A stretch of 64,000 nucleotides of DNA from Bacillus bingmayongensis (GTDB lineage Bacteria; Bacillota; Bacilli; Bacillales; Bacillaceae_G): positions 408,439 through 472,438 of the forward strand of contig NZ_JH921518.1 of assembly GCF_000299035.1 (NCBI RefSeq), read 5' to 3'. The notes beneath the pieces are model-generated. The model had not been told where the DNA came from and ran no database searches. It saw only the letters and a program-made list of their open reading frames with translations. Positions 1-64,000 of this stretch are shown piece by piece. The position numbers and the translations under genes are program-made. Each line of letters starts with the position of its first letter. The stretch's first letter is position 1.

Positions 1-72
1 AGTACATCTGTACTATTCGGTATAGGCATTTGGTGTATCGCATTCGCTTGTCAAAAAACATTTCAGTTCTAG
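1..72 (+). CDS. C-terminal end of a membrane protein (partial)
   Basis: Frame 1 is open from the window edge to a TAG at 70-72 and encodes 23 residues rich in Ile, Phe, Ala and Gly, ending in Gln-Lys-Thr-Phe-Gln-Phe. This looks like the last transmembrane segment of an integral membrane protein whose start lies outside the window. It stops 12 bases before the next start codon, so the two genes may be co-transcribed. The family cannot be identified from this fragment. Confidence 0.5.
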   Translation, partial: STSVLFGIGIWCIAFACQKTFQF

Positions 73-84
73 AAGAGGATTACT

Positions 85-1020
85 ATGAGCAATTTTATAG
101 AAATACTGGGCAGGAAAATGGAAGTTTACATAAAGGGCACTGGTTCTCAGACAATAGTCATTCAAACAGGAATGGGCTGTTCTTTTTATGATTGGATGCC
201 AATTGCAGAAAAGCTTGCTTCGAATTATAAAGTTGTTCTATTTCATCGTCCCGGTTATGGACAAAGTGAGCTCGGCGATGAGGCACGTACAACACTACAA
301 GTGACTAAAGAGCTACACGAATTATTACATGTGTTAGATATTAGACAACCGATTATTTTAGTTGGTCATTCTTATGGAGGATTATGTGCGCAGCAGTTTG
401 CTATGTTGCATTCTAATCAGTTAAAAGCTGTTGTTCTTGTCGATTCTACTTCTATGAACTTACATCGATTAGATAATCTTGATTTACCTATCTCTGATAA
501 AACAGATTCAGATGATATGTGGCTCCAAAAATATAGGAGTTATTCCACTATGGATTCAGACTCACTTCATGCAGAACTACAATCTATATTAATAAATCAA
601 TATGGTCACTTATCATCACGTAAACAAAAACAATATGTGGATTTCTCTACCTCACCATTATTATATAAAGCTACTGCTTCTGAACTTTCAGAGTGGAAAA
701 CTTGTGCAAAAAGAATGAAACAACTTGAAGTAACATTAAAAACTCCATTTATTATTATCGGGAGGGATCCAAATTACTCCATCAAGCAAATGATTCAAGG
801 TGAAATGCCTTATGAAGAGGCTACAAAGCTTGAAGAAGTTTGGCAAGAGCTTATTCAAGAGCAACTTATGCTCTCCCAAAATAGCAGATATATCCTCGCT
901 CAAAATGCTAGCCATGGAATCGAAAGTGATCGTCCTGATATCATAACTGATGCAATTCATTCCTTACAAGATGGTGACGTACATGACGTTAGAAACAATG
1001 AAAATTCCAGAGCTAAATAA
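85..1020 (+). CDS. alpha/beta-hydrolase fold protein
   Basis: A 311-residue protein with the alpha/beta-hydrolase pattern. The nucleophile elbow GHSYGG has Ser96 after a hydrophobic strand, an HRPGYGQS loop lies near residue 54, and a late ASHG motif gives the likely catalytic His277. There is no signal peptide, so it is probably cytoplasmic. An AGAAGAGGA ribosome-binding site precedes the ATG. The substrate cannot be deduced; it may be an esterase, lipase or haloperoxidase-like enzyme. A hairpin terminator follows at 1035. Confidence 0.85.
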   Translation: MSNFIEILGRKMEVYIKGTGSQTIVIQTGMGCSFYDWMPIAEKLASNYKVVLFHRPGYGQSELGDEARTTLQVTKELHELLHVLDIRQPIILVGHSYGGLCAQQFAMLHSNQLKAVVLVDSTSMNLHRLDNLDLPISDKTDSDDMWLQKYRSYSTMDSDSLHAELQSILINQYGHLSSRKQKQYVDFSTSPLLYKATASELSEWKTCAKRMKQLEVTLKTPFIIIGRDPNYSIKQMIQGEMPYEEATKLEEVWQELIQEQLMLSQNSRYILAQNASHGIESDRPDIITDAIHSLQDGDVHDVRNNENSRAK

Positions 1021-1034
1021 ACATACAAAAAAAG

Positions 1035-1058
1035 AAAGCAGCCTTCACTGCTTTCCCT
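1035..1058. terminator. bidirectional terminator between convergent genes
   Basis: Perfect 7-bp stem AAAGCAG/CTGCTTT (1035-1041 with 1048-1054) and a 6-base loop, with A-rich and T-rich flanks. It sits between the hydrolase and the convergent gene ending at 1065. Confidence 0.75.
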
Positions 1059-1064
1059 TTTCAT

Positions 1065-1454
1065 CTATTCATAATTTTCCTCGGCTTCATCACCATCATA
1101 ATACGAGTTTCCATTATTCACATATATAGGTCCGTTGGCAACATCAACACGAAGCACCCATGCCCAAGGTACAGCTAAGCGTTTATGTAACGCACGCCAA
1201 AATCTCATTGACTTTCTTTCATACTCCTGGAACTCCTGAAGTATATCTTTGTAGGAGGAACCGTCTAACTGAACATTTGCTTCTAGTAAACGAGAATAGG
1301 CATAGTGTTGTAATTCTAGTTCGGCAGCAACTTCCATCTCTTCTGGTGTTGCCATACCAATAATTGTTCCATCAGGTGGTACAATTTCATATACGTTTTG
1401 AACTTCAATGAGCCCTTCTGGATGATCTACTAACCCCTTCTCTTTCTCAAACAT
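1065..1454 (-). CDS. hypothetical protein, 129 aa
   Basis: A soluble acidic protein of 129 residues. It has a Glu-rich central helix (EEMEVAAELELQHYAYSRL) and a C-terminal part ending in Asn/Tyr/Asp/Glu-rich sequence. I do not recognise the family. The start is well supported by GGAGG seven to eight bases before the ATG. No membrane segment or signal peptide is visible. It stands alone between a terminator and a phosphatase gene of the same orientation. Confidence 0.75.
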   Translation of the reverse strand: MFEKEKGLVDHPEGLIEVQNVYEIVPPDGTIIGMATPEEMEVAAELELQHYAYSRLLEANVQLDGSSYKDILQEFQEYERKSMRFWRALHKRLAVPWAWVLRVDVANGPIYVNNGNSYYDGDEAEENYE

Positions 1455-1541
1455 GTAAACAGCCTCCTTTATTACATTTTTTATGGTACAAAAACATACT
1501 TCTCTAACGAATCTGTTCTTTCCTGCTTTCTCGATAAAATT

Positions 1542-2114
1542 TTACAAATTATTCACAGGATGACTTGTTTCTATCCTTACAGTAGAAATGAGCTTTTCTT
1601 CATTAACAGTTACTTTATATATATCAGGCATTTCGAGTGCTTTCCAAAAATGAAAATCATATTTGGAATCAAAATAATTCATAATGAGCACCATAATATT
1701 CCCATGAGTTCCTATTACAATATTTTTTCCTTCATGCTGTTTTAATATACTTTGGATACATGTAACACCACGCTTTTGTGCTACATCATTCGATTCCCCG
1801 CCCTCAAAAGAGAATACTGGATTCCCCCACACTTTCATAATTACTTCCTCAAAATCTTCTACTGGTTCTTTACTTAGTAGTCTCTCACGCAAATCTTCTT
1901 CAATTTGCACTGGTAATTCAAATTGATCTGCAACTCCTTGAATCGTTTGGGTCGCCCGCTTATTTGGACTAGAAATTACAACATCAATTTTTTCTCCCTT
2001 TAATAAATCTGTCACGGTTTGCGCATCATTCCGGCCTTTTTCAGATAATGGACGTTCTCTTTCTTCTGGTGTATATGTAGAATGAGCGTGACGGACAAAA
2101 TATATGTGAGTCAT
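1542..2114 (-). CDS. histidine phosphatase (phosphoglycerate-mutase-like) family protein
   Basis: A 190-residue protein opening with the family signature F-V-R-H-A-H-S. His9 is the expected phosphate acceptor and Arg8 the phosphate ligand; a second histidine lies in the GTHGN motif (His137), and Glu78 fits the acid/base position. A longer open frame begins at 2147, but the ATG at 2114 has AAGGAGG six bases upstream and begins directly at the first beta strand, so I choose it. Members dephosphorylate small phosphate esters; the substrate is unknown. Confidence 0.85.
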   Translation of the reverse strand: MTHIYFVRHAHSTYTPEERERPLSEKGRNDAQTVTDLLKGEKIDVVISSPNKRATQTIQGVADQFELPVQIEEDLRERLLSKEPVEDFEEVIMKVWGNPVFSFEGGESNDVAQKRGVTCIQSILKQHEGKNIVIGTHGNIMVLIMNYFDSKYDFHFWKALEMPDIYKVTVNEEKLISTVRIETSHPVNNL

Positions 2115-2257
2115 GAAACCCCTCCTTCTATCCCCTCTACTATTCAATTGGTTCTATTAGAGATTAAATAATTCCTTTTAAGATTTTTCCATATATAATA
2201 AACAAAAGGCACTTCATGAAAAAAGCACCTTTTTGTTTACATAATAAAATTATTTTG

Positions 2258-2422
2258 TTATAACTTTTTTCTGAATTCTTCGCTCGTTACTACGTCTCGA
2301 ATGAAATAATCTATATTATTTTCAAGTTTTTTAAACTCTATCGAATTTAAGCCGTTAGACATAAAAACAATTTCAATCTTATTTCCTCCCCTAATGAAAT
2401 ACCAATTATCATTATATCTATT
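2258..2422 (-). pseudogene. C-terminal remnant of an unknown protein
   Basis: On the minus strand a frame is open from just after a TAA (2423-2425) to a TAA at 2258-2260. It gives 54 protein-like residues (DNWYFIRGGNKIEIVFMSNG..., ending EEFRKKL). No start with a ribosome-binding site fits the whole stretch; an internal ATG at 2362 would give only 34 residues. The composition looks coding, so I read it as a 5'-truncated relic. It could also be a short real gene starting at the internal ATG. The rest of 2115-2513 holds only AT-rich sequence and weak hairpins. Confidence 0.4.
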
Positions 2423-2480
2423 TTATAAAATATAGAAGAAGTTTTTATTTAAAGAAAAAATCCAGTAACCAATTCTATAC

Positions 2481-2524
2481 AAGTAGAGTAGCCCTATTCA
2501 AATTGAACAAAGGCTACTCTACTT
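2481..2524. terminator. 13-bp hairpin at the end of the cupin gene
   Basis: Arms AAGTAGAGTAGCC (2481-2493) and GGCTACTCTACTT (2512-2524) are perfectly complementary around an 18-base loop. The right arm includes the cupin stop codon. There is no good T-run, so this may act as a 3'-protecting hairpin as much as a terminator. Confidence 0.6.
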
Positions 2525-3149
2525 CACACGAAGTTACCTCTCCATTTAATAAAACTACTATATCAGAATCTGTATGATGACGTTCATCCTTAAGACGCTG
2601 TGAATTCGGCGGCCCAATCACAACAGACTCCTTAATAGGAGCAAGGTCCTTTGCTAAATGTTCAGCATTAACACCGTAAGCGCCTTGGAATACTTCTGGT
2701 GGCGTCATTCTAAGTACATTTGATCCTTCAGCAGTTTCAAATTGATCATTGTTAAAAAATAGATGTAAATGGACTTCTTCCGTTACAGCGGTAATCCAAT
2801 GCCACCAGCCCATTGGAATGAAGACTGTTTGCCCAGCTTTTGCTCTGTAATTTTGCAGTTGATTCGTTTCTGGATTTAAAATAGATGTAACTGCTTCACC
2901 TGAAACGACTACATCTAATTCCCAAGCATTTGGATGCCAGTGCGGTTCCCTCATATGACCTTTTGTCATATAAAGATCAACAAATGCCCCACCAATCATG
3001 GCTGGTAACTGGGTTGAAGTCACTTCATATGCAACGTTTTTATCATCTCTTTTAAAAAATACATTTTCTCTTGAGTCAAAGAAAAGATTTGGAGTTCCGG
3101 AACTTTTCTTTAAGTTTTTATTGTCTGGAACATAACCTGAATTACCCAT
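2514..3149 (-). CDS. cupin-domain protein (oxalate-decarboxylase/germin-like single cupin)
   Basis: A 211-residue protein with one complete cupin barrel. The first metal motif is H70-W-H72-P-N-A-W-E77. The second is G-x5-P-x-G-x2-H with His117. This His/His/Glu/His set normally binds Mn or Fe, as in oxalate decarboxylase-type cupins; only one barrel is present. The frame extends upstream to 3275, but that would run through the terminator of the preceding gene. The ATG at 3149 has GAGGG five bases before it, so I use it. The reaction is unknown. Confidence 0.8.
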   Translation of the reverse strand: MGNSGYVPDNKNLKKSSGTPNLFFDSRENVFFKRDDKNVAYEVTSTQLPAMIGGAFVDLYMTKGHMREPHWHPNAWELDVVVSGEAVTSILNPETNQLQNYRAKAGQTVFIPMGWWHWITAVTEEVHLHLFFNNDQFETAEGSNVLRMTPPEVFQGAYGVNAEHLAKDLAPIKESVVIGPPNSQRLKDERHHTDSDIVVLLNGEVTSCEVE

Positions 3150-3244
3150 TCTATCCCTCTTTTCCATTCCCAACATTTCATAATTAACATTGTATCGTAT
3201 GGAAGAAATGAAACTGATGTGCCTATCTACTATCATTTTTACAT

Positions 3245-3280
3245 AACAAAAAAACATGCTCCAAGACGCTAGCATGTTTT
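3245..3280 (-). terminator. terminator of the 53-aa membrane protein gene
   Basis: Perfect 10-bp stem AAAACATGCT/AGCATGTTTT (3251-3260 with 3271-3280), followed on the minus strand by a T-run. It separates the small gene at 3321 from the cupin gene. Confidence 0.8.
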
Positions 3281-3320
3281 GTGATATACTTCACATTATT
3301 TAGGTAAAAAGAAAACCTTA

Positions 3321-3482
3321 TTACTTACTGTGATGTAACATTAAATCATTAAATTCTTCTTCAATATGATTTAACTTCGCAATCCCTTCTTTCCATTTAT
3401 GGATATAACGTGATACTCCAACAACAAATAAAGTGACAATAGTAGAAAGAATAATACCATATACAACAGCTACAGTATTCAT
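3321..3482 (-). CDS. small single-pass membrane protein, 53 aa
   Basis: ATG at 3482 with AAGGAAG upstream. The protein starts with a hydrophobic helix (about residues 4-24, VAVVYGIILSTIVTLFVVGV) and continues into a basic then acidic amphipathic tail ending in HHSK. The architecture resembles the DUF4083-type short membrane proteins of Bacillus, but that assignment is tentative. It has its own terminator. The function is unknown. Confidence 0.7.
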   Translation of the reverse strand: MNTVAVVYGIILSTIVTLFVVGVSRYIHKWKEGIAKLNHIEEEFNDLMLHHSK

Positions 3483-3617
3483 AAGTTACACTTCCTTGTA
3501 ATAGGTTATGATTTTATTATAATCCTTTTTCTTATGGAATGTCGGAAATTCAAGTTTTTGTAACAAAATTAAATTTTCTAATTATATTAAAAAGTATTTT
3601 CTACACAAGCTATAGTA

Positions 3618-3648
3618 GGAGAAACCTTACTGATAACAAGGTTTCTCC
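3618..3648. terminator. hairpin downstream of the SDR remnant
   Basis: Perfect 11-bp stem GGAGAAACCTT/AAGGTTTCTCC (3618-3628 with 3638-3648) and a 9-base loop, just past the stop of the broken dehydrogenase gene. Confidence 0.7.
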
Positions 3649-3660
3649 TCTATTTAAATA

Positions 3661-4101
3661 TTATTCCATACCAACAGAAACGGTTTCCGGCAACGTACTT
3701 CCTCTATCAATTACAATGTGTGTGCCTGTTATGTAACTTGATTCGTCAGATACAAGAAAACCAGCTAACTGTCCTACCTCTTCAATTCTTCCTAAACGTC
3801 CTAGCGGAACACCTGAAGCGATGCCATAGATAACAGTATTTGGCTGATTTGGATCAGACTCATTTGCAATTTGCTCTGCCATTGGCGTCATAATATAACC
3901 TGGGCAAATCGCATTCATAGTAATATGATGCTTGGCTACTTCACGTGCTAGCGCTTTTGTAAATCTCCAAATAGCAGCCTTTGTTGTCGCATAAGCTGTT
4001 TCTCCTTCATCTGCAACTAGCGTCCCTGTTACAGAAGACATATTCACGATTTTTCTGTAATTTTTCTCAATCATGTATGGAAGAAATTTGTCAAAAAACG
4101 T
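3661..4101 (-). pseudogene. 5'-truncated short-chain dehydrogenase/reductase (SDR)
   Basis: The frame matches the C-terminal half of an SDR: N-M-S-S with the catalytic Ser, YATTK (YxxxK), NAICPGYI, the GRLGRIEEVGQLAGFL helix, and a SSYITGTHIVIDRG tail. Open sequence extends upstream of the first ATG (4074) to a TGA at 4102-4104 as TFFDKFLPYM, which is also SDR-like. The whole N-terminal half, including the NAD-binding TGxxxGxG motif, is absent, leaving about 147 of roughly 250 residues. It abuts the terminator of the next gene, suggesting a deletion junction near 4101. Confidence 0.85.
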
Positions 4102-4135
4102 TCAAAAAGAAAAGCCGTCGTAACAAACGACAGCT
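4102..4135 (-). terminator. terminator of the lipoprotein gene
   Basis: Minus-strand stem AGCTGTCG/CGACGGCT with one mismatch (4128-4135 with 4113-4120), a 7-base loop, then TTCTTTTT. It directly borders the SDR remnant. Confidence 0.7.
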
Positions 4136-4160
4136 CATACATCACTTTTCAATTATTATT

Positions 4161-4688
4161 TTATTGATTTTTCTTCGCTTCTATTTTTTCTTTTGCACTT
4201 TCAGCTTTATCCAATACTTCTCCGATTTTTTGCTGTTTTTCCTTTGCTTCATCAATGCTATCTACAGCTTTGATTACTTTATCAATGCCTTCTTCGTCCA
4301 CTTTTCTCTGTTTCGCAACTCTTTCCTTTTCTTTTTCCTCAATATCTTTCGCCTTCTGAAGCATATTTTCTGCATTTGACTTTACAGCTTTTTCAAGAGA
4401 AGCATCCTTTTTCTTTTGTAATACTTGATCTGCATCGTCTTTTGCTTCTAAATATTTACCATCTTTTAACGCCGATGCACCGTGGTCCATCAGCTTGGCA
4501 ACTTCCTTATAGGATTTTGTTTCTTCCGTAAATTTTTCCTCTTCAGCTTTTTCAAACCACATAACTGCATCACTATATTTTTCATCTTTTAATGCTTGCA
4601 TACCTGTTTCAACTTGGATATCGTAATTACTGCTACATCCAGCCATTAGAAAAAACAAACAAAGCATAACAAAACTTATTTTTCTCAT
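4161..4688 (-). CDS. lipoprotein with coiled-coil/TPR-like repeats
   Basis: A 175-residue protein with a lipoprotein signal peptide: MRK, a hydrophobic core, then the lipobox L-M-A-G-C with Cys18 as the lipidation site. The mature part has two TPR-like stretches (GMQALKDEKYSDAVMWFEKAEEEKF and GASALKDGKYLEAKDDADQVLQ), then a long Lys/Glu-rich helix typical of coiled coil. It should be anchored to the outer face of the membrane. AAGAGGAG precedes the ATG. No partner gene is nearby and the function is unknown. Confidence 0.85.
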   Translation of the reverse strand: MRKISFVMLCLFFLMAGCSSNYDIQVETGMQALKDEKYSDAVMWFEKAEEEKFTEETKSYKEVAKLMDHGASALKDGKYLEAKDDADQVLQKKKDASLEKAVKSNAENMLQKAKDIEEKEKERVAKQRKVDEEGIDKVIKAVDSIDEAKEKQQKIGEVLDKAESAKEKIEAKKNQ

Positions 4689-4903
4689 GATGTTTTTCTC
4701 CTCTTTCTTTGTTACACATCTTATCTCATATTATCGAATTTCATTCTCTGCATACTTTATTAAATGTAACACAGCTAAAAAATACTTTCAAAAAGAAAAA
4801 ATCATCCAGTAAATAAAACTGGATGATATGTACACATATATAAATGATGAGATTACAAATTTCTTTTTATATTATCTCTTAAAGTATTCGTTAATTCTAT
4901 AAT

Positions 4904-6172
4904 TTAAGCTGACACATCTGCTTGTTTTTTCATTCCCGACTGCTTCATTCCTAATAGTACGACTAAAAGTAGCCCAACTCCCAATGTTAACATTACGATA
5001 CTAGTTGGAAGCATATCTAATAAAAATCCATACAAAATCATTCCAAGCGGAGCAATTGCTGTAGCAATAGTTTCAAGAAGACCAAAAACACGCCCTAAAT
5101 ATCCTGGATCTGTTGTTTTTTGAATATGTACTTGCATTGGAATATTTACTGCTATCATTGATATACCGCTAAGAAGCATGAAAACAATATAATAAATAAA
5201 ACTCGCTACCTTTGGAATCGTAACGATTAGCGGAAAGACGGTACATAAACTTAAACTTGCAAATAAAAACAAGCTAATATAAATAGCTCGAAACGGATTA
5301 TTTATTTCCTTACGAACAGATAAAACAACCGCACCAATTAACATCCCAACCGCTAACATACCTTCTACAGTGCCAAGTTGCCTAGAAGTTAAATGTAAGT
5401 TTTGCACAATAATATAGGGAAGTGCAACAAAAAGTGCGCTAGAAAAAAAGTTTATCCAAAGAGCAACTTTCATAAGTCCATATATTTCATGTTGTCGTTT
5501 CACATATAAAAATCCCTCTTTTATACTCGTTAAAAAATGCCCTTTATCTTCTTCCACTTCTTTTTTATACAGATCAAATACGATAAATAATTGTACAATG
5601 GCCGCTAAGAAAAATGTAATACCATTTAAAAGAAAAAAGGATGTAATGGAAAATAACCCAAATATTATCCCACCAATTATCGGCGCTAAAATTCTCGATA
5701 ATGAATCGGCCGTCTGGTTTAAAGCACTCGCTTTTTGAATACGTTCTACGTCTACTAAACTTGGAACAGAAGAAGTAAATGAAACAGAATAGAAACTCGC
5801 ATAAATTGATAATAATGCTGCCGAAATATAAATAAATAGAAGTGATGCTCCAAATACAGTAGAAAGAATAAACATTGTAATCATTGTCAAACTACTTAAT
5901 AAGTCCATACCAATAATAAGCCATCGTCGATTCACACGATCCGCTACCGCCCCAGCGATTGGACCACATACTACCCTTGGAATAGAGCCGCAAATAAGTG
6001 TAATCGCAAAACCTACTCCTGATCCTGTTGTTTTTAAAACATATAACCCCATTGCAAACGTATAAATGCCTGCTCCTAATAAAGAACTCACTTTTCCAAT
6101 CATCATCAAAATGATATTTCTTGTTGCAATTTTAAGCCTTGGATCATTTTGACTTATACTTGCGTCCGTCAT
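4904..6172 (-). CDS. MFS transporter (drug/macrolide efflux type)
   Basis: A 422-residue polytopic protein with about twelve hydrophobic segments. The loop-2 sequence GAVADRVNRRW is the MFS signature (GxxaDRxxRR), and the overall shape matches the MFS_3/MefA-like exporters. A GGGGAG site precedes the ATG. The promoter (TATAAT at 6213-6218, TTGTAA at 6237-6242, 18-bp spacer) is flanked by two similar palindromes, so expression is probably repressor-controlled. The exported substrate is unknown. Confidence 0.85.
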   Translation of the reverse strand: MTDASISQNDPRLKIATRNIILMMIGKVSSLLGAGIYTFAMGLYVLKTTGSGVGFAITLICGSIPRVVCGPIAGAVADRVNRRWLIIGMDLLSSLTMITMFILSTVFGASLLFIYISAALLSIYASFYSVSFTSSVPSLVDVERIQKASALNQTADSLSRILAPIIGGIIFGLFSITSFFLLNGITFFLAAIVQLFIVFDLYKKEVEEDKGHFLTSIKEGFLYVKRQHEIYGLMKVALWINFFSSALFVALPYIIVQNLHLTSRQLGTVEGMLAVGMLIGAVVLSVRKEINNPFRAIYISLFLFASLSLCTVFPLIVTIPKVASFIYYIVFMLLSGISMIAVNIPMQVHIQKTTDPGYLGRVFGLLETIATAIAPLGMILYGFLLDMLPTSIVMLTLGVGLLLVVLLGMKQSGMKKQADVSA

Positions 6173-6192
6173 TATGTCACTCTCCCCTCAAA

Positions 6193-6242
6193 AGTTAAAT
6201 TGTGTTAAACTTATTATATAATTACTTTTCAATTTTTTACAA
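6193..6242 (-). promoter_or_regulatory. MFS promoter with operator-like palindrome over the start site
   Basis: Minus-strand -35 TTGTAA (6237-6242) and -10 TATAAT (6213-6218) are spaced 18 bp. A 19-bp imperfect palindrome of form AGTTnAAnnnnnTTnAACT occupies 6193-6211, over the expected transcription start. A second copy lies upstream at 6248-6266. Confidence 0.55.
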
Positions 6243-6247
6243 CCAAA

Positions 6248-6266
6248 AGTTTAATTGTACTTAACT
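6248..6266. promoter_or_regulatory. second operator-like palindrome upstream of the MFS -35
   Basis: AGTTTAATTGTACTTAACT shares the AGTT...AACT architecture of the palindrome at 6193-6211. The centres are 55 bp apart, on either side of the promoter. Confidence 0.45.
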
Positions 6267-6358
6267 TTTTTTGTGATAAAAGAGATGTCTTTTAGTTAAT
6301 TAAAATGTATGCAAACATAATCATACGTGATATAACATAATCACAAGGAGCTGATTAT

Positions 6359-7004
6359 ATGGGAAAACATTATAAACCGAAAAAATTCTCTGAATCATTA
6401 AATGCCTCCGTGTTGACTTTACAGCGTTGGGATAATCAAGGGAAATGAAAAGCTTTTCGTTCTCCTAGTAACAGAAGATATTATACACATGAACAATATT
6501 TAGAATGAATATATAGGAGTTCACAAGACAAACGAACAAAGAAAAACTGTTATTTATGCACGAGTTTCCACTTCCGATCAAAAGGATGATTTAAAGAATC
6601 AAGTTGAATTTCTTAGGAATTTTGTAAATGTAAAAGGAATGATAGTGGATGAAGTCATAGAAGATTACGATAGCAATCTGCATTATAACCGTAAAAAATG
6701 GAACGATTTCATCAATACATGTATGACAAATGAGATAGATACAATTGTGATTGCGCATAAAGATAGATTTATTCGTTTTGGTTATGATTGGTTTGAAAGA
6801 CTCTTACATTCATTCAACGTAAATATAATTGTTGTAAATAATGAAAATGAAAGCCTTTCTCCACAAGAAGAACTTGTTCAAGATATGATTTCTATTCTTC
6901 ATATTTTTAGTTGTAGAATTTACGGTTTAAAAAAATATAAAAAGAAAATCAAAGAGGATGAGGATGTTGAAAAAAGCATACAAAACAGAAATCAAACTCA
7001 CTGA
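6359..7004 (+). pseudogene. tnpA: IS607-family serine recombinase TnpA, inactivated
   Basis: The ATG at 6359 has AAGGAG upstream and opens a MerR-like DNA-binding domain (HYKPKKFSESLNASVLTLQRWDNQGK). TGA codons interrupt it at 6446-6448 and 6506-6508. A frame change near 6530-6545 then leads into the resolvase domain (YARVSTSDQKDDL with the expected catalytic Ser), continuing to the C-terminal SIQNRNQTH and a stop at 7004. Two nonsense codons and one frameshift mean no full protein is made. A restart at 6639 would lack the catalytic serine. Confidence 0.9.
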
Positions 7005-8130
7005 TATTCAAAAAACCAAAGTTATTCAAACGATTGGAGTAAGTCGATATATTTACAACTTCTACATCACCCATAATAAAGAAATATACGAAAAAGAAAA
7101 GAAATTCATCAGTGGAATGGACTTTTCTAAGTGGTTGAATAACGAATATATTCCGAATCATAGAGATAAAATGTGGCTCAAAGAAGTATCTTCTAAAGCA
7201 ATGAAAAAAGCTATTATGAATGGAGAAAAAGCATTTCAAAATTTTTTCAAAGGAAAAACAAAATTTCCCCGTTTCAAAAAGAAGCGCGACCAAGATGTGA
7301 AATGCTATTTTCCGAAAAATAACAAAACAGATTGGATCGTCGAACGACATCGCATTAAAATACCTACCATTGGATGGGTACGATTAAAAGAATTTGGTTA
7401 CATCCCCACGAATGCTAAAGTAAGTAGTGGAACTGTTTCTCAAAAAGCAGGTAAATTCTTTGTATCTGTACTTTGTGAAGTGGATACAAAGAATACGCAA
7501 ATAAACACACAAGATGGTATAGGTGTAGATATTGGAATTAAAGATTTTGCAATTTGTAGTCATGACGTTACTTTTCAAAATATCAATAAAACACAGAAAA
7601 TAAAAAGATTAGAAAAGTCTTTAAAACGACAACAAAACTCTTTAAGTCGTAAATATAAACATTTAAAAAAGAGAGGTGAAAAATCTGCCACTAAAAAGAA
7701 TATCAATAGACAAATCTTAGTGATACAAAAACTTCATAATCACCTTGCGAACATCCGCGAGGAATATATTAGATATGTTGTAAATACTTTAGTGAAAGCC
7801 AAACCGAAGTATATAACAATTGAAGATTTGCATGTTAAAGGGATGATGAAAAATCGTCATTTGTCTCGTGCAATATTTGTGCAGAAATTCTATTGCTTTA
7901 GAGAATGGTTGACGTATAAATGCAATGAATATGGTATCGAATTAAGAATGGTACATCGTTTTTATCCTAGTTCGAAAACATGTTCTTGTTGTGGATATAA
8001 AAAAGTTGACCTACGTTTATCTGATAGAATTTTTAAATGTGACAACTGCGATGTTGAAATGGATAGAGGTTTTAACGCAAGTCTACATTTGAAATATGCA
8101 ACAGAATATACGATCATCACATCTCGATAA
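6958..8130 (+). CDS. tnpB: TnpB RNA-guided nuclease (OrfB_IS605 family)
   Basis: A 390-residue TnpB that looks intact. The N-terminal helix-turn-helix begins KKAYKTEIKLTDIQK. The RuvC-like triad is present: Asp191 in GVDIGIKDF, Glu289 in TIEDL, and Asp369 in DRGFNAS. A four-cysteine zinc ribbon has Cys342/Cys345 and Cys361/Cys364. TnpB proteins are omega-RNA-guided DNA endonucleases that help IS200/605 and IS607 elements persist. It overlaps the tnpA 3' end in another frame, as is usual for this family. Its own recombinase is dead, but all nuclease residues are kept. Confidence 0.92.
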   Translation: MRMLKKAYKTEIKLTDIQKTKVIQTIGVSRYIYNFYITHNKEIYEKEKKFISGMDFSKWLNNEYIPNHRDKMWLKEVSSKAMKKAIMNGEKAFQNFFKGKTKFPRFKKKRDQDVKCYFPKNNKTDWIVERHRIKIPTIGWVRLKEFGYIPTNAKVSSGTVSQKAGKFFVSVLCEVDTKNTQINTQDGIGVDIGIKDFAICSHDVTFQNINKTQKIKRLEKSLKRQQNSLSRKYKHLKKRGEKSATKKNINRQILVIQKLHNHLANIREEYIRYVVNTLVKAKPKYITIEDLHVKGMMKNRHLSRAIFVQKFYCFREWLTYKCNEYGIELRMVHRFYPSSKTCSCCGYKKVDLRLSDRIFKCDNCDVEMDRGFNASLHLKYATEYTIITSR

Positions 8131-8265
8131 CGTATATATGTAGGGTGGGCTACATCCGAATTTACGCTTGTGGAGTGCTATATCAAATTGTGGTAGCGAA
8201 TAAGTGGCGAAGCGAGGCACATAGAAGCAAGAATGATCTAACGTAGATGATTATGTTTGTCTATG
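8131..8265 (+). ncRNA. putative TnpB omega (reRNA) region and element right end
   Basis: Between the tnpB stop and the right end lie about 130 bases that are clearly less AT-rich than the surroundings (GTAGGGTGGGCTAC..., AGTGGCGAAGCGAGGCAC). In IS200/605 and IS607 elements this position encodes the omega RNA that guides TnpB, with the guide taken from flanking DNA past the right end. The assignment is by position and composition only; the exact RNA ends are not determined. Confidence 0.45.
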
Positions 8266-8285
8266 TTTTTAGTAGCAGCAACTAT

Positions 8286-9500
8286 ATGGCTACTCTTGGT
8301 GAAAAAATTAAAGCATTGCGAAAAGAAAAGCGTCTTACGCAAACAGAATTAGCTGGCTCAGAGCTAACGAAAAGTATGCTGAGTCAAATTGAAAATGGGA
8401 AAGCAACTCCTTCCATGAAAACATTACAATATCTTGCTAGTAAGCTTGAATGTGAAGCAAGCTTTTTACTAGAGGAAGACAACGAAGAGGTGACAAAGCT
8501 TATTCCAAAGATGGAACAAGCTATAAAAAATAATCAATTTGAAGAAGTGTATCGTACACTATTACCTATTGTTCAAAAAGAACTGCCACCTACTTTAAGT
8601 ACAGCTCGTTTATATAAACAATTTATAAGTGTTGCATTTAACATGAAAGATTACAACATACATTCTTATATCGAAAAAGCCGTAGTGATTTTTCAAAAAT
8701 ATACTTTATATCGTGAAAGTACACAAACCAGTTTAAAGCTTTGCTATGTATTATTTATCGATAAAAAATATGAAGAATGCTTAGAACTTCTTGTATCTAT
8801 TCGAAAAGAATATGAAGCAAAACAATTAGAAATGGACCTTATTATACAAATAGAACTTTTCTTATGTGAAGCGGTTGTTTTACTCGCATATGGTGATTAT
8901 GAGGGATGCGAAGAAATTATCTTACAAGCTCTCGACTTCTCAAAAGAAAATCAAGTGTATTATAAAACAGACGAATTTTATCGAATTCTCTCTTACCAAA
9001 AGGTAATAGTAGCGGATGAAAATAAATATCTACACTATATAAAAAAATCCGAACAATTTGCTGTTTTCACAGAAAATATTTTATCTCTTGCTATTGTAGA
9101 CATATTAAAAGCTTATTATTATAACACAATCACAAATGAATATACGTTAGCCTTACAACATCTAGAATTGTTTAAGCAAAAACTCCAAGATGAACAACTC
9201 TTGCAAGAAGACGGGGCGTATTACGTAGAAAAGGGAAAAGCTTTATACGGCCTCAAACGATACGAAGATGCATTAGAAGCATTAGAACAAGCAACAATTC
9301 CAGATTATATGTTCCACCCACTAGATCAAGCATGGATTATAACTGGAGGAGCTTATCGTGCTCTTTGTTATATGGAACTTCAAAATAAACAAAAAGCGCT
9401 TCATGAAGCAACAGAAGCCTTTCATGCTATACAAGAATTTCCCGATTCGACATTTACTGTGTTTATTAAAGAAACATTACAAATAATACAAAAAATTTAA
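8286..9500 (+). CDS. XRE-family regulator with TPR domain (RNPP-like)
   Basis: A 404-residue protein. The N-terminal helix-turn-helix is LGEKIKALRKEKRLTQTELAGSELTKSMLSQIENGKATPS, with TPR-like helices from about residue 65 to the end. This matches peptide-responsive regulators of the PlcR/NprR type, though no signalling-peptide gene is visible beside it. The frame is open to 8247, but those codons lie in the insertion sequence, so I take the ATG at 8286 where homology should begin. No good ribosome-binding site precedes it, and the element ends about 15 bases upstream, so expression may be altered. Confidence 0.8.
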   Translation: MATLGEKIKALRKEKRLTQTELAGSELTKSMLSQIENGKATPSMKTLQYLASKLECEASFLLEEDNEEVTKLIPKMEQAIKNNQFEEVYRTLLPIVQKELPPTLSTARLYKQFISVAFNMKDYNIHSYIEKAVVIFQKYTLYRESTQTSLKLCYVLFIDKKYEECLELLVSIRKEYEAKQLEMDLIIQIELFLCEAVVLLAYGDYEGCEEIILQALDFSKENQVYYKTDEFYRILSYQKVIVADENKYLHYIKKSEQFAVFTENILSLAIVDILKAYYYNTITNEYTLALQHLELFKQKLQDEQLLQEDGAYYVEKGKALYGLKRYEDALEALEQATIPDYMFHPLDQAWIITGGAYRALCYMELQNKQKALHEATEAFHAIQEFPDSTFTVFIKETLQIIQKI

Positions 9501-9568
9501 ATCCATCTCAAAATGGTATATTATTCCTCTTTTTTAGCAAAAATAATAAAGATGGGAGGAATGTAAGA

Positions 9569-9748
9569 ATGAATGTACAACGCGCAAAAGAAATTTCCGA
9601 GTCATCAGAACAAGCACATGTCAGTTTTCAAGGTATGCCTGTTATGATCCAACATGTTGATGAAAATAATGGGACCGCACGCATATACGATGCAACGAAT
9701 CCAGATCGTGAATTAACAGTTCCAGTCAATAGCCTAGAGGAAATCTAA
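9569..9748 (+). CDS. sspH: small acid-soluble spore protein, H-type
   Basis: A 59-residue protein (MNVQRAKEIS... to ...PVNSLEEI) matching the SspH family in length and in its motifs: AHVSFQGMPVMIQHVDE, then the TARIYD and ELTVPVNSLEE blocks. SspH is a minor core protein of Bacillus spores made in the forespore. GGGAGGA precedes the ATG with normal spacing. A strong terminator follows immediately. Confidence 0.93.
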   Translation: MNVQRAKEISESSEQAHVSFQGMPVMIQHVDENNGTARIYDATNPDRELTVPVNSLEEI

Positions 9749-9749
9749 G

Positions 9750-9790
9750 AAATCCCACTTCAGTTTTATTTGAAGTGGGATTTTTCTTTT
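9750..9790 (+). terminator. sspH terminator
   Basis: 13-bp stem AAATCCCACTTCA/TGAAGTGGGATTT (9750-9762 with 9771-9783) and a TTTTTC tail, directly after the sspH stop. Confidence 0.9.
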
Positions 9791-9990
9791 GTGCTATATG
9801 AAATGAAAGGCAACCAATTTTCCCTTTCCAGCCATTTAGATCATTACTTCACAAATAACGTAAATTTCTATTTTTTAACATCTATCCTAATACGGTACGT
9901 GATATTTCCTAAAATTTTTTCATACTAAAAAGACATATTATTCAATCTTTATGATACAATACAATTCATATTTACATTTGGAGGGATAAT

Positions 9991-10326
9991 ATGGGTACGA
10001 AAAAACAACATAACACTCCTTATTACGCAGTTATATTCACTTCCCAACTTTCACAAGACACGACTGATTATAGTGATGTTGCTGAGGAAATGGAAAAGCT
10101 CGCTAAAGAGCAACCTGGATTTATAGACGTTGAAAGCGCACGTGATACATCTGGCCTTGGTATTACAATTTCATATTGGGAGTCACTTGAAGCAATTCAA
10201 CAGTGGAGAGAAAATGCAGCACATACTATAGCAAGACAAAGAGGCCGTGAACAATGGTATGAAAGCTTTCATATGAAAATATGTGTTGTAGAAAGAGAAT
10301 ATAATTTTCAAAGGAAAGGTTTATAA
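9991..10326 (+). CDS. antibiotic biosynthesis monooxygenase (ABM) domain protein
   Basis: A 111-residue protein with the ferredoxin-like ABM fold: a first strand YYAVIFTSQL, helix VAEEMEKLAKEQPGF, strand TISYWES, and the common ending helix (IQQWRENAAHTIARQRGREQWYESFH). Family members are small oxygenases or quinol/heme-modifying enzymes; this resembles B. subtilis YqjZ-like proteins. GGAGGG precedes the ATG. It is the first gene of a tight three-gene run, with gaps of 3 and 12 bases. Confidence 0.85.
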   Translation: MGTKKQHNTPYYAVIFTSQLSQDTTDYSDVAEEMEKLAKEQPGFIDVESARDTSGLGITISYWESLEAIQQWRENAAHTIARQRGREQWYESFHMKICVVEREYNFQRKGL

Positions 10327-10329
10327 TCA

Positions 10330-10935
10330 ATGAAGAACAAAGTGGCTCTAATTGTTATTCACGAAATATACGGTGTAAATCAGCATATGCAGGATGTCAT
10401 ATCCAGGTTTTCTTCACCACAGATAGATATCTTCTGCCCAGATCTTTTACAGCTAGATGCTCCTTTTCATTATAATGATGAACAAAACGCTTATTCCCAT
10501 TTTATGCAAAACATTGGATTCCAACATGGAAAGGAGAAAATTGAAGAAATGATTCAAACACTTTCAAAAGACTATCCATACATAGGACTCATAGGTTTTA
10601 GTATTGGAGCAACCATCTCTTGGCTATGCAGTGAAAATCCAAAAGTTCATTTTATTATTGGCTGCTACGGCTCTCGCATACGAGACTATTCTTATATTAC
10701 TCCTACATGTCCTACTCTTTTAATTTTTCCAGAAATAGAAATGAACTGTTCCATTTCTTCTCTTATTACAACATTGCAAGAACAAAACAACCCATTTCTA
10801 CATATAAAACAGCTTCCAGGAGATCATGGATTTCTAGATCCTTATACTGTAAAATATAACGAAGAATCTACAAAACAAGCATATGAAATGATAGATTCAT
10901 TTCTTCAAAAAACTATAATGAAACAAATGCATTAA
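10330..10935 (+). CDS. dienelactone-hydrolase-like alpha/beta hydrolase
   Basis: A 201-residue protein with dienelactone hydrolase features: the N-terminal IHEIYGVNQHMQD block, the nucleophile elbow G-F-S-I-G-A, and a late GDHGF with the catalytic His. The usual nucleophile of true dienelactone hydrolases is Cys; here it is Ser, so substrate and activity may differ. It follows the ABM gene by three bases, and its ribosome-binding site (AAAGGAAAGG) lies inside the end of that gene, indicating co-transcription. Confidence 0.8.
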   Translation: MKNKVALIVIHEIYGVNQHMQDVISRFSSPQIDIFCPDLLQLDAPFHYNDEQNAYSHFMQNIGFQHGKEKIEEMIQTLSKDYPYIGLIGFSIGATISWLCSENPKVHFIIGCYGSRIRDYSYITPTCPTLLIFPEIEMNCSISSLITTLQEQNNPFLHIKQLPGDHGFLDPYTVKYNEESTKQAYEMIDSFLQKTIMKQMH

Positions 10936-10947
10936 AGGAGTTTTGAT

Positions 10948-11307
10948 ATGTCATTTACATTACTTTTACTTGCTTTCGTTTTTCTAATCATTCTCATAAC
11001 ATTAGCTTTCATTTTCATAACTCTTAAAAATCGAAAATATTTAAACCGTCCTTATCGACATTCCTTTATCGTTATGACCTTATTTCTTGGACATTGGATT
11101 TTAGTTTTGACTAGTTTTTATACATTACTCCCTAACTATATTAGCGATTTTATTTTTCTACCAATCTGGTATTTTCTTTGTATTTTAGGATTTATGGTTT
11201 TCATAAAAGAATGGAAAAATAACCGAATCATTTCTGTATCCGTCGGCGCTTTCTCTTTTATTAGTCTACTCTTTGGTATACTATTACAAGGAATTTCTAA
11301 AATGTAA
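10948..11307 (+). CDS. integral membrane protein, 119 aa
   Basis: Four hydrophobic segments (approximately residues 3-25, 40-62, 68-86 and 95-115) separated by short basic loops. I do not recognise the family. AAAGGAG precedes the ATG 12 bases after the hydrolase stop, and a terminator follows, so this is the last gene of the ABM operon. Confidence 0.75.
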   Translation: MSFTLLLLAFVFLIILITLAFIFITLKNRKYLNRPYRHSFIVMTLFLGHWILVLTSFYTLLPNYISDFIFLPIWYFLCILGFMVFIKEWKNNRIISVSVGAFSFISLLFGILLQGISKM

Positions 11308-11318
11308 GTTTATTTTAC

Positions 11319-11350
11319 AGGAGCTGAACTTTGAAAATCAGCTCCTTTTT
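11319..11350 (+). terminator. terminator of the ABM operon
   Basis: Stem AGGAGCTGA/TCAGCTCCT (11319-11327 with 11338-11346), then a T-run. Confidence 0.85.
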
Positions 11351-11387
11351 CTACATGAAATGTGTTGGATTTTGTGGAACGGTCGAT

Positions 11388-11792
11388 CTATTTAACTAAA
11401 AAATCACTACGCTCCATCCAAACAGGCATGAATAGATATAGTGCATACGCTATAACCATCCAGATTGCGAAAGATAGGATTTGCTGTGATGAAAGTGTTG
11501 GAAAAATACTAGAGGAGTAATAGAGAATGAAAGTATCTAAAAACAATCCTATCCCGGTGCCGAAAATCCCTAATTTTATGAGGGCATATCGTGATGAATC
11601 TACTTTTCGATACAACCACATTACGACATATAGGGATAGCGCTATGCCCAATTCCAAAAGAATGAGCCTATTCATAAATGAAGGTGCGGATATTTCTACT
11701 AAAACAGCTGCTCCAAATACGTAAAAAAATGTTGACGCCGTAAACCAAATACCTACAGAAAATAAAATAGTAATCCACAATTTATCCTTCAC
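11388..11792 (-). CDS. four-TM membrane protein (possibly DUF5367)
   Basis: A 134-residue hydrophobic protein with four predicted membrane helices: ITILFSVGIWFTASTFFYVF, LILLELGIALSLYVVMWLY, LIKLGIFGTGIGLFLDTFIL and ILSFAIWMVIAYALYLFM. I start it at GTG 11792, preceded by GGGAAGGAA. The upstream codons of the open frame overlap the TetR gene. In its ancestral form the TetR frame overlaps this start by 11 bases, so the two are translationally coupled. The DUF5367 assignment is tentative. Confidence 0.75.
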   Translation of the reverse strand: MKDKLWITILFSVGIWFTASTFFYVFGAAVLVEISAPSFMNRLILLELGIALSLYVVMWLYRKVDSSRYALIKLGIFGTGIGLFLDTFILYYSSSIFPTLSSQQILSFAIWMVIAYALYLFMPVWMERSDFLVK

Positions 11793-12369
11793 TACTTTCC
11801 TTCCCTTCCTGCAAGGGTACGAACTTTTGTATAAGCAAATACAATCTATCATACGTTTCTTCCGCATGAAATGATGGATTAAATAGTGCTTGCAATGCTA
11901 ATCCATCATTTCATGCATTACACATAACACTCCAAGTTTTATTTGAGATTCCTTCAATTTGTGATTCTCCCCATATTTGTTGTAGTCCCCTTTGTAATTC
12001 TTGATTTTCATAGTTTAACAGTTCACCAATCTTCTCTTTCATCTCTTCATTTTGCAATCCACTTGCTACTAATTGAAAGAACAAATGATGGTACATAGAA
12101 TCTTGTGTGCATCTACTTTTAGCGAAATGTAACGCGTTTTCTACATGAAACTCCTCTCCTATCTGTTCCCATGATGACTTACAAAATGATTCTGTTACTT
12201 CAAGTAATAGCTGCTCTTTCGTTTTAAAATGATAATAAACAGTCCCTTGTGTAACATGAGCTCTTTCAGCAACTGCTTTTAGCGTCAGTTTTGTCATACC
12301 TTGTTCGGCAATCAATTCTTTTGCAGCATGTAACAACCTTTGTTTATTTACAACATTAGGTTTTGCCAC
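11782..12369 (-). pseudogene. TetR-family regulator interrupted by an in-frame TGA
   Basis: The N-terminal 47 residues form a TetR helix-turn-helix (LTLKAVAERAHVTQGTVYYHFKTKEQLLLEV). The frame meets TGA at 11911-11913 after 152 codons, then stays open as protein-like sequence (NDGLALQALFNPSFHAEETYDRLYLLIQKFVPL...) to a TAA at 11782. The reconstructed length is 195 residues, normal for TetR. A single point change, for example in a CGA or TGG codon, would explain the stop. The truncated form keeps the DNA-binding domain but loses the last ligand/dimer helices. Readthrough or partial activity cannot be excluded. Confidence 0.85.
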
Positions 12370-12384
12370 TTTATATCCTTCTTT

Positions 12385-12417
12385 TCTAAGTTAGTTAGGC
12401 AACTAACTTAGATTATA
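12385..12417 (-). promoter_or_regulatory. TetR promoter with perfect palindromic operator
   Basis: Two 12-bp arms TCTAAGTTAGTT (12385-12396) and AACTAACTTAGA (12401-12412) surround AGGC. The minus-strand -10 TATAAT occupies 12412-12417, so the operator lies over the start-site region. This is the expected position for TetR autorepression of the regulator/membrane-protein operon. Confidence 0.75.
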
Positions 12418-12429
12418 CAGAAAAATCAG

Positions 12430-12475
12430 AAACAAAAAAAGGAAGAAAAGCCTAAAATTAACTTTTCTTCCTTTT
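12430..12475 (-). terminator. terminator overlapping the end of the 57-aa gene
   Basis: 14-bp stem AAAAGGAAGAAAAG/CTTTTCTTCCTTTT (12437-12450 with 12462-12475), then a T-run on the minus strand. The last codons of the 57-aa gene lie within the stem. Confidence 0.8.
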
Positions 12476-12631
12476 ATTTTTATCTTTATGGGACTGCATT
12501 GTTACGGAGTCGCAAGGTGTGTAATATATTTGTGGGGTTGCTTTGTTAACAAGCATTGTAAAAGTAATCAAACCGATGATAAAGAAAATAAACAATGTAA
12601 ACAGAATGAAACCTATTGTTAAAAGAATCAT
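12458..12631 (-). CDS. small membrane protein, DUF3951-like, 57 aa
   Basis: ATG at 12631 preceded by GGGGTGGTGTT. One hydrophobic helix (about residues 2-27), then QIYYTPCDSVTM and a basic tail. The YYTP(F/C)D block after one membrane helix is characteristic of the short DUF3951 proteins of Bacillus; the assignment is from memory of that motif. The function is unknown. It has its own terminator and reads toward the TetR operon. Confidence 0.7.
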   Translation of the reverse strand: MILLTIGFILFTLFIFFIIGLITFTMLVNKATPQIYYTPCDSVTMQSHKDKNKRKKS

Positions 12632-12693
12632 AACACCACCCCTATTATATTCATGATATTACACTTTTCGATATAATATGTGAGGAATCCTTG

Positions 12694-13005
12694 TTATAAA
12701 AACAAACGTAACAAAATAATCACAATCACCCCAGTTAACACTGTTCCTAATAAGCTACGTGTATAGATAGCAACAAAGAATGTCGGAATTGCTGCAATTA
12801 TATAATCCCATTGCATCGTTTTATTCATAAAGAGCACTTCAGCAAGGAGCGCTGCGAGTATTGCAATTGGTATATAACTTAACCATTTTAAACCCCAATC
12901 TGGAATCTGTATTTTACTAAATACAATGAGCGGTAATAGGCGCGGAATTAAAGTAACTACACCTGCTCCAATTAAGAGTAATAACACATCTATTCTTACT
13001 TCCAT
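12694..13005 (-). CDS. azlD: branched-chain amino acid transporter small subunit AzlD
   Basis: A 103-residue protein with four hydrophobic helices and the AzlD pattern (TLIPRLLPLIVFSKIQIPDWGLKWLSYIPIAILAALLAEVL). AzlD pairs with AzlC to form a LIV-E type exporter of branched-chain amino acids or analogues. Its ATG overlaps the last ten bases of azlC, with GGTGG upstream, indicating coupled translation. Confidence 0.9.
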   Translation of the reverse strand: MEVRIDVLLLLIGAGVVTLIPRLLPLIVFSKIQIPDWGLKWLSYIPIAILAALLAEVLFMNKTMQWDYIIAAIPTFFVAIYTRSLLGTVLTGVIVIILLRLFL

Positions 13006-13721
13006 TTTTCAATCACCACCCCGATTGTTGCTGCTGTAAGTGTTGCAATTATGACTGCTACGCTTGCCGGAACGAAAAAATGTATGCTATATGCGATTAC
13101 CATTGCTACAATCGCAACACTGAGATGAATTGCTAATTTTGGATGACTACTCATTAACTGCAGCACAAATAATCCAATAAACATAGCTGGTAATGCATAA
13201 TCCATACCATACGTATGAGGATTTGGTATCCACTCGCCAAAAATACCACCGATGACATTTGCAATGATCCAGTTTAAATATGCTGTTACATTTAAACCAA
13301 GCATCCATCTCTCGCTTAAATATTTCTTTTTTGAAGCTTGCTGAACAGCAAGACCAAATGTTTCATCTGTAATTTGCGAACCGATTATCATATTTTTCAA
13401 GAAAGGTACTTTCATTAAATATGGGGCGAGTGCAGCACTCATTAACAGATGACGTAAATTGACAAAAAATACGGTGAAAATAATTGCAGAAGTAGGTGCT
13501 CCAGCCGCAAACATACCAGCCAGTATAAATTGTGAAGAACCAGCATAAATCAAAGTAGACATTAACGCTATTTCTGCTAACGAAAACCCTGCTGTTTTTT
13601 CAATTACACCAGCTGCGATACCAATACTTAAATACCCTAGTACAGTTGGTAAACAATCTTTCACTCCTTGCTGAAATGTTTCATTCTCGTTCATTGTCAT
13701 CTGTACTTCAGCCCTTGCCAT
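12996..13721 (-). CDS. azlC: branched-chain amino acid exporter large subunit AzlC
   Basis: A 241-residue membrane protein with the AzlC signature: a start of QQGVKDCLPTVLGYLSIGIAAGVIE, STLIYAGSSQFILAGMF, and FVNLRHLLMSAALAPYL. About seven membrane helices. The ATG at 13721 overlaps the trmB stop as TGATG, with GGGGGAAG upstream. With azlD it should form a two-subunit exporter. The order trmB-azlC-azlD suggests control by the linked TrmB-type regulator. Confidence 0.92.
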   Translation of the reverse strand: MARAEVQMTMNENETFQQGVKDCLPTVLGYLSIGIAAGVIEKTAGFSLAEIALMSTLIYAGSSQFILAGMFAAGAPTSAIIFTVFFVNLRHLLMSAALAPYLMKVPFLKNMIIGSQITDETFGLAVQQASKKKYLSERWMLGLNVTAYLNWIIANVIGGIFGEWIPNPHTYGMDYALPAMFIGLFVLQLMSSHPKLAIHLSVAIVAMVIAYSIHFFVPASVAVIIATLTAATIGVVIEKWK

Positions 13722-14551
13722 CACTCTTCCCCCTTCGTTTCTTGCATGAATCGTTTACCCGTTACAACATGAACTAAATCTGCATTCCCCCGCCATAATG
13801 CATCTAATTTATCAGAACCAAATTCCTGTGTAATTTCTTCAACCATAATGTCATGACGAACATATTCTGTTGCAACAAGCACTAGTGCTGGATCATATGT
13901 TGTAACAGCCCATGAGGTACCCTGGTCTGAGAAGTTAGCAATCAGTACTTCTTTTCCATCACGGGCAATTACCGTTAAGTGGCCTCCCATTCGCTCCTTT
14001 ACAACATCTGGCGTCATATAATTATGGTGAAACGTCGTTCCTATTTTTGTCTCTGGTGCGCCAAAAAGAATAGAAAATATATGTACCCCTTCCTGCTCTT
14101 TTCTCTGAATCAATGACTCTAGTTCAGTCACTTGCTGTTCCCATACAGAAATCCACAATTCCTCTTCGGCTCGCTCAATAATATTACTAATTTCCTTTAT
14201 AATGCGTTCATCCGTACGAATATGGGAGATAACATCTACTTGGCGTTCTTGCTCTAAACCATTTAACTTTTGATCAAGAAAATCAAATGACTTTTCAAAA
14301 TCCTTTCTCATTCGGTCCATTAACTCTGTTGCCGATACGGGAACATACTTAACGGGTTCGGATGGTACTAAATGCACTGCTCCTTTATCCATCAATTTCC
14401 CAAGTACCTCATAAATCATAGAACGTGGTACACCCGTTTGTTTACTAATTTCATACCCCGTTGCTGGATAATGCTTTAATAAACCGATATATGCTTTACA
14501 TTCATATTGAGAAAATCCTAGTTTCTGTAGTTCTTTCATGACTTCGTCCAT
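13721..14551 (-). CDS. TrmB-family transcriptional regulator
   Basis: A 276-residue protein. The N-terminal winged helix (LGFSQYECKAYIGLLKHYPATGYEISKQTGVPRSMIYEVLGKLMDKGAV) is typical of TrmB/MarR-like regulators, followed by a coiled linker and a phospholipase-D-like effector domain (TDERIIKEISNIIERAEEELWISVW). GAGG precedes the ATG. It is the first gene of the azlCD operon and probably senses the transported compound or a sugar-like ligand; the ligand is unknown. Confidence 0.88.
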   Translation of the reverse strand: MDEVMKELQKLGFSQYECKAYIGLLKHYPATGYEISKQTGVPRSMIYEVLGKLMDKGAVHLVPSEPVKYVPVSATELMDRMRKDFEKSFDFLDQKLNGLEQERQVDVISHIRTDERIIKEISNIIERAEEELWISVWEQQVTELESLIQRKEQEGVHIFSILFGAPETKIGTTFHHNYMTPDVVKERMGGHLTVIARDGKEVLIANFSDQGTSWAVTTYDPALVLVATEYVRHDIMVEEITQEFGSDKLDALWRGNADLVHVVTGKRFMQETKGEE

Positions 14552-14592
14552 TGCAATTCCTCACTTCACTATGACTCTATTATTTACGCTTC

Positions 14593-15303
14593 TTAAACAG
14601 CTCTTACTTCAAAACGACGGTTTTGTTTTCCTTTACTTTTCACTTTATCAATAACAAGGGAACCAATTTCATTTGTATGTTGGACATGTGTTCCCCCGCA
14701 AGCTTGCTCATCAATATCTTGAATGGTTACAATACGAATTTCTTGGATAGTAGGTGGTAGAAGATTGATTGCTGTTTTAATCATTCCTGTGGAGTTCTCT
14801 GCTTCTTCACGGCTAATAAATCGAGTAGAAATTTCTTTATTTTGCTGGATCAATCGATTCGTCTCTGTCTCAATTTCAGCAATTTGTTCCCTCGTTAACT
14901 CTTGCAATTCATTAAAGTCAATACGCGCTTTATCAGGATAAATTTGATTTCCTGTACATAATGCTCCGTATTTTTCATATACAACTACACCAATAAGATG
15001 TAGTAAAGAATGATGACGCATTAAGTTATGACGGCGTTCCCAATCAATTTCTAACTGAACTGTTCCAAGCTGAAGATGCTCTCCATCTTTCACATAGTGA
15101 ACAATTTCACCTTGCTCTTTCTTTACTTTTACAACTTCAAAAGTATGCTCACCTTGTGTAAGTACACCTGTATCACATTCTTGGCCTCCGCCAGTTGGAT
15201 AAAATATCGTTTCTTTTACAAATACCCTGTCTCCATCAACTCTTGTTACTTCTGTTTGACAGCTTTTTTTATATGCATCCTGTAAAAATAATGCCTCTGT
15301 CAT
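14593..15303 (-). CDS. alanyl-tRNA editing protein (AlaX type)
   Basis: A 236-residue stand-alone editing domain related to AlaRS. It has FYPTGGGQECDTG near residue 34, the zinc-site histidines in MRHHSLLHL, and DEQACGGTHV supplying the Cys and His ligands. AlaX proteins hydrolyse Ser- or Gly-mischarged tRNA-Ala. GGGGTGGG precedes the ATG. It lies 41 bases upstream of trmB in the same direction, so it may be co-transcribed with the azlCD operon. Confidence 0.9.
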   Translation of the reverse strand: MTEALFLQDAYKKSCQTEVTRVDGDRVFVKETIFYPTGGGQECDTGVLTQGEHTFEVVKVKKEQGEIVHYVKDGEHLQLGTVQLEIDWERRHNLMRHHSLLHLIGVVVYEKYGALCTGNQIYPDKARIDFNELQELTREQIAEIETETNRLIQQNKEISTRFISREEAENSTGMIKTAINLLPPTIQEIRIVTIQDIDEQACGGTHVQHTNEIGSLVIDKVKSKGKQNRRFEVRAV

Positions 15304-15466
15304 GTTCCCACCCCTTTAGTAGTTATTGTTATACCTACTAATATAAAAAGAAAAAAATGGATAGTCAATAAAATTCTGAATTTTGTTTTAATTAATTTAA
15401 AAATAAGCTAACTTTAAACAAGATAACCTATTTCACTACTATATAAATCCTTTTTGATTTTTCAAC

Positions 15467-15521
15467 ATAAAGTGAAACTTTAATCAGTGTGGGTCTTACT
15501 GCCCACGAATAGCAGGATAAA
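15467..15521. repeat. internally deleted bcr1-like repeat (55 bp)
   Basis: Begins ATAAAGTGAAACTTTAATCA and ends GCCCACGAATAGCAGGATAAA, the two ends of the full elements at 38747 and 52623. The middle ~105 bp are missing. The junction falls at the GTGGGGGT-type 8-mer that occurs twice in a full copy, so deletion between short direct repeats is likely. ATAAA is present at both ends. The rest of 15304-15573 shows nothing else. Confidence 0.8.
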
Positions 15522-15573
15522 GATAATAGAGCTACTTTCTATCAGCTTCATAAAAACCAATAGAAAGTAACTC

Positions 15574-16479
15574 TCATTGTTTCATAGATATTATTTGTTC
15601 TTTTGTATCCATTTTGTCATGATGAAGTTTATTTTTCTCCAAATACTTTTTACACATATTCACAAAAGCTGGTAATGTTCGAATTTGATTAATATCAGAG
15701 CTCTCAATAAAACGATTCATTTGATTTGTCATTTCGTCCATACTAGAAATAAGCTCTTCTTTTTCATATCTCAATCTCTCATTTTCAGCACGAAGGTTTT
15801 GAAGCTCTTTCTGTATATCTTGTGTATTATCTTCTTTTATATGCCCAGCTGCCATGCTCGAAAGTTTATAGATTCCTTCCATAAATTGATATAGTTCTTG
15901 TTTCTTTCCCTCTACACCAATTGTTTCAAAATTATCGACAATCCCTGATAATATAGTAACCAAATTCTTCTCTGTCTTTTCACTTTGGACCACTATACTT
16001 TTTACCTCATTCTCCTTCTCATCAACATACTGTTCTGGCTGGTGTTTTTTCTTACGCCCTGGCTTACCCTTTTTTATATTTTCAAATGGCAGCTCTTGTT
16101 TTTTTAATTTATAGTACGTATTCTGCAGTTGACTTTCAGTTTTCGGAAATAATTGCAGATTCTCTTTACTAATTGCCTTAGAAGTATCTGAAATATTTAA
16201 ATTGTAATGCTGACAAAATTGGTACGTAGCATATAAAAGTTCTAATTCAGATTTCAACCACATCATTTGGGATTGTTCGTATGCAAATAAACCACCCACT
16301 TTTTCAATATCCCTTTGAAAAGTTACCATTTTATTATATAAATCCATTAATTCTGCATACGTCACATGGAATTCTCTTTCTATTTTTCTACATTCCTCTT
16401 CCACTTTCTGAATATTTTTCATTCCATTTACAATATTTTTCAAAAGATTTAGTACATGAATTGCTGTCTGTTGGTACAT
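15574..16479 (-). CDS. coiled-coil protein with AT-hook-like motif
   Basis: A protein of about 301 residues whose family I do not recognise. The N-terminal half is helical. A basic KKGKPGRKKKHQ segment near the middle resembles an AT-hook (PGRKKK), and residues about 220-270 form a coiled coil (LQNLRAENERLRYEKEELISSM). This suggests DNA-binding or nucleoid association. The start is uncertain: ATG 16479 has GGGAG ten bases upstream, while ATG 16503 would add eight residues but lacks a clear site. An AT-only palindrome lies in its upstream region. Confidence 0.7.
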   Translation of the reverse strand: MYQQTAIHVLNLLKNIVNGMKNIQKVEEECRKIEREFHVTYAELMDLYNKMVTFQRDIEKVGGLFAYEQSQMMWLKSELELLYATYQFCQHYNLNISDTSKAISKENLQLFPKTESQLQNTYYKLKKQELPFENIKKGKPGRKKKHQPEQYVDEKENEVKSIVVQSEKTEKNLVTILSGIVDNFETIGVEGKKQELYQFMEGIYKLSSMAAGHIKEDNTQDIQKELQNLRAENERLRYEKEELISSMDEMTNQMNRFIESSDINQIRTLPAFVNMCKKYLEKNKLHHDKMDTKEQIISMKQ

Positions 16480-16546
16480 TTTATATTCACTCCCACTCAG
16501 CATTTTTGCAATTTCAACTTCTTCTTTGTCTTTTGTAAAAATAAAA

Positions 16547-16575
16547 AAATATTATAAAAATATTTTATAATATTT
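16547..16575. promoter_or_regulatory. AT-only 13-bp inverted repeat between divergent genes
   Basis: AAATATTATAAAA (16547-16559) and TTTTATAATATTT (16563-16575) are perfect inverse complements around ATA. It lies between the AT-hook protein gene and the divergent HD-domain gene. It may be an operator; no regulator is proven. Confidence 0.5.
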
Positions 16576-16660
16576 CTGAATTATTAGTCAAATAATCGTA
16601 AAATTGACACATTCTATTTTTATATTAAGATTAGTTTATAGCAATATGAGGGGGATCCAT

Positions 16661-17269
16661 ATGGAACATAACATTTTAAAAGTCATTGCACTAGCAGAAA
16701 AATTAAAATATGAAATGAGGCATAGCTGGCTTTCAAATGGCCGTCAGGAAAGCGTCGCCGAACATACTTGGCGTATGTCGCTTATGACTGTTTTGGTTCA
16801 GCCTTATTTAGATGAGAAAGTAAACATGGAAAAACTATTAAAAATGGTTATTATCCATGACCTTGTGGAAGCGGAAGCTGGCGATATTCCTGCTTTTGAC
16901 ACAATGAACAGCGAACAATTACAATTACAAAAACAAAAACAAAAAAATGAACAGAAAGCCATTTTAAATATTAAACATACTTTAGAAGGTCCTCTTGGGG
17001 ATGAACTGTATGATTTATGGATGGAATTTGAAGCAAAAGAAACGTACGAAGCGAAAGTGGCCAATGCTCTTGATAAACTAGAGGTTAAAATTCAGCATAA
17101 TGAAGCCGACATCGATACGTGGCTTCCAATCGAACATAAAATGACATTCCAAGTTGCAAAACACACAGATTTTGATTCTTTCTTATCAAAACTACAAAAG
17201 ATTATTGAACAAGAAGGCGAAAAGAAATTAATTGCTGCCGGCATTGATGTCGAGGCATGCAAACAGTAA
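16661..17269 (+). CDS. HD-domain phosphohydrolase (YfbR/HDDC2-like)
   Basis: A 202-residue HD protein. The metal ligands are visible as His35 (SVAEHTWRMS) and His66-Asp67 (IIHDLVEAEAGDIPAFD), followed by a helical C-terminal part. This matches the YfbR/HDDC2 group of nucleotide 5'-phosphatases; the exact substrate is not known. The frame is open from 16604, but ATG 16661 has GAGGGGG upstream and starts at the conserved region. A terminator follows the stop directly. Confidence 0.85.
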   Translation: MEHNILKVIALAEKLKYEMRHSWLSNGRQESVAEHTWRMSLMTVLVQPYLDEKVNMEKLLKMVIIHDLVEAEAGDIPAFDTMNSEQLQLQKQKQKNEQKAILNIKHTLEGPLGDELYDLWMEFEAKETYEAKVANALDKLEVKIQHNEADIDTWLPIEHKMTFQVAKHTDFDSFLSKLQKIIEQEGEKKLIAAGIDVEACKQ

Positions 17270-17297
17270 CAGCTCATCATTGATGAGCTGTTTTTTT
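17268..17297 (+). terminator. terminator of the HD-domain gene
   Basis: 11-bp stem AACAGCTCATC/GATGAGCTGTT (17268-17278 with 17282-17292) and a TTTTTTT tail. Confidence 0.92.
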
Positions 17298-17405
17298 CAT
17301 ACTTTTGTATGAGATACCTCCACTCTTTTTGTCGATTAAATCTAAAAATATATAGATTACAATTACAGATAAGAACTACATTTTAGTCAAAAGGAGGATT
17401 ATTTT

Positions 17406-17858
17406 ATGATTAAAGGTTTATATGAAGCACATCTTCCCGTTCGCAATCTTGACATATCCATACCATTCTATGAATTATTAGGTTTAAAACTATATAAAAA
17501 AGATGAAACTACCGCTTTCCTTTGGATTGTAGAAGAACAAAGTTGGTTAGGCCTTTGGGAAGGAGAAGAATATAAAACAAAATATCATCCGTCCCTGCGA
17601 CATATTGCCTTCCAAGTGGATTTTCATCTTCTTCGTACATCTGTACAGTGGCTTCAAGAGAGGAATATTCAACCGGTACCATTTGATGATCGAAATACGG
17701 TTGAACCTTTCATTCGTCCTAACCAGGGAAATGCTTCTGTCTATTTTAAAGATCTAGACCATAATAGTATTGAATTTATTAGTTTCGTTAAAGTGCCTGA
17801 TGAATTAAAACATATTACAAAAAAAGACCTCAGCTTAAGCCAAAGTCTTTTCACATAA
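17406..17858 (+). CDS. VOC-family (glyoxalase/fosfomycin-resistance fold) protein
   Basis: A 150-residue protein with two beta-alpha-beta-beta-beta units: YEAHLPVRNLDISIPFYELLGLKL at the N-terminus, then HIAFQVDF and VYFKDLDHNSIEFI. Metal-ligand candidates are His10, His75 and Glu at the end of the last strand. VOC proteins include glyoxalases, dioxygenases and thiol transferases; the substrate cannot be told here. AAGGAGG precedes the ATG. It is monocistronic, with a terminator shared with the convergent nitroreductase gene. Confidence 0.85.
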   Translation: MIKGLYEAHLPVRNLDISIPFYELLGLKLYKKDETTAFLWIVEEQSWLGLWEGEEYKTKYHPSLRHIAFQVDFHLLRTSVQWLQERNIQPVPFDDRNTVEPFIRPNQGNASVYFKDLDHNSIEFISFVKVPDELKHITKKDLSLSQSLFT

Positions 17859-17905
17859 TTATTTTTATTTCTAAAACACAGAAACGCTTCTTCCCCTTCT
17901 TAAAT

Positions 17906-17940
17906 AAAAAGCAAATCCTCAACCTTCAGATTTGCTTTTC
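17906..17940. terminator. bidirectional terminator
   Basis: Stem AAAAGCAAATC/GATTTGCTTTT (17907-17917 with 17929-17939) between the convergent VOC and nitroreductase genes. Confidence 0.85.
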
Positions 17941-17945
17941 AAACT

Positions 17946-18680
17946 TTATCTTTTATTAAAACCTTTTTTACTCAAAAACTCCTTCATATGCATTCTTTTC
18001 TCTTTTGACATGAAAGCACTCATTGATCCTGTCCATGTTACATCCTTTTGATTTGTAGATCTTCCCTTATAATATTCATTAGTCGTGCGGTCATATTTCT
18101 CTAGTAATTCCTCATATTTATTTTCGTCATATACATTTTCATGTAAGATTGCTTCAACTGGTAAACGCGGTTTCACTGCATGACTCTCATCCGGCACTCC
18201 GACTGTCATTCCAAACACTGGATATACTTTATCTGGTAAATGAAGTAGTTCACTCACTTCTTTTGGATTGTTACGAATTCCTCCAATATAACAAATGCCG
18301 TATCCTAGTGACTCTGCAGCAAGCGCTAAGTTTTGAGCAAACAGTGATGCATCTACTGTGGCTACAATAAAGTCCTCTGCACCCTCATGTTTAATCTCTG
18401 TTCCGTGTTTCTCACATGCCTTTTCTAAGCGTTTTAAATCTGCACAACAAACAAAGAATGCCGCACAATCTTTTACATGGCGATTTCCAGATAGCTCTGC
18501 TAATTGCGCCTTTAATTTTTCATCTGTAACGTACATAACTGAATATGCCTGAACAAAATGTGATGATGCTGCATGCTGCGCTGCTTGTACCATTCTTTCT
18601 ACTATATTCTTTGGAATTGGTTCTTGTTTATATTTCCGAACGGATGTATGTTGCTCCATCTTATGTATTATTTCATTCAT
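17946..18680 (-). CDS. oxygen-insensitive NADPH nitroreductase (NfsA-like)
   Basis: A 244-residue flavin enzyme. The opening HTSVRKYKQEPIP and AAQHAASSHFVQAYSV match the FMN-binding N-terminus. The centre has DASLFAQNLALAAESLGYGICYIGGIRNNP, and the C-terminal extension ends in a Lys-rich helix typical of the NfsA/FRP group. It should reduce nitro compounds, quinones or flavins with NADPH. ATG 18680 has GGAGTG upstream and is preferred over the in-frame ATG at 18704. Confidence 0.9.
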   Translation of the reverse strand: MNEIIHKMEQHTSVRKYKQEPIPKNIVERMVQAAQHAASSHFVQAYSVMYVTDEKLKAQLAELSGNRHVKDCAAFFVCCADLKRLEKACEKHGTEIKHEGAEDFIVATVDASLFAQNLALAAESLGYGICYIGGIRNNPKEVSELLHLPDKVYPVFGMTVGVPDESHAVKPRLPVEAILHENVYDENKYEELLEKYDRTTNEYYKGRSTNQKDVTWTGSMSAFMSKEKRMHMKEFLSKKGFNKR

Positions 18681-18821
18681 CAAAATCACTCCTTTTTTCT
18701 TCATACTGAAAAATTAACATATCCTTTTCATTTATCACAACATTTATGCCCATCTAAAAGTTTTTATATAATATGCTCTTTTTTCACCTTAATTAAAGCA
18801 TAACCCTTCAAACCTATACAA

Positions 18822-18855
18822 AAAGAGGACGAATTGTTAACTATTCGTCCTCTTT
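18822..18855 (-). terminator. terminator of the DUF4870 gene
   Basis: Perfect 13-bp stem AAAGAGGACGAAT/ATTCGTCCTCTTT (18822-18834 with 18843-18855) and an 8-base loop. Confidence 0.85.
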
Positions 18856-18877
18856 CATTCTTAAAACAATCAGCCTT

Positions 18878-19204
18878 TTAAGCTACTCTCAACACTCTAA
18901 CACCTTTAACAATATTCCAAACAAAGTAATAAATCCCTACAATTGCAAAAGTTATATATGTCACAACCATTCCAATTCCAACACTTGCTGATTCTCCAAA
19001 ACTTAAACCGAATACACCCGAAAGTGCCAAACCACCAAATAAAATTGCATATGGGAATATGTGTGTCCACACTGCCTTTTTCGCATGATATTTCACATCA
19101 TCTTCTGCAATAAAGTAGACGATAATTGGAAATAAAAATGGTGCGAAGAAAATACTAAAGTAACAAAGAGAAGATAAAATATTATTGCCTTTCATACGAT
19201 TCAC
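18878..19204 (-). CDS. DUF4870-type membrane protein
   Basis: A 108-residue protein with three to four hydrophobic segments. The YHAKKAVWTHIFPY block after the first two helices is the feature shared by DUF4870/Tic20-like small membrane proteins. Its role is unknown. It is monocistronic with a strong terminator. Confidence 0.8.
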   Translation of the reverse strand: MNRMKGNNILSSLCYFSIFFAPFLFPIIVYFIAEDDVKYHAKKAVWTHIFPYAILFGGLALSGVFGLSFGESASVGIGMVVTYITFAIVGIYYFVWNIVKGVRVLRVA

Positions 19205-19307
19205 CTCTAAAGTTTCGTTGTTTTTGTTACCTTTATTATGTCATGCAACTACTTTAGAAACTATCGCTTTACCTTTCAACCAGCTTACATTTTTGTAAGA
19301 TTCATCG

Positions 19308-19889
19308 CTATATGCGATTCATTAACCAATATTGAGTAATCGCAAAATATTCTCGAACATTAGACTGAATCATAATTGGCTTTGGCGTTTTTGCCGAAAG
19401 ACCCTCTACCTTTAATCCTTGTTTTTCAGCAATTTTTTTGGACCTGAACATATGAAAATCATTCGTAACAATGATCCCTTTTTTCTTATTTGCTGGAATA
19501 AGAGACTTTGAGAATTCAATATTTTCATCTGTATTTGTAGAACGATCTTCCATTATAATTCTTTGTTCTGCAATACTTTGCTTCATTAATCCCTTTTTCA
19601 TAGCCAGCGCTTCCGAAATATCTTCACCTTTTCCTTTACCACCGGATACAATGACAATCGTTTGTTCATGTGCTTTTAAATATTCCGCCGCTTTATCAAT
19701 GCGATATTGCAAAGAATAAGAAGGCTCCGTTCCTTTCACCTTTGCACCTAAAAGAATCATATAATCTGCATCATCTGGCGCTTTCATATGACCATGCTTA
19801 TAAATGTTATATTGTAAAACACTCATATAACCTACTACGATCATAATTAAAATTAAGATATACTTGATAATTTTTTTCTTCTTTAACAT
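19308..19889 (-). CDS. YdcF-family (DUF218) membrane-anchored protein
   Basis: A 193-residue protein. It has a basic N-terminus, one membrane helix (about residues 8-28) and an extracytoplasmic DUF218 domain. Motifs are YMILLGAKVKG, VIVSGGKGKGEDISEA, MEDRSTNTDENIEFSK and IIVTNDFHMFRSKKIAEKQGL. DUF218 includes SanA/YdcF proteins linked to envelope integrity; the biochemical activity is unclear. GGAG lies nine bases before the ATG. Confidence 0.88.
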   Translation of the reverse strand: MLKKKKIIKYILILIMIVVGYMSVLQYNIYKHGHMKAPDDADYMILLGAKVKGTEPSYSLQYRIDKAAEYLKAHEQTIVIVSGGKGKGEDISEALAMKKGLMKQSIAEQRIIMEDRSTNTDENIEFSKSLIPANKKKGIIVTNDFHMFRSKKIAEKQGLKVEGLSAKTPKPIMIQSNVREYFAITQYWLMNRI

Positions 19890-20069
19890 CTACACATACT
19901 CCTATTTTTCTCTATGTTCTCATCATAATATTCACTTGTTCATTTGTACATCTCAACTTTCCAATTCACCCTTTTTTATCCTCCAAAGGTAATATTTATA
20001 ATGAATATGGGAATATTGGATAACGTATACACAATTTACAGGATGAATTTTATATAAGAGGTGCAGACA

Positions 20070-20747
20070 TTGATTGCTTTTTTATGTAATGTAACATTCT
20101 TTTTTTTATTATTTATTATAGCGATTAAGCTATTAGGAAAATCAGCATTAGCACAGCTTACACCACATGATTTTGGTGCCATTATTTTTTTATCCTACCT
20201 AGCTTTTCAAGCTATACCAGTCGATGGCATATGGCAAGGTATTGTCGGTATGATTGTTATTACATGTCTTCACCTTTTCATTACGAAACTTAGTTTACTA
20301 AATAAACTCAATCGTTTTATCCTTGGTCAGCCGACGATTCTAATTAAACATGGAAATATCCTATTCGAGAACTTAAAGCAAAGCAGATATCCAATAGCAG
20401 AGTTACTTTCTAACCTTAGAGTAGCGGGTTATCCTAGCGTAAATGAAATCGAATATGCGATTTTAGAAGCAAATGGCGCAATTAGCATTTTACCTAAAAG
20501 AGAGCTTGTTCCTCTTACTCCTAAAGATATACATATGAATGTGAAATATACGGGTTTACCAATCGCCCTTATTGTTGATGCACATATCCAATATGATAAT
20601 TTAAAATTAATCCATAAAAATGAGAAATGGCTCCGTAATGAGTTACTAAAAAAAGGACTTGAAGACATCAAAAACATTGCATTTGCTTCTGTTCAAGAAA
20701 CAGATGGCTCTTTTACAATTAGCTTAAAAAATAAGAAATCTCCTTAG
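20070..20747 (+). CDS. DUF421 membrane protein (YetF-like)
   Basis: A 225-residue protein with three N-terminal membrane helices, then a soluble DUF421 domain. Typical motifs are LAQLTPHDFGAIIFLSYLAFQ, QPTILIKHGNILFENLKQSRYPIAELLSNLR and EIEYAILEANGAISILPK. I choose the TTG at 20070, which has AGAGGTG six bases upstream; a GTG at 20061 lies inside that site. This family has several paralogues in Bacillus spore formers, with roles in spore or envelope properties. Confidence 0.85.
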   Translation: MIAFLCNVTFFFLLFIIAIKLLGKSALAQLTPHDFGAIIFLSYLAFQAIPVDGIWQGIVGMIVITCLHLFITKLSLLNKLNRFILGQPTILIKHGNILFENLKQSRYPIAELLSNLRVAGYPSVNEIEYAILEANGAISILPKRELVPLTPKDIHMNVKYTGLPIALIVDAHIQYDNLKLIHKNEKWLRNELLKKGLEDIKNIAFASVQETDGSFTISLKNKKSP

Positions 20748-20763
20748 TTTATTAAGGGGATTT
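20736..20763. terminator. terminator between DUF421 and MATE genes
   Basis: Stem AAATCTCCTTA/TAAGGGGATTT with one mismatch (20736-20746 with 20753-20763), between convergent genes. Confidence 0.65.
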
Positions 20764-20766
20764 CTA

Positions 20767-22122
20767 TCATATTACATGTTCTCTTTCTATATTTCGTACT
20801 GATACAGGGTGAGAAATGCGATTCACCCCAAATACGATAATCGCTGTTAATAACTCTGCGACTGGCATTACAAGCCAAATTCCGTTTACACCAAATAACT
20901 TTGGCATAATCCATAGTAATGGAATGATAAATAATAAACCACGGCTCAAAATAATAAAAACTGACTTCCTCGTTTGTCTTACTGACTGAAAATATTCTCC
21001 ATACACGATGTTATAGCCTAAAAATACATATTGAATAAAGAAAAGACTAATTCCTGTTACAGTTAGCGTGAGTAATTCTGTCGACTGAACATCAAACAAA
21101 CCGATAATATATTTCCCAAAGAATAACCCTATCACAATTGCTACACATCCAAGTGCAACAGCTATTTTTACGGCAAATTGTAGTCCTTCTTTCAACCGTT
21201 CAGGTAAATTTGCTCCATAATGAAAGCTTGCAATTGGTTGTAATGCTGCTCCAACACCAAAGAATAATAATAGTGTCATGGAGTGAATGCTATTGACCAT
21301 TGCATAAGAAGCGACCCCTAGCTCTCCAGCATATTGAATAAAAGCTATGTTAAAGCCAATTGTTACAATTGCTACTGTTATCTCTGTTGTAAAACTCGGA
21401 AAACCAATCACCATGATTTGTTTAACTGTATCCCATTCAAAATGAAATTTCGTCCATCTTAAAATACTACTTTTTCTAAAGAAATGACTTAACAAAACAA
21501 GAAAACCAATTGCTGCTGACAGGATAGTCGCTGCCGCTGCTCCTGTTACGCCCCAATCAAATATAAAAATAAAGACATAATCAAACACAATATTTAGCAA
21601 TGCTGTTACAACAAGTCCCGCCATCGCTAAATTTGGATTTCCATCATTTCGTATAAATGTACTTAAAATATTTTCTAATACGTATACCATTCCAAATGTT
21701 AATAATACAGTTAGATAGTCTAATGCATACGGTAGAATTACTTCATTGGCTCCAAATAAATAGGCCAAATCTTCTATTCTCCATAAACAGACGACCATTA
21801 AAGCACCAACAATTACAACAGCTACTATCATAGACTGTGTAAAAATTGATCTTGCTCGCTCTATTTTATTTTCACCTAATGCAATGGAGTATAGGGTAGC
21901 CCCGCCCATTCCAATCCACAATGATATAGAGAAGAAAATGGAAAAAGCCGGGACAGCAACGTTCACTCCCGCTAATCCATTCGCCCCTACACCACGACTA
22001 ATCATTACCGCGTCGATTACGATATTTACCGACATTAATACCATTCCAAGAACTGCTGGTATTAAATACGATATAAATAAATTTTTTATTGGTTTCTCTC
22101 TTAATTTCTCAGTTGTTTCCAT
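20767..22122 (-). CDS. MATE-family multidrug efflux protein (MepA-like)
   Basis: A 451-residue protein with twelve hydrophobic segments in two halves. The N-terminal half has IKNLFISYLIPAVLGMVLMSVNIVIDAVMISRGVGANGLAGVNVAVPAF, and the mid-protein QPIASFHYGANLPERLKEGLQFA repeats the same pattern. It should export cationic drugs with Na+ or H+. The ATG at 22122 has AAGGAG upstream and is preferred over in-frame starts inside the promoter. A MerR-type promoter/operator lies directly upstream and the merR gene is adjacent. Confidence 0.9.
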   Translation of the reverse strand: METTEKLREKPIKNLFISYLIPAVLGMVLMSVNIVIDAVMISRGVGANGLAGVNVAVPAFSIFFSISLWIGMGGATLYSIALGENKIERARSIFTQSMIVAVVIVGALMVVCLWRIEDLAYLFGANEVILPYALDYLTVLLTFGMVYVLENILSTFIRNDGNPNLAMAGLVVTALLNIVFDYVFIFIFDWGVTGAAAATILSAAIGFLVLLSHFFRKSSILRWTKFHFEWDTVKQIMVIGFPSFTTEITVAIVTIGFNIAFIQYAGELGVASYAMVNSIHSMTLLLFFGVGAALQPIASFHYGANLPERLKEGLQFAVKIAVALGCVAIVIGLFFGKYIIGLFDVQSTELLTLTVTGISLFFIQYVFLGYNIVYGEYFQSVRQTRKSVFIILSRGLLFIIPLLWIMPKLFGVNGIWLVMPVAELLTAIIVFGVNRISHPVSVRNIEREHVI

Positions 22123-22154
22123 AACAAAATACTCCTTTACAATTCTCTGTTCAC

Positions 22155-22185
22155 ATTTTAAACCTTCAAGTAACTTGAAGGTCAA
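22155..22185 (-). promoter_or_regulatory. MerR-type promoter with 19-bp spacer and operator
   Basis: Minus strand: -35 TTGACC (22180-22185), -10 TAAAAT (22155-22160), spacer exactly 19 bp. The perfect palindrome ACCTTCAAG-TTA-CTTGAAGGT on that strand (22162-22182) fills the spacer. Over-long spacers bridged by the activator are the hallmark of MerR-regulated promoters. Confidence 0.85.
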
Positions 22186-22219
22186 GTGAGAATTAAAAAT
22201 ACATTTGTTATACAACCGC

Positions 22220-23053
22220 TTATTTTCTTTTGACTACTGGAATTTGGATCTCCGTTACTTGCTCTTTTGGATTTTCCGTCACTGACCAGTCAATTAAAGC
22301 AAGCTCAATTGCATCTCCAGACACTTCATATCCTTTCTCCTTGATATCTCTTAACAACTTCTTATAAGTTCCATCTGTTTCTTCATATGGTCCATGATGA
22401 TAAGCGCAAGCGAACATCCCTTCTTTGATTTCATCTGAAGTAGTAATTTGAAACGGCATATAATCAAGAAGAATAAAAACACTGTTATATGATTGAAATC
22501 TTTTTTGAAGTAACCCTTCTTTTGATACTGTCACACCTAGGTCCCCTGAAAATAAACTATCATCTATTTGCTTCATATTTTTTTGAAGTGAATGGATATA
22601 ATATTCAAACATATCATCCGTTATATTAGGTGCAATAGCTAACGCTGTAATGTTTCTCTTTGATATTTTTTCAAATGTCACATGATTCGCTTTTGAAGCA
22701 GTAGCTTCTTTCATCATTTCAATTTTATGATTCATTTTCGCCAATGCATATTCAATTTCCCTTTGTTTCTTCAACATCATTTCTTGTTGTTTTTCCAGAA
22801 GCTTTAAAGCATAAGGTGGATTTCTTTCATCAATATATGTCTTGATTTCTTTTAACGAAATATTTAACTGCCGTAAAAATTTAATTGTATCTAAAAGTGA
22901 AAATTGGTCGATTGTGTAGTATCGATAATTTGTTTGCGGATCAACAATGGATGGATGAAAAATACCTTTTTCATCGTAATAACGTAAAGTTGACTCCGCA
23001 ATATTATGCATTTTTGCCATTTCTCCAATGGTAAAACGTTGATTAAATAACAT
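22220..23053 (-). CDS. MerR-family activator with GyrI-like effector domain (BmrR type)
   Basis: A 277-residue protein. The N-terminal MerR helix-turn-helix is FTIGEMAKMHNIAESTLRYYDEKGIFHPSIVDPQTNYRYYT, followed by a dimerising coiled coil (LLEKQQEMMLKKQREIEYALAKM). The C-terminal GyrI-like drug-binding domain includes YHHGPYEETDGTYKKLL. This is the BmrR/BltR layout of multidrug-sensing activators. The ATG at 23053 has AAGGA upstream. The neighbouring MATE gene carries a matching promoter, so drug-induced activation of that exporter is very likely. Confidence 0.9.
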   Translation of the reverse strand: MLFNQRFTIGEMAKMHNIAESTLRYYDEKGIFHPSIVDPQTNYRYYTIDQFSLLDTIKFLRQLNISLKEIKTYIDERNPPYALKLLEKQQEMMLKKQREIEYALAKMNHKIEMMKEATASKANHVTFEKISKRNITALAIAPNITDDMFEYYIHSLQKNMKQIDDSLFSGDLGVTVSKEGLLQKRFQSYNSVFILLDYMPFQITTSDEIKEGMFACAYHHGPYEETDGTYKKLLRDIKEKGYEVSGDAIELALIDWSVTENPKEQVTEIQIPVVKRK

Positions 23054-23117
23054 ATTTTCTATTCCTTTCAATTTCTTTTATTCTTCATTATATAATCCTA
23101 TATTCAGTATCCCAAAT

Positions 23118-23158
23118 AAAAATGGATTCCCAAGTTTTTTTCTTGAGAATCCATTTTT
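23118..23158 (-). terminator. terminator of the RNase J gene
   Basis: Stem AAAAATGGATTC/GAATCCATTTTT (23118-23129 with 23147-23158), extended by CAAG/CTTG inside. Confidence 0.85.
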
Positions 23159-23230
23159 CATTTGGACAAAGTAAGCATAGTATTCTTCTAGATACTCTCG
23201 CTACTTAACATATACGTAAGAGCATTTATT

Positions 23231-24910
23231 TTACACTTCAATTATGATAGGAAGAATCATTGGTTTTCTTTTTGTATGTGAGTATATAAATTGACCAAGT
23301 GTTTCTCTTATATCTCTTTTAAGAACGTTCCATTGGCTAATGTTCTCTTTTTGTAAATTGGTAATGGTTGTTACAACTAATTGATTAATTCTCTTCAAGA
23401 AATCTTCCGAATCGCGAACATATACAAATCCACGAGAAATCGTGTCTGGACCAGAAATAATTTTCCCTTCTCGTTTACTAAGAGTGATAACTATAACAAG
23501 CATACCATCCTCAGAAAGTTGCTTACGATCACGTAAAAGAGCGTTTCCAACATCGCCAATACCTAGTCCATCTACATATATATTCCCTGCAGGTATTCGT
23601 CTAGATTGAAGAGCAATTTGATTGCTAATATCGACAACATCTCCATTACTAATAATATAAATGTTCTCTTTCTTAACACCAACGGACTCTGCTAATAGAC
23701 TATGATGATGTAACATTCTAAATTCGCCATGAATAGGAATGAAATATTTAGGTTTCATTAAAGTAAGCATTAATTTTAATTCTTCTTGATAAGCATGACC
23801 AGAAACATGCATTCCTGTTGAACTTCCCGTTCCATAAATAACTTTTGCTCCTAATAGAAATAAATTATCTATAATTCGTGAAACATTTCGTTCATTTCCA
23901 GGTATAGGAGTTGCCGCTATAATGACAGTATCGTCAGGCAGGATATCTACCTGTCTGTAGTTTCCACTGGCTAAACGAGCTAAAGCAGCCATAGGCTCAC
24001 CTTGACTTCCAGTACAGAGAATAGCTACACTTTCTGGATCCATTCGATTAATTTCATCAGCTTCAATTAACGTTCCTTCAGGAATATCTAAATAACCTTG
24101 TTCCAGGGCAACAGACACTACATTTACCATGCTTCTTCCAAGTAAAGCAAGCTTCCTATTCGTTTTTAAACATGCATCTACGACTTGTTGTACACGATTA
24201 ACGTTAGAAGCAAAGGTAGATATAACAACTTTTCTACGAGCTTTGATAAATGCCTCTTCAATACGCTCACCTACAGATCGTTCTGATGGACTAAATCCGG
24301 CACGTTCTGCATTCGTACTTTCAGAAAGTAGCGCTAAAACACCTTCACCCCCAATTTTGGCCATTTTATGAATATCCGGATATTGATTATTTACAGGTGT
24401 CAAATCAAATTTGAAATCACCCGTATGCACTACAATTCCTTCCGATGTATGAAAAGCAATACCAAGACAATCAGGAATGCTATGATTTGTTTTAAAAAAA
24501 GTAAGACGCATTGATTCAAATTCAATAACCGATTCAGAGTCAATCACAAACAATTGCGTTTGATCTTGAAGATTGTGTTCTTTTAATTTAATTCCAATTA
24601 AACCGAGCGTTAATTTGGTTGCATAAATTGGCATGTTTAATTGTTTTAATAAATACGGTATACCTCCAATATGATCTTCGTGTCCATGGGTAACAACTAG
24701 TCCTCGAATTTTATCCTTATTTTCTTGCAAGTATGTAATGTCAGGAATAATTAAATCGATTCCTAACAAACTTTCATCCGGAAACTTAGAACCACAATCA
24801 ACTATCACAATATTGTTTGCGTATTGTATTGCATACATATTTTTTCCTATTTCATTTACTCCGCCTAAAGCAAAAATGGATAGTGTATTTTCTTTTGTGC
24901 CCAAAACCAA
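23231..24910 (-). CDS. RNase J-type beta-CASP metallo-ribonuclease (paralogue)
   Basis: A 559-residue enzyme with the RNase J1 layout: the GGVNEIGKNMYAIQY start, the metal motif HGHEDHIGG (His75, His77, Asp79, His80), HTGDFKFD, CTGSQGEPMAALARLA, SGHAYQEELKLML, PIHGEFRMLHHH, and the C-terminal KRKPMILPIIIEV. It has both 5'-3' exo- and endoribonuclease potential on RNA. Bacillus usually has J1 and J2; this sequence differs clearly from B. subtilis J1, so it is probably an extra paralogue. The TTG at 24910 is close to AAGGAGG; TTG 24904 is an alternative. Confidence 0.88.
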   Translation of the reverse strand: MVLGTKENTLSIFALGGVNEIGKNMYAIQYANNIVIVDCGSKFPDESLLGIDLIIPDITYLQENKDKIRGLVVTHGHEDHIGGIPYLLKQLNMPIYATKLTLGLIGIKLKEHNLQDQTQLFVIDSESVIEFESMRLTFFKTNHSIPDCLGIAFHTSEGIVVHTGDFKFDLTPVNNQYPDIHKMAKIGGEGVLALLSESTNAERAGFSPSERSVGERIEEAFIKARRKVVISTFASNVNRVQQVVDACLKTNRKLALLGRSMVNVVSVALEQGYLDIPEGTLIEADEINRMDPESVAILCTGSQGEPMAALARLASGNYRQVDILPDDTVIIAATPIPGNERNVSRIIDNLFLLGAKVIYGTGSSTGMHVSGHAYQEELKLMLTLMKPKYFIPIHGEFRMLHHHSLLAESVGVKKENIYIISNGDVVDISNQIALQSRRIPAGNIYVDGLGIGDVGNALLRDRKQLSEDGMLVIVITLSKREGKIISGPDTISRGFVYVRDSEDFLKRINQLVVTTITNLQKENISQWNVLKRDIRETLGQFIYSHTKRKPMILPIIIEV

Positions 24911-25283
24911 TATCCTCCTTTTTTAAACCATTCTAGTATGATAAATCCACCTATCTAGGTGTCACCTACATATTATTATCTGTCATGAAAAGAACATCCA
25001 TACTCATTAAGCTAAAGGACATGTAAAACAAAGGGGCTTAAAAAATTGAATATTAAATAAAGCAAAACTTCTACCATCAAGATTTCACTGCTTTACTCCA
25101 TGAAAGTCTGCCAATTTAACATTGATTTTTTTAAAAATTTATTATATATTTATTACAGGTTCAAATTACAAGTTCAAAAGAACCTGTATAAAGACCTCTT
25201 GTTTAATGTGTTTTACATAGTATTGCATTAAGCAAATTCCGAGAAATCGTATGATAAACACAAACATGAAAAGGAGAGATGAG
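24911..25283. other. intergenic region between RNase J and antiporter genes
   Basis: These 373 bases hold divergent promoters. Visible structures are the 14-bp palindrome CACCTATCTAGGTG (24948-24961) near the RNase J side, and an inverted repeat TACAGGTTC/GAACCTGTA (25154-25162 with 25180-25188) on the antiporter side. I see no coding frame with a ribosome-binding site. Confidence 0.5.
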
Positions 25284-26441
25284 ATGGAATTTTTCTTTCA
25301 AATTGCGTTAATTTTATTAAGTACAAAAATTGCTGGTGACATTAGCGTTAGACTAGGTCAACCTTCTGTACTCGGAAAATTAATCGTCGGTATTGTAATT
25401 GGTCCTGCCGTCTTAGGTTTGGTGAACAATTCAGATTTACTTACACGGTTAAGTGAAGTTGGGGTTATTCTCCTTATGTTTATGGCCGGCTTAGAAACAG
25501 ACTTAAAAGAACTAAATGAAAATCGTAATTCTTCGTTAGCAGTTGCTGTTGGTGGTATCGTTCTTCCATTTGTAGGTGGTTACGTTGCAGGTCTTGTAAT
25601 GGGAATGGAACAAGCAAATGCGGTCTTTTTAGGATTACTTCTATGTGCAACAAGTGTTAGTATTTCTGTACAAACACTGCGTGATTTAGGAAAAATGAAG
25701 ACGCGTGAGAGTACAACGATGCTAGGCGCTGCTGTATTTGATGATATTCTAGTTGTTATTTTACTAGCCTTTGCTATGAGTTTCCTAGGATCAGCTGATG
25801 TAAGCTTAACTATAATCATCTTGAAAAAAGTTGTCTTCTTCGCAGCTATTATCTTAATTGGTTGGAAAGGCGTTCCAATGATTATGCGCTGGTTATCACC
25901 ACTACGTGTATCAGAATCTATCATTAGTGCAGCTCTTATCATTTGTTTCGCTTTCGCATACTTTGGTGAAATACTAGGAATCGCTGGAATTATCGGTGCA
26001 TTCGCAGCAGGTATTGCGATTTCTCAAACAGATTATAAACATGAAGTAGAAAAGAAAGTAGAACCAATTGCTTATGCAATGTTCGTTCCAATCTTCTTTG
26101 TAAGTATCGGTATGAACATTACGTTTGCAGGTATCGGAGATAAAGTATGGTTTATCTTAGCATTAACAATCATTGCTGTGTTAACAAAGCTAATTGGTTG
26201 CGGATTCGGAGCACGTATAACAGGATTTGATTTCCAATCATCTACAATCATTGGGTCTGGAATGGTTTCACGTGGTGAAGTTGCTCTTATCATTGCAGGA
26301 CAGGGGCTTATTTCTGGACTACTAGCACAAGATTACTTTACAGCAATCGTAATCGTCGTGATTTTAACAACAATGATTACACCGCCAATGTTAAAATATT
26401 CTTTCGGTGTAAAAGATAAGCAATTAAAACAAAGTGCATAG
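25284..26441 (+). CDS. CPA2-family cation:proton antiporter (GerN/NapA type)
   Basis: A 385-residue protein with about 12 membrane helices. The N-terminal ALILLSTKIAGDISVRLGQPSVLGKLIVGIVIGPAVLGL, the FDDILVVILLAFAMSFLG block with the ion-site Asp-Asp pair, and GSGMVSRGEVALIIAGQGL fit GerN/NapA Na+(K+)/H+ antiporters. GerN in B. cereus functions in inosine germination; this may be it or a paralogue. ATG 25284 has GGAG upstream; an in-frame ATG at 25251 lacks a site. A strong terminator follows. Confidence 0.9.
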   Translation: MEFFFQIALILLSTKIAGDISVRLGQPSVLGKLIVGIVIGPAVLGLVNNSDLLTRLSEVGVILLMFMAGLETDLKELNENRNSSLAVAVGGIVLPFVGGYVAGLVMGMEQANAVFLGLLLCATSVSISVQTLRDLGKMKTRESTTMLGAAVFDDILVVILLAFAMSFLGSADVSLTIIILKKVVFFAAIILIGWKGVPMIMRWLSPLRVSESIISAALIICFAFAYFGEILGIAGIIGAFAAGIAISQTDYKHEVEKKVEPIAYAMFVPIFFVSIGMNITFAGIGDKVWFILALTIIAVLTKLIGCGFGARITGFDFQSSTIIGSGMVSRGEVALIIAGQGLISGLLAQDYFTAIVIVVILTTMITPPMLKYSFGVKDKQLKQSA

Positions 26442-26469
26442 TAACTATGTAGAGTACTAGTTTCATAAT

Positions 26470-26514
26470 AAAAAACGAGATGATTCTCTTCAAAAGACAA
26501 TCATCTCGTTTTTT
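26470..26514 (+). terminator. antiporter gene terminator
   Basis: 16-bp stem AAAAAACGAGATGATT/AATCATCTCGTTTTTT (26470-26485 with 26499-26514). Confidence 0.92.
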
Positions 26515-26597
26515 ATTTATAAAGAAAATAGGAATATGCCTCTAAAAAAGCGAATGAAACATATATGTATCATTATAAATTCTTTTGGAGGTGTTTC

Positions 26598-27086
26598 ATG
26601 AATCGTAAAGATATTTTTTTAGAGCAACTTCTTGCGAGTCATAAGGAAAACAATTGGTTTGTCTCACTACAGAGTGCACTTGATGGTCTTACAGAAGAAC
26701 AAGCTGCTTGGAAAGATACAGATAAGGCAAATTCTATTTGGGAAATCGTTAATCATTTGATTTTCTGGAACGATCGTATTCTAAAGCGATTTTACGGCTC
26801 CTCTGTTCAAGAGCATATCGAAACGAATGATGATACATTTCAAAATTCAAGAAATTTAGATTGGAATTCTACAGTCTCCCAAATCGATACGATTATGGAT
26901 AAGTGGGAAACTGCTTTACATACTTGTGATGAAACAAAACTCGATCTTTCGCAATCAGCTGAAGCTGAAGAAACATGGACCTCTGTTCTACTAAACTTTA
27001 CAATTCATAACGCTTATCATATTGGACAAATTATCTCTATTCGTAAACAACAAGGAAATTGGAGTAGCGAACACGGTGTTCATTAA
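26598..27086 (+). CDS. DinB-family protein
   Basis: A 162-residue four-helix protein. The metal-site histidines are in WEIVNHLIFWNDR and HNAYHIGQI, the typical DinB/YfiT arrangement. Many DinB-like proteins are metal-dependent thiol transferases, for example using bacillithiol; the substrate is not known. GGAGGTG precedes the ATG at 26598, which is better placed than the in-frame ATG at 26565. It ends at a terminator shared with the next gene. Confidence 0.88.
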   Translation: MNRKDIFLEQLLASHKENNWFVSLQSALDGLTEEQAAWKDTDKANSIWEIVNHLIFWNDRILKRFYGSSVQEHIETNDDTFQNSRNLDWNSTVSQIDTIMDKWETALHTCDETKLDLSQSAEAEETWTSVLLNFTIHNAYHIGQIISIRKQQGNWSSEHGVH

Positions 27087-27099
27087 CAAAGCCATACAC

Positions 27100-27137
27100 A
27101 AAAAAGCGAGCCTCTATCCTCTTCGGCTCGCTTTTTT
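27100..27137. terminator. bidirectional terminator
   Basis: 13-bp stem AAAAAAGCGAGCC/GGCTCGCTTTTTT (27100-27112 with 27125-27137) between dinB and the aminotransferase gene. Confidence 0.92.
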
Positions 27138-27143
27138 ATTCTT

Positions 27144-28496
27144 TTATGAAATACGTTCCATCGCTGTCTTCAATGTCCCGACAACAAAAGCAATTTCTTC
27201 ACTTGAAATAATAAGAGGCGGTGCTAACGTTAAAACATTGTTATAGCCCGCTGTTGTCATTCCATTACGTCCAATGATTAGTCCCTTTTCTTTACAAGCG
27301 TTCACTACATTTGTAATTTTAGTATTATCAATTGGGTCCTTTGTTACTTTATCCCTTACCATTTCAATGCCTACAAGCAATCCTTTCCCTCTAATATCTC
27401 CAACAAGTGGATGATCTCCAATCTCTTCTTTTAACTGTTCTAATAAAAGAGATCCCATTTGTGCAGAACGCTCAATTAAATTTTCATTTTCCATAATTTC
27501 TAAGTTTTTTAGCGCTAACGCACAAGCTGCTGGATTGCCACCAAACGTGTTAATATGACGGAAAAATTCATATTCTCCTGTCCCCTTGAACGCTTCATAA
27601 ATTTCTTTTTTCACTGCTGTTGCCGATAATGGTAAGTATGCACTTGTAATCCCTTTCGCCATTGTAATAATATCAGGTTTCACATCGTAATTCATAAAAC
27701 CAAACGCTTTTCCCGTGCGCCCAAAACCACAAATTACTTCATCACTAATTAGTAATGCGCCATGTTTTTGACACGTCTTATGAACGGCTTTCATATAATC
27801 TTGCGGTGGCATCAAAATACCTCCGCCTGTAATAATTGGCTCCATAATAAATCCAGCTATCGTTTCACTTAATTCCCACTTCATAACACGATCAATTTCT
27901 TTCACACACTCTACATCATAAATATTTTGTGACGCAATCTCTGGCATTCGGTAACAATCTGGCGGCGTCACATGTAAGAAGCCTGAAGCAAATGGCTCAT
28001 ATTGATGCCTCCGCTGCGCCTGTCCTGTCGCTGCTATCGCTGCCATTGTATTTCCATGATAACCACGATAACGTGATATAAACTTATAACGGTATGGTTC
28101 ACCCCTATATGCATAATATTGACGGGCAATTTTAAATGCTGTTTCATTTGCTTCTGACCCACTATTAGAGAAGAAAATGACATATTCTCCTTCAAGCCAT
28201 TCATTTAACTTTTCAGCAAGCTGAATTGCAGGTTCATGTGATTGCGACATTGGAAAATATGATAATTTTTGCAATTGCTCATACGCTGCTTCAGCAAGCT
28301 CTTTTCTTCCGTATCCACTATTCACACACCAAAGCCCACTCATCCCATCTAAGTACCGTTTACCTTCTATATCTTCCACCCAGCACCCTTCTGCTTTTGC
28401 CCCAACCATCGTACTATTTGGACTAAAGGGACGCATTCCATGCCACACATACTTTTCATCCTTTGCTAATAATGCATCTGTTTGTTTCGTTTTCAT
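27144..28496 (-). CDS. class III PLP aminotransferase (omega-amino acid:pyruvate type)
   Basis: A 450-residue enzyme. It has FFSNSGSEANETAFKIARQY (cofactor phosphate site), SRYRGYHGNTMAA, DEVICGFGRTGKAFGF, the Schiff-base lysine in MAKGITSAYLPLSA, and HINTFGGNPAACALAL. It transfers an amino group from an omega-amino acid or amine to a keto acid; the exact donor is not determinable. The upstream in-frame codons lack a site; GGTGGAG lies six bases before the ATG at 28496. Confidence 0.9.
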   Translation of the reverse strand: MKTKQTDALLAKDEKYVWHGMRPFSPNSTMVGAKAEGCWVEDIEGKRYLDGMSGLWCVNSGYGRKELAEAAYEQLQKLSYFPMSQSHEPAIQLAEKLNEWLEGEYVIFFSNSGSEANETAFKIARQYYAYRGEPYRYKFISRYRGYHGNTMAAIAATGQAQRRHQYEPFASGFLHVTPPDCYRMPEIASQNIYDVECVKEIDRVMKWELSETIAGFIMEPIITGGGILMPPQDYMKAVHKTCQKHGALLISDEVICGFGRTGKAFGFMNYDVKPDIITMAKGITSAYLPLSATAVKKEIYEAFKGTGEYEFFRHINTFGGNPAACALALKNLEIMENENLIERSAQMGSLLLEQLKEEIGDHPLVGDIRGKGLLVGIEMVRDKVTKDPIDNTKITNVVNACKEKGLIIGRNGMTTAGYNNVLTLAPPLIISSEEIAFVVGTLKTAMERIS

Positions 28497-28647
28497 CATA
28501 CACTCCACCTTCCAAAACAACTTATATTTCTCCAAGCTGTACTGGTGCCATGATGAGGTTAAACTTTTCCCTATTTATTTTCATTCCACATGAACGAAAC
28601 AAATCCTACCAACTGTAGAGTAATATTTTTAAGCAAAATTACAAAAT

Positions 28648-28685
28648 AAAAGAGCTCTCCAATCAACTGGAAAGCTCTTTTTCTT
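28648..28685 (-). terminator. symporter operon terminator
   Basis: Stem AAAGAGCTCTCC/GGAAAGCTCTTT with one mismatch (28649-28660 with 28669-28680), then a T-run across the junction to the next gene. Confidence 0.75.
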
Positions 28686-28686
28686 C

Positions 28687-30237
28687 TTAATGTGCAGACA
28701 CGTCACTAACCCCATGACCTGTGTTAGATTTAACAAGAATTTCATCAAATTTCGCTGCATCCTCTTTCTTACTTGAGAAAATTGTTCCTAAATATGCTGC
28801 TAAAAATCCAAGTGGAATAGAAATAATCCCAGGTGTTGTGTAAGGGAATAACGCTTCTCCAACAAAAATTGCTTTCCCTGCTTCAGGACTCCAAACATTC
28901 GGGCTAAGTGCCACTAATACGATAGCTGAAACTAAACCAACAACCATTCCGCAAATTGCTCCTGTTGTATTAAAGCGTTTCCAATAAATTGTAAATAAAA
29001 TAACTGGTAAGTTCGCACTTGCAGCGACTGCAAATGCTAACGATACTAGAAATGCAACATTTAATGTTTGAGCAAATAGCGCTAAAATAATCGATAATAC
29101 TGCTACACCAATTGAAGCATAACGAGCCATCGATACTTGCTCTTTTTCTGTTGATTTCCCTCGGCGAATGATTTCATTATAAAAGTCATGTGCAAATGCT
29201 GAAGCGGCGGTTAAAACAAGACCTGCTACAACAGCTAAAATCGTAGCAAATGCAATTGCAGAAACGAATGCAAATAAGAAATCTCCACCGAGTTCTTTTG
29301 CTAATAAAGGTGCTGCCATATTGCCAGCTGGGTTTGCCTGAATAATTGCAGCATTCCCTACAAAGGCAGCTGCACCAAAACCTAGGAAAATCGTCATAAT
29401 ATAAAAGGCTCCAATTAGCCACGTTGCATAGACTACAGACTGACGTGCTGTTTTCGCATCACGAACAGTGAAAAAGCGAACAAGAATATGAGGTAAACCG
29501 GCTGTCCCTAGAACAAGACCTAAGTTTAAAGAAATTGTATCTAATCCATCCTTATATTTTACACCTGGATTTAAAAACGCTTCTTTTAGAGGTGTTGCAG
29601 TTTTCATCTGTGCAAACATTTCAGTCACGCTAAAATTAAATTTTGCAAATACAATTACCGAAATAATAAATGTCCCTGCCATTAACAAGACAGCCTTTAC
29701 AATTTGTACCCAACTTGTGGCTGTCATACCTCCAAAAATCACATACACCGTCATTAACGTTCCAACAATTAAAACAGATGTCGTATATTCAATTCCTAAT
29801 AATAATTTAATAAGTGCTCCTGCTCCTACAAGTTGTGCGATCATATAGAAAATTGAAATTGTCATCGTATTTAATGCTGCAACTCCGCGCACCTTTTTCG
29901 CATCAAAACGAGCTGCAATCATATCAGCTAATGTGTATTTCCCTAAGTTTCTAAGCGGTTCGGCAACGAGATACAATACAACTAAATAAGCAACAAGAAA
30001 GCCTATGCTATAAAAGAAACCATCAAATCCAGTTAATGCAATTGCTCCTGCAATCCCCAAAAAAGAAGCAGCTGACATATAATCTCCTGCAATGGCCAGA
30101 CCATTTTGCCACCCAGTTAAACCTCCTCCTGCCGTATAAAACTCACTCGCATTTTTCGTTTTTTTCGATGCAAAATATGTAATAACGAGCGTACCAAGAA
30201 CGATAATTAAAAACAGTGCAAACGCTGTTGTGTTCAA
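28687..30237 (-). CDS. cation/acetate-type solute:sodium symporter (ActP/YwcA-like)
   Basis: A 516-residue protein with about 13 membrane helices of the SSS family. Motifs are FYTAGGGLTGWQNGLAIAGDYMSAASFLGIAGAI, DMIAARF, and GGMTATSWVQIVKAVLL. These match ActP/YwcA symporters for acetate or other short carboxylates. The start is TTG 30237 with GGGAGGGG at ideal spacing. It follows the DUF485 gene with two bases between stop and start codon, the conserved ywcB-ywcA pair. Confidence 0.9.
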   Translation of the reverse strand: MNTTAFALFLIIVLGTLVITYFASKKTKNASEFYTAGGGLTGWQNGLAIAGDYMSAASFLGIAGAIALTGFDGFFYSIGFLVAYLVVLYLVAEPLRNLGKYTLADMIAARFDAKKVRGVAALNTMTISIFYMIAQLVGAGALIKLLLGIEYTTSVLIVGTLMTVYVIFGGMTATSWVQIVKAVLLMAGTFIISVIVFAKFNFSVTEMFAQMKTATPLKEAFLNPGVKYKDGLDTISLNLGLVLGTAGLPHILVRFFTVRDAKTARQSVVYATWLIGAFYIMTIFLGFGAAAFVGNAAIIQANPAGNMAAPLLAKELGGDFLFAFVSAIAFATILAVVAGLVLTAASAFAHDFYNEIIRRGKSTEKEQVSMARYASIGVAVLSIILALFAQTLNVAFLVSLAFAVAASANLPVILFTIYWKRFNTTGAICGMVVGLVSAIVLVALSPNVWSPEAGKAIFVGEALFPYTTPGIISIPLGFLAAYLGTIFSSKKEDAAKFDEILVKSNTGHGVSDVSAH

Positions 30238-30239
30238 GT

Positions 30240-30581
30240 TTATCCCCTCCCTTTTTGTATATCTTGAAGAATTTTTTGTGAAGCCTTGTCGAACGATTCC
30301 GCTTTTTTGCTATACATCATACATAATGCCCACGTCATAACAAATTGTGCAAAAGCAAAAATCCATGCCCATGTTACATCACCAAATGCCGGCGTATTTA
30401 ATACCTTTGAATAAGATGTCAAAAGTGGCAAAGCAATAAAAAAACTAAAAAAGAAAATACTCATCGGAACAATAAACTTCCGCTTCTTCTCTAGCAATAA
30501 TTGAAATTCTTCTGATTGAACGACTTCTGTATAATTTATCTCACTTCGCAACTTACGTGCTGAACTATCATCTCGTTTCAT
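30240..30581 (-). CDS. DUF485 membrane protein (YwcB-like symporter partner)
   Basis: A 113-residue protein with a soluble N-terminus (NYTEVVQSEEFQLLLEKKRKFIVP) and two membrane helices, ending in a charged helix. DUF485 proteins are encoded directly before ActP-type symporters and probably assist them. The stop codon lies two bases before the symporter start, so translation is likely coupled. Confidence 0.9.
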   Translation of the reverse strand: MKRDDSSARKLRSEINYTEVVQSEEFQLLLEKKRKFIVPMSIFFFSFFIALPLLTSYSKVLNTPAFGDVTWAWIFAFAQFVMTWALCMMYSKKAESFDKASQKILQDIQKGRG

Positions 30582-30776
30582 TTCCCCAGTCCCCTCTCCC
30601 TCATTCTTTAAATCAAATTCCCCCCTCGCATCTTCAAAAAACTTAATTTTATAAATATTCAGAAACTTAAGTTTATTTTAGACAATCTTTGTTCCTCTGC
30701 AAAGATTTTTCGATAGACATTTTTCGTCATATTTCCTCGTTTTTTTAATATATTTTTTTAAAATAAAAGGCAGCAC

Positions 30777-31406
30777 TCATCGCATTGCCTCCTTTTCTTT
30801 CTCTTTTTCTAAATTACGCGCCGACCTACTTAATTCAACATCTTTTCCGTTTTTGTATGTGCCAAATAAAAAATCATACACTGGATTCGACACACCAAAC
30901 CAATAATTTTCATTTTTATAATGATGCAAAATATGTTGTTTTTTTAACCATCTACCAAAACGAGTCAATGGCCGTATCGGTCTATGTGCGATATAATGTT
31001 TCCACTCATAAACAAGTAGCATAACAATCATTCCCATTCCAAATGAAAGTGTAATCGTTACATGATTTGTCACTCCATACAGAATGAACAAATAAATCGC
31101 AAAACCTGGCATGCTATACCAAACTGGTAAAAACAATAGTTTTAAATCATCTGGATATACATGATGATCATAATGTAATCTCTTTAACATTTTCAGTAAC
31201 AATGGATTTTTAGGAGGCTTCATATGAAATAAAAATCGATGTGTTACATACTCATTGATCGTATAAAAAACGATGCCCGCAAGACATGATAAAATTGCTA
31301 CCCCTGTAAATAATTTCATTTTCAAAATAATGATAAACAGTATAAATACGCCAAACATAATCACAATATCATGTTGAAAAAAGAACTCCTTCATCACCCG
31401 TTTCAT
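30777..31406 (-). CDS. fatty acid hydroxylase-superfamily membrane protein
   Basis: A 209-residue integral membrane di-iron protein. The histidine clusters are HRFLFH, HYDHHVYP, HYIAHRP and HILHHYKNENYWFGV, the expected ligand boxes of sterol desaturase/fatty acid hydroxylases. Four hydrophobic segments lie between them. It probably hydroxylates or desaturates a lipid; the substrate is unknown. AAAGGGG lies upstream of the ATG. Confidence 0.88.
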   Translation of the reverse strand: MKRVMKEFFFQHDIVIMFGVFILFIIILKMKLFTGVAILSCLAGIVFYTINEYVTHRFLFHMKPPKNPLLLKMLKRLHYDHHVYPDDLKLLFLPVWYSMPGFAIYLFILYGVTNHVTITLSFGMGMIVMLLVYEWKHYIAHRPIRPLTRFGRWLKKQHILHHYKNENYWFGVSNPVYDFLFGTYKNGKDVELSRSARNLEKEKEKEAMR

Positions 31407-31489
31407 TCATCCTATCCCCTTTCTTAGAAAAAACAGTCGTAACATAGCGTTACGACCGTTTCTGTTCTATCTATGTTATTCTCTTTTAA

Positions 31490-31783
31490 TCACAAATTTG
31501 CTCGCTGTTCCAGCGTAGAGAAAAAATTCTGCGAACCAAATATATTTTGTTTCGGTATAATGTGTTCCACTGCAAAGACAGTTACTTCGCCTCTTTGTAC
31601 CTCTCCAATAATAAGACCCAGTATTTCATGATTTACAGCAAATGTCGGTTGCTTTGTCTGAAGTAACCTTTCAGCAGTTTGAAGAACGGCCTCATATAAA
31701 GGATTCCTATCCGTTACTTCTTTTCGAATTTTTGGTGCTAATGTAACAATAATTTCTTTTTCATTAACTGTGGTTCGATACAT
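31490..31783 (-). CDS. hypothetical protein, 97 aa
   Basis: A soluble 97-residue protein starting MYRTTVNEKEIIVTLAPKIRKEVT, with no recognised domain. The ATG at 31783 has AAGGGGAG upstream; longer in-frame codons overlap the LysE gene. It lies 19 bases after the ancestral end of the LysE gene, so both were probably one operon. The function is unknown. Confidence 0.7.
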   Translation of the reverse strand: MYRTTVNEKEIIVTLAPKIRKEVTDRNPLYEAVLQTAERLLQTKQPTFAVNHEILGLIIGEVQRGEVTVFAVEHIIPKQNIFGSQNFFSTLEQRANL

Positions 31784-31802
31784 AAAAATCTCCCCTTCAA
31801 TC

Positions 31803-32434
31803 TTATATGAACAACTGTAAAGCTTTATACGCAAAATGAATTGAATACCCAACTAAAATGAAACCAGCTCCCGCTGTAATATAACCGAGTGCCTTTGGCT
31901 TAAGCAATGTCGTCCAAAATGAACAGAAAAGGCAATATTTAAATTCCACAAAATAATACCACCAATGATGCAAAGACTATATAAAAAAGCCTCTTGTTTT
32001 GTTACTTTCGTAAGCAGTGAACTAAGCGTACTCCCATATACACCAAACCAAAAGACAAGGTTTAATGGATTAGATACCGCAATTAAAAATCCTGCCATAA
32101 AGGATTGACGAAGTCCACCTATCTCTTCTTGTTTATATTCCATATTTGAATGTAAAATTCCTTGTTTTACACTTTGAAACCCTAAATAAAACAATAAGAA
32201 AAAACCTATGCAATACATAAATGCTTGTGCATATATATACATAAATACAGAAGACAATCCAAAGTAAATAAGAAGCATAAATAAAATGTCTGCACTCATC
32301 CCCCCTATTCCAACAAGCCAAGCATGCCAAAACCCACGTTCAATCCCTCTTTTTAACATTTCAATATTAATTGGTCCTACTGGTGCCGCTAATGAAATTC
32401 CTAGTATAAATTGCTGTATAATTGCTCCAAACAT
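31803..32434 (-). pseudogene. LysE-family amino acid exporter with a 1-base frameshift
   Basis: The start MFGAIIQQFILGISLAAPVGPINIEMLKRGIERGFW and the SNPLNLVFWFGVYG helix are clear LysE features. In the first frame the protein ends wrongly at 31853. Loss of one T from a T-run (A-run 31916-31919 on the plus strand) explains it. With one T restored the sequence continues HFWTTLLKPKALGYITAGAGF... to a TAA at 31803, giving about 210 residues, normal for LysE. The final membrane helix is lost as written. It could be a real mutation or a homopolymer sequencing error. Confidence 0.85.
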
Positions 32435-32576
32435 CGCTCTTTCCTTTCTATATCGTTTTACTATTAGCTAATGAGAATATTTTTAAAAACAGACTAGCTT
32501 TTATAAAAAATATACATATATAAAATGTCCTTTTTTATCCAAAATATACAAAAAAGCTGCTCCTTTATGACGGCCT

Positions 32577-33304
32577 TCATTTCTTTACTTTATGATGAAA
32601 TGGACACTTTCCTTCAATTGGTTCAATGTCATCTCCAATAAAATATTGTTTCCATTCACGGTGATTTGGATCTCCATAGTGACTAATGTTTGGATGTTTC
32701 GGCAACTGATCCCACTTTTCCACTCGATCTCTAACCATCTGTCTTGAGTATGATCCTTTCGGCCGCTCTCCTTCTAGTCCGTCAAATAGGATTCGTGGCT
32801 GAAATCCTATAATGAGCGAGTTCCCTAAATGTCTCGTTTTTCTTTGTTTATAGGCAGGAGCATTCCCGAATGCAAACATCAGCTCCCCACCAAATGAAAA
32901 TTCCCATAAATGATGATCTGGATTTTCTGGAATCTGTTTTGGCCATAATTGATCATCTTCTTCATGTAAGTATTGTAGAATTCTCCAAAAATACGCTCGG
33001 TAATGTTCAAGTAAGCATTCTGCACGTTCTGGCTCAACAAAAAGAAAAAACCTCTTCTTACAACAGGTCGCTCGTTCATCAACTGTAAAAAAGAAAGCAT
33101 TGTCTGTGGTAGATGACTCCAATCATCATGAGATAAGAATGAGTAGCAAAGTTCATTCTTCTTTAAAGCCGTTAAACCAAAATAGCAAGGAAAAGTTGGA
33201 TCCAATACAACATTAGAAAAATTTTCAAATTCTTGCGAAACCCATATTGGTATATCTTTTCTCATTTTCATTCCTTCATTATCTAATAAATAAGACTGAT
33301 TCAT
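32577..33304 (-). pseudogene. YqcI/YcgG-family protein with a 1-base frameshift
   Basis: The N-terminal part (MNQSYLLDNEGMKMRKDIPIW... FPCYFGLTALKKNELCYSFL, the FPC motif) and the C-terminal part (FFLFVEPERAECLLEHYRAYFW... CPFHHKVKK, the CPF motif) lie in different frames. They join at a run of six T (A-run 33045-33050 on the plus strand); seven would restore one protein of about 242 residues. GAGGTG precedes the ATG at 33304. The family function is unknown. It may be truly broken, or be an assembly error like the neighbouring LysE gene. Confidence 0.85.
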
Positions 33305-33424
33305 TCTCTCACCTCATTATGTACAGCATTCACTTAAACATATTAAAAAGCGAGCTTGTCCTATACTATTAAAAAAACTTGCGTAAAAAATTATTTAAAA
33401 ATACAAAAAGATAAAACCGCTTAC

Positions 33425-33573
33425 TTGACTAAAATCTACCATTTCGTGTATATTTAAAATATCATTTAGCAGAATATTCGAGAATATAGCATTTTCAGTT
33501 TTATGAATTTGCAATTGTTTCAAATGAACTTCACTAAATGAAAAAGTAATCGTTTTTTAGGAGGAATTGTAAC
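33425..33573 (+). promoter_or_regulatory. cold-shock gene promoter and long 5' leader
   Basis: TTGACT (33425-33430), 18-bp spacer, TATATT (33449-33454), then a leader of about 110 bases before the csp start. Long structured leaders are typical of csp mRNAs, where they couple translation to temperature. AGGAGGAATTGTAAC leads into the ATG. Confidence 0.6.
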
Positions 33574-33771
33574 ATGCAAGGAAAAGTAAAATGGTTTAAC
33601 AACGAAAAAGGGTTTGGATTTATCGAAATTGAAGGCGCTGACGATGTATTCGTACATTTCACAGCTATTCAAGGCGAAGGCTACAAAGCTTTAGAAGAAG
33701 GTCAAGAAGTATCTTTCGATATCGTTGAAGGAAACCGTGGGCCTCAAGCTGCTAACGTAGTAAAACTTTAA
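33574..33771 (+). CDS. cold-shock protein (CspA family)
   Basis: A 65-residue single OB-fold protein with RNP1 (KGFGFI) and RNP2 (VFVHF) motifs: [19 protein letters not shown] and [15 protein letters not shown]. It binds single-stranded RNA/DNA and acts as an RNA chaperone at low temperature. B. cereus has several csp genes and I do not assign which one this is. It is monocistronic, with a long leader and a terminator. Confidence 0.95.
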
Positions 33772-33784
33772 TCCAACATATAAC

Positions 33785-33812
33785 AGGAGGTTACCTTACT
33801 TGGTGACCTCCT
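33785..33812 (+). terminator. csp terminator
   Basis: Stem AGGAGGTTACC/GGTGACCTCCT with one mismatch (33785-33795 with 33802-33812), then T-rich sequence. Confidence 0.8.
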
Positions 33813-33891
33813 TTGTTATTCCTTTGTATATTTCCTTTTTGCAGAGTAAAAACTATGTGAAATGTGACAGAATACAAAGGAGGAATCGACA

Positions 33892-34140
33892 ATGGGTTCA
33901 CATGTAAATGACTTTGAAGAAGTAAAATTCCGCGTAGAAACAGCTCAAAAGATGGTAGGTTCTGCAACAATTACAATGGATCCAGAATCATTACAGCATG
34001 CGACAACTGCAGTTGAATCTGCACGTTCTCAGCTTGAAACAATGAAATCTGTTGCAACAGATTTAGATGAGCCTTTTTTAATGAATGAAGAAAAAAAATT
34101 AAGTCTATGCGAACACCAATTGAAAGAAGCTAAACATTAA
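33892..34140 (+). CDS. DUF2524 protein (YtzC-like)
   Basis: An 82-residue acidic helical protein (VNDFEEVKFRVETAQKMVGSATITMDPESLQHATTAVESARSQL...). This matches the small DUF2524/YtzC family of Bacillus, of unknown function. AAGGAGG precedes the ATG. A perfect terminator follows the stop. Confidence 0.8.
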   Translation: MGSHVNDFEEVKFRVETAQKMVGSATITMDPESLQHATTAVESARSQLETMKSVATDLDEPFLMNEEKKLSLCEHQLKEAKH

Positions 34141-34141
34141 A

Positions 34142-34173
34142 AACATCCAGAGTTACCTCTGGATGTTTTTTTA
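34142..34173 (+). terminator. DUF2524 gene terminator
   Basis: Stem AACATCCAGAG/CTCTGGATGTT (34142-34152 with 34157-34167) and a T-run. It overlaps the stop of the convergent zinc-finger gene. Confidence 0.9.
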
Positions 34174-34347
34174 CGATAATTGATCTCCATATTCTTTTAA
34201 TTTCTCTCCCACAGTACATTGCCGAATACAAAAAGAGTGAGCATGGTATTTACTATGTGTTTTTCTATAGTGTTCCTGCAAAAAACATCCTTCACAGTAT
34301 GTTTCTAATAGATCATTTACCTCTGTAATGAGCTGCTTTTTATTCAC
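34171..34347 (-). CDS. small zinc-finger protein (zf-C2HCIx2C type), 58 aa
   Basis: GTG at 34347 with AGAGGTG upstream. The 58-residue protein carries TYCEGCFLQ (CxxC), HAHSFC and IRQCTVGEKLKEYG, which together give the C2HC plus C pattern of the Bacillus zinc-finger protein family PF10782. It lies 12 bases downstream of the RNase H-like gene and is probably co-transcribed with it. The exact role is unknown. Confidence 0.78.
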   Translation of the reverse strand: MNKKQLITEVNDLLETYCEGCFLQEHYRKTHSKYHAHSFCIRQCTVGEKLKEYGDQLS

Positions 34348-34359
34348 CACTGCACCTCT

Positions 34360-35019
34360 CTATTCCGTTATTTCTTTATGGCTGTCGATTACTGTCCCTT
34401 CCAATGCTTGTGTGGCCAATTGATGTGCTTCTTTATTTTGTTTCCTTGCTACCGGCTCACAAACAAGCTTCAATTTCATTTGCTTTGCTTTTTGTTCAAT
34501 CTGATCTAAGTAATGATTTAAATGTTCATCGTAGCACGGCCATTCTCCAGCCAGTTGCTGAAGTACAACTTGAGAATCACCATGTAGTGTAACCGGTTCA
34601 TATTTGATTCCTAATTCCTCTAAGACATTCATTCCATATAATAACGCTGCATATTCCGCTTCATTATTATCATAAATGCCATCTATATAAGCATTTCGAC
34701 GTACTCGATAATCAGCGTTTCCTTTTTTATAGTAAACACATATACCAACACCCGCTTCTTTCGTTTCCAGATCATAGCCTCCATCAAAGTAAATACGAAT
34801 GTCTTGCGGTTCTTCTTCTACTTGCTTACTGAGCTTTTTCATTTCTTTTAGCGTCCATTCCGCTCCCATTTCATCATAAAATAATAGTTCCTTTACTCTT
34901 CCAGTTTTCTCAAAATCTTCTGCAAATCGAAGTGATTCTTCTATGTTCATATAACCTGTTGTTAGTTCTGTTTGAAGACCATGTTTTGTTTTATATACCC
35001 AGTTTATTTTGTATTTCAT
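34360..35019 (-). CDS. RNase H-like (reverse-transcriptase-like) protein, YpeP type
   Basis: A 219-residue protein. The N-terminal ~70 residues are a separate small domain, followed by an RNase H fold with IRIYFDGGYD (first Asp), NNEAEYAALLYGM (Glu) and LHGDSQVVLQQL (second Asp). Some such Bacillus proteins have weak or no RNase H activity. AGGGGA precedes the ATG. A second, smaller RNase H-like gene lies 1.8 kb away at 36808. Confidence 0.85.
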   Translation of the reverse strand: MKYKINWVYKTKHGLQTELTTGYMNIEESLRFAEDFEKTGRVKELLFYDEMGAEWTLKEMKKLSKQVEEEPQDIRIYFDGGYDLETKEAGVGICVYYKKGNADYRVRRNAYIDGIYDNNEAEYAALLYGMNVLEELGIKYEPVTLHGDSQVVLQQLAGEWPCYDEHLNHYLDQIEQKAKQMKLKLVCEPVARKQNKEAHQLATQALEGTVIDSHKEITE

Positions 35020-35124
35020 ACTCTTTTCCCCTTATATGAGACTTCATACTTTTTATTTTACTTATATTTTACCAAGAGTCACAGTATTATATTCGAATTG
35101 AAATGAACTAGCCACAAATTATGA

Positions 35125-35163
35125 AAACAAAAAAGAGCTGCTACAGATTGTAAGCAACTCTCT
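35125..35163 (-). terminator. queT terminator
   Basis: Minus-strand stem AGAGTTGCT/AGCAGCTCT with one mismatch and a TTTTTTGTTTT tail. Confidence 0.7.
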
Positions 35164-35172
35164 CTATACACT

Positions 35173-35658
35173 TTACATAAACTTCTTAAATTGCACTCGT
35201 TTATTAATCCCATACATAACCGGCATACCAATTGCCATCACGACAAATTCCCCAACTGCACATGTAAGCCATGTAAATAAAAATGGCAGATCAAATGCAA
35301 GGTGAAGTTCAATCGCTATCATAAACATTGTAACTGTAAAGATAACTGTATTAAAAATCATACGAGCCCAAACACTCTTAATAAAACGCATGGAAATAAT
35401 CGTAGCGAGAAGCGCAAGAATGGATTGCCCCACTCCAAATACTAAATCATACGCAATCATAGGTGAGAAAAAGAGATTTGTTAAAAATACTCCTAATACA
35501 ATTCCATAAATGGATTTCTTATTAAATACAACGAGATGATTAAACATCTCCGAAATACGAAACTGTACATTCGTAAAGCCAAACGGCTGAATAAGTGCTG
35601 AAACAGCAATATATAATGCTGCTAAAATACCATTACCAACTAATGTTTTTATATTCAT
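35173..35658 (-). CDS. queT: QueT-family queuosine precursor transporter
   Basis: A 161-residue membrane protein with five or six helices of the QueT/ECF S-component family: ALIQPFGFTNVQFRISEMFNHLVVFNKKSIYGIVLGVFLTNLF is typical. It should import preQ1 or preQ0. A preQ1 riboswitch lies directly upstream and ends at its ribosome-binding site, which supports the substrate assignment. Confidence 0.92.
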   Translation of the reverse strand: MNIKTLVGNGILAALYIAVSALIQPFGFTNVQFRISEMFNHLVVFNKKSIYGIVLGVFLTNLFFSPMIAYDLVFGVGQSILALLATIISMRFIKSVWARMIFNTVIFTVTMFMIAIELHLAFDLPFLFTWLTCAVGEFVVMAIGMPVMYGINKRVQFKKFM

Positions 35659-35665
35659 GACAAAA

Positions 35666-35706
35666 TCTCCTTAGTTTTTTTACGTGGGATGGTTTCGAAC
35701 CACGTG
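35666..35706 (-). promoter_or_regulatory. preQ1-I riboswitch
   Basis: Minus strand: CACGTGGTTCGAAACCATCC, then CACGT, then AAAAAAACTAAGGAG. This has the P1 hairpin and the A-rich tail ending in the Shine-Dalgarno sequence, the compact class-I preQ1 aptamer. The AAGGAG of queT is part of the 3' tail, so ligand binding should hide it and switch translation off. Confidence 0.9.
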
Positions 35707-35840
35707 ATTCGTTTTTAAACAACAATTTTATATTGTACGCAATAGCTAATCATTCGTCAATAGATCCCTACCATTCACTACCCTTTTTCTCATAGACAAC
35801 GTATAATAAAAAATATGAAAGATTTAGGAGGTTTCGCTTC

Positions 35841-36713
35841 ATGACAGCAACAATTCAAAATGAAAAAGTGATCGTTTCCATCTCTGAAAAAGGTGCAGAG
35901 TTACAAAGCGTTCGTTTAAAAGAAGACAACACAGAATATATGTGGCAAGGAGACCCTAAATATTGGGGACGCCGTGCACCCATTTTATTCCCAATTGTCG
36001 GTAGATTAGTGGACAATACATATTATGTAGATGGTAAACCGTATTCATTAACACAACACGGCTTTGCTCGCGACCTTATATTTTCGGTAAAAGAGCAAAG
36101 TGAGACAAAAATTACTTATGCAGTCACTAGTAATCAAGAAACTTTACAAAAATATCCGTATGAATTTGAGTTGTATGTTTCTTATGAACTAGACGAGCAA
36201 AATATACATGTTACTTATGAAGTTAACAACCCTACTTCTAAAGAAATGTTCTTTTCTATCGGAGCACATCCAGGCTTCAATTGCCCTTTAGTAGAAGGTG
36301 AATCATTTACAGACTACCATTTATCATTTAATGGGCCTGAACATCTAAAAACAAGCGTTCTAGTAGGACCATTTCTTTCAAAAGAAAAACAACTAATTGT
36401 TAAAAATAAGGCAGAATTACCACTTACATACGATTTATTCAAAAATGATGCCCTTATTTTTGAAAATATGAATACAAATGAAATTTCTATTCGCTCTCAT
36501 AAGCATAATAAGTTTGTAAAAGTAGCATTTGAAGGTTTCCCATTCGTTGGTGTATGGACACCAGGAAATGACGCTCCTTTCTTATGTATCGAACCTTGGT
36601 ATGGAATTGCTGATGAAGTAGAACCAGCTAAAGATTTCAAAGAGAAAAAAGGCGTACAATCATTACAAGCAAATGAAACATTTACATGTCGCTACAGCAT
36701 TACAATTGGATAA
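35841..36713 (+). CDS. aldose 1-epimerase family protein (LacX-like)
   Basis: A 290-residue beta-sandwich mutarotase-like protein. Motifs are SEKGAELQSVRLKEDNTEYMWQGDPKYWGRRAPILFPIVGR, TQHGFARD with the catalytic His, and FSIGAHPGFNCPL with the second His. The late Glu lies in CIEPWYGIAD. It should interconvert anomers of a hexose or hexose phosphate. AGGAGG precedes the ATG. Confidence 0.9.
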   Translation: MTATIQNEKVIVSISEKGAELQSVRLKEDNTEYMWQGDPKYWGRRAPILFPIVGRLVDNTYYVDGKPYSLTQHGFARDLIFSVKEQSETKITYAVTSNQETLQKYPYEFELYVSYELDEQNIHVTYEVNNPTSKEMFFSIGAHPGFNCPLVEGESFTDYHLSFNGPEHLKTSVLVGPFLSKEKQLIVKNKAELPLTYDLFKNDALIFENMNTNEISIRSHKHNKFVKVAFEGFPFVGVWTPGNDAPFLCIEPWYGIADEVEPAKDFKEKKGVQSLQANETFTCRYSITIG

Positions 36714-36731
36714 AGTGGATTTTTCATATTC

Positions 36732-36767
36732 AATCACCCGCCTCTAGAAGTTTTTCGGCGGGTGATT
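36732..36767 (+). terminator. epimerase gene terminator
   Basis: 11-bp stem AATCACCCGCC/GGCGGGTGATT (36732-36742 with 36757-36767). Confidence 0.85.
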
Positions 36768-36807
36768 CCTATCAGCTAACGCTATATAATAATGGAGGTA
36801 TTCAATT

Positions 36808-37206
36808 TTGATTGAAGTATATATTGATGGTGCATCAAAAGGAAATCCAGGTCCTTCTGGTGCTGGGGTTTTTATTAAAGGTGTGCAGCCACCTGTGCAA
36901 TTATCACTACCACTTGGAATCATGTCCAACCATGAAGCTGAATATCATGCATTACTCGCCGCATTAAAATATTGCATAGAACATAATTATAACATTGTAT
37001 CTTTTCGTACAGATTCACAGCTTGTTGAACGTGCTGTAGAAAAAGAATATGCAAAAAACAAAACATATGCACCACTTTTACAAGAAGCACTAGCGTACAT
37101 CAAAAGATTTGATCTTTTCTTTATAAAGTGGATTCCAAGTAGTCAAAACAAAGTTGCCGATGAATTAGCAAGAAAAGCCATTTTACAAAATGAATGGAGG
37201 TCTTAG
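36808..37206 (+). CDS. RNase HI-family protein
   Basis: A 132-residue single-domain RNase HI. The triad is IDGASKGNPG (Asp7), HEAEYHALLAAL (Glu) and FRTDSQLV (Asp), with a C-terminal NKVADELARKA containing the fourth Asp. It should cut RNA in RNA:DNA hybrids. The start is TTG with GGAGG nine bases upstream. The following transporter begins one base after its stop, so the two are coupled. Confidence 0.88.
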   Translation: MIEVYIDGASKGNPGPSGAGVFIKGVQPPVQLSLPLGIMSNHEAEYHALLAALKYCIEHNYNIVSFRTDSQLVERAVEKEYAKNKTYAPLLQEALAYIKRFDLFFIKWIPSSQNKVADELARKAILQNEWRS

Positions 37207-37207
37207 C

Positions 37208-38113
37208 GTGAAAAAAGGATGGATTGCTCCTCTTGCTTTATTATTTGTCTCCTTTATTTGGGGATCAACGTTTGTTGTCGTTCAAAATGCAATGTCATTT
37301 GTTGGACCATTTACTTTTAATGGGGTTCGCTTTTTATTTGCTGGAATCATTTTATTATTTGTCCAATTTATGTTCTCGAAAAAAACTTCAAAACAAGAAG
37401 TTCAGCATAGTAGCATCGCCGGGGTAATTGTCGGATTTTTCTTATTTATCGGTTATTTATTGCAAACATTTGGATTACTCTATACCACTTCTTCTAAAGC
37501 TGGATTTTTAACTGGACTCAGCATTGTTATGGTTCCAATTCTTTCATTTATCTTCTTAAAACAAAGAGCTACACCTTTTATCATACTGGGCATTACCGCT
37601 GCAACAGCAGGCTTATATTTACTAACCGCTGGTGATTCTTTTCAATTAAATATTGGAGATATACTTGTTCTCGGCTGTGCAATTGCTTTTGCAGCACATA
37701 TTCTCATTAACGGGGTCTTTTCCAAAAAGATATCACCTTTACTATTAAGCACATCTCAAGTATTGTCTGTTGGAATCTTCTCTTCCATTTGTGCTTTTTT
37801 ATTTGAGGATTGGGGGAAATTATTTTCAATCTCTTTATGGACGAATTCTGCTTTTTTATTTGCTCTACTCGCAACATCTGTTTTCGCGACATCAATCGCT
37901 TTTTTTATTCAAACAGCTGCGCAAAAGCATACATCTCCAACAAGAGTTGCTATTATTTTTGCAATGGAACCTGTCTTTGCTGCATTAACAGGTGTTCTTA
38001 TCGCAAATGAAAAGCTTTCCATTTTCGCAGTGCTTGGTTGCCTTTGTATTTTCTTAGGCATGATCTTCGTTGAGCTTCCTTCAAAAACAAAAAAAGAAGC
38101 GCAGGCTGCGTGA
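37208..38113 (+). CDS. EamA/DMT-family transporter
   Basis: A 301-residue protein with ten membrane helices in two EamA repeats: the N-terminal WIAPLALLFVSFIWGSTFVVVQNAM and the mid IGDILVLGCAIAFAAHILINGVFSKK. It is a drug/metabolite exporter of unknown substrate. The start is GTG 37208 with GGAGG upstream, one base past the RNase H stop. Confidence 0.88.
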   Translation: MKKGWIAPLALLFVSFIWGSTFVVVQNAMSFVGPFTFNGVRFLFAGIILLFVQFMFSKKTSKQEVQHSSIAGVIVGFFLFIGYLLQTFGLLYTTSSKAGFLTGLSIVMVPILSFIFLKQRATPFIILGITAATAGLYLLTAGDSFQLNIGDILVLGCAIAFAAHILINGVFSKKISPLLLSTSQVLSVGIFSSICAFLFEDWGKLFSISLWTNSAFLFALLATSVFATSIAFFIQTAAQKHTSPTRVAIIFAMEPVFAALTGVLIANEKLSIFAVLGCLCIFLGMIFVELPSKTKKEAQAA

Positions 38114-38158
38114 TGTTACGCTTGTAACGTCCGCATAAAAGCCTTTGCGCTTTTTTTA
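38091..38158. terminator. converging terminator overlapping two stop codons
   Basis: The last codons of the EamA gene (A-run, then GCGCAGGC) can pair with GCCTTTGCGC plus the T-run at 38142-38157 on the other side of both stop codons, giving a long imperfect hairpin between convergent genes. Confidence 0.55.
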
Positions 38159-38376
38159 TCTGTAATTTTCTCTTCCTTCAATCGCTCTAATAATGCGATA
38201 AAATAACTACCATCAAACTGTAATTGATGTTTAATTGTTGCTTCAATCGCTGCATTCACAAGCCCATCAGATGCACCTGTATATCCTTGACCAAACATAA
38301 TAAACCCTTGTGCATCCTCTGATAATTTAAATCCTTTTGTGTGTAAGAATGAAAGATAATCTTGTACTGTTTGCAT
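38116..38376 (-). CDS. DUF6123-like small protein, 86 aa
   Basis: An 86-residue soluble protein (TVQDYLSFLHTKGFKLSEDAQGFIMFGQGYTGASDGLVNAAIEATIKHQLQFDGSYFIALLERL) resembling the small Bacillus DUF6123 family. That assignment is from memory of the pattern and is not certain. ATG 38376 has AGGTGA upstream, better than the in-frame ATG at 38406. It converges on the EamA gene with two bases between stops. Confidence 0.7.
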   Translation of the reverse strand: MQTVQDYLSFLHTKGFKLSEDAQGFIMFGQGYTGASDGLVNAAIEATIKHQLQFDGSYFIALLERLKEEKITDKKSAKAFMRTLQA

Positions 38377-38431
38377 GCTGTTTTCACCTACAAAAAAATT
38401 CTCCACTTCCTATCATACATGTTTTTAGTCT

Positions 38432-39020
38432 TTATGAGAATGAATTTTGTTTGACAATCTCCCTTAAATCTCTTGATTTCCTAAAAGATAAAAACAACAT
38501 TACTATCGCAAAAAATTTAAATATAGCTCCTGTATACCCTAAATAGATAATTGAACTGTTTTTTTAAATAAATCCACCAACAATAGCCCCTGTAGCAATA
38601 CCTATATATAACACTGAAGCGCTTAAAGATAAAATAACAACAGGCGCTTTGGTTGATAAGGAAATAAAATAACTATTGATTCGTGCATTAAACGTCCATG
38701 CAGCAATTCTCCATATCATTCCCATTAGAAAAAATCGTCACAATAGATAAAGTGAAACTTCCATCAGTGGGGGTTTTCTTCATCCCCCACTGATGGTTAG
38801 TTGAACGAATCGGGCTTTTACGGGCAGTTGTCCCTCACCTATCATCCTCGTTTCTCTCTGAATCTTGAGGTGGGGGTCTTACTGCCCACGAATAGCGGGA
38901 TAAAAATAGCATAGATAGAACAAAGCATATGAAACTAATTTGAATCGTCTTTATGTTACCAAATTTATCACCACTGTATCCGTCAATAAAATTCCTTATA
39001 TAAAAAGGATTTACTTACAA
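38432..39020 (-). pseudogene. MFS transporter remnant split by a bcr1 element
   Basis: Minus-strand translation downstream of the repeat gives MGMIWRIAAWTFNARINSYF, then SLSASVLYIGIATGAIVGG and, after a stop, SSIIYLGYTGAIFKFFAIVML, ending at a TAA (38432-38434). Upstream of the repeat comes GYSGDKFGNIKTIQ followed by a hydrophobic helix. These are C-terminal MFS segments (the last ~4 helices). A bcr1 copy (38747-38904) interrupts the gene, an internal TAA is present, and the N-terminal half is missing. The edges are approximate. Confidence 0.75.
38747..38904. repeat. bcr1 repeat element (full-length)
   Basis: A 158-bp element beginning ATAAAGTGAAACTTCCATCA and ending CGAATAGCGGGATAAAA, with internal hairpins (CATCAGTGGGGG/CCCCCACTGATG). 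ATAAA at both ends is consistent with the target duplication (TTTAT on the other strand) known for bcr1 of the B. cereus group. It lies inside a broken MFS gene. Sister copies are at 52623 and, shortened, at 15467. Confidence 0.85.
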
Positions 39021-39033
39021 CATCCAGAAATAG

Positions 39034-39145
39034 ATACAGTGTAACTTGAATCACCAGCGCCTTTCTTCATACCTCATCTATCTTCCTTACTCTGTTGGAA
39101 ATATTGTACTGAGGAGATGTTTACCCACAAATAACGGAATTAAAA
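39034..39145. repeat. degenerate bcr1-like relic
   Basis: ATACAGTGTAACTTGAATCA and CTTTCTTCATACC at the left, and GAGGAGATGTTTACCCACAA then ATAACGGAATTAAAA at the right, align with the two ends of bcr1 through many substitutions. About 112 bp remain. It lies 129 bp from the intact copy at 38747. Confidence 0.5.
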
Positions 39146-39181
39146 GAGAGTCATACATTTTAATTAAAAAGGGGATATTTA

Positions 39182-39742
39182 ATGAAACAAGCACTATTAA
39201 TTATTGATGCTCAACAAGAACTTATTGACGGAAACGAACAAGAAGCTGCAGTATTTCATAAAGATCAATTGTTAACAACAATAAATATAGCAATTCAAAA
39301 AGCAATTCAATCAAATGCTCTCATTATTTTTGTAAGGGATACTGATGTTGCTTCTGGCGAAGGGAAAGGATTTCAAATACACGAAGAAATTAAAGTACCT
39401 CATGTGGCTCTAATCATAGATAAAGAGGCAACCAATTCATTTTATAACACTTCTTTACATGCTATTTTAAAAGAAAAAGAAATTAACCATCTTGTTATAG
39501 GAGGTTGTAAAACGGAGCACTGTGTTGATACTGCCGTTAGAACAGCAACCATAGAGGGATTTGATGTTACTTTAATACAAAATGGACATTCAACGACCGA
39601 TTCTACCATTCTATCAGCGCAGCAAATTATTGAGCATCATAATAAAACATTACATGGTCATTATAATGTCGATCATTTTTCTATTGTTAGAGATGTCGAG
39701 GAAGATCTGTTTCACCCTATTCACGACCAATATCGTGAATGA
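39182..39742 (+). CDS. isochorismatase-family cysteine hydrolase
   Basis: A 186-residue enzyme with the family triad: Asp9 in LLIIDAQ, Lys81 in IIDKEATNSF, and Cys114 in GCKTEHCVDTAVRTA. The cis-peptide region is GGCKTEHC. Substrates of such enzymes include nicotinamide, isochorismate and N-carbamoyl compounds; none can be chosen here. AAAAGGGG lies upstream of the ATG and a strong terminator downstream. Confidence 0.88.
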   Translation: MKQALLIIDAQQELIDGNEQEAAVFHKDQLLTTINIAIQKAIQSNALIIFVRDTDVASGEGKGFQIHEEIKVPHVALIIDKEATNSFYNTSLHAILKEKEINHLVIGGCKTEHCVDTAVRTATIEGFDVTLIQNGHSTTDSTILSAQQIIEHHNKTLHGHYNVDHFSIVRDVEEDLFHPIHDQYRE

Positions 39743-39757
39743 TACAATGTCATTTAT

Positions 39758-39800
39758 AAAGTAAAAAGATTCCTTTCTCAAAAAGGAATCTTTTTACTTT
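39758..39800. terminator. bidirectional terminator
   Basis: A 19-bp perfect stem (39758-39776 with 39782-39800; core AAAGATTCCTTT/AAAGGAATCTTT) between the isochorismatase and GNAT genes. Confidence 0.92.
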
Positions 39801-40650
39801 ATCCGAAAGTCTGTGCTGCTATTCCATACAATTCACCATTTCGTTTCAAAAGTTGATTGCTGTTTTTCATCATAATTGGTGGTTGATTCACCTTTTGAAA
39901 GCCAACTTTTTCGAGTACTTCCATAAAAATTTCTTTTCCTTCTGGTACATCAATTCTAAGTTTTCCATTATAATCTTTTATCAAATGATAAACAATGCCA
40001 CTTGCAATATTATCGGTTAGTGCAACGATTGGTCCTATAATTCTATTTTCTGGAGTTTGCACGCTCATTCCATAACCCACAATATAATTTTCTTTGTCTT
40101 TTACAACTACACATTGTTCACACTGTTCGATTCTTCTCTGTATAAAATTACGTCTATTTACACCGAAAGCTGCTTCATCTAACTTCACAATTCTATTACT
40201 ATCTTCCTCATCATAATCCATAAAAATGTGTTGGTCATTTCTATCGTAACCTCTAGGAGTTACATATTGATTACATATATACTTTGAAACATGACTAACC
40301 ACTTGAAAACCTAATCTCTCATATAAAGGTCTTCCTTCTTCTGTAGCAATAAGCATAATCGATGTCTTTTCTGAAACACTTCTTATACAAGCCTCTGTAA
40401 TTTTTCTTCCAATCCCTTTCCCTTTATACTGAGGATGTACAATAACCATGCCAATAGATGCTAATTTCTCTCCATATAGGATGATAGCTGCACTGGCAAT
40501 AAATTTACCTTGCATATTCTTTCCACCACATACAATTCCTGATTGAAAAATTGTTTTGATTTCTTCTAAACTATAATCCCATCCAACTGATTCAGATAGA
40601 CTTATAAGATGCGGTATATCTTTTTCCTCAACTCTCTCTATTGCAATCAC
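39799..40650 (-). CDS. two-domain GNAT acetyltransferase
   Basis: A 283-residue protein. The N-terminal GNAT domain has the acetyl-CoA loop HPQYKGKGIGRKIT and LYERLGFQVV. The second half is a degenerate GNAT-like domain (Acetyltransf_18/YitH type) with VGYGMSVQ and RIIGPIVA. The start is GTG 40650 with AGGAGG upstream. The substrate is unknown. Confidence 0.85.
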   Translation of the reverse strand: MIAIERVEEKDIPHLISLSESVGWDYSLEEIKTIFQSGIVCGGKNMQGKFIASAAIILYGEKLASIGMVIVHPQYKGKGIGRKITEACIRSVSEKTSIMLIATEEGRPLYERLGFQVVSHVSKYICNQYVTPRGYDRNDQHIFMDYDEEDSNRIVKLDEAAFGVNRRNFIQRRIEQCEQCVVVKDKENYIVGYGMSVQTPENRIIGPIVALTDNIASGIVYHLIKDYNGKLRIDVPEGKEIFMEVLEKVGFQKVNQPPIMMKNSNQLLKRNGELYGIAAQTFG

Positions 40651-40885
40651 TATCTATCCTCCTTCTATATTTCATAAATGAATGTCTCAATACAATTCCC
40701 TTTAAAATTCGAGTTAGAAAATTGCTTATTTTTCACGAAGATAGGAATTAATCAATTCTGCATCTCCTACAATACTCTGATAACGTTATTTCTTCGGTCC
40801 TAGTTACCTTCTGTTGCCTACCATGGCTCATCTACATGGAACACCAAAGTAGTATCGCTCACTCAATAAATAGGGAAGAACTCTA
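40651..40885. other. intergenic region with structured, unexplained sequence
   Basis: These 235 bases contain no supported gene. The segment 40795-40855 is less AT-rich than its surroundings and folds on the minus strand into a hairpin based on CTAC..TGG/CCA..GTAG next to CCATGG. It follows the acetoacetyl-CoA synthetase stop and may be a transcript end or a repeat relic. Confidence 0.3.
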
Positions 40886-42865
40886 TTATTCTTGCTTGTT
40901 GATAATTTGTGCTAAATCCATGAAAAAGCTTAATGATTCGGGGTTGGCCATGGAACCTTGATTGACTACCTTATCTACTGGAAATCCTAATAGAATTTTG
41001 CGAATTGGAACTTCTAATTTCTTTCCGCTCAATGTTTTCGGAATTTGCTCTACTACATAAACTTCATCAGGAACAAACCGAGGTGAAACCTTTTGTTTTA
41101 TTTCAGATTTTATCGTTTCTTTTAGACCACCACTCATATTTACCCCAGGTTTTAACACAACAAAAAGCGGCATAAATGATTTACTTCCAAGGAGCTCTAA
41201 ATCCACTACTAAACTCTCTATAATGTCGTTTAGAGAATCAACCACACGATAGATTTCACTCGTCCCTAGACGTACCCCCAGCCGATTGATGGTGGAGTCT
41301 GACCGCCCGAAAATGATACAGCTGCCTTTATCATCAAATTCAATCCAATCACCATGTCGCCAAATTCCTGGATACATCTCAAAATAACTTTCAAGATAAC
41401 GTTTATTATTGTGATCCCCCCAGAAATAAACGGGCATAGATGGCATCGGTGCCGTTATAACCAATTCTCCAACTTCATTAATAACTGAATTCCCCTCATC
41501 ATCAAATGATTGTACGTGTGCTCCTAAAGAACGAGCTTGTATTTCTCCTGCGTAAACAGGTAATATAGGAGAGCCACCAACAAATGCAGTACATACATCA
41601 GTCCCTCCACTAGTTGAAACAAGCCATACATCTTTTTTCACATTCTCATATACCCATAAGAATCCTTCTACAGGTAGAGGTGAACCAGTTGAACAAATAG
41701 ATCTTAACTTCGAAAAACTGTGTCTTTCTTTTAGCTTAGCCCCAAATTTCATACATGCACTTAAGAAACCGGCACTTGTACCAAAGAACGTAACACCGAC
41801 TTCTTCTGCAAGGTCCCATAATATATGTATACTTGGATAAGATGGGCTACCGTCATATAAAACAATCGTGCCTCCAGTCAAAAGACCGCCCACTAAAAGG
41901 TTCCACATCATCCAGCCTGTCGTTGTAAACCAAAAAAACACGTCATCTTGATTCACACCCTGTTCAACTAATAATGTCTTAAGCTGTTCTAATAGTATTC
42001 CACCTTGACTTTGTACGATTGGTTTTGGTAATCCTGTTGTTCCGGAAGAAAATAAAATCCAAAGAGGATGATCAAATGGTACCTTCTCGAAGACAAGCTC
42101 ACAATCCCCCTTTAAGATGTCATTCCAATACATTGTATGATTATTCAACTTAGAATCACTACTGTTGACATACGGGATTAAAATTGTCTTTTTTAAAGTA
42201 GGCAGGCTTGATTGAAGCTCCGAAACATTTGTTATTCTATTCTGAATTTTACCATTATAGGCATATCCGTCAACCGCAAATAAAATTGTCGGTTCGATTT
42301 GCTTAAATCGATCAATAACAGTATCTGTTCCGAAATCGGGAGAACAGCTGGACCAAATGGCTCCAATACTAGCGCACGCTAAAAAAGCAATTACAGTTTC
42401 AGGAATATTAGGCATATAAGCCACAACACGATCCCCCGATTTAACTCCAAATTCTTTTAAGGAATTCGCAACCATTGCTGTCTTTTCCTGAAGTTCTTTC
42501 CAGCTTATTTCTGTTCTCGGAGTGGTTTCTGATTGAAAGATTAATGCTGGTTTATTTCCCCTACTACCTCGAAAAATATGTTCGGCATAATTTAAAGTAG
42601 AACCTGTAAACCATTTTGCCCCAGGCATCTTTCTTGATTCCAAAACTTGATTATAAGGTGTAGTAGAGCTGATTTGGCAATAATTCCAAATACTTTCCCA
42701 GAATGATTCAAGTTCTTCAACAGACCATTTCCATAATTCCTTTTGATTTTCAAAAGATAAATCCTTTTCTTGTTTAAGCCACTTCATAAAGAGACTGACA
42801 CCTGATTTTTCTATCTGTTGCTGTGATGGTTCCCATAGCAGCACACTATCAGTAATCGTTTTCAT
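40886..42865 (-). CDS. acetoacetate-CoA ligase (acetoacetyl-CoA synthetase)
   Basis: A 659-residue adenylate-forming enzyme. The N-terminal ACAS-type domain has MPGAKWFTGSTLNYAEHIFRG. The P-loop is LFSSGTTGLPKPIV, followed by TTTGWMMWN, CSTGSPLP, GGTDVC, the RHGDWIEFDDKGSCIIFGRSDSTINRLGVRLG hinge, and the catalytic lysine in KTLSGKKLEVPIRK. Length and motifs match acetoacetyl-CoA synthetase rather than acetyl-CoA synthetase. It activates acetoacetate with ATP and CoA. AGGAGG precedes the ATG. Confidence 0.9.
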   Translation of the reverse strand: MKTITDSVLLWEPSQQQIEKSGVSLFMKWLKQEKDLSFENQKELWKWSVEELESFWESIWNYCQISSTTPYNQVLESRKMPGAKWFTGSTLNYAEHIFRGSRGNKPALIFQSETTPRTEISWKELQEKTAMVANSLKEFGVKSGDRVVAYMPNIPETVIAFLACASIGAIWSSCSPDFGTDTVIDRFKQIEPTILFAVDGYAYNGKIQNRITNVSELQSSLPTLKKTILIPYVNSSDSKLNNHTMYWNDILKGDCELVFEKVPFDHPLWILFSSGTTGLPKPIVQSQGGILLEQLKTLLVEQGVNQDDVFFWFTTTGWMMWNLLVGGLLTGGTIVLYDGSPSYPSIHILWDLAEEVGVTFFGTSAGFLSACMKFGAKLKERHSFSKLRSICSTGSPLPVEGFLWVYENVKKDVWLVSTSGGTDVCTAFVGGSPILPVYAGEIQARSLGAHVQSFDDEGNSVINEVGELVITAPMPSMPVYFWGDHNNKRYLESYFEMYPGIWRHGDWIEFDDKGSCIIFGRSDSTINRLGVRLGTSEIYRVVDSLNDIIESLVVDLELLGSKSFMPLFVVLKPGVNMSGGLKETIKSEIKQKVSPRFVPDEVYVVEQIPKTLSGKKLEVPIRKILLGFPVDKVVNQGSMANPESLSFFMDLAQIINKQE

Positions 42866-43202
42866 TATTATTCCTCCTAAACTTTCAATTTTTTATGAAG
42901 TAAATAATAACTATATACAGCATGCGCTCTTGAAAAACCTTTTTTCAAAAAGCTGAAGCTAATTATTTCATAAAAATTCCCGCTAACACAGAAATAGAAA
43001 AAGGTTCTCCTATAAAAAAGAACCTTTTTACTCCCAGATTAATAAGCTTATGTCTAAAGAAATCTGAAATTGAAATATACCGTTTACTTTCATCCTTCCA
43101 AGCTCTTCACTATACTTATATATTACATATAAATGGACTTTTTCTACATCTCTCACTTTACAACCAACGTACCTGATTTCCTCAAAAACAAAAAGATTTC
43201 AT
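42866..43202. other. intergenic region upstream of the ligase gene
   Basis: Contains the hairpin at 42998-43029 and otherwise AT-rich sequence. On the minus strand a short frame near 43035-43115 reads as SEELGRMKVNGIFQFQISLDI, without a usable ribosome-binding site; it may be a relic. No gene is supported. Confidence 0.4.
42998..43029. terminator. hairpin terminator
   Basis: Stem AAAAAGGTTCT/AGAACCTTTTT (42998-43008 with 43019-43029) between the GPP34-like and ligase genes. Confidence 0.75.
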
Positions 43203-43832
43203 CTATACAAACACAATATTTCTTTGCGCTCCTTCAAGAACGCCCTCCTGAATTTGTTGTACAAACCGATAAATGTTTTGTTTTTTTTGCAAAGATGATA
43301 TTTCCTGTTCATTCATATAAGCCCCGTAGTAATATTTCCACAATAATACAATCATCTCAAATTTATTTTTCTTTTTCAGTAGCAGGTCTTTTTGGATATA
43401 ATCTACAAACGTGTTAGCACCCTCTACATATTCGACTTTTACTTGTGTAACAATAAATGAGAAGATCTTTTTAGGTCGGTATCGAACGGTACCTTCTTGT
43501 TCCATCTCTTTTACTACACTCATAAATATTTCATCTGTTACTTTACTCTTTTCACCAAAATAGCATATCCATTCTTTACATGTACGTCTTTTATAATTTT
43601 GTATACATAACATAAGTTGATTCACGTGTACATGATTTGTATCTTGATTATCTCTTATTTCTATTTCATCATTTTGATTTAACTGTAAATAGCCCTTTTC
43701 AAGTAATTCCATGAATAATATTCCTATCGTATACAGTGGTAAACTAAATGTATAACGACTATTTATTATTATTGGTCCCTCTGCAAGGTAGTTACTAATA
43801 AAACCTTTTGTCATCTTCCCTATTTCTTGCAT
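43203..43832 (-). CDS. GPP34/GOLPH3-like protein (tentative)
   Basis: A 209-residue helical protein. The pattern SLPLYTIGILFMELLEKGYLQLNQNDEIEI, then KRRTCKEWICYFGE and IFMSVVKEMEQEGTVRYRPKKIF, follows the GOLPH3/Vps74 (GPP34) domain: a conserved E-L-x-x-x-G-x-L strand, a basic KxW segment, and a helix-turn leading to the beta hairpin. GPP34 proteins bind phosphoinositides in eukaryotes; the bacterial role is unknown. GAGGAGG precedes the ATG. Confidence 0.55.
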   Translation of the reverse strand: MQEIGKMTKGFISNYLAEGPIIINSRYTFSLPLYTIGILFMELLEKGYLQLNQNDEIEIRDNQDTNHVHVNQLMLCIQNYKRRTCKEWICYFGEKSKVTDEIFMSVVKEMEQEGTVRYRPKKIFSFIVTQVKVEYVEGANTFVDYIQKDLLLKKKNKFEMIVLLWKYYYGAYMNEQEISSLQKKQNIYRFVQQIQEGVLEGAQRNIVFV

Positions 43833-44002
43833 ATATAACCCCTCCTCTATATAACTATCCCTTAATCCAATTGTGTTAATATAGAATCAAGCGATTACTT
43901 CCGTCCTACAGTTTTTATTATAAATGTAGTATGATTCCGCGAGAAGAATGCACTTTTTTGATAGAAAGTATCCTCTAAGATACTAAAGGGAAGGTGAAGA
44001 GT

Positions 44003-44371
44003 ATGGAGCAAGATTTACGTCATGAAGTATTACATAAAATACAAAGTAAAGAATTTAATTGTGCGAAAGAATTAACTTTATCTATCATTAGCGGAAAATG
44101 GAAAATTGTGATTTTATATCGATTAGGTATAAATGGTCCAATGCGCTTTAGTGCCATTCAACATTTATTCCCGAAAATCACACATAAAGTATTAACCAAA
44201 CAATTACGTGAATTAGAAGATGATGGTGTAATCACAAGAAAAATTTATCCGGAAATCCCACCTAAAGTAGAGTATTCTTTAACGGAGCTCGGTGAAAGCT
44301 TACAGCCTATCTTACAAATGATGTACGACTGGGGAGAAAAGAGGATTCAGCAATTACAACAAGAATCATAA
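44003..44371 (+). CDS. HxlR-family winged-helix regulator
   Basis: A 122-residue protein with the HxlR signature: CAKELTLSIISGKWKIVILYRLGINGPMRFSAIQHLFPKITHKVLTKQLRELEDDGVITRKIYPEIPPKVEYSLTELGESL. These respond to aldehydes, disulfide stress or other small molecules. ATG 44003 has AAGGTGA upstream; an in-frame GTG at 43994 lies too close to that site. The target gene is not obvious. Confidence 0.9.
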   Translation: MEQDLRHEVLHKIQSKEFNCAKELTLSIISGKWKIVILYRLGINGPMRFSAIQHLFPKITHKVLTKQLRELEDDGVITRKIYPEIPPKVEYSLTELGESLQPILQMMYDWGEKRIQQLQQES

Positions 44372-44393
44372 TTAAATACCTTTACAAAACATA

Positions 44394-44423
44394 AGGAGAT
44401 GCGTATCAACCACGTCATCTCCT
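44394..44423. terminator. HxlR gene terminator-like hairpin
   Basis: Stem AGGAGATG/CATCTCCT (44394-44401 with 44416-44423) past the HxlR stop. Confidence 0.6.
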
Positions 44424-44465
44424 GCTCATTCCTATTATTTATTTCAGTTTTCCTACCATAACATA

Positions 44466-44718
44466 TTATTGCATTAATATTTTATTCAGCTCTCTCTGAA
44501 ATATCATAATGTCTAAATCATTTTTCAACATTTTTTCGATATCATAACCTAAAACAAACTCTCTTACCCCTGATTGAAACATAACAACGGAACCGTAGCT
44601 CTCTTGAAATCATTTCTGTTGTCTTAGTAACTTGAACTTTTTGTTCATTATTCTTTTCTTTTTTTGTTGGCACGCAAAGAATGAACTGTACTGCCATCTC
44701 TCCTATTAATTCACCCAA
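44466..44718 (-). pseudogene. small frameshifted gene, unknown function
   Basis: From a TTG at 44718 with AAGGAG upstream, the frame reads GELIGEMAVQFILCVPTKKEKNNEQKVQVTKTTEMIS. It then loses register near 44590-44600. The neighbouring frame continues QESYGSVVMFQSGVREFVLGYDIEKMLKNDLDIMIFQRELNKILMQ to a TAA at 44466-44468. The total is one base over a multiple of three. The intact protein would be about 83 residues. I do not recognise the family. Confidence 0.6.
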
Positions 44719-44770
44719 ATTTTCTCCTTCTTTCTATAATTACAAGCCTGTTTTAAAACCATTCTCAAAT

Positions 44771-44803
44771 AAAACCCCTTCAGATTATAAATGAAGGGGT
44801 TTT
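44771..44803 (-). terminator. terminator after the FbpB-like gene
   Basis: 12-bp stem AAAACCCCTTCA/TGAAGGGGTTTT (44771-44782 with 44792-44803). Confidence 0.88.
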
Positions 44804-44822
44804 ATTTGAAATGTTATCTTAT

Positions 44823-44963
44823 TCAATTACCGGATACACGATACGAGACATGTCTTTTTTCAATTTTTTCTTCTATTTCCCTTATGTTCTCTTTATCGTT
44901 CAATAACAATTGTTTATTCTCTATCAATAATTGTTTAAAGGATTTTCTTATTTTTTTTCGCAT
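44823..44963 (-). CDS. FbpB-like small basic protein, 46 aa
   Basis: ATG 44963 with GAAGGAGG upstream. The protein MRKKIRKSFKQLLIENKQLL, then LNDKENIREIEEKIEKRH and VSYRVSGN, is basic and helical. It matches the Fur-regulated basic protein (FbpB) family, in which short proteins assist sRNA-mediated iron sparing. Upstream near 45019-45035 is GATAAGTAATTATC, which resembles a Fur box but has one extra base between the half-sites. A terminator follows. Confidence 0.75.
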   Translation of the reverse strand: MRKKIRKSFKQLLIENKQLLLNDKENIREIEEKIEKRHVSYRVSGN

Positions 44964-45133
44964 GTTTCTTTTCCTCCTTCATTATTACAAATAACTTATC
45001 AAAGGATTATTTATATGAAAGATAAGTAATTATCTGTGTAGTCTTATAATAAAAGATTCGTGTGAAATCTATTTGAATTCTAAATGAAAACTAAGTATTT
45101 TTTCTGATAACTTTATCACTCAAAAGAAATTAC

Positions 45134-45180
45134 ATAAAAAAAATAACGTCAAATCAAAATATATTTGATCAGACGTTATC
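45134..45180 (-). terminator. terminator of the exonuclease gene
   Basis: Minus-strand stem GATAACGTC/GACGTTATT with an inner TGATCAAATATATTTTGATT region, then a TTTTTTT tail. Confidence 0.8.
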
Positions 45181-45208
45181 TGTAATATGAAGTAATCTCT
45201 TTTTGTTT

Positions 45209-46075
45209 TTATAGCATATTTATAAATATTTCAGGTCTTCCCCAGTTCATTTGACCGCAAACAAATCGTACTTTCTCTTCATCAATTGTATGCAGACCTT
45301 CTTCTAGCGAACATGAAATCGGAACTTCACAATGAATTTGTGCTAATTGTAATGATATATTTAAGTTCTCTAAATCACTTTCAATTTTTGTGCGCTGCGC
45401 TTTTGTTAATGCCGCTATATTTTCTAGCACTGCCGCTACTGTTCCGTGTTCTTGAATTAGTTTATATGCCGTCTTTTCCCCAATTCCTTTTACACCTGGA
45501 TAGTTATCACTCGTATCACCCATAAATGCTTTTGCATGAACGATTTGCCAAGGCTCTACGCCTTTTTCTTCCATAATCTTCTCTGGCGTATAATACTCAT
45601 AGTTTCCAATTCCCTTACGAAGAAGCATCACAGTAACGTTTGTATCAACAAGTTGTAGTAAATCTGTATCACCTGTTAAGATATATACTTCCGCTTCATT
45701 ACAATATTCTTTCGCTAACGTACCAATGCAGTCATCAGCCTCATAGCCTTTCAGTCCAATTACAGGAATAGATAACTGTGAAGTCATCTCTTGCACAAGA
45801 TCAAATTGTGGAATCAACTCTTCTGGTGGTGCTGCACGGTTTGCTTTATAGTTCGAGAACGATTCCGTTCTGAAAGTTGTACTTCCCATATCCCAGCACG
45901 TTACAATATGCGTCGGTTCAATCGCTTGCGCTGCTGTTAATAAATGTTTCATATAACCATGAATCCCGTTTGTTGGGGTACCATCTTGTCGTTTCATAAA
46001 TTGGCCGTAAACACTTGTTGCGTAAAAAGCACGAAATAATAGTGCCATACCATCAACTAACAATACTTTTTTCAT
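45209..46075 (-). CDS. 5'-3' exonuclease (PolI N-terminal/FEN type, YpcP-like)
   Basis: A 288-residue stand-alone flap nuclease. Metal-site residues are visible in LLVDGMALLFRAFYA, GYEADDCIGTLA, YILTGDTDLLQLVD and KAFMGDTSDNYPGVKGIGEKTA (helix-hairpin-helix). It removes RNA primers or 5' flaps, as PolI's nuclease domain does. ATG 46075 has AGGAGAGG upstream; the in-frame ATG at 46111 lies in the preceding terminator. Confidence 0.92.
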   Translation of the reverse strand: MKKVLLVDGMALLFRAFYATSVYGQFMKRQDGTPTNGIHGYMKHLLTAAQAIEPTHIVTCWDMGSTTFRTESFSNYKANRAAPPEELIPQFDLVQEMTSQLSIPVIGLKGYEADDCIGTLAKEYCNEAEVYILTGDTDLLQLVDTNVTVMLLRKGIGNYEYYTPEKIMEEKGVEPWQIVHAKAFMGDTSDNYPGVKGIGEKTAYKLIQEHGTVAAVLENIAALTKAQRTKIESDLENLNISLQLAQIHCEVPISCSLEEGLHTIDEEKVRFVCGQMNWGRPEIFINML

Positions 46076-46093
46076 AATTCCTCTCCTACTAAC

Positions 46094-46129
46094 AAAAAAT
46101 AATAACCTCACGTCATCACGTAAGGTTAT
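46094..46129 (-). terminator. terminator between ATPase fragment and exonuclease
   Basis: Stem ATAACCTCACGT/ACGTAAGGTTAT with one mismatch (46102-46113 with 46118-46129), then ATTATTTTTTG on the minus strand. Confidence 0.85.
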
Positions 46130-46209
46130 ATGAATAGATTACCATTCTACGTTTCTGTTCAACTCTATCTATTATACAATGTTTTTATATATTTAGCATC
46201 ATTAACGAT

Positions 46210-46941
46210 TTAAGATGTTTGGCTACAGCATGTATGGAGCAATCCAGAATACGTATTTTTACCTGTTGAAACGACCACAGCCTTCGCAGTTCCATTTACA
46301 ATATGTGTGCCTTTAAAACATACATTTTCAAGTTGAAGTGGATTGTAGTCTTTCATGCGTTTTAATGGAATAAAACGTTTGCGTTCAAGATGATAACAGC
46401 TTTCAAATTTTTCTACGTTCGCTTCTTTCCCTGTTAGCATCGATTCATTTACTAACAAATCTTCTGCATAAATAATACGTAAATCAGCCGGAACTGTATC
46501 ACCTGCTGAAAGAAAAACCATATCTCCTGGAACTAGCTCTTCGACTGGTAATTTCATTATTTTCGAATCACTACTCATCCCTACAGTTGTACATCCTTCT
46601 ACTCTAGAAACAGTAACTGTTACAATCTCACACTGATTTTCATTATGGACACGTTGCTTTGCAAATCCAGGAATCATTTCACCCAATTTCATCATTACAT
46701 CAGAAAAAATTGCTCGTTTAGAAGATAATTCATTTTTCCCGTACACATGAATGCGTTTCTGTGCTTCTTTCATAGATAGACCATCTCTTGTTGTTTTAAA
46801 ATAAGCAAATACAGACTTAACATCTCTTGTTGCAATTTCAATTAACAAGTCTCTATTTTGTTTTAATAGAGATTGTTCTTTCATTACTTTTTTACTTTGT
46901 TTATAAGAAGTGTTACCCACAAGTTTATTTACATATAACAT
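46210..46941 (-). pseudogene. N-terminal fragment of an Mg2+-type P-type ATPase (MgtA-like)
   Basis: A 243-residue frame: the cation ATPase N-domain (SVFAYFKTTRDGLSMKEAQKRIHVYGKNELS), the actuator domain (VEELVPGDMVFLSAGDTVPADLRII and the phosphatase motif LTGKEANVEK in place of T-G-E), then VCFKGTHIVNGTAKAVVVSTGKNTYSG. It ends abruptly in LLHTCCSQTS. The DKTGT phosphorylation site, nucleotide domain and all later helices of the ~890-residue enzyme are missing, so it cannot transport. The motif order fits Mg2+-importing ATPases. GGAGGAG precedes the ATG, and an M-box riboswitch lies upstream. Confidence 0.85.
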
Positions 46942-46997
46942 ATTATCGTCTCCTCCTCTACAACATAGGAAGAAACGCTTTGTTTCTCAATTTATCT

Positions 46998-47037
46998 CAC
47001 TTTAACAATTCATGCATTTCTACAGCCTGTTAAAGTG
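46998..47037 (-). promoter_or_regulatory. leader hairpin between small ORF and ATPase start
   Basis: 10-bp perfect stem CACTTTAACA/TGTTAAAGTG (46998-47007 with 47028-47037). It starts about 35 bases after the leader ORF stop and ends about 56 bases before the ATPase start. A second short hairpin GAAAC/GTTTC follows near 46970-46985. Confidence 0.6.
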
Positions 47038-47071
47038 TTCCACATTCAACTTACAACGATAAAGCTGAACG

Positions 47072-47176
47072 TTACCTTATGATAAATATAGGGGGAGGAA
47101 CAAGTCGTTTCCTGCCTACATCATATATTTTTGTTTTGAAGTATATGGGTAACGGAACCGAGTCAGAATTTGACAT
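47072..47176 (-). CDS. Pro-rich leader peptide ORF, 34 aa
   Basis: ATG 47176 is preceded by a very strong GAGGAGGTGAGGAGC. The 34-residue product begins MSNSDSVPLPIYF and ends RLVPPPIFIIR. It lies between the M-box terminator and the ATPase gene. Enterobacterial mgtA is preceded by a Pro-rich leader peptide (MgtL) that senses proline or Mg2+ through ribosome stalling or instability. Similar logic is possible here, but no homology is claimed. It might instead be a fortuitous ORF or a relic. Confidence 0.5.
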   Translation of the reverse strand: MSNSDSVPLPIYFKTKIYDVGRKRLVPPPIFIIR

Positions 47177-47245
47177 GCTCCTCACCTCCTCTTTCGTTTT
47201 TTTAGTTAATACTTATAACTATGATAATTCTCATAGCTTGTTACT

Positions 47246-47281
47246 AAAAAGACCTCTACTCGTAAGCGAGTAAAGGTCTTT
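47246..47281 (-). terminator. M-box riboswitch terminator
   Basis: 15-bp stem AAAGACCTTTACTCG/CGAGTAGAGGTCTTT on the minus strand with one mismatch, a 4-base loop, then TTTTTAG. It lies about 40 bases after the M-box core, where a Mg2+-responsive transcription attenuator is expected. Confidence 0.85.
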
Positions 47282-47317
47282 ACATACATAAATAAGCGAT
47301 TCCTAATAAACATAGAA

Positions 47318-47486
47318 ATCTGCGAACCTCTCCCTCACCGAGTTTTAGCACTGTATAGCATAGGTACGTTACCAGCTACGTTAAGAAAAACCTTAATTCG
47401 ATCATTCCTGTTGACCCATTGGCGTCTCTCGACATTTTTGGGCAGTAGCATTTCTCTATACAGGAGCCTCACCTAACAGAGACTTA
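47318..47486 (-). promoter_or_regulatory. M-box (ykoK/Mg2+) riboswitch
   Basis: The minus strand contains the conserved M-box blocks in order: CTGTTAGGTGAGGCTCCTGT, GCTACTGCCC, AATGTCGAGAGACGCCAATG then GGTCAACAG, TAACGTAGCTGG, and CTATGCTATACAGTGCTAAA. This is the Mg2+-sensing leader found before Bacillus magnesium transporters. With the terminator at 47246 it should switch transcription off when Mg2+ is high. Confidence 0.93.
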
Positions 47487-47505
47487 TTTTTTTATTATAT
47501 AGAAA

Positions 47506-47554
47506 ATGTTACTCCTATTTAAAATAGATGTCAACAGTTTGAATTCAAACTGTT
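47506..47554 (-). promoter_or_regulatory. promoter with 22-bp palindrome upstream of the M-box
   Basis: Minus strand: -35 TTGACA (47529-47534), 17-bp spacer, -10 TAACAT (47506-47511); TATAAT at 47494-47499 is an alternative -10. A perfect 22-bp palindrome with arms AACAGTTTGAA and TTCAAACTGTT occupies 47533-47554, touching the -35. Confidence 0.5.
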
Positions 47555-47605
47555 TCCTTATTACAACAAGTATTTCCTAGAAAATGATTCAGGCCAGGAA
47601 CACTC

Positions 47606-48397
47606 TTATTCTAAGACTAATTGTTTAAGATTTTGTATGCTCTTTTTCTCAAGATGACAAGCTTGAAGAAGATACGCTTCAACATCACCATACTTTTCTA
47701 CAATTTTATAATACACTTCATCTAAATATTCAGGACGTACTTCTAACATAGGCCTTATCCGCTCTGGTGATGCTTGAAATAAACTCATCCACCTAATAAA
47801 TTTTTCAACCTTCTTCATTCTTGGCCCAATTAAATCATTAGAAAATAAGTAATCATCACGCACTACTTCATATGGTATTCCAACAAGTAATTGAATTAAG
47901 GCTGCGATATAACCCGTTCGATCCTTCCCACCAGTACAGTGAATCAGTGCTGGTACATGCTTTTTTTCTGAAAGTAAGTGAATGACCTTCCGAATTTCAT
48001 GACAACTTGAAAAAGCTATGTTTTTATACATTTCCTTCATGATTTTTTCAAAATCAATTGTGTGAGACTTGCTCACTAAAAACTTAAAAAATTCAAAGTG
48101 TGTAAATTCTTGACTCTTATCATGAATTGATATATTAACTAGCTCTACTCCGTATTCATGTTTCATTCGACTTGGTTTTGATTTTTGTTCACGTGGCGTT
48201 CTTAAATCACAAATTAATTTTATTTGTAACTGTTTCATGTTTTCAACGTCTTGCTGTGATAAACGCGACAATTCATCCGAACGAAATAAAACCCCTTTTT
48301 TCATTCTTCTTCCATCTTTTGTTTCTTGTCCTCCGATATCACGAAAATTATATAATCCGTCAAACTGATTTACTCTTTCTTTTTGTACAATCCCCAT
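47606..48397 (-). CDS. tyrosine/serine phosphatase (Y_phosphatase3 type)
   Basis: A 263-residue protein. The N-terminus GLYNFRDIGGQETKDGRRMKKGVLFRSDELSRLS is the family hallmark, and the P-loop HCTGGKDRTGY carries the catalytic Cys and Arg. Relatives include lipid- and protein-tyrosine phosphatases. It lies 16 bases downstream of the alpha/beta-hydrolase gene and is probably co-transcribed. Confidence 0.9.
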   Translation of the reverse strand: MGIVQKERVNQFDGLYNFRDIGGQETKDGRRMKKGVLFRSDELSRLSQQDVENMKQLQIKLICDLRTPREQKSKPSRMKHEYGVELVNISIHDKSQEFTHFEFFKFLVSKSHTIDFEKIMKEMYKNIAFSSCHEIRKVIHLLSEKKHVPALIHCTGGKDRTGYIAALIQLLVGIPYEVVRDDYLFSNDLIGPRMKKVEKFIRWMSLFQASPERIRPMLEVRPEYLDEVYYKIVEKYGDVEAYLLQACHLEKKSIQNLKQLVLE

Positions 48398-48413
48398 AAC
48401 TCTTCCCCATTTT

Positions 48414-49211
48414 TTACTTATTATTTAACTGTATGAATGGAACAATTGCATCTAAAACGGCAGCTTTATCTTCAATATGCAACGTATGTCCCGCATTCTC
48501 CAGTTTTACATGTTTGGCATTAGGTAACAGTCCTAAAGCTTTTTTTACATCTGAATCTCTTACTACTCCATTACGCTCAGGGTTTCCTTGTAACAGTAGC
48601 ACAGGACATTGAATTTTAGGTAGCAACGTATTCATATCATATCCCATATACGTTTCATCACAATGGTCAATCATTACATCTAATACTTGAGGATCTGTTA
48701 GCATGACACTTTCTATCATAAAATCTAACAGTGGATTCTCTCCTTTTTTAGCCATCATATTCTGATTCGTCGCTGCACCTTTTTGCACTATCCCTTTCCA
48801 TTTCCTCAACTTCTCAGAACCCTCTTTTAATACTTCTAGAGACATCGGAGAATCACCAATGATTAACCCTTTTACTAATTCTGGATACTCTGCAGTCACT
48901 TGAATCCCTATCATTCCACCAAGTGAATGACCAAATATAATTGGTGGTTCTGTCATACACTCTTCAATAAAACTGATAATATCCTGAACATAGTCTTTCA
49001 CATGATAGCCATTCGTAACTCTTCCTGATTTTCCATGTCCTCTTAAATCTATTGCGTAGACATGCCCTTCATTTTCTAATTCTGGAATAATGGTTTGAAA
49101 TGCTTCCCATCTCGAGATTCCACCATGAAGTAATAATATTGGTACACCTTTTGAATTACTTTTTACATAATGTAACCTTACATCCCCTGTATGAAAAAAA
49201 CATTCTAACAT
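48414..49211 (-). CDS. alpha/beta-hydrolase
   Basis: A 265-residue protein with LLLHGGISRWEAFQ (oxyanion region), DLRGHGKSGR, the nucleophile elbow GHSLGGMIG, and the catalytic His in NAGHTLHIED. The substrate is unknown. ATG 49211 has GGGTGA upstream; longer in-frame codons lack a site. It is the first gene of a pair with the phosphatase, divergent from the TetR gene, and one TetR-type palindrome lies 163 bases upstream. Confidence 0.88.
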   Translation of the reverse strand: MLECFFHTGDVRLHYVKSNSKGVPILLLHGGISRWEAFQTIIPELENEGHVYAIDLRGHGKSGRVTNGYHVKDYVQDIISFIEECMTEPPIIFGHSLGGMIGIQVTAEYPELVKGLIIGDSPMSLEVLKEGSEKLRKWKGIVQKGAATNQNMMAKKGENPLLDFMIESVMLTDPQVLDVMIDHCDETYMGYDMNTLLPKIQCPVLLLQGNPERNGVVRDSDVKKALGLLPNAKHVKLENAGHTLHIEDKAAVLDAIVPFIQLNNK

Positions 49212-49373
49212 TTCATCACCCGCTTCAGTTATTTTATAAAACTTCAATATATACAAACTGCTTTGTTATGTTTGAAAGTCTTTTACACAATATACCAATT
49301 CTCAATTTAAATCTTGAATAACAATCAATCTCACCTTATCCATCCCCTTGTTTGAAATCCGCCGACGTTTTAT

Positions 49374-49399
49374 GTGACTAAAATGGTTTTTATAGTCAT
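49374..49399. promoter_or_regulatory. TetR operator-like palindrome 1
   Basis: GTGACT-N14-AGTCAT. It has the same half-sites and spacing as the palindrome at 49487. It lies upstream of the divergent hydrolase/phosphatase pair. Confidence 0.6.
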
Positions 49400-49486
49400 A
49401 TAAAAGTTAAAAGAAAAAACTGTTTCTCTAACAGTCTGACGTTTACTTTATATATTACAGCGGTTATGATAAGTATAAAACATAAC

Positions 49487-49512
49487 GTGACTAAAACTCT
49501 ATAAAAAGTCAC
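49487..49512. promoter_or_regulatory. TetR operator-like palindrome 2
   Basis: GTGACT-N14-AGTCAC ends 26 bases before the tetR start codon. The two operators are 113 bp apart, centre to centre. Confidence 0.65.
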
Positions 49513-49538
49513 ATAATTTATAAAATAGGAGTTTTACT

Positions 49539-50135
49539 ATGCCTAAATTTACAGAACAAGAAAAAGAACAAATTCGCCAATCCCTTTTAGAAAAAGGAAG
49601 GGAACTATTCATTCAATACGGTTTAGCAAAAACAAGCATCGATGATATTGTACTTGCATGCGGAATTGCAAAAGGATCCTTTTATAAGTTCTTCTCCTCA
49701 AAAGAAGAACTCTATTTCGAAATTTTAAAAAATGAAGAAGAGGTTCGAGAAACTGTATTGAATCAGTTGTTTCAAGAAAAGCTATCTTCAAAAGAACTAC
49801 TCTCTTCCTTCTTCCACACATCATTTCAATTTGTTGAAGATAATCCTTTCCTACAACGTGTGTTTCAAAACGGTGAGCATGAACGTCTTATGAGAAAATT
49901 ACCAAATGAAATGATGGAGTTCTCTCAATATAATATGGAGAGAGGTGCCCTTGCTATCAATACTCTCATTGACCGCGGAGTATTACCTAAAGATGATCCA
50001 CAAGTCATTACAGGTGTAATACAAGCTGTAATGATGCTACGATTACATAAAGATGAAATAGGTGGAGAACTCTTTCCTAAAGTAATGGACAAACTTATCG
50101 ATTATGTCTCAGAAGGATTAACGAACGAAAAATAA
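49539..50135 (+). CDS. TetR-family regulator
   Basis: A 198-residue protein. The N-terminal helix-turn-helix is FIQYGLAKTSIDDIVLACGIAKGSFYKFFSSKEELYFEIL, and the C-terminal ligand domain is a normal length. Two matching palindromes in the upstream intergenic region suggest autoregulation and control of the divergent hydrolase/phosphatase genes. ATAGGAG precedes the ATG. The ligand is unknown. Confidence 0.9.
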   Translation: MPKFTEQEKEQIRQSLLEKGRELFIQYGLAKTSIDDIVLACGIAKGSFYKFFSSKEELYFEILKNEEEVRETVLNQLFQEKLSSKELLSSFFHTSFQFVEDNPFLQRVFQNGEHERLMRKLPNEMMEFSQYNMERGALAINTLIDRGVLPKDDPQVITGVIQAVMMLRLHKDEIGGELFPKVMDKLIDYVSEGLTNEK

Positions 50136-50164
50136 AAACCTTACGTATAAAACGTAAGGTTTTT
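50135..50164. terminator. bidirectional terminator
   Basis: Stem AAAACCTTACG/CGTAAGGTTTT with loop TATAAAA between tetR and the DUF350 gene. The same hairpin occurs again at 52894-52926. Confidence 0.88.
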
Positions 50165-50550
50165 CAATATGTTAAACACCCAGCAATCACGATTCCAATG
50201 GAAATGGATAAAAACATAAGGAAAAGTCCAACAGCCTGGTTATCTTCTTCGATGCTTTGATTGATATTAAAGCGTGGTGTGAGCCATTCAGCTAAATAAA
50301 ACACAATAATTTGCGCTAATATTCCAATCGCTCCCCATAAAACCATATCCATTAGTGAAACAGAATGGGCAGCAGTTGAATACAAGACGATAGCAAGGCC
50401 AAGAAGTCTTCCTCCAAGCGCATAGCTTGCTGCTTTATTCCCTTTTGCCATTAACGAAAATTCCTTCACTTTTGTTGTCACTTCCATAAGAAAAAGACCG
50501 ATACATAAAAGACCAATTGAGACTGCTAAATAAAGTAAGAAATTTATCAT
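50164..50550 (-). CDS. DUF350 membrane protein (YjfL-like)
   Basis: A 128-residue protein with four membrane helices and the DUF350 pattern (LAVSIGLLCIGLFLMEVTTKVKEFSLMAKGNKAASYALGGRLLGLAIVL). DUF350 proteins co-occur with glutathionylspermidine-synthase-like ATP-grasp enzymes, as in the E. coli yjf cluster. Its start lies two bases after the stop of that enzyme here, making it the last gene of the operon. Confidence 0.88.
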   Translation of the reverse strand: MINFLLYLAVSIGLLCIGLFLMEVTTKVKEFSLMAKGNKAASYALGGRLLGLAIVLYSTAAHSVSLMDMVLWGAIGILAQIIVFYLAEWLTPRFNINQSIEEDNQAVGLFLMFLSISIGIVIAGCLTY

Positions 50551-50552
50551 TT

Positions 50553-51779
50553 CTAATCCCCCTTTTTAATTCCTACAGGCAAATAATAAGATTCATTCCC
50601 TGTAATTTTTTCACCAGCACGTATACCAATACTACTTGGCTTCCCAGCAATTAAAAATGATCCAAACACATATGACAGCTCCTCATTCCCCTTTTCAGTC
50701 TCAAGAGAAACGACTGGAAGCTTTATATATTTCTGAAATACAGGAAGCTCTTTCTTATACGTTTCATATGAATTTTGATTAACAATATTAGTGTCTTTAT
50801 CACGAATTGTAATCGTGTCACCTTCTCTACCGAACGACGGTTTTTGAACAAAAGAACTTTTTCCTAAAAACAAATCTGCTTCTAAGTAAGTAGGAAGCAT
50901 GTATTGTTTAATCCATTGGTGTTCCTCATTTGTATAAAAAGCACCTTCCTCTGCTAATCCCCAAATGAGACATTGAACCGATTTCGGCTGCAGTAGAAAA
51001 GATGAAATCGGATTTATAATAAAAAGCTTTTCTTCCTTTACAAGTTGTAGTAATTCGATCCCTACAAGATCTCCAGTATTAGGATCCCGGTCCTTAACTA
51101 AGTATTCAATAGGATATGTCTGGCGATACAAAACATCAATTGGCACACCATCTGCATCAAGTAAAGCATCTTCAGTTATTCTGAGTTCTGACATTGACAC
51201 CACTTTGTTGCTAACTTGACATAGCTGGCTCAAATACCGAGTCGTATTCCAATCTTCTTTATGTTCAGGATGGGCTGTAAAGACAACGTTTGGTCTTTCT
51301 ATTCCTTTACCAGCTTCCACCACAGCTTTTGTAATACCAGAAGAGAGAAGACATTCCTGATTCTCATTTGGATCCTGATAATCTAATTCTTCGCAAATCT
51401 CCCCATTCATTTGAAAGCATTCCATGATAAAAGTCGGAGTATCACTATTAAACTCAAGCATTTTGACGCCACTATCTGTAATCGCAAAATCAAATCGTGA
51501 AATAACAGATTCAGGAAACAGAGATTTCATTCTAATAAAAGGCAGACTTGAAGATGGAAAACCAAATTCAAGAAGCTGAGCGTCAGATAAAGTCCGAAGA
51601 AGCCTAGCAGTCTTAAAAAATACTTTTCCCATTCGTTTTGTTGCTAACTGCAAATCTTGGATTGTTTGTTCTGTTATTTCAAAGATATGAAAAAGGCTAT
51701 ACTCACTCCCGTATAAGTCGGACCAAAAGTGAGGGAACCTTGAATAAAATTCACTTCGTTTCTTTATGTAAAGTGACAT
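50553..51779 (-). CDS. glutathionylspermidine-synthase-family ATP-grasp ligase (YjfC-like)
   Basis: A 408-residue ATP-grasp enzyme: FDFAITDSGVKMLEFNSDTPTFIMECFQMN (catalytic/metal block), VVFTAHPEHKEDWNTTRYL, FVQKPSFGREGDTITI and SYVFGSFLIAGKPSSIGIRAGEKITGNESYYLPVGI. It should form an amide or peptide-type bond using ATP; the amidase half of true glutathionylspermidine synthase is absent. It lies three bases after the Gly-rich lipoprotein gene and two before DUF350. Confidence 0.88.
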   Translation of the reverse strand: MSLYIKKRSEFYSRFPHFWSDLYGSEYSLFHIFEITEQTIQDLQLATKRMGKVFFKTARLLRTLSDAQLLEFGFPSSSLPFIRMKSLFPESVISRFDFAITDSGVKMLEFNSDTPTFIMECFQMNGEICEELDYQDPNENQECLLSSGITKAVVEAGKGIERPNVVFTAHPEHKEDWNTTRYLSQLCQVSNKVVSMSELRITEDALLDADGVPIDVLYRQTYPIEYLVKDRDPNTGDLVGIELLQLVKEEKLFIINPISSFLLQPKSVQCLIWGLAEEGAFYTNEEHQWIKQYMLPTYLEADLFLGKSSFVQKPSFGREGDTITIRDKDTNIVNQNSYETYKKELPVFQKYIKLPVVSLETEKGNEELSYVFGSFLIAGKPSSIGIRAGEKITGNESYYLPVGIKKGD

Positions 51780-51782
51780 AAT

Positions 51783-52094
51783 TTAACCTCCGAATCCACC
51801 CTTTGAACCGCTTCCAATTCCCCCTTTAAAATTAGAAGAAGCTTGATATGACTTAAATTCAGAAGAACTTTTGAAGGTTGATTTATTTTGATAGTATCTA
51901 CCACCGTAATAATAACTACCATGATAACTTGAATGGCTGTCATCGCATCGCCACACGCCAAGTTCATCATCCCAATCCCAATCAGAACAACTCTTATCTT
52001 TTGGTTTTGGAGGAAGATCTTCTGTACAGCCAGATAAAGTACCAGCCACTAAAGATGTAAGAACACCTGTTACTAACCATTTGGTTTTTGTCAC
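51783..52094 (-). CDS. Gly/Ser-rich lipoprotein (YjfM-like position)
   Basis: A 103-residue protein. The signal peptide has lipobox L-S-G-C (Cys23), followed by an acidic Trp/Asp/Cys segment (SCSDWDWDDELGVWRCDD), then a Tyr/Ser-rich stretch, and a C-terminal tail GGIGSGSKGGFGG. It is the first gene of the operon with the ATP-grasp ligase and DUF350. By position it equals the YjfM-type surface protein and could be the ligase substrate; this is inference. Confidence 0.82.
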   Translation of the reverse strand: MTKTKWLVTGVLTSLVAGTLSGCTEDLPPKPKDKSCSDWDWDDELGVWRCDDSHSSYHGSYYYGGRYYQNKSTFKSSSEFKSYQASSNFKGGIGSGSKGGFGG

Positions 52095-52176
52095 TTTCCA
52101 ACGCCCCTTTATATATTATATTTTTATTATAAAAGAATTCATGATAAAGTAGAAGAAAAAGAAAGAGGGATTACAA

Positions 52177-52626
52177 TTGCGGTTAGAATATCGACTCAAT
52201 GATAAAACGAAACAATATCCCGCCCTATGGAACTATGCCGATATTTCTGTGTCTGAAGCCGTCGCAAGGATGACTTGTGAGTACTTTATTAAAGAAGGGG
52301 ATACATATGTCGTAACAGCGACCGCGATGGACCCTGATGGAACAGCAGTATTATACGTCAAAAAAGAAACGTTCTTCGATGATCCTTCAGAACCTATATA
52401 TTCCCATATAGGTTTTGAGATTAGAGAACTCCAAGGAGCAAATTCTATTTTAATAGAAAATAAAGATGTATGGAACCATGACGAGATTTTAACGTATCTC
52501 CATTCAGATATTTTGTACGTTCAAAAAGACGGAACATTCATGGAATTCACCTTAGATTCCAGAGAGATTGATGAAGACCGAAAGTGCTATGTTTATTATG
52601 GAAAATTTACAGGTGAACACAGATAA
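52177..52626 (+). CDS. hypothetical protein, 149 aa
   Basis: A soluble, acidic 149-residue protein starting at TTG 52177 with GAGGGA upstream. It opens RLEYRLNDKTKQYPALWNYADISVSEAVARMTCEYFIKEGDTYVV and contains several beta strands. I do not recognise the family. Its TAA stop lies within the first bases of the adjoining bcr1 element, so the insertion may have replaced the original 3' end. Confidence 0.75.
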   Translation: MRLEYRLNDKTKQYPALWNYADISVSEAVARMTCEYFIKEGDTYVVTATAMDPDGTAVLYVKKETFFDDPSEPIYSHIGFEIRELQGANSILIENKDVWNHDEILTYLHSDILYVQKDGTFMEFTLDSREIDEDRKCYVYYGKFTGEHR

Positions 52627-52780
52627 AGTGAACTTTAATCAGTGGGGGTTTTCTTCATCCCCCACTGATTATTAGTTAAACGAATCAGGCTTTTACGGAC
52701 AGTTAATCTCCCACCTAACTTCTTTGTTTTTTGCAGAATTTTGAGGTGGGAGTCTTACTGTCCGCAAATAGCGGGGTAAC
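52623..52780. repeat. bcr1 repeat element (full-length)
   Basis: 158 bp from ATAAAGTGAACTTTAATCAG to CCGCAAATAGCGGGGTAAC. It aligns along its whole length with the copy at 38747, including the GTGGGGGTTTTCTTCATCCC hairpin and the GAGGTGGGAGTCTTACTG block. It begins at the stop codon of the preceding gene. Confidence 0.87.
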
Positions 52781-52893
52781 ACTCAAATGAAACTCCCAAT
52801 AATGGGAGTTTCATTTGATTTCTAATATTTTTATGCTTTCCACACAATGAAATTCTCATTATTTCTAGCGTACCGAAAAAAGGGGCCTACAAC

Positions 52894-52926
52894 AAAAAAA
52901 CCTTACGTATAAAACGTAAGGTTTTT
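52894..52926. terminator. second copy of the 50135 terminator hairpin
   Basis: AAAACCTTACG/CGTAAGGTTTT with loop TATAAAA, identical to the hairpin at 50135-50164. There is no intact gene on either side close enough to need it; the following sequence is a repeat pair. Confidence 0.75.
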
Positions 52927-52927
52927 A

Positions 52928-53113
52928 TATAGCCCCACACATGCCGTTCTCTCTAGATGTCCATAAACCTGCTCTCACAGGTGGATGTTCTCATAAATGC
53001 TTTCAGTTTCCTTCTTAAAAAGATGGCATGCTGTTTACATTTAGATATTGAACTTCCGTATTATACTCATTGGTTTAAGACATACATAAGCTACGTACAC
53101 CGTAGGAATTTTA
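52928..53113. repeat. tandem ~200-bp repeat, copy A
   Basis: Contains CACATGCCGTTC, AGATGTCCATAAACCTGCTC, CAGGTGGATG, GAACTTCCGTAT, GGTTTAAGACATACATAAGC and TACGTACACCGTAGGA. All recur in the same order in copy B at 53131. The stretch shows no open frame and looks like a structured interspersed element. Confidence 0.7.
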
Positions 53114-53130
53114 TATAATGTTAGTTGAAA

Positions 53131-53320
53131 TAAGACCCCCGCACGTGCCGTCCCTCGTAAATGTCCAAAAACCCGCTACTCGCAGGTGGATGCCCTCACA
53201 GCTACCGTACATCTTCCTCCACAAGGAAGGCTTGATGATGGTCGCTAAATGTTGAGCTTCCGTATAACTAACATCGGTTTTAGACATAAATAAGTTACGT
53301 ACACCGCAGGATGTTTTATT
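53131..53320. repeat. tandem ~200-bp repeat, copy B
   Basis: Contains GCACGTGCCGTCCC, AAATGTCCAAAAACCCGCT, CAGGTGGATGCCCTCACAGC, a CTTCCT/AGGAAG hairpin, GAGCTTCCGTATA, GGTTTTAGACATAAATAAG and TACGTACACCGCAGGA. It is more GC-rich and better structured than copy A. The period is about 205 bp. No gene is seen from 52781 to 53430. Confidence 0.7.
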
Positions 53321-53430
53321 TACTTGTCGTTATCTTATCACATTGCATGCAATGTGTAAAATGTAATGTTTTGAAGCAATTTCTTGCTTGTGACCTTATT
53401 TTAATACAAAATATTTTTGCATGCAAGAGG

Positions 53431-54264
53431 TTAATGTCCTTCTTTTGCAATTTGGTTTTCTGGATAAGAAATCCAATCACTCCAGCTCCCAGCATATAAC
53501 TTCACGTTACGAAAACCAGCTGTTTGTAACGCTAATACATTCGGACATGCTGTTACACCAGATCCGCAATAGACGATTGTTTCTTTCTCTTTATTAAGGA
53601 GACGGAAACGTTCCTCTTGTTCCTCTTTACCTTTGAACTGACCTACCGCTGTGATTCCATCTTTCCAGAAATAGTTTTCTGCCGTTGGAATGTGACCAGC
53701 CTGAGGATCAACAAGTTCTTCGACGCCAGCATAACGCTTCGGCTCTCTCGAATCAATTAACGTAATATCTGCATTTGTACGAATTCTTTCTTTCACACCT
53801 TCCATCGTTACAAGCATGTGGTCTTGTATATTGGGTATGAATTTTTTTCTTTCAATTGTTGGAATTTCCGCTGTTGTAGATAAATTTTGTTCTTTCCAAG
53901 CAGGAAATCCACCATTTAATACACATACTTTTTGATGTCCTACATATGTTAGTAGCCACCATAGACGCGAAGCCATTGCACCAGCTTGACTGTCATATGC
54001 AACTACAGTCGTATTTTCATCAATACCAGCTTGAGAAAGCATTTCAGTAAAATTCTCAAGGTTTGGAAGTGGATGACGGCCACCATGCTCCGTAACAGGA
54101 CTTGATAAATCCAGATTCAAATCAAAATATAGCGCATGAGGAATATGGTCTTTTTCATACTGTTCTCTTCCCCAATTTGGATTAGCTAAGTCAAAACGAC
54201 AATCGATGATGCGGACATGTTCATCTTCTATGTGATCACGTAACCATTCGACTGTAACAATCAT
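53431..54264 (-). CDS. sulfurtransferase (tandem rhodanese domains)
   Basis: A 277-residue protein with two rhodanese domains. The N-terminal one lacks the cysteine (VVAYDSQAGAMASRLWWLL). The C-terminal one has the active-site loop YCGSGVTAC. It should transfer sulfur from thiosulfate or 3-mercaptopyruvate. It lies two bases downstream of the DUF2533 gene, so both form one operon. Confidence 0.9.
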   Translation of the reverse strand: MIVTVEWLRDHIEDEHVRIIDCRFDLANPNWGREQYEKDHIPHALYFDLNLDLSSPVTEHGGRHPLPNLENFTEMLSQAGIDENTTVVAYDSQAGAMASRLWWLLTYVGHQKVCVLNGGFPAWKEQNLSTTAEIPTIERKKFIPNIQDHMLVTMEGVKERIRTNADITLIDSREPKRYAGVEELVDPQAGHIPTAENYFWKDGITAVGQFKGKEEQEERFRLLNKEKETIVYCGSGVTACPNVLALQTAGFRNVKLYAGSWSDWISYPENQIAKEGH

Positions 54265-54266
54265 AC

Positions 54267-54539
54267 TTAACGACCTTCTTTCTCTTGCAGACGACCTACA
54301 TACTCCATAACCATATCTTCTGTTACAATTTTACGCTGCGGTGCAACCCCCCGCTTAGCAAGATCATTGATTTGCTTCGTTACCATGTTAATTGCATCTA
54401 CTGAGAAATGTTTTCCATTTGCTGCAAGTGCTACTGCCGCTTCAATTGCTGCTTCACGCTGCGCTTCTAACTGTAAAAATGTTGTCACAATTTCATTTTG
54501 TTTACGAGAATGTGCTGTAATTGCTTTATGTACTTCCAT
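54267..54539 (-). CDS. ypbS: DUF2533 protein (YpbS-like)
   Basis: A 90-residue helical protein (MEVHKAITAHSRKQNEIVTTFLQLEAQREAAIEAAVALAANGKHFS...VAPQRKIVTEDMVMEYVGRL) matching the small DUF2533/YpbS family. Function is unknown. In B. subtilis ypbS also lies next to the dynamin-like ypbR, as here. AGGGGGAAG precedes the ATG. Confidence 0.85.
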   Translation of the reverse strand: MEVHKAITAHSRKQNEIVTTFLQLEAQREAAIEAAVALAANGKHFSVDAINMVTKQINDLAKRGVAPQRKIVTEDMVMEYVGRLQEKEGR

Positions 54540-54597
54540 CTTCTCTTCCCCCTAAATAATTTATACTTTCTTGCCAAGTAGCCTCATAAGAAAATGA

Positions 54598-55053
54598 TTA
54601 GATTCCCATTGTAAGCCGAACCATATCACGACATACAATTCCATTTTCAATAATCTCTTCTTCATAATGCTTCGAAAAGTAATCAAAATCAATAGAAAAA
54701 ATACGAAAACCACATTTTTGATACAATGCAAGCTGTGAAACACTAGAATTTCCTGTCCCTATTTCAAGTGTATGCATATGATATTCCTTCGCGGTTTGAA
54801 TTGCATGTTGTAACAACTGTTTGCCGATTCCTTTTCCTTGCAGCTCTTCTAAAACAGCAAGATTCATAATTTCCATTGTCTGCGGTCTTGTCTCAAGTAA
54901 TACATACACTCCTATTACGTTTTCTTCCTTTTTCGCAGCATAGGTATGACCACGACGTAAATATGAATTGATTTGACGTTCACTTGGATCAGCAAGCAAC
55001 AATAATGACATCGGCGCCTTATCTTGTGAAATACGCTCTATTATAATTCCCAT
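54598..55053 (-). CDS. GNAT-family N-acetyltransferase
   Basis: A 151-residue single GNAT domain: VIGVYVLLETRPQTMEIMNLAVLEELQGKGIGKQLLQHAI (acetyl-CoA loop QGKGIGKQ), GTGNSSVSQLALYQKCGFR. The acceptor is unknown. AAGGGGAAA precedes the ATG. It stands between ypbS and a divergent small gene. Confidence 0.88.
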   Translation of the reverse strand: MGIIIERISQDKAPMSLLLLADPSERQINSYLRRGHTYAAKKEENVIGVYVLLETRPQTMEIMNLAVLEELQGKGIGKQLLQHAIQTAKEYHMHTLEIGTGNSSVSQLALYQKCGFRIFSIDFDYFSKHYEEEIIENGIVCRDMVRLTMGI

Positions 55054-55124
55054 AAAATTTCCCCTTTCTCTCTTGTTCTAAACCCTCCTTGTCTACCATA
55101 AGTAATACAAAGGAGGGATTCACC

Positions 55125-55379
55125 ATGGACAACAATGAGAAAAAGTGCAACGTCATCTCGATTGATGGAAAGAAAAAGAAAAATGGAACATATTCCTATC
55201 CAAAATTAGTTGTAGAAGGAAAAACATACGAATTTTCCTCGTTCGTCTTATGCGGTGAAACACCAGATGGCAGACGGTTAGTTCTGACTCATATGATTTC
55301 GACAGATGAATTTGCAGGATTTGTAAAATCACTGGATGCTGTACTGCAAAAGAAAATTGAACGAATCTTTTTTTCATAG
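55125..55379 (+). CDS. hypothetical protein, 84 aa
   Basis: An 84-residue soluble protein (basic KKKKNGTYSYPKLVVEGKTYEFSSFVLCGETPDGRRLVLTHMISTDEFAGFV...). ATG 55125 has AAGGAGG upstream; an in-frame ATG at 55089 does not. It is convergent with dynA, six bases between stops. I do not recognise the family. Confidence 0.78.
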   Translation: MDNNEKKCNVISIDGKKKKNGTYSYPKLVVEGKTYEFSSFVLCGETPDGRRLVLTHMISTDEFAGFVKSLDAVLQKKIERIFFS

Positions 55380-55385
55380 AGATTA

Positions 55386-58300
55386 TCAAATATGAATTTC
55401 TTGTTCGATTGCTGCCAACTGTTTCTGTAATTGTTCCTTACTTTGTTCATATAGCGACACATCAATTGTTTCTGCTAAAGCGAATAAGACACTTTCATAA
55501 TACTGCCCAATATCTTGCTGCATCACTGTTCGGAACAAGTCCCATTTTACTTCCCATTCTTCTTTATAATGATGAATAAATAACTTTTCTTCATCAGCTA
55601 CATATTGAGATACGAAAGGCTCGAGTGATTCCTTCGTATCTTCCTGCATTGCTGCTTTATCATTTTTTTCAAAAAAGCTTTTCTCATTTTTAAAATGAGA
55701 CAATGCCTTTTTAAAATGCTTTATTTCTATAGAAGGAAACGGCTCTTTATGCGTAATAACCTGGTATTCATAATCAGCTGTCCCATTCATAGAAATAGAT
55801 TCATTTTCCAACTTACATTTTACTGTAATTTCATCCCTTGCTCTTTGCATCGCTTCATCGATCCATTTTTCAAGACGCAGTGACGTTGCTCGCATTTCTT
55901 GTAATAAATCGTGCTGAATGAAAGCTACAAGTTCCATGAGACATTCTTGCAATTTCATTTTTACATTTCCATCTGTTCGAAGGGATGCTGGATTAATAAA
56001 TTCAGTAAACACATCGTTATAACGTAAAAATAAACGTTGCTCTACATAATACAACAGTTCTTTCACTTCATTTTGCATCGCTTGCTCTTCTGCAAGTACA
56101 CTATATGATGAAATAATATGAAGTAGCTGCTCACGTTCTGCTTCATATTTTTTTATTTGCTTTTCTTTTTCATCATTCCCTTGCTTCGCTCCTTGTATCA
56201 TATTTGTAAGAAGCTTATCTGCGCTTTGCAGTGCGCTATATAAAGAATGAACAGATACGAGCATTAAATCGCGCATCATAAAGGATGTAAATGATTCCTC
56301 AAACTTTGCAATCCCCGAATTTTGCAAGATACCATACTTTTCTTTTGCTATACTCTTTCCTTGTTTCTCCTCAAGTGCACATAAACTTGAAATTGCAAAG
56401 AGACGTGGATTTCGGATACCGTATTGCAGGAGCTGGTCTGCAATATATCCTTTTACCATTTCAAGCTCATCCTCGGACTGTGCTAAGTCTGCCGCATTAA
56501 TTAAGAAGAACATTTTATCAAGCGCAAATGTATCTTTCACGCGGCCAAGCTGAATTAAAAACTCCCGATCTGCTCTTGAAAAAACATGGTTGTAATACGT
56601 TACGAATAAAATTGCATCCGCATTTTTAATATATTGGAATGCAACGTCCGTATGACGAGCATTAATAGAATCTGCTCCCGGTGTATCAACAAGAGCGACT
56701 CCTTGTCTTGTTAGAGCACAATCATAGTACAATTCCATATATTCAACAAAACATGATTTCTCTTCATTCGCTACATAATCAGAGAATTCTTCTAACGTAA
56801 CTTGCACTTGCTCTCCCAAATGATTTGCGACTGCCTGATACCCTCTCTGTACCGCGCGTAAAAAACTAAATGTTGTTTTCTGTTTTCCACTTGGTGATGG
56901 ATATTGCAGAATCGTATCTATTTGTGATAATGCTTCTTCAAATGTCTCTATTTCATAATGAAACAATTTATAAACTGCTTTCATATCTTCTAATAGCGCT
57001 TGCTTTGATTTAAACTGAACAACTACTGTACCGTGAGGTTTTTCTTCTGTAATCGGTAAAATCTGATTAATCGTCGCCGTTGTTGGATTTGGTGATACTG
57101 GGAGCACATTTTCGCCAAGCAATGCATTTGCAAATGATGATTTACCTGCACTAAAAGCTCCAAATAAAGCTACTGTAAATTGCTTCGTTTCAACACGCTT
57201 TCTTTTTCCTACAACTTCTTGATGCAAATGTTTAAGTGTAGGAAGAGGTTCTAATATCTTTTCCGCACCTTTTACTTGTTCTAATATACGATACATATTT
57301 AATGTTGCTGTTGTTTTTATATTTTCTTCATTATAAGGAATACTATCGCTTTGTATCTCTTGTTCTTGTAATGTAAACTTTTCATTTACAACCTGCTTCT
57401 TACCTTGTAACACTTTTTCTACTTGTAATCCATCTGGTACAGGTACATGATCACCCCAAATACCTTGTAAATAATTCTCGTATTTATCATACGCCTCAAT
57501 ATATTGTAATTTCGTTTCTTTCGCTGTTTGTAAAACAGTGTATTGCTCAATTTCTTGGTCGATATGAGCAATCTCTTTCTGCACCTTTTTCTTTAAAACG
57601 CTCGTACTTTTCTCAAAAATTTGCTGCGCTCTCATAAAGTATCGTTTCTTCAGCTCATTCGCAACATCCGCTGTATAAAGGAGCAAATAATCTCCTGTAA
57701 ATCCTGCCCCTTGTTTAATGGATTCTGCTAATAATTCAGGACCAAAAGAAATTTGCAGTGCGTATATGTCTTTTCCGACTTCTTCTGTAAACATCCCTTT
57801 ATCTTTTAAGAAAGCCACAATAAACTCTTTCACATGAAAATCAAGCTGCGTTTCAACAGTCTTCCCTAGCGCTGAATAAAATGCATCTAAACGCCGCTGT
57901 TTTTCTTGCTCTGTTTTTCCTTTTGCAAATAACAAACCAACTTTAAATTTCGTTAATTTTGTTTCTAAATATTGATTTGCTAGCTCTCTCATTTCAAACG
58001 GCATTAAGTAAGCATTATCTAATATCGCTTGCAAACCTTTTATAAACTCATTTCTCACATCGGATTCTTTATTAGCCACACGTTGTTTATTTCCAATCAG
58101 CTCTTCCTTTTTTTCAACTACGTCTGCAAGCGATAACGGTGATGCTAATTCTTTTTGATAAGGCATTAATTGTTTTTCATTTTCTGAAAGAACGAATGAA
58201 AAATGCTCTTGTAATAAATATTCTGTCTCTCTTTCCATACCATTTTCCACATACTGCTCACGCTCTTTCATAATAGAAGAAAGCAATTTCTCTAATCTTT

Positions 58301-59042
58301 GGATTTCATTATGCGGATGGTTCATCATTCGTAACGAAGTATAAAAAATGCCGTCTACTTCAATATCCCAGTTAGAAAAAGATTGACTCACACTTTTCCT
58401 ATAATCTTCAAATGATAGCTCATTTTCTTTATGCTTATCAATTTGATTGACAACAAGATAAACCGTTTTATTACGCTGTTTTAATTCTTTCACAAATTGC
58501 AAGTTTACTTCTGATTGAACGTGATTATAATCCATCATATAAAAAATAACATCTGCAAGATGGAGTGTTGATTCTGTCGCTAATTGATGCGCATCATCTG
58601 TTGAATCAATTCCAGGTGTATCAACGAGCATAACGTCACCAGGAATTGGCGCATCATTTCGATAAATATGAACGCCGATTATTTCATCACCATTTTTACA
58701 AAGCAGCTTCAATTCTTCAGCTGAGTATGTACCATCATACTCATACTGCTCTCCAGATTTCACCGTCACAACAACACGGTCCGGGCCCTTTTCAATTTTA
58801 ACAACGTTCGCGCTTGTCGGAATCGGACTTGTTGGTAATAATTGTGCTTTATATAAGTGATTCATCATTGTCGATTTCCCAGCAGAAAAGTGACCACAAA
58901 AAGCAATCATAAGCTGTTCTTTCTTATATTTTTGAATCACTTCAAACAACTTCAAACTATTCTCCACGTCACCATGCTTCTGCCATTCTTCATAAAAACA
59001 AACAAGTTTTTTCATACTGTTTGTCTGTACTATGTTTGTCAT
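55386..59042 (-). CDS. dynA: bacterial dynamin-like protein DynA (YpbR)
   Basis: A 1218-residue protein made of two fused dynamin modules, as in B. subtilis DynA/YpbR. The first GTPase has GHFSAGKST (Gly50-Thr58), VDTPGIDS and VNQIDKHKE. The second has GAFSAGKSSF near residue 635, VDTPGADS and INAADLAQSED. Long helical stalks follow each. DynA binds and fuses membranes and helps repair membrane damage from phage or antibiotics. ATG 59042 is preceded by GGGG; an in-frame ATG at 59087 lacks a site. Confidence 0.93.
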   Translation of the reverse strand: MTNIVQTNSMKKLVCFYEEWQKHGDVENSLKLFEVIQKYKKEQLMIAFCGHFSAGKSTMMNHLYKAQLLPTSPIPTSANVVKIEKGPDRVVVTVKSGEQYEYDGTYSAEELKLLCKNGDEIIGVHIYRNDAPIPGDVMLVDTPGIDSTDDAHQLATESTLHLADVIFYMMDYNHVQSEVNLQFVKELKQRNKTVYLVVNQIDKHKENELSFEDYRKSVSQSFSNWDIEVDGIFYTSLRMMNHPHNEIQRLEKLLSSIMKEREQYVENGMERETEYLLQEHFSFVLSENEKQLMPYQKELASPLSLADVVEKKEELIGNKQRVANKESDVRNEFIKGLQAILDNAYLMPFEMRELANQYLETKLTKFKVGLLFAKGKTEQEKQRRLDAFYSALGKTVETQLDFHVKEFIVAFLKDKGMFTEEVGKDIYALQISFGPELLAESIKQGAGFTGDYLLLYTADVANELKKRYFMRAQQIFEKSTSVLKKKVQKEIAHIDQEIEQYTVLQTAKETKLQYIEAYDKYENYLQGIWGDHVPVPDGLQVEKVLQGKKQVVNEKFTLQEQEIQSDSIPYNEENIKTTATLNMYRILEQVKGAEKILEPLPTLKHLHQEVVGKRKRVETKQFTVALFGAFSAGKSSFANALLGENVLPVSPNPTTATINQILPITEEKPHGTVVVQFKSKQALLEDMKAVYKLFHYEIETFEEALSQIDTILQYPSPSGKQKTTFSFLRAVQRGYQAVANHLGEQVQVTLEEFSDYVANEEKSCFVEYMELYYDCALTRQGVALVDTPGADSINARHTDVAFQYIKNADAILFVTYYNHVFSRADREFLIQLGRVKDTFALDKMFFLINAADLAQSEDELEMVKGYIADQLLQYGIRNPRLFAISSLCALEEKQGKSIAKEKYGILQNSGIAKFEESFTSFMMRDLMLVSVHSLYSALQSADKLLTNMIQGAKQGNDEKEKQIKKYEAEREQLLHIISSYSVLAEEQAMQNEVKELLYYVEQRLFLRYNDVFTEFINPASLRTDGNVKMKLQECLMELVAFIQHDLLQEMRATSLRLEKWIDEAMQRARDEITVKCKLENESISMNGTADYEYQVITHKEPFPSIEIKHFKKALSHFKNEKSFFEKNDKAAMQEDTKESLEPFVSQYVADEEKLFIHHYKEEWEVKWDLFRTVMQQDIGQYYESVLFALAETIDVSLYEQSKEQLQKQLAAIEQEIHI

Positions 59043-59117
59043 CCCCTTGTTCCCCTTTATTCCAAGATGTATATACCCTATTATCATACTAAATTTTCAG
59101 GATATTCTCATTAAAAA

Positions 59118-59157
59118 TAAAAAATCCCTTTCATTCTTTTGACAGATGAAAGGGATT
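59118..59157 (-). terminator. terminator of the Fur-box miniprotein gene
   Basis: 12-bp stem AATCCCTTTCAT/ATGAAAGGGATT (59123-59134 with 59146-59157), then a TTTTTTA tail on the minus strand. Confidence 0.9.
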
Positions 59158-59171
59158 CTATGTAAGTTTGT

Positions 59172-59258
59172 TCATTTTGTTGCTTCGACTCCATTTAACA
59201 CATATTTTGTAACGAGAGCATACACAGCAACCGTTCCTGCAACTAATGCATATACCAT
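59172..59258 (-). CDS. 28-aa membrane miniprotein under a Fur box
   Basis: ATG 59258 to TGA 59172. The product MVYALVAGTVAVYALVTKYV followed by LNGVEATK is a single hydrophobic helix with a short polar tail. GGTTGGTG lies 6-10 bases upstream. A perfect 15-bp Fur box lies just before that and a strong terminator follows the stop, so it is a complete small transcription unit. No family is known to me. Confidence 0.7.
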   Translation of the reverse strand: MVYALVAGTVAVYALVTKYVLNGVEATK

Positions 59259-59278
59259 ATTTATCACACCAACCTTTT

Positions 59279-59293
59279 TGATAATGATTATCA
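59279..59293. promoter_or_regulatory. Fur box (perfect 7-1-7)
   Basis: TGATAATGATTATCA matches the Bacillus Fur consensus TGATAATnATTATCA without mismatch, 20 bases upstream of the 28-codon gene. Confidence 0.88.
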
Positions 59294-59317
59294 CTTTTGC
59301 ATATATTTTATCATTAA

Positions 59318-59332
59318 AGAGAATCATTATCA
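59318..59332. promoter_or_regulatory. second, imperfect Fur box
   Basis: AGAGAATCATTATCA reads on the other strand as TGATAATGATTCTCT. It keeps one perfect half-site and differs at two positions in the other half. It lies 39 bp from the perfect box. Confidence 0.6.
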
Positions 59333-59347
59333 ATATTAATTTCTAAA

Positions 59348-59379
59348 AAAGAAGCTCCTTGAAAATAAAGAGCTTCTTT
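59348..59379 (-). terminator. terminator-like hairpin upstream of the Fur boxes
   Basis: 10-bp stem AAAGAAGCTC/GAGCTTCTTT (59348-59357 with 59370-59379), followed on the minus strand by TTTTTTAG. No clear gene precedes it on that strand. Confidence 0.6.
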
Positions 59380-59531
59380 ACTACCTGTTTTAAAGGAGTG
59401 AAAAACTTGCTGTGCATCCTTATTATATCTCATAACAAACATCTTAACAGTTTCAAAAATTGGAAATACCCTTATCTCCTTTTCTTTACATTACTGTATA
59501 ATAAAAGATATTTACTTAAAGGAGGAAACCA

Positions 59532-60698
59532 ATGACACAAAACATTTCACAAGGCGAGAGGATTCAGTCTATTGATATTATTAGGGGAATTGCTGTATTC
59601 GGTATTTTTCTTGTTAACTGGCCCATTATTGCTGGTGTTGATTCTCGCGACATTACAGGAAGCTATGAAGGAATAGATAGTTATATTCGTCTATTTTATG
59701 ACATGTTTATTCAAACAAAATTTTATACTATTTTTTCATTTTTGTTTGGATTAGGCTTTTTCATTTTCATGCAGCGTGCTGAGGCGAAAACAGATCATCC
59801 AAAAACATTATTTGTTCGTCGCCTACTTATTTTATTGTTATTCGGCTTCTTGCATTACGTCCTTTTGTGGGATGGGGATATTTTACATAGTTATGCAATC
59901 GCAGGATTTTTCTTATTGTTATTTTATAAAAGACAAACTCACACCATTTTAGTATGTTCATTAATTCTATTAGTTCTTTTCCAACTTTTCATATTATTAA
60001 GCAGTGTCATAATTGCTTTTGTACCAATAGAAGAATTAATATCATCCCTACCCATTATGCCGTTGGAAAACTGGGGATTACAAGTGCAAGATCGCTTTCA
60101 TGCCTTTTATTCTGAATCAGTTTGGTTAAACATTTCAATGCTCCCAGAAACAGTTGGATTGTTCTTACTCGGCTTGTATGCTGGCAAAAAAGACATTTTC
60201 CGCCGTACAAAAGAATTAGATGCAAAACTAAAAAAATGGCAAATTATTATGTTTATCTTAACACTTCCAATATGGTTCTTTATGATTCGTTACTTTGTAA
60301 CAAAACAACCTTATGAGCCAATCTATATGAGTGGTTTTACAATGTTTAGTGGTAAAACTTTATTTATCTTTTACATTTTCACCCTCATGCGTTTGTTACA
60401 GAAAGAAAGATGGCAAAAAATATTACGGCCATTCCAATTTGTAGGACGTATGGCTCTAACAAATTACATTTCACACACAATTATCACACTGGTCGTATTT
60501 GGTCTATTTTTCAAAAATTTCTTACCAGTACCGTTATGGGTAGGTCCACTGTTTTGCATCGGCTTTTATACACTACAAATCTTTATTAGCCGCTGGTGGC
60601 TTTCTCATTATCAATACGGTCCACTTGAATATATTTGGCGCCTAGGTACGTATGGAAAATTGATGCCATTAAAAAAGAAAAGCAAGGTCTCTCAATGA
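59532..60698 (+). CDS. DUF418 membrane protein (YeiB-like)
   Basis: A 388-residue membrane protein with about nine helices. The start RIQSIDIIRGIAVFGIFLVNWPIIAG and the DUF418 block (FQFVGRMALTNYISHTIITLVVFGLFF ... WLSHYQYGPLEYIWRLGTYGK) identify the family. It resembles acyltransferase_3-like proteins; the substrate is unknown. AAGGAGG precedes the ATG. The terminator is shared with pbuX. Confidence 0.9.
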   Translation: MTQNISQGERIQSIDIIRGIAVFGIFLVNWPIIAGVDSRDITGSYEGIDSYIRLFYDMFIQTKFYTIFSFLFGLGFFIFMQRAEAKTDHPKTLFVRRLLILLLFGFLHYVLLWDGDILHSYAIAGFFLLLFYKRQTHTILVCSLILLVLFQLFILLSSVIIAFVPIEELISSLPIMPLENWGLQVQDRFHAFYSESVWLNISMLPETVGLFLLGLYAGKKDIFRRTKELDAKLKKWQIIMFILTLPIWFFMIRYFVTKQPYEPIYMSGFTMFSGKTLFIFYIFTLMRLLQKERWQKILRPFQFVGRMALTNYISHTIITLVVFGLFFKNFLPVPLWVGPLFCIGFYTLQIFISRWWLSHYQYGPLEYIWRLGTYGKLMPLKKKSKVSQ

Positions 60699-60712
60699 GA
60701 ACCTTGCTTTTC
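60677..60712. terminator. bidirectional terminator
   Basis: Stem GAAAAGCAAGGT/ACCTTGCTTTTC (60677-60688 with 60701-60712) between DUF418 and pbuX. Confidence 0.88.
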
Positions 60713-60715
60713 TAC

Positions 60716-62038
60716 TTACGCTTCCGATGCAACACTTTGCATTGGAACCTGTTCTTCTTTTGTTTTCGTTTTGCGCTGCGGCACCATATTAAATACGATA
60801 TTCAGGAGCACCGCTGACGCACTTCCAAGCACAATTCCGTTATCTGTTAAAATACGAATGCTTTCTGGAAGCTGAGAGAATAATGTTGGAACGACTGTTA
60901 CACCAAGACCGATTCCAACAGAACATGCTACGATTAATAAATTTTCTTGTTTTGCAAAGTCTACACTGCTTAACATTTTAATACCATATGCCATAACCAT
61001 CCCAAACATTGCTAACATGGCACCGCCAAGTACTGGCTTTGGAATAATCGTTGTGATAGCAGCAATTTTAGGAATAAAACCAAGTACGATTAACATACCA
61101 CCACACGTATAAATGATCACACGATTTCGTACACCTGTTAATTGAATAAGACCTACGTTTTGAGAATACGTCGTATATGGAAATGCATTAAAAATCCCGC
61201 CTAAGATCATCGCTAATCCTTCGGCACGGTAACCTTTTGTTAACTCTTTTTCACCAATCTTTTTATTACAAATATCAGATAAGGCAAAATACACACCAGT
61301 CGCTTCCACAATTCCAACACAAGCAACAAGAATCATTGTAATAACCGGCGTTAACTCAAATGTTGGTGTACCGAAGTAAAACGGCTGAATCCCATGGAAC
61401 CAATCCGCTTCCCCAACAGCTTGCAAGCTCACTTTCCCCATAAATGCTGCCATAATTGTACCAAATAATAGACCAAGTAAAATAGAAATAGAACGGATAA
61501 AACCATCAAAGAAACGATACATAATTATAATAAATAATAATACGCCAAATGCTAACGCTAAGTTTTCAAGACTACCAAAATCTTTACTCCCTGCGCCCCC
61601 AGCCATATCATTTATTGCTGCCGGAACTAATGTAACGCCAATAACTGTAACAACAGAACCCGTTACAACAGGCGGGAATAGTTTCACAAGCCTTCCAAAT
61701 AGTTTCGCAAAAATAACAACGAACAGTCCTGCAGCAATAATTGCTCCATATATGGAAGAAACACCGTACTGTTTACCGATGGCAATCATCGGTCCAACTG
61801 CTGTAAACGTACAACCGAGTACAACGGGAAGACCAATTCCAAAAAAGCGATTCGATAAAGCTTGTAAAATCGTCGCGACACCACACATTAATAAATCGAT
61901 GGATACTAAGTATGTTAATTCTCGTTGATTTAAGCCAAGTCCCCCGCCAACGATAAGCGGAACAATTATTGCTCCTGCATACATCGCAAGCATATGCTGC
62001 ACGCCAAGAGATGCGATTTTAAATGGGTGTTGCTTCAT
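60716..62038 (-). CDS. pbuX: xanthine permease
   Basis: A 440-residue nucleobase:cation symporter (NCS2) with 14 helices. It opens KIASLGVQHMLAMYAGAIIVPLIVGGGLGL and has VLGCTFTAVGPMIAIG and the NAFPYTTYSQNVGLIQLTGVRNR block characteristic of xanthine/urate permeases. It imports xanthine. It starts two bases after the xpt stop, with GGAGGTG upstream, forming the conserved xpt-pbuX operon under the guanine riboswitch. Confidence 0.94.
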   Translation of the reverse strand: MKQHPFKIASLGVQHMLAMYAGAIIVPLIVGGGLGLNQRELTYLVSIDLLMCGVATILQALSNRFFGIGLPVVLGCTFTAVGPMIAIGKQYGVSSIYGAIIAAGLFVVIFAKLFGRLVKLFPPVVTGSVVTVIGVTLVPAAINDMAGGAGSKDFGSLENLALAFGVLLFIIIMYRFFDGFIRSISILLGLLFGTIMAAFMGKVSLQAVGEADWFHGIQPFYFGTPTFELTPVITMILVACVGIVEATGVYFALSDICNKKIGEKELTKGYRAEGLAMILGGIFNAFPYTTYSQNVGLIQLTGVRNRVIIYTCGGMLIVLGFIPKIAAITTIIPKPVLGGAMLAMFGMVMAYGIKMLSSVDFAKQENLLIVACSVGIGLGVTVVPTLFSQLPESIRILTDNGIVLGSASAVLLNIVFNMVPQRKTKTKEEQVPMQSVASEA

Positions 62039-62040
62039 GA

Positions 62041-62730
<690 letters not shown>

Positions 62731-62755
62731 CTAAACCAGCAATATATTCGTCCTC

Positions 62756-62824
62756 ACTCATAGTCAAAGTATTTACGGTACTTCGGTAGAAACTTGCAGG
62801 CCATATCCCCGCGATTATATGAGT
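62756..62824 (-). promoter_or_regulatory. guanine riboswitch (purine aptamer)
   Basis: Minus strand: P1 arms ACTCATA/TATGAGT with ATAATCGCGGGGATATGGCC, TTCTACCGAAGTACCGTAAA and TTTGACTATGAGT. The core residue before TATG is C (GACTATG), which specifies guanine/hypoxanthine rather than adenine. It matches the xpt leader of B. subtilis. Confidence 0.95.
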
Positions 62825-62966
62825 GTAGCTAACCTATTTATTTGTAGAAGGATTATAACGCACTTTTTTTATTTTGAAAAGTATTTCTAGAAAAAACACG
62901 TACAAATTTCATAAAAACATCGTTTTCGTTCGCATTTTGAAAACTCTTACATTTTGTATTTTTCTA

Positions 62967-63713
62967 CTAAAGGCTCGTTAAAATAACTGGCCCATCCTTT
63001 GTAATTGCTATCGTATGCTCGTATTGCGCTGACAGCTTTCCATCCATTGTTCTTGCAGTCCATCCGTTTAAATCCACTTTTGAATATCTCATACCTCCAT
63101 TTACAATCGGTTCAATCGTTATTACCATTCCTTCTTGTAGTTCTGGTCCTTGGCCCGGCTTTCCAAAATGAAAAATGGCTGGTTCCTCATGGATTACTTT
63201 ACCAATTCCATGCCCCGTAAAATCCCTTGCGACAGAAAATCCTTCAGAAGCTACATAACTTTCAATTGCATGCCCAATATCTCCAATATGATTTCCTGTT
63301 ATCGCTTGCTCAATCCCTTTATACAAAGCCTTTTCCGTTACTACTAATAATTGTTCTGCCTCATGAGAAATATCTCCTAATTTATAACTCCATGCAGAGT
63401 CAGAGAGAGCACCATTTAAGTTCACTACCATATCAATCGTAACAATATCACCTTCATTTAACGGTTGATTAGTTGGAAAACCATGACACATTTCATCATT
63501 CACTGATGCGCATATTGCATATGGATAATCGTTATATCCTTTTTGTTCAGGTATCGCACCATGCTTTTCTAAATATGCTTCAACAAATGTATCAATTTCC
63601 AGCGTAGTGATACCCGGCTTTATCATTTTTTCAATTTCTTGATGACACAAAGCTAGTAACTTTCCGGCTTCACGCATCAAATCTATTTCTCGTTTGCTTT
63701 TTATCATAATCAT
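62967..63713 (-). CDS. map: type I methionine aminopeptidase (second-copy type)
   Basis: A 248-residue enzyme with the five metal ligands: Asp in IDMVVN, Asp in LSDSAWSY, His in FTGHGIGKVIHEEP, Glu in TIEPIV and Glu in YEHTIAI. It removes N-terminal Met from new proteins. It is away from the ribosomal-protein operon and so corresponds to the stand-alone paralogue (MapB/YflG type of B. subtilis). GAGGAGAG precedes the ATG. Confidence 0.9.
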   Translation of the reverse strand: MIMIKSKREIDLMREAGKLLALCHQEIEKMIKPGITTLEIDTFVEAYLEKHGAIPEQKGYNDYPYAICASVNDEMCHGFPTNQPLNEGDIVTIDMVVNLNGALSDSAWSYKLGDISHEAEQLLVVTEKALYKGIEQAITGNHIGDIGHAIESYVASEGFSVARDFTGHGIGKVIHEEPAIFHFGKPGQGPELQEGMVITIEPIVNGGMRYSKVDLNGWTARTMDGKLSAQYEHTIAITKDGPVILTSL

Positions 63714-63971
63714 GAAATCTCTCCTCGTTTATATCAAATTTAATGATACACATCTCTCTCAAAAATTTCAAAACAGCGATCATTTCACATTTTTTTCACA
63801 ATTTCACATTCCAAAACTTGTAACAAGTCGTAATTTTACAAGTTCTCATCATAGACATAGTTTTTATTGTATCAATGAACACTTTTTGAAAGCATATTCG
63901 GATGCGATAAAATTATCTAAATTTTTTGTATTATAAAAATGTAAGATTTCATTTATCCAAGGAGGGTTATT

Positions 63972-64000
63972 ATGGGCGAACATAAATTACATCAGCAAGA
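63972..64000 (+). CDS. start of a gene running off the window (partial)
   Basis: ATG 63972 with a strong AAGGAGGGTTATT upstream begins MGEHKLHQQ and leaves the window. A likely promoter region (TTGTATTATAAAAATG near 63928-63943) precedes it. The family cannot be told. Confidence 0.6.

What the first reader, a model, noticed from the sequence alone, without database searches (positions are those of the whole stretch)
46942..47560. Layered Mg2+ control region: palindrome, M-box, terminator, Pro-rich ORF and hairpin before an mgtA-like gene
About 600 bases of leader precede the ATPase gene. Seen: a conserved M-box and its terminator, then a 34-codon ORF with an unusually strong ribosome-binding site, then a 10-bp hairpin, then the gene. 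Salmonella mgtA is known to combine a Mg2+-sensing leader with a Pro-rich leader peptide; I know of no described Bacillus counterpart. An M-box followed by a translated sensor ORF would be convergent evolution of two-tier control.
Basis: partly seen in the sequence, partly recalled or inferred. Interest (0 to 1): 0.75.

Follow-up and report, generated by a model that had tools for sequence, protein, structure and literature searches.

The report
Two-stage magnesium switch before transporter genes
The control region before a broken magnesium-pump gene carries a magnesium riboswitch followed by a tiny gene with a very strong ribosome-binding site, and tiny genes with an unusual acidic start follow such riboswitches in many Gram-positive bacteria, which suggests that the ribosome may serve there as a second magnesium sensor.

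Summary
On the minus strand lie a palindrome over a promoter-like site, an M-box (RF00380, 148.9 bits), its terminator, a 34-codon ORF with a very strong ribosome site, a hairpin, and an MgtA remnant of only 243 residues. Instead I scored 198 M-box leaders (this one included). In 131 of 198 the best-initiated small ORF starts with an acidic/proline signature (MDSSPEPDS, MEDPSQS, MDPDSP), about 2 expected from shuffles. In a set fetched after the rule was fixed it was 39 of 72, 0.9 expected; behind SAM riboswitches 0 of 29. These starts resemble enterobacterial MgtL and MgtQ, which destabilise ribosomes. The ORFs precede mgtA, mgtE, corA and Nramp genes. In the window, ORF codons 18-32 can pair with the sequence that otherwise hides the ATPase start (0 of 2000 shuffles as strong), a plausible switch. 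Caveats: the window's own peptide fails the signature (one acid, D5); equilibrium folding keeps the ATPase start hidden; codon bias hints at an RNA-level component; nothing was measured. Two-tier control is supported in outline, widespread, and not found in print.

The parts
47533..47554 (.). perfect 22-bp palindrome overlapping the -35 box; probable operator of an unidentified dimeric regulator
   Evidence: role inferred
47506..47534 (-). promoter-like pair TTGACA-17-TAACAT
   Evidence: consensus match only (6 found in the region, 6.5 expected in shuffles)
47324..47487 (-). M-box (ykoK leader) Mg2+ riboswitch aptamer
   Evidence: RF00380, 148.9 bits, E 7e-34, model 1-169
47248..47281 (-). intrinsic terminator of the M-box
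   Evidence: 15-nt arms, 93% complementary; five Ts, three of them in the stem; not listed by the scan
47182..47190 (-). ribosome-binding site AGGAGGTGA of the small ORF
   Evidence: -18.2 kcal/mol with anti-SD, rank 10 of 198
47072..47176 (-). 34-codon leader ORF MSNSDSVPLPIYFKTKIYDVGRKRLVPPPIFIIR
   Evidence: position and ribosome site as in other M-box leaders; fails the acidic signature
47081..47125 (-). 5' arm of predicted helix X inside the ORF (codons 18-32)
   Evidence: 0 of 2000 dinucleotide shuffles pair as strongly
46998..47037 (-). 10-bp hairpin between the two arms of helix X
46959..46996 (-). 3' arm of helix X, contains the anti-ribosome-site sequence 46967-46977
46947..46977 (-). 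hairpin Y: CGTTTCTTCCT (46977-46967) paired with the ATPase ribosome site AGGAGGAGACG (46957-46947)
   Evidence: -13.7 kcal/mol, 1 of 1000 shuffles as stable
46210..46941 (-). remnant of a MgtA-type P-type ATPase gene, 243 codons; nothing matches past about residue 236 of an 870-residue relative

Best explanation
A two-tier Mg2+ switch. Tier 1 (established for M-boxes in general, sequence match here): at high Mg2+ the M-box lets its terminator form and transcription stops. Tier 2 (inferred): on transcripts that pass, ribosomes start on the leader ORF. At adequate Mg2+ they read through it, cover codons 18-32 and prevent helix X, so hairpin Y hides the ATPase ribosome site. At low Mg2+ the acidic/Pro/Ser start of the nascent peptide destabilises the ribosome, which falls off early (intrinsic ribosome destabilisation, as described for E. 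coli MgtL). The ORF RNA is then free to trap the anti-ribosome-site sequence as it is made, and the ATPase start is exposed. ORFs of this kind follow M-boxes before mgtA, mgtE, corA and Nramp genes in the class sampled, with differing arrangements of the output: ORF end over or past the gene start, hairpins around the gene's ribosome site, or a second terminator. Shown: architecture, N-terminal signature, complementarity. Inferred: translation, Mg2+-dependent drop-off, direction of the effect. In this window the gene is broken and the peptide is a weak member.
For: ORFs with strong ribosome sites in 56 of 57 mgtA and 38 of 46 mgtE leaders against 4.9 and 5.1 in shuffles; signature in 48 of 57 and 36 of 46 against 0.55 and 0.53. 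Set fetched after the rule was written down: 39 of 72 against 0.90. SAM riboswitch leaders 0 of 29. D/E at residue 2 in 80% of 119 distinct ORF N-termini against 1% of 152 distinct starts of the downstream genes. pN/pS 0.44 for codons 2-10 over nine clusters, on few differences. Helix X -30.7 kcal/mol against a mean of -11.4: 0 of 2000 shuffles, 0 of 2000 codon permutations, 0 of 3000 random window places. With the first 40 nt of the ORF masked, X is the best fold and the ribosome site free in transcripts that reach up to 12 nt into that region; with the ORF masked past its stop, Y forms. Precedents: MgtL with EPDP (PMC11282234 passages); MgtQ with Asp2/Glu5 and alternative stems (PMC8092293 passages).
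Against: The window's peptide has one acidic residue (D5) and fails the signature. Full-length equilibrium folding favours Y over X with the site open (-59.3 against -55.0), and the ATPase ribosome site is 1.5-14% open in all eleven states tried, so the switch would need co-transcriptional kinetics; with no ribosome at all the ORF's own ribosome site pairs with its proline codons and Y forms. Random synonymous recodings match helix X in 92 of 2000 cases. No common output device: ORF-downstream pairing has z below -2 in 10 of 36; predicted opening goes the expected way in 9 and the opposite way in 8 of 27 non-overlapping mgtA leaders, and 2 against 4 of 10 mgtE leaders. Serine in residues 2-8 is AGT in 118 of 163 cases against 20% in the genes, proline CCC in 41 of 109 against 11%, so codons or an RNA word may be selected besides the peptide. 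67 of 198 leaders lack the signature. No expression data.
Confidence: 0.58

Rival explanations
1. The leader ORF is a stalling peptide that senses proline-tRNA or EF-P at its C-terminal Pro27-Pro29, not a Mg2+-dependent drop-off peptide.
For: Window ORF ends VPPPIFIIR; several long mgtA-leader ORFs have PPLP or PPIP near the end (L075, L077, L079, L104).
Against: The feature shared across leaders is the acidic/Ser/Pro start; proline is 2-5% of residues 11-30. A ribosome stalled at codons 27-29 would block helix X and keep the gene off (inference), opposite to induction.
Confidence: 0.12
2. The ORF encodes a small protein acting in trans, as proposed for Rv1805A behind the M. tuberculosis M-box.
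For: Strong ribosome sites; moderate pN/pS (0.48) in the C-terminal part too; precedent PMC12810186.
Against: Across clusters mainly the first residues are shared; lengths run from 7 to 67 residues (median 36) and the rest diverges; in 19 of 97 distinct signature ORFs the stop lies inside the downstream gene.
Confidence: 0.12
3. The ORF merely keeps the leader covered by ribosomes or couples translation to the transporter gene, without sensing Mg2+ at the ribosome.
For: 31 of 97 distinct signature ORFs end at most 22 nt before the gene start, a usual coupling distance; predicted ribosome-site opening is on average higher with a ribosome at the ORF stop (0.62 against 0.48 for 34 mgtE leaders).
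Against: Does not explain acidic residue 2 in 80% of distinct N-termini against 1% in the genes behind them.
Confidence: 0.12
4. What is selected at the ORF start is an RNA word or poorly decoded codons, not the acidic peptide.
For: Strong AGT (118 of 163 Ser) and CCC (41 of 109 Pro) bias in residues 2-8, against 20% and 11% in the downstream genes and no such bias after residue 10 of the ORFs.
Against: No single word is shared: the commonest tested, AGTCC and GATAGT, occur in 25 of 97 distinct starts each; D, E, S and P are written with several codons.
Confidence: 0.15
5. In this window the ORF and the pairings are decaying relics or chance in the leader of a dead gene.
For: ATPase is a remnant; peptide fails the signature; no close relatives available.
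Against: Ribosome-site strength 10th of 198, high M-box score, helix X 0 of 2000 shuffles.
Confidence: 0.15

Closest known systems
MgtL leader peptide of E. coli/Salmonella mgtA (EPDP motif)
   Same: short ORF in the leader of a Mg2+ pump; acidic and proline residues right after the start; Mg2+-dependent ribosome drop-off controls the pump (PMC11282234 passages)
   Different: there a Rho-dependent terminator is the output (PMC11282234 passages) and PhoP/PhoQ drives transcription (PMC4072509 passages); here an M-box with intrinsic terminator comes first; no homology was tested, and the window peptide has one acid
MgtQ, 8-residue ORF between Salmonella mgtC and mgtB
   Same: Asp2 and Glu5 required; alternative stems involving the ORF hide or free the transporter ribosome site; strong AGGAGG (PMC8092293 passages)
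   Different: intergenic, not behind a riboswitch; there translation of the ORF is itself needed for mgtB (start-codon change lowers it), which my model for the window does not require
M. tuberculosis pe20 M-box with uORF rv1805A
   Same: M-box followed by a conserved small ORF before the operon
   Different: translational expression platform and Rho; small ORF of unclear role, not described as a drop-off leader (PMC12810186 abstract, sections 7 and 11)
B. subtilis mgtE (ykoK) M-box
   Same: same aptamer and terminator logic; the B. velezensis mgtE leader in a named record also carries MDSPHSSMSEEVPIY... (L138)
   Different: the passages I saw mention no leader ORF (PMC4072509 passages); the B. 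subtilis sequence itself was not seen by name

Membership tests
M-box riboswitch (RF00380) | covariance-model match over the gathering score | tested here: met
   148.9 against 44 bits, full model
M-box riboswitch (RF00380) | intrinsic terminator downstream | tested here: met
   stem; the consensus scan did not list it
Intrinsic-ribosome-destabilisation leader peptides (MgtL/MgtQ type) | acidic residues, with proline, just after the start: the set of M-box leaders | tested here: met
   131 of 198 leaders; later set 39 of 72
Intrinsic-ribosome-destabilisation leader peptides (MgtL/MgtQ type) | the same feature in the window's own peptide | tested here: not met
   MSNSDSVPLP: acid only at residue 5
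Intrinsic-ribosome-destabilisation leader peptides (MgtL/MgtQ type) | alternative RNA structures coupled to ORF translation | tested here: inconclusive
   window X/Y; not general
Intrinsic-ribosome-destabilisation leader peptides (MgtL/MgtQ type) | translation aborted at low Mg2+ | not testable with these tools
   needs in vitro translation or profiling
MgtA Mg2+ P-type ATPase (TIGR01524) | full-length match over the cut-off | tested here: not met
   114 against 610.75 bits; 243 of about 870 residues

The most novel reading that the evidence does not exclude
Across class Bacilli the M-box is commonly only the first half of the Mg2+ sensor. Behind it sits a leader ORF whose acidic/Ser/Pro start (perhaps helped by weakly decoded AGT and CCC codons) makes ribosomes abort at low Mg2+, so that the RNA aptamer and the ribosome read Mg2+ in series on one transcript, before at least four unrelated Mg2+-transport gene families, having arisen independently of enterobacterial MgtL and MgtQ.
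Probability: 0.53. Interest if true: 0.88.

Novelty: new variant of a known kind. Interest (0 to 1): 0.77.

Why it matters
The M-box is a textbook riboswitch, thought of as complete with its terminator. If most longer M-box leaders in Bacilli also carry a translation-abort peptide, Mg2+ is read twice on one RNA, once by folding and once by ribosome stability. That would make Mg2+-dependent nascent-chain destabilisation a widespread regulatory principle, testable in a laboratory Bacillus, and would explain the long stretch between M-box terminators and transporter genes.

Tried and rejected
Close relatives of the window: the 243-residue ORF found none in genome contigs or viral contigs. The upstream phosphatase found 42 loci, nearest Ectobacillus panaciterrae at 71%. 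MgtA at E 1e-150: 0 of 397 in its order, 38 of 398 in its class, 6 of 39 and 94 of 105 in two families. Plasmid and phage records gave M-box pieces or distant ATPases.

Rejected: the 10-bp hairpin as the ribosome-site mask (it lies upstream of it). Rejected as general: ORF-downstream pairing (10 of 36 with z below -2) and equilibrium ribosome-site switching (mgtA 9 for and 8 against of 27; mgtE 2 for and 4 against of 10). An ORF-terminator covariation seen by eye in L074, L075 and L079 was not borne out by the shuffle test (z 0.22, -0.51, 0.91). MgtC-family genes were dropped from the list of followers: the only case (L149) has two M-boxes, and its ORF ends 324 nt before the gene. The palindrome's regulator was not identified.

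Row handling: one search scored 126 of 130 unique M-box cores (those with a gene, and with the 3' core or an mgtA gene); genes were typed by BLAST to one reference each. One search found no core in 11 of 89 loci and dropped one leader without a gene; L303 counts twice (tandem M-boxes, same ORF). One search's list was not fetched in full: 60 regions and 29 new loci. Set A is exploratory, since the rule was made after seeing it; set B holds other loci but kindred families. Many rows are relatives, so distinct N-termini are given too. The rule is lenient: it passes L136 (MKKDRLVDF). 24 of 29 SAM leaders are shorter than 200 nt, so shuffles are the better control. One search's terminator search has no shuffle control.

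Full report
Observation. On the minus strand of 46942-47560 the tools find every element named: a perfect 22-bp palindrome over a promoter-like pair TTGACA-17-TAACAT, an M-box at 47487-47324 with 148.9 bits, a terminator stem at 47281-47248 (not listed by the consensus scan), a 34-codon ORF at 47176-47072 behind AGGAGGTGA and a 10-bp hairpin at 47037-46998. The gene that follows is not an intact pump. Its ORF has 243 codons, scores 114 bits on the Mg2+ ATPase model against a cut-off of 610.75, and matches only residues 2-236 of an 870-residue relative, with gaps at its first hydrophobic stretch.

The ATPase ribosome site (46957-46947) pairs with CGTTTCTTCCT (46977-46967) in hairpin Y, -13.7 kcal/mol, reached by 1 of 1000 shuffles. 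The small ORF contains a complement of that hiding sequence: 47125-47081 (codons 18-32) pairs with 46996-46959 over 34 predicted pairs. Duplex energy is -30.7 against a mean of -11.4 in shuffles; 0 of 2000 dinucleotide shuffles, 0 of 2000 codon permutations and 0 of 3000 random window places reach it, but 92 of 2000 random synonymous recodings do. The region was chosen after seeing the fold; a wider test gave z -3.06, 0 of 150. With the first 40 nt of the ORF masked, X is the best fold and the site is free in transcripts that reach up to 12 nt into the site region; with the ORF masked past its stop, Y forms. In the full-length RNA with the same 40-nt mask Y wins (-59.3 against -55.0 with the site open), and the site is 1.5-14% open in all eleven states tried. 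So X must work, if it does, during transcription.

Relatives. Close relatives were not found. I therefore collected M-box leaders from the class of the nearest held genome (Ectobacillus, so Bacilli) and from eight named plasmid-collection records. Set A: 126 scored leaders, the window included. Of 57 before mgtA, 56 have an ORF with a ribosome site of -9.5 kcal/mol or better and 48 the signature (acid at residues 2-4 and at least two of D, E, P in residues 2-9). Of 46 before mgtE, 38 and 36. Of 20 before unclassified genes, 14 and 7; of 2 before ftsW, 1 and 1; of 1 before an LCP gene, 0 and 0. Shuffled expectation of the signature: 0.55, 0.53, 0.20, 0.05 and 0.00. Set A helped to form the rule. 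Set B was fetched after the rule was written down: 39 of 72 with the signature (27 of 44 unclassified, 2 of 4 mgtA, 10 of 22 mgtE, 0 of 2 ftsW), 0.90 expected. Together 131 of 198; by distance from M-box to gene, 2 of 21 under 150 nt, 17 of 32 at 150-200, 112 of 145 above. SAM riboswitch leaders of the same order: 2 of 29 with such an ORF, 0 of 29 with the signature; most of these are shorter.

What is conserved. Residue 2 is D or E in 80% of 119 distinct ORF N-termini, against 1% of 152 distinct starts of the genes behind them. Acid falls from 40% in residues 2-4 to 6-7% after residue 10. Several codons are used for each residue, but not evenly: serine in residues 2-8 is AGT in 118 of 163 cases against 20% in the downstream genes and 39 of 220 after residue 10, and proline is CCC in 41 of 109 against 11%. 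So the peptide is kept, and codons or RNA may be kept too; no one word is shared. Within nine clusters pN/pS is 0.44 (codons 2-10) and 0.48 (rest), on about 10 and 30 synonymous differences. Lengths run from 7 to 67 residues. Named examples: B. velezensis mgtE, MDSPHSSMSEEVPIY... (L138); L. monocytogenes ahead of an unannotated MgtA-like ORF, MDHHQGEEVEEPDSYY... (L135); E. gallinarum mgtA, MEYPSPQMNN... (L141). Pfam assigns ten sampled genes to CorA (4), Nramp (3), MgtC (1), MgtE (1) and an ABC permease (1); the signature is met by 3 of the 4 CorA leaders (L142 fails), 3 of 3 Nramp and the MgtE one; the MgtC case is doubtful and the permease fails.

Output parts. Of 97 distinct signature ORFs, 31 stop at most 22 nt before the gene, 19 inside it, 30 stop 23-60 nt before and 17 farther; a terminator-like stem follows in 11 of those 17, in one (L149) perhaps that of another M-box. 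ORF-downstream pairing beats shuffles at z below -2 in 10 of 36. Predicted opening of the gene's site without a ribosome is seen in 9 of 27 non-overlapping mgtA leaders with the opposite in 8, and in 2 of 10 mgtE leaders with the opposite in 4. So no common output device is shown.

The window's own member. Its ribosome site ranks 10th of 198, but MSNSDSVPLP has one acid, at residue 5, and fails the signature. With the gene broken it may be weakened, or it may work through SDS and PLP; I cannot tell.

Interpretation. For E. coli MgtL (EPDP) low Mg2+ favours ribosome dissociation, which lets mgtA be transcribed (PMC11282234 passages). In Salmonella MgtQ, Asp2 and Glu5 destabilise the ribosome and are needed for MgtB production in low Mg2+ through alternative stems, though there the ORF must also be translated (PMC8092293 passages). 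The ORFs found here match in place, ribosome site and start residues, so I infer the same principle placed behind an M-box: RNA aptamer and ribosome read Mg2+ in series. Translation, Mg2+-dependent abortion and the direction of effect are not shown. That AGT and CCC are weakly decoded codons is recalled and only an idea. The only M-box with a described small ORF that I found is that of M. tuberculosis, with another logic (PMC12810186, abstract and sections 7 and 11). Searches of the held open-access library listed no report of such ORFs behind M-boxes in Bacilli; three of these lists were capped (25 of 44, 20 of 1,079, 25 of 233) and subscription papers are mostly missing, so absence is not proof.

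Noticed in passing
window 52928-53315, minus: Two tandem 6S RNA genes (101.5 and 96.7 bits).
   Followed up: no
window 62741-62842 minus; 35665-35709 minus; 8167-8233 plus: Purine riboswitch, preQ1 riboswitch and RAGATH-18 RNA over the gathering score.
   Followed up: no
L136, L139, L140 (Enterococcus faecium, E. raffinosus, E. gilvus records): M-boxes directly before FtsW/RodA-family and LCP-family cell-wall genes, without the acidic leader ORF in two of three; L136 has an ORF that passes the lenient rule (MKKDRLVDF) and runs into the gene.
   Followed up: partly
97 distinct signature ORFs, codons 2-8: Serine is AGT in 118 of 163 cases and proline CCC in 41 of 109, far from the usage of the downstream genes: unexplained codon or RNA constraint.
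   Followed up: partly
L285:552-2159: M-box before an ABC-transporter permease, with leader ORF MDSSSRLMFEQ... that misses the signature.
   Followed up: no
L083, between M-box and leader ORF: Several near-identical direct repeats (GCTACGCCAGAGCTGATGATGAACAG..., seen) lengthen the leader; the gap from M-box to gene is 768 nt, and other loci of that family also have long gaps.
   Followed up: no
window 46210-46941, minus: The MgtA remnant is still an open ORF of 243 codons although most of the pump is gone; decay or a retained fragment, not decided.
   Followed up: partly
L303; L149: Two M-boxes in tandem before one gene (mgtE in L303, MgtC family in L149).
   Followed up: no
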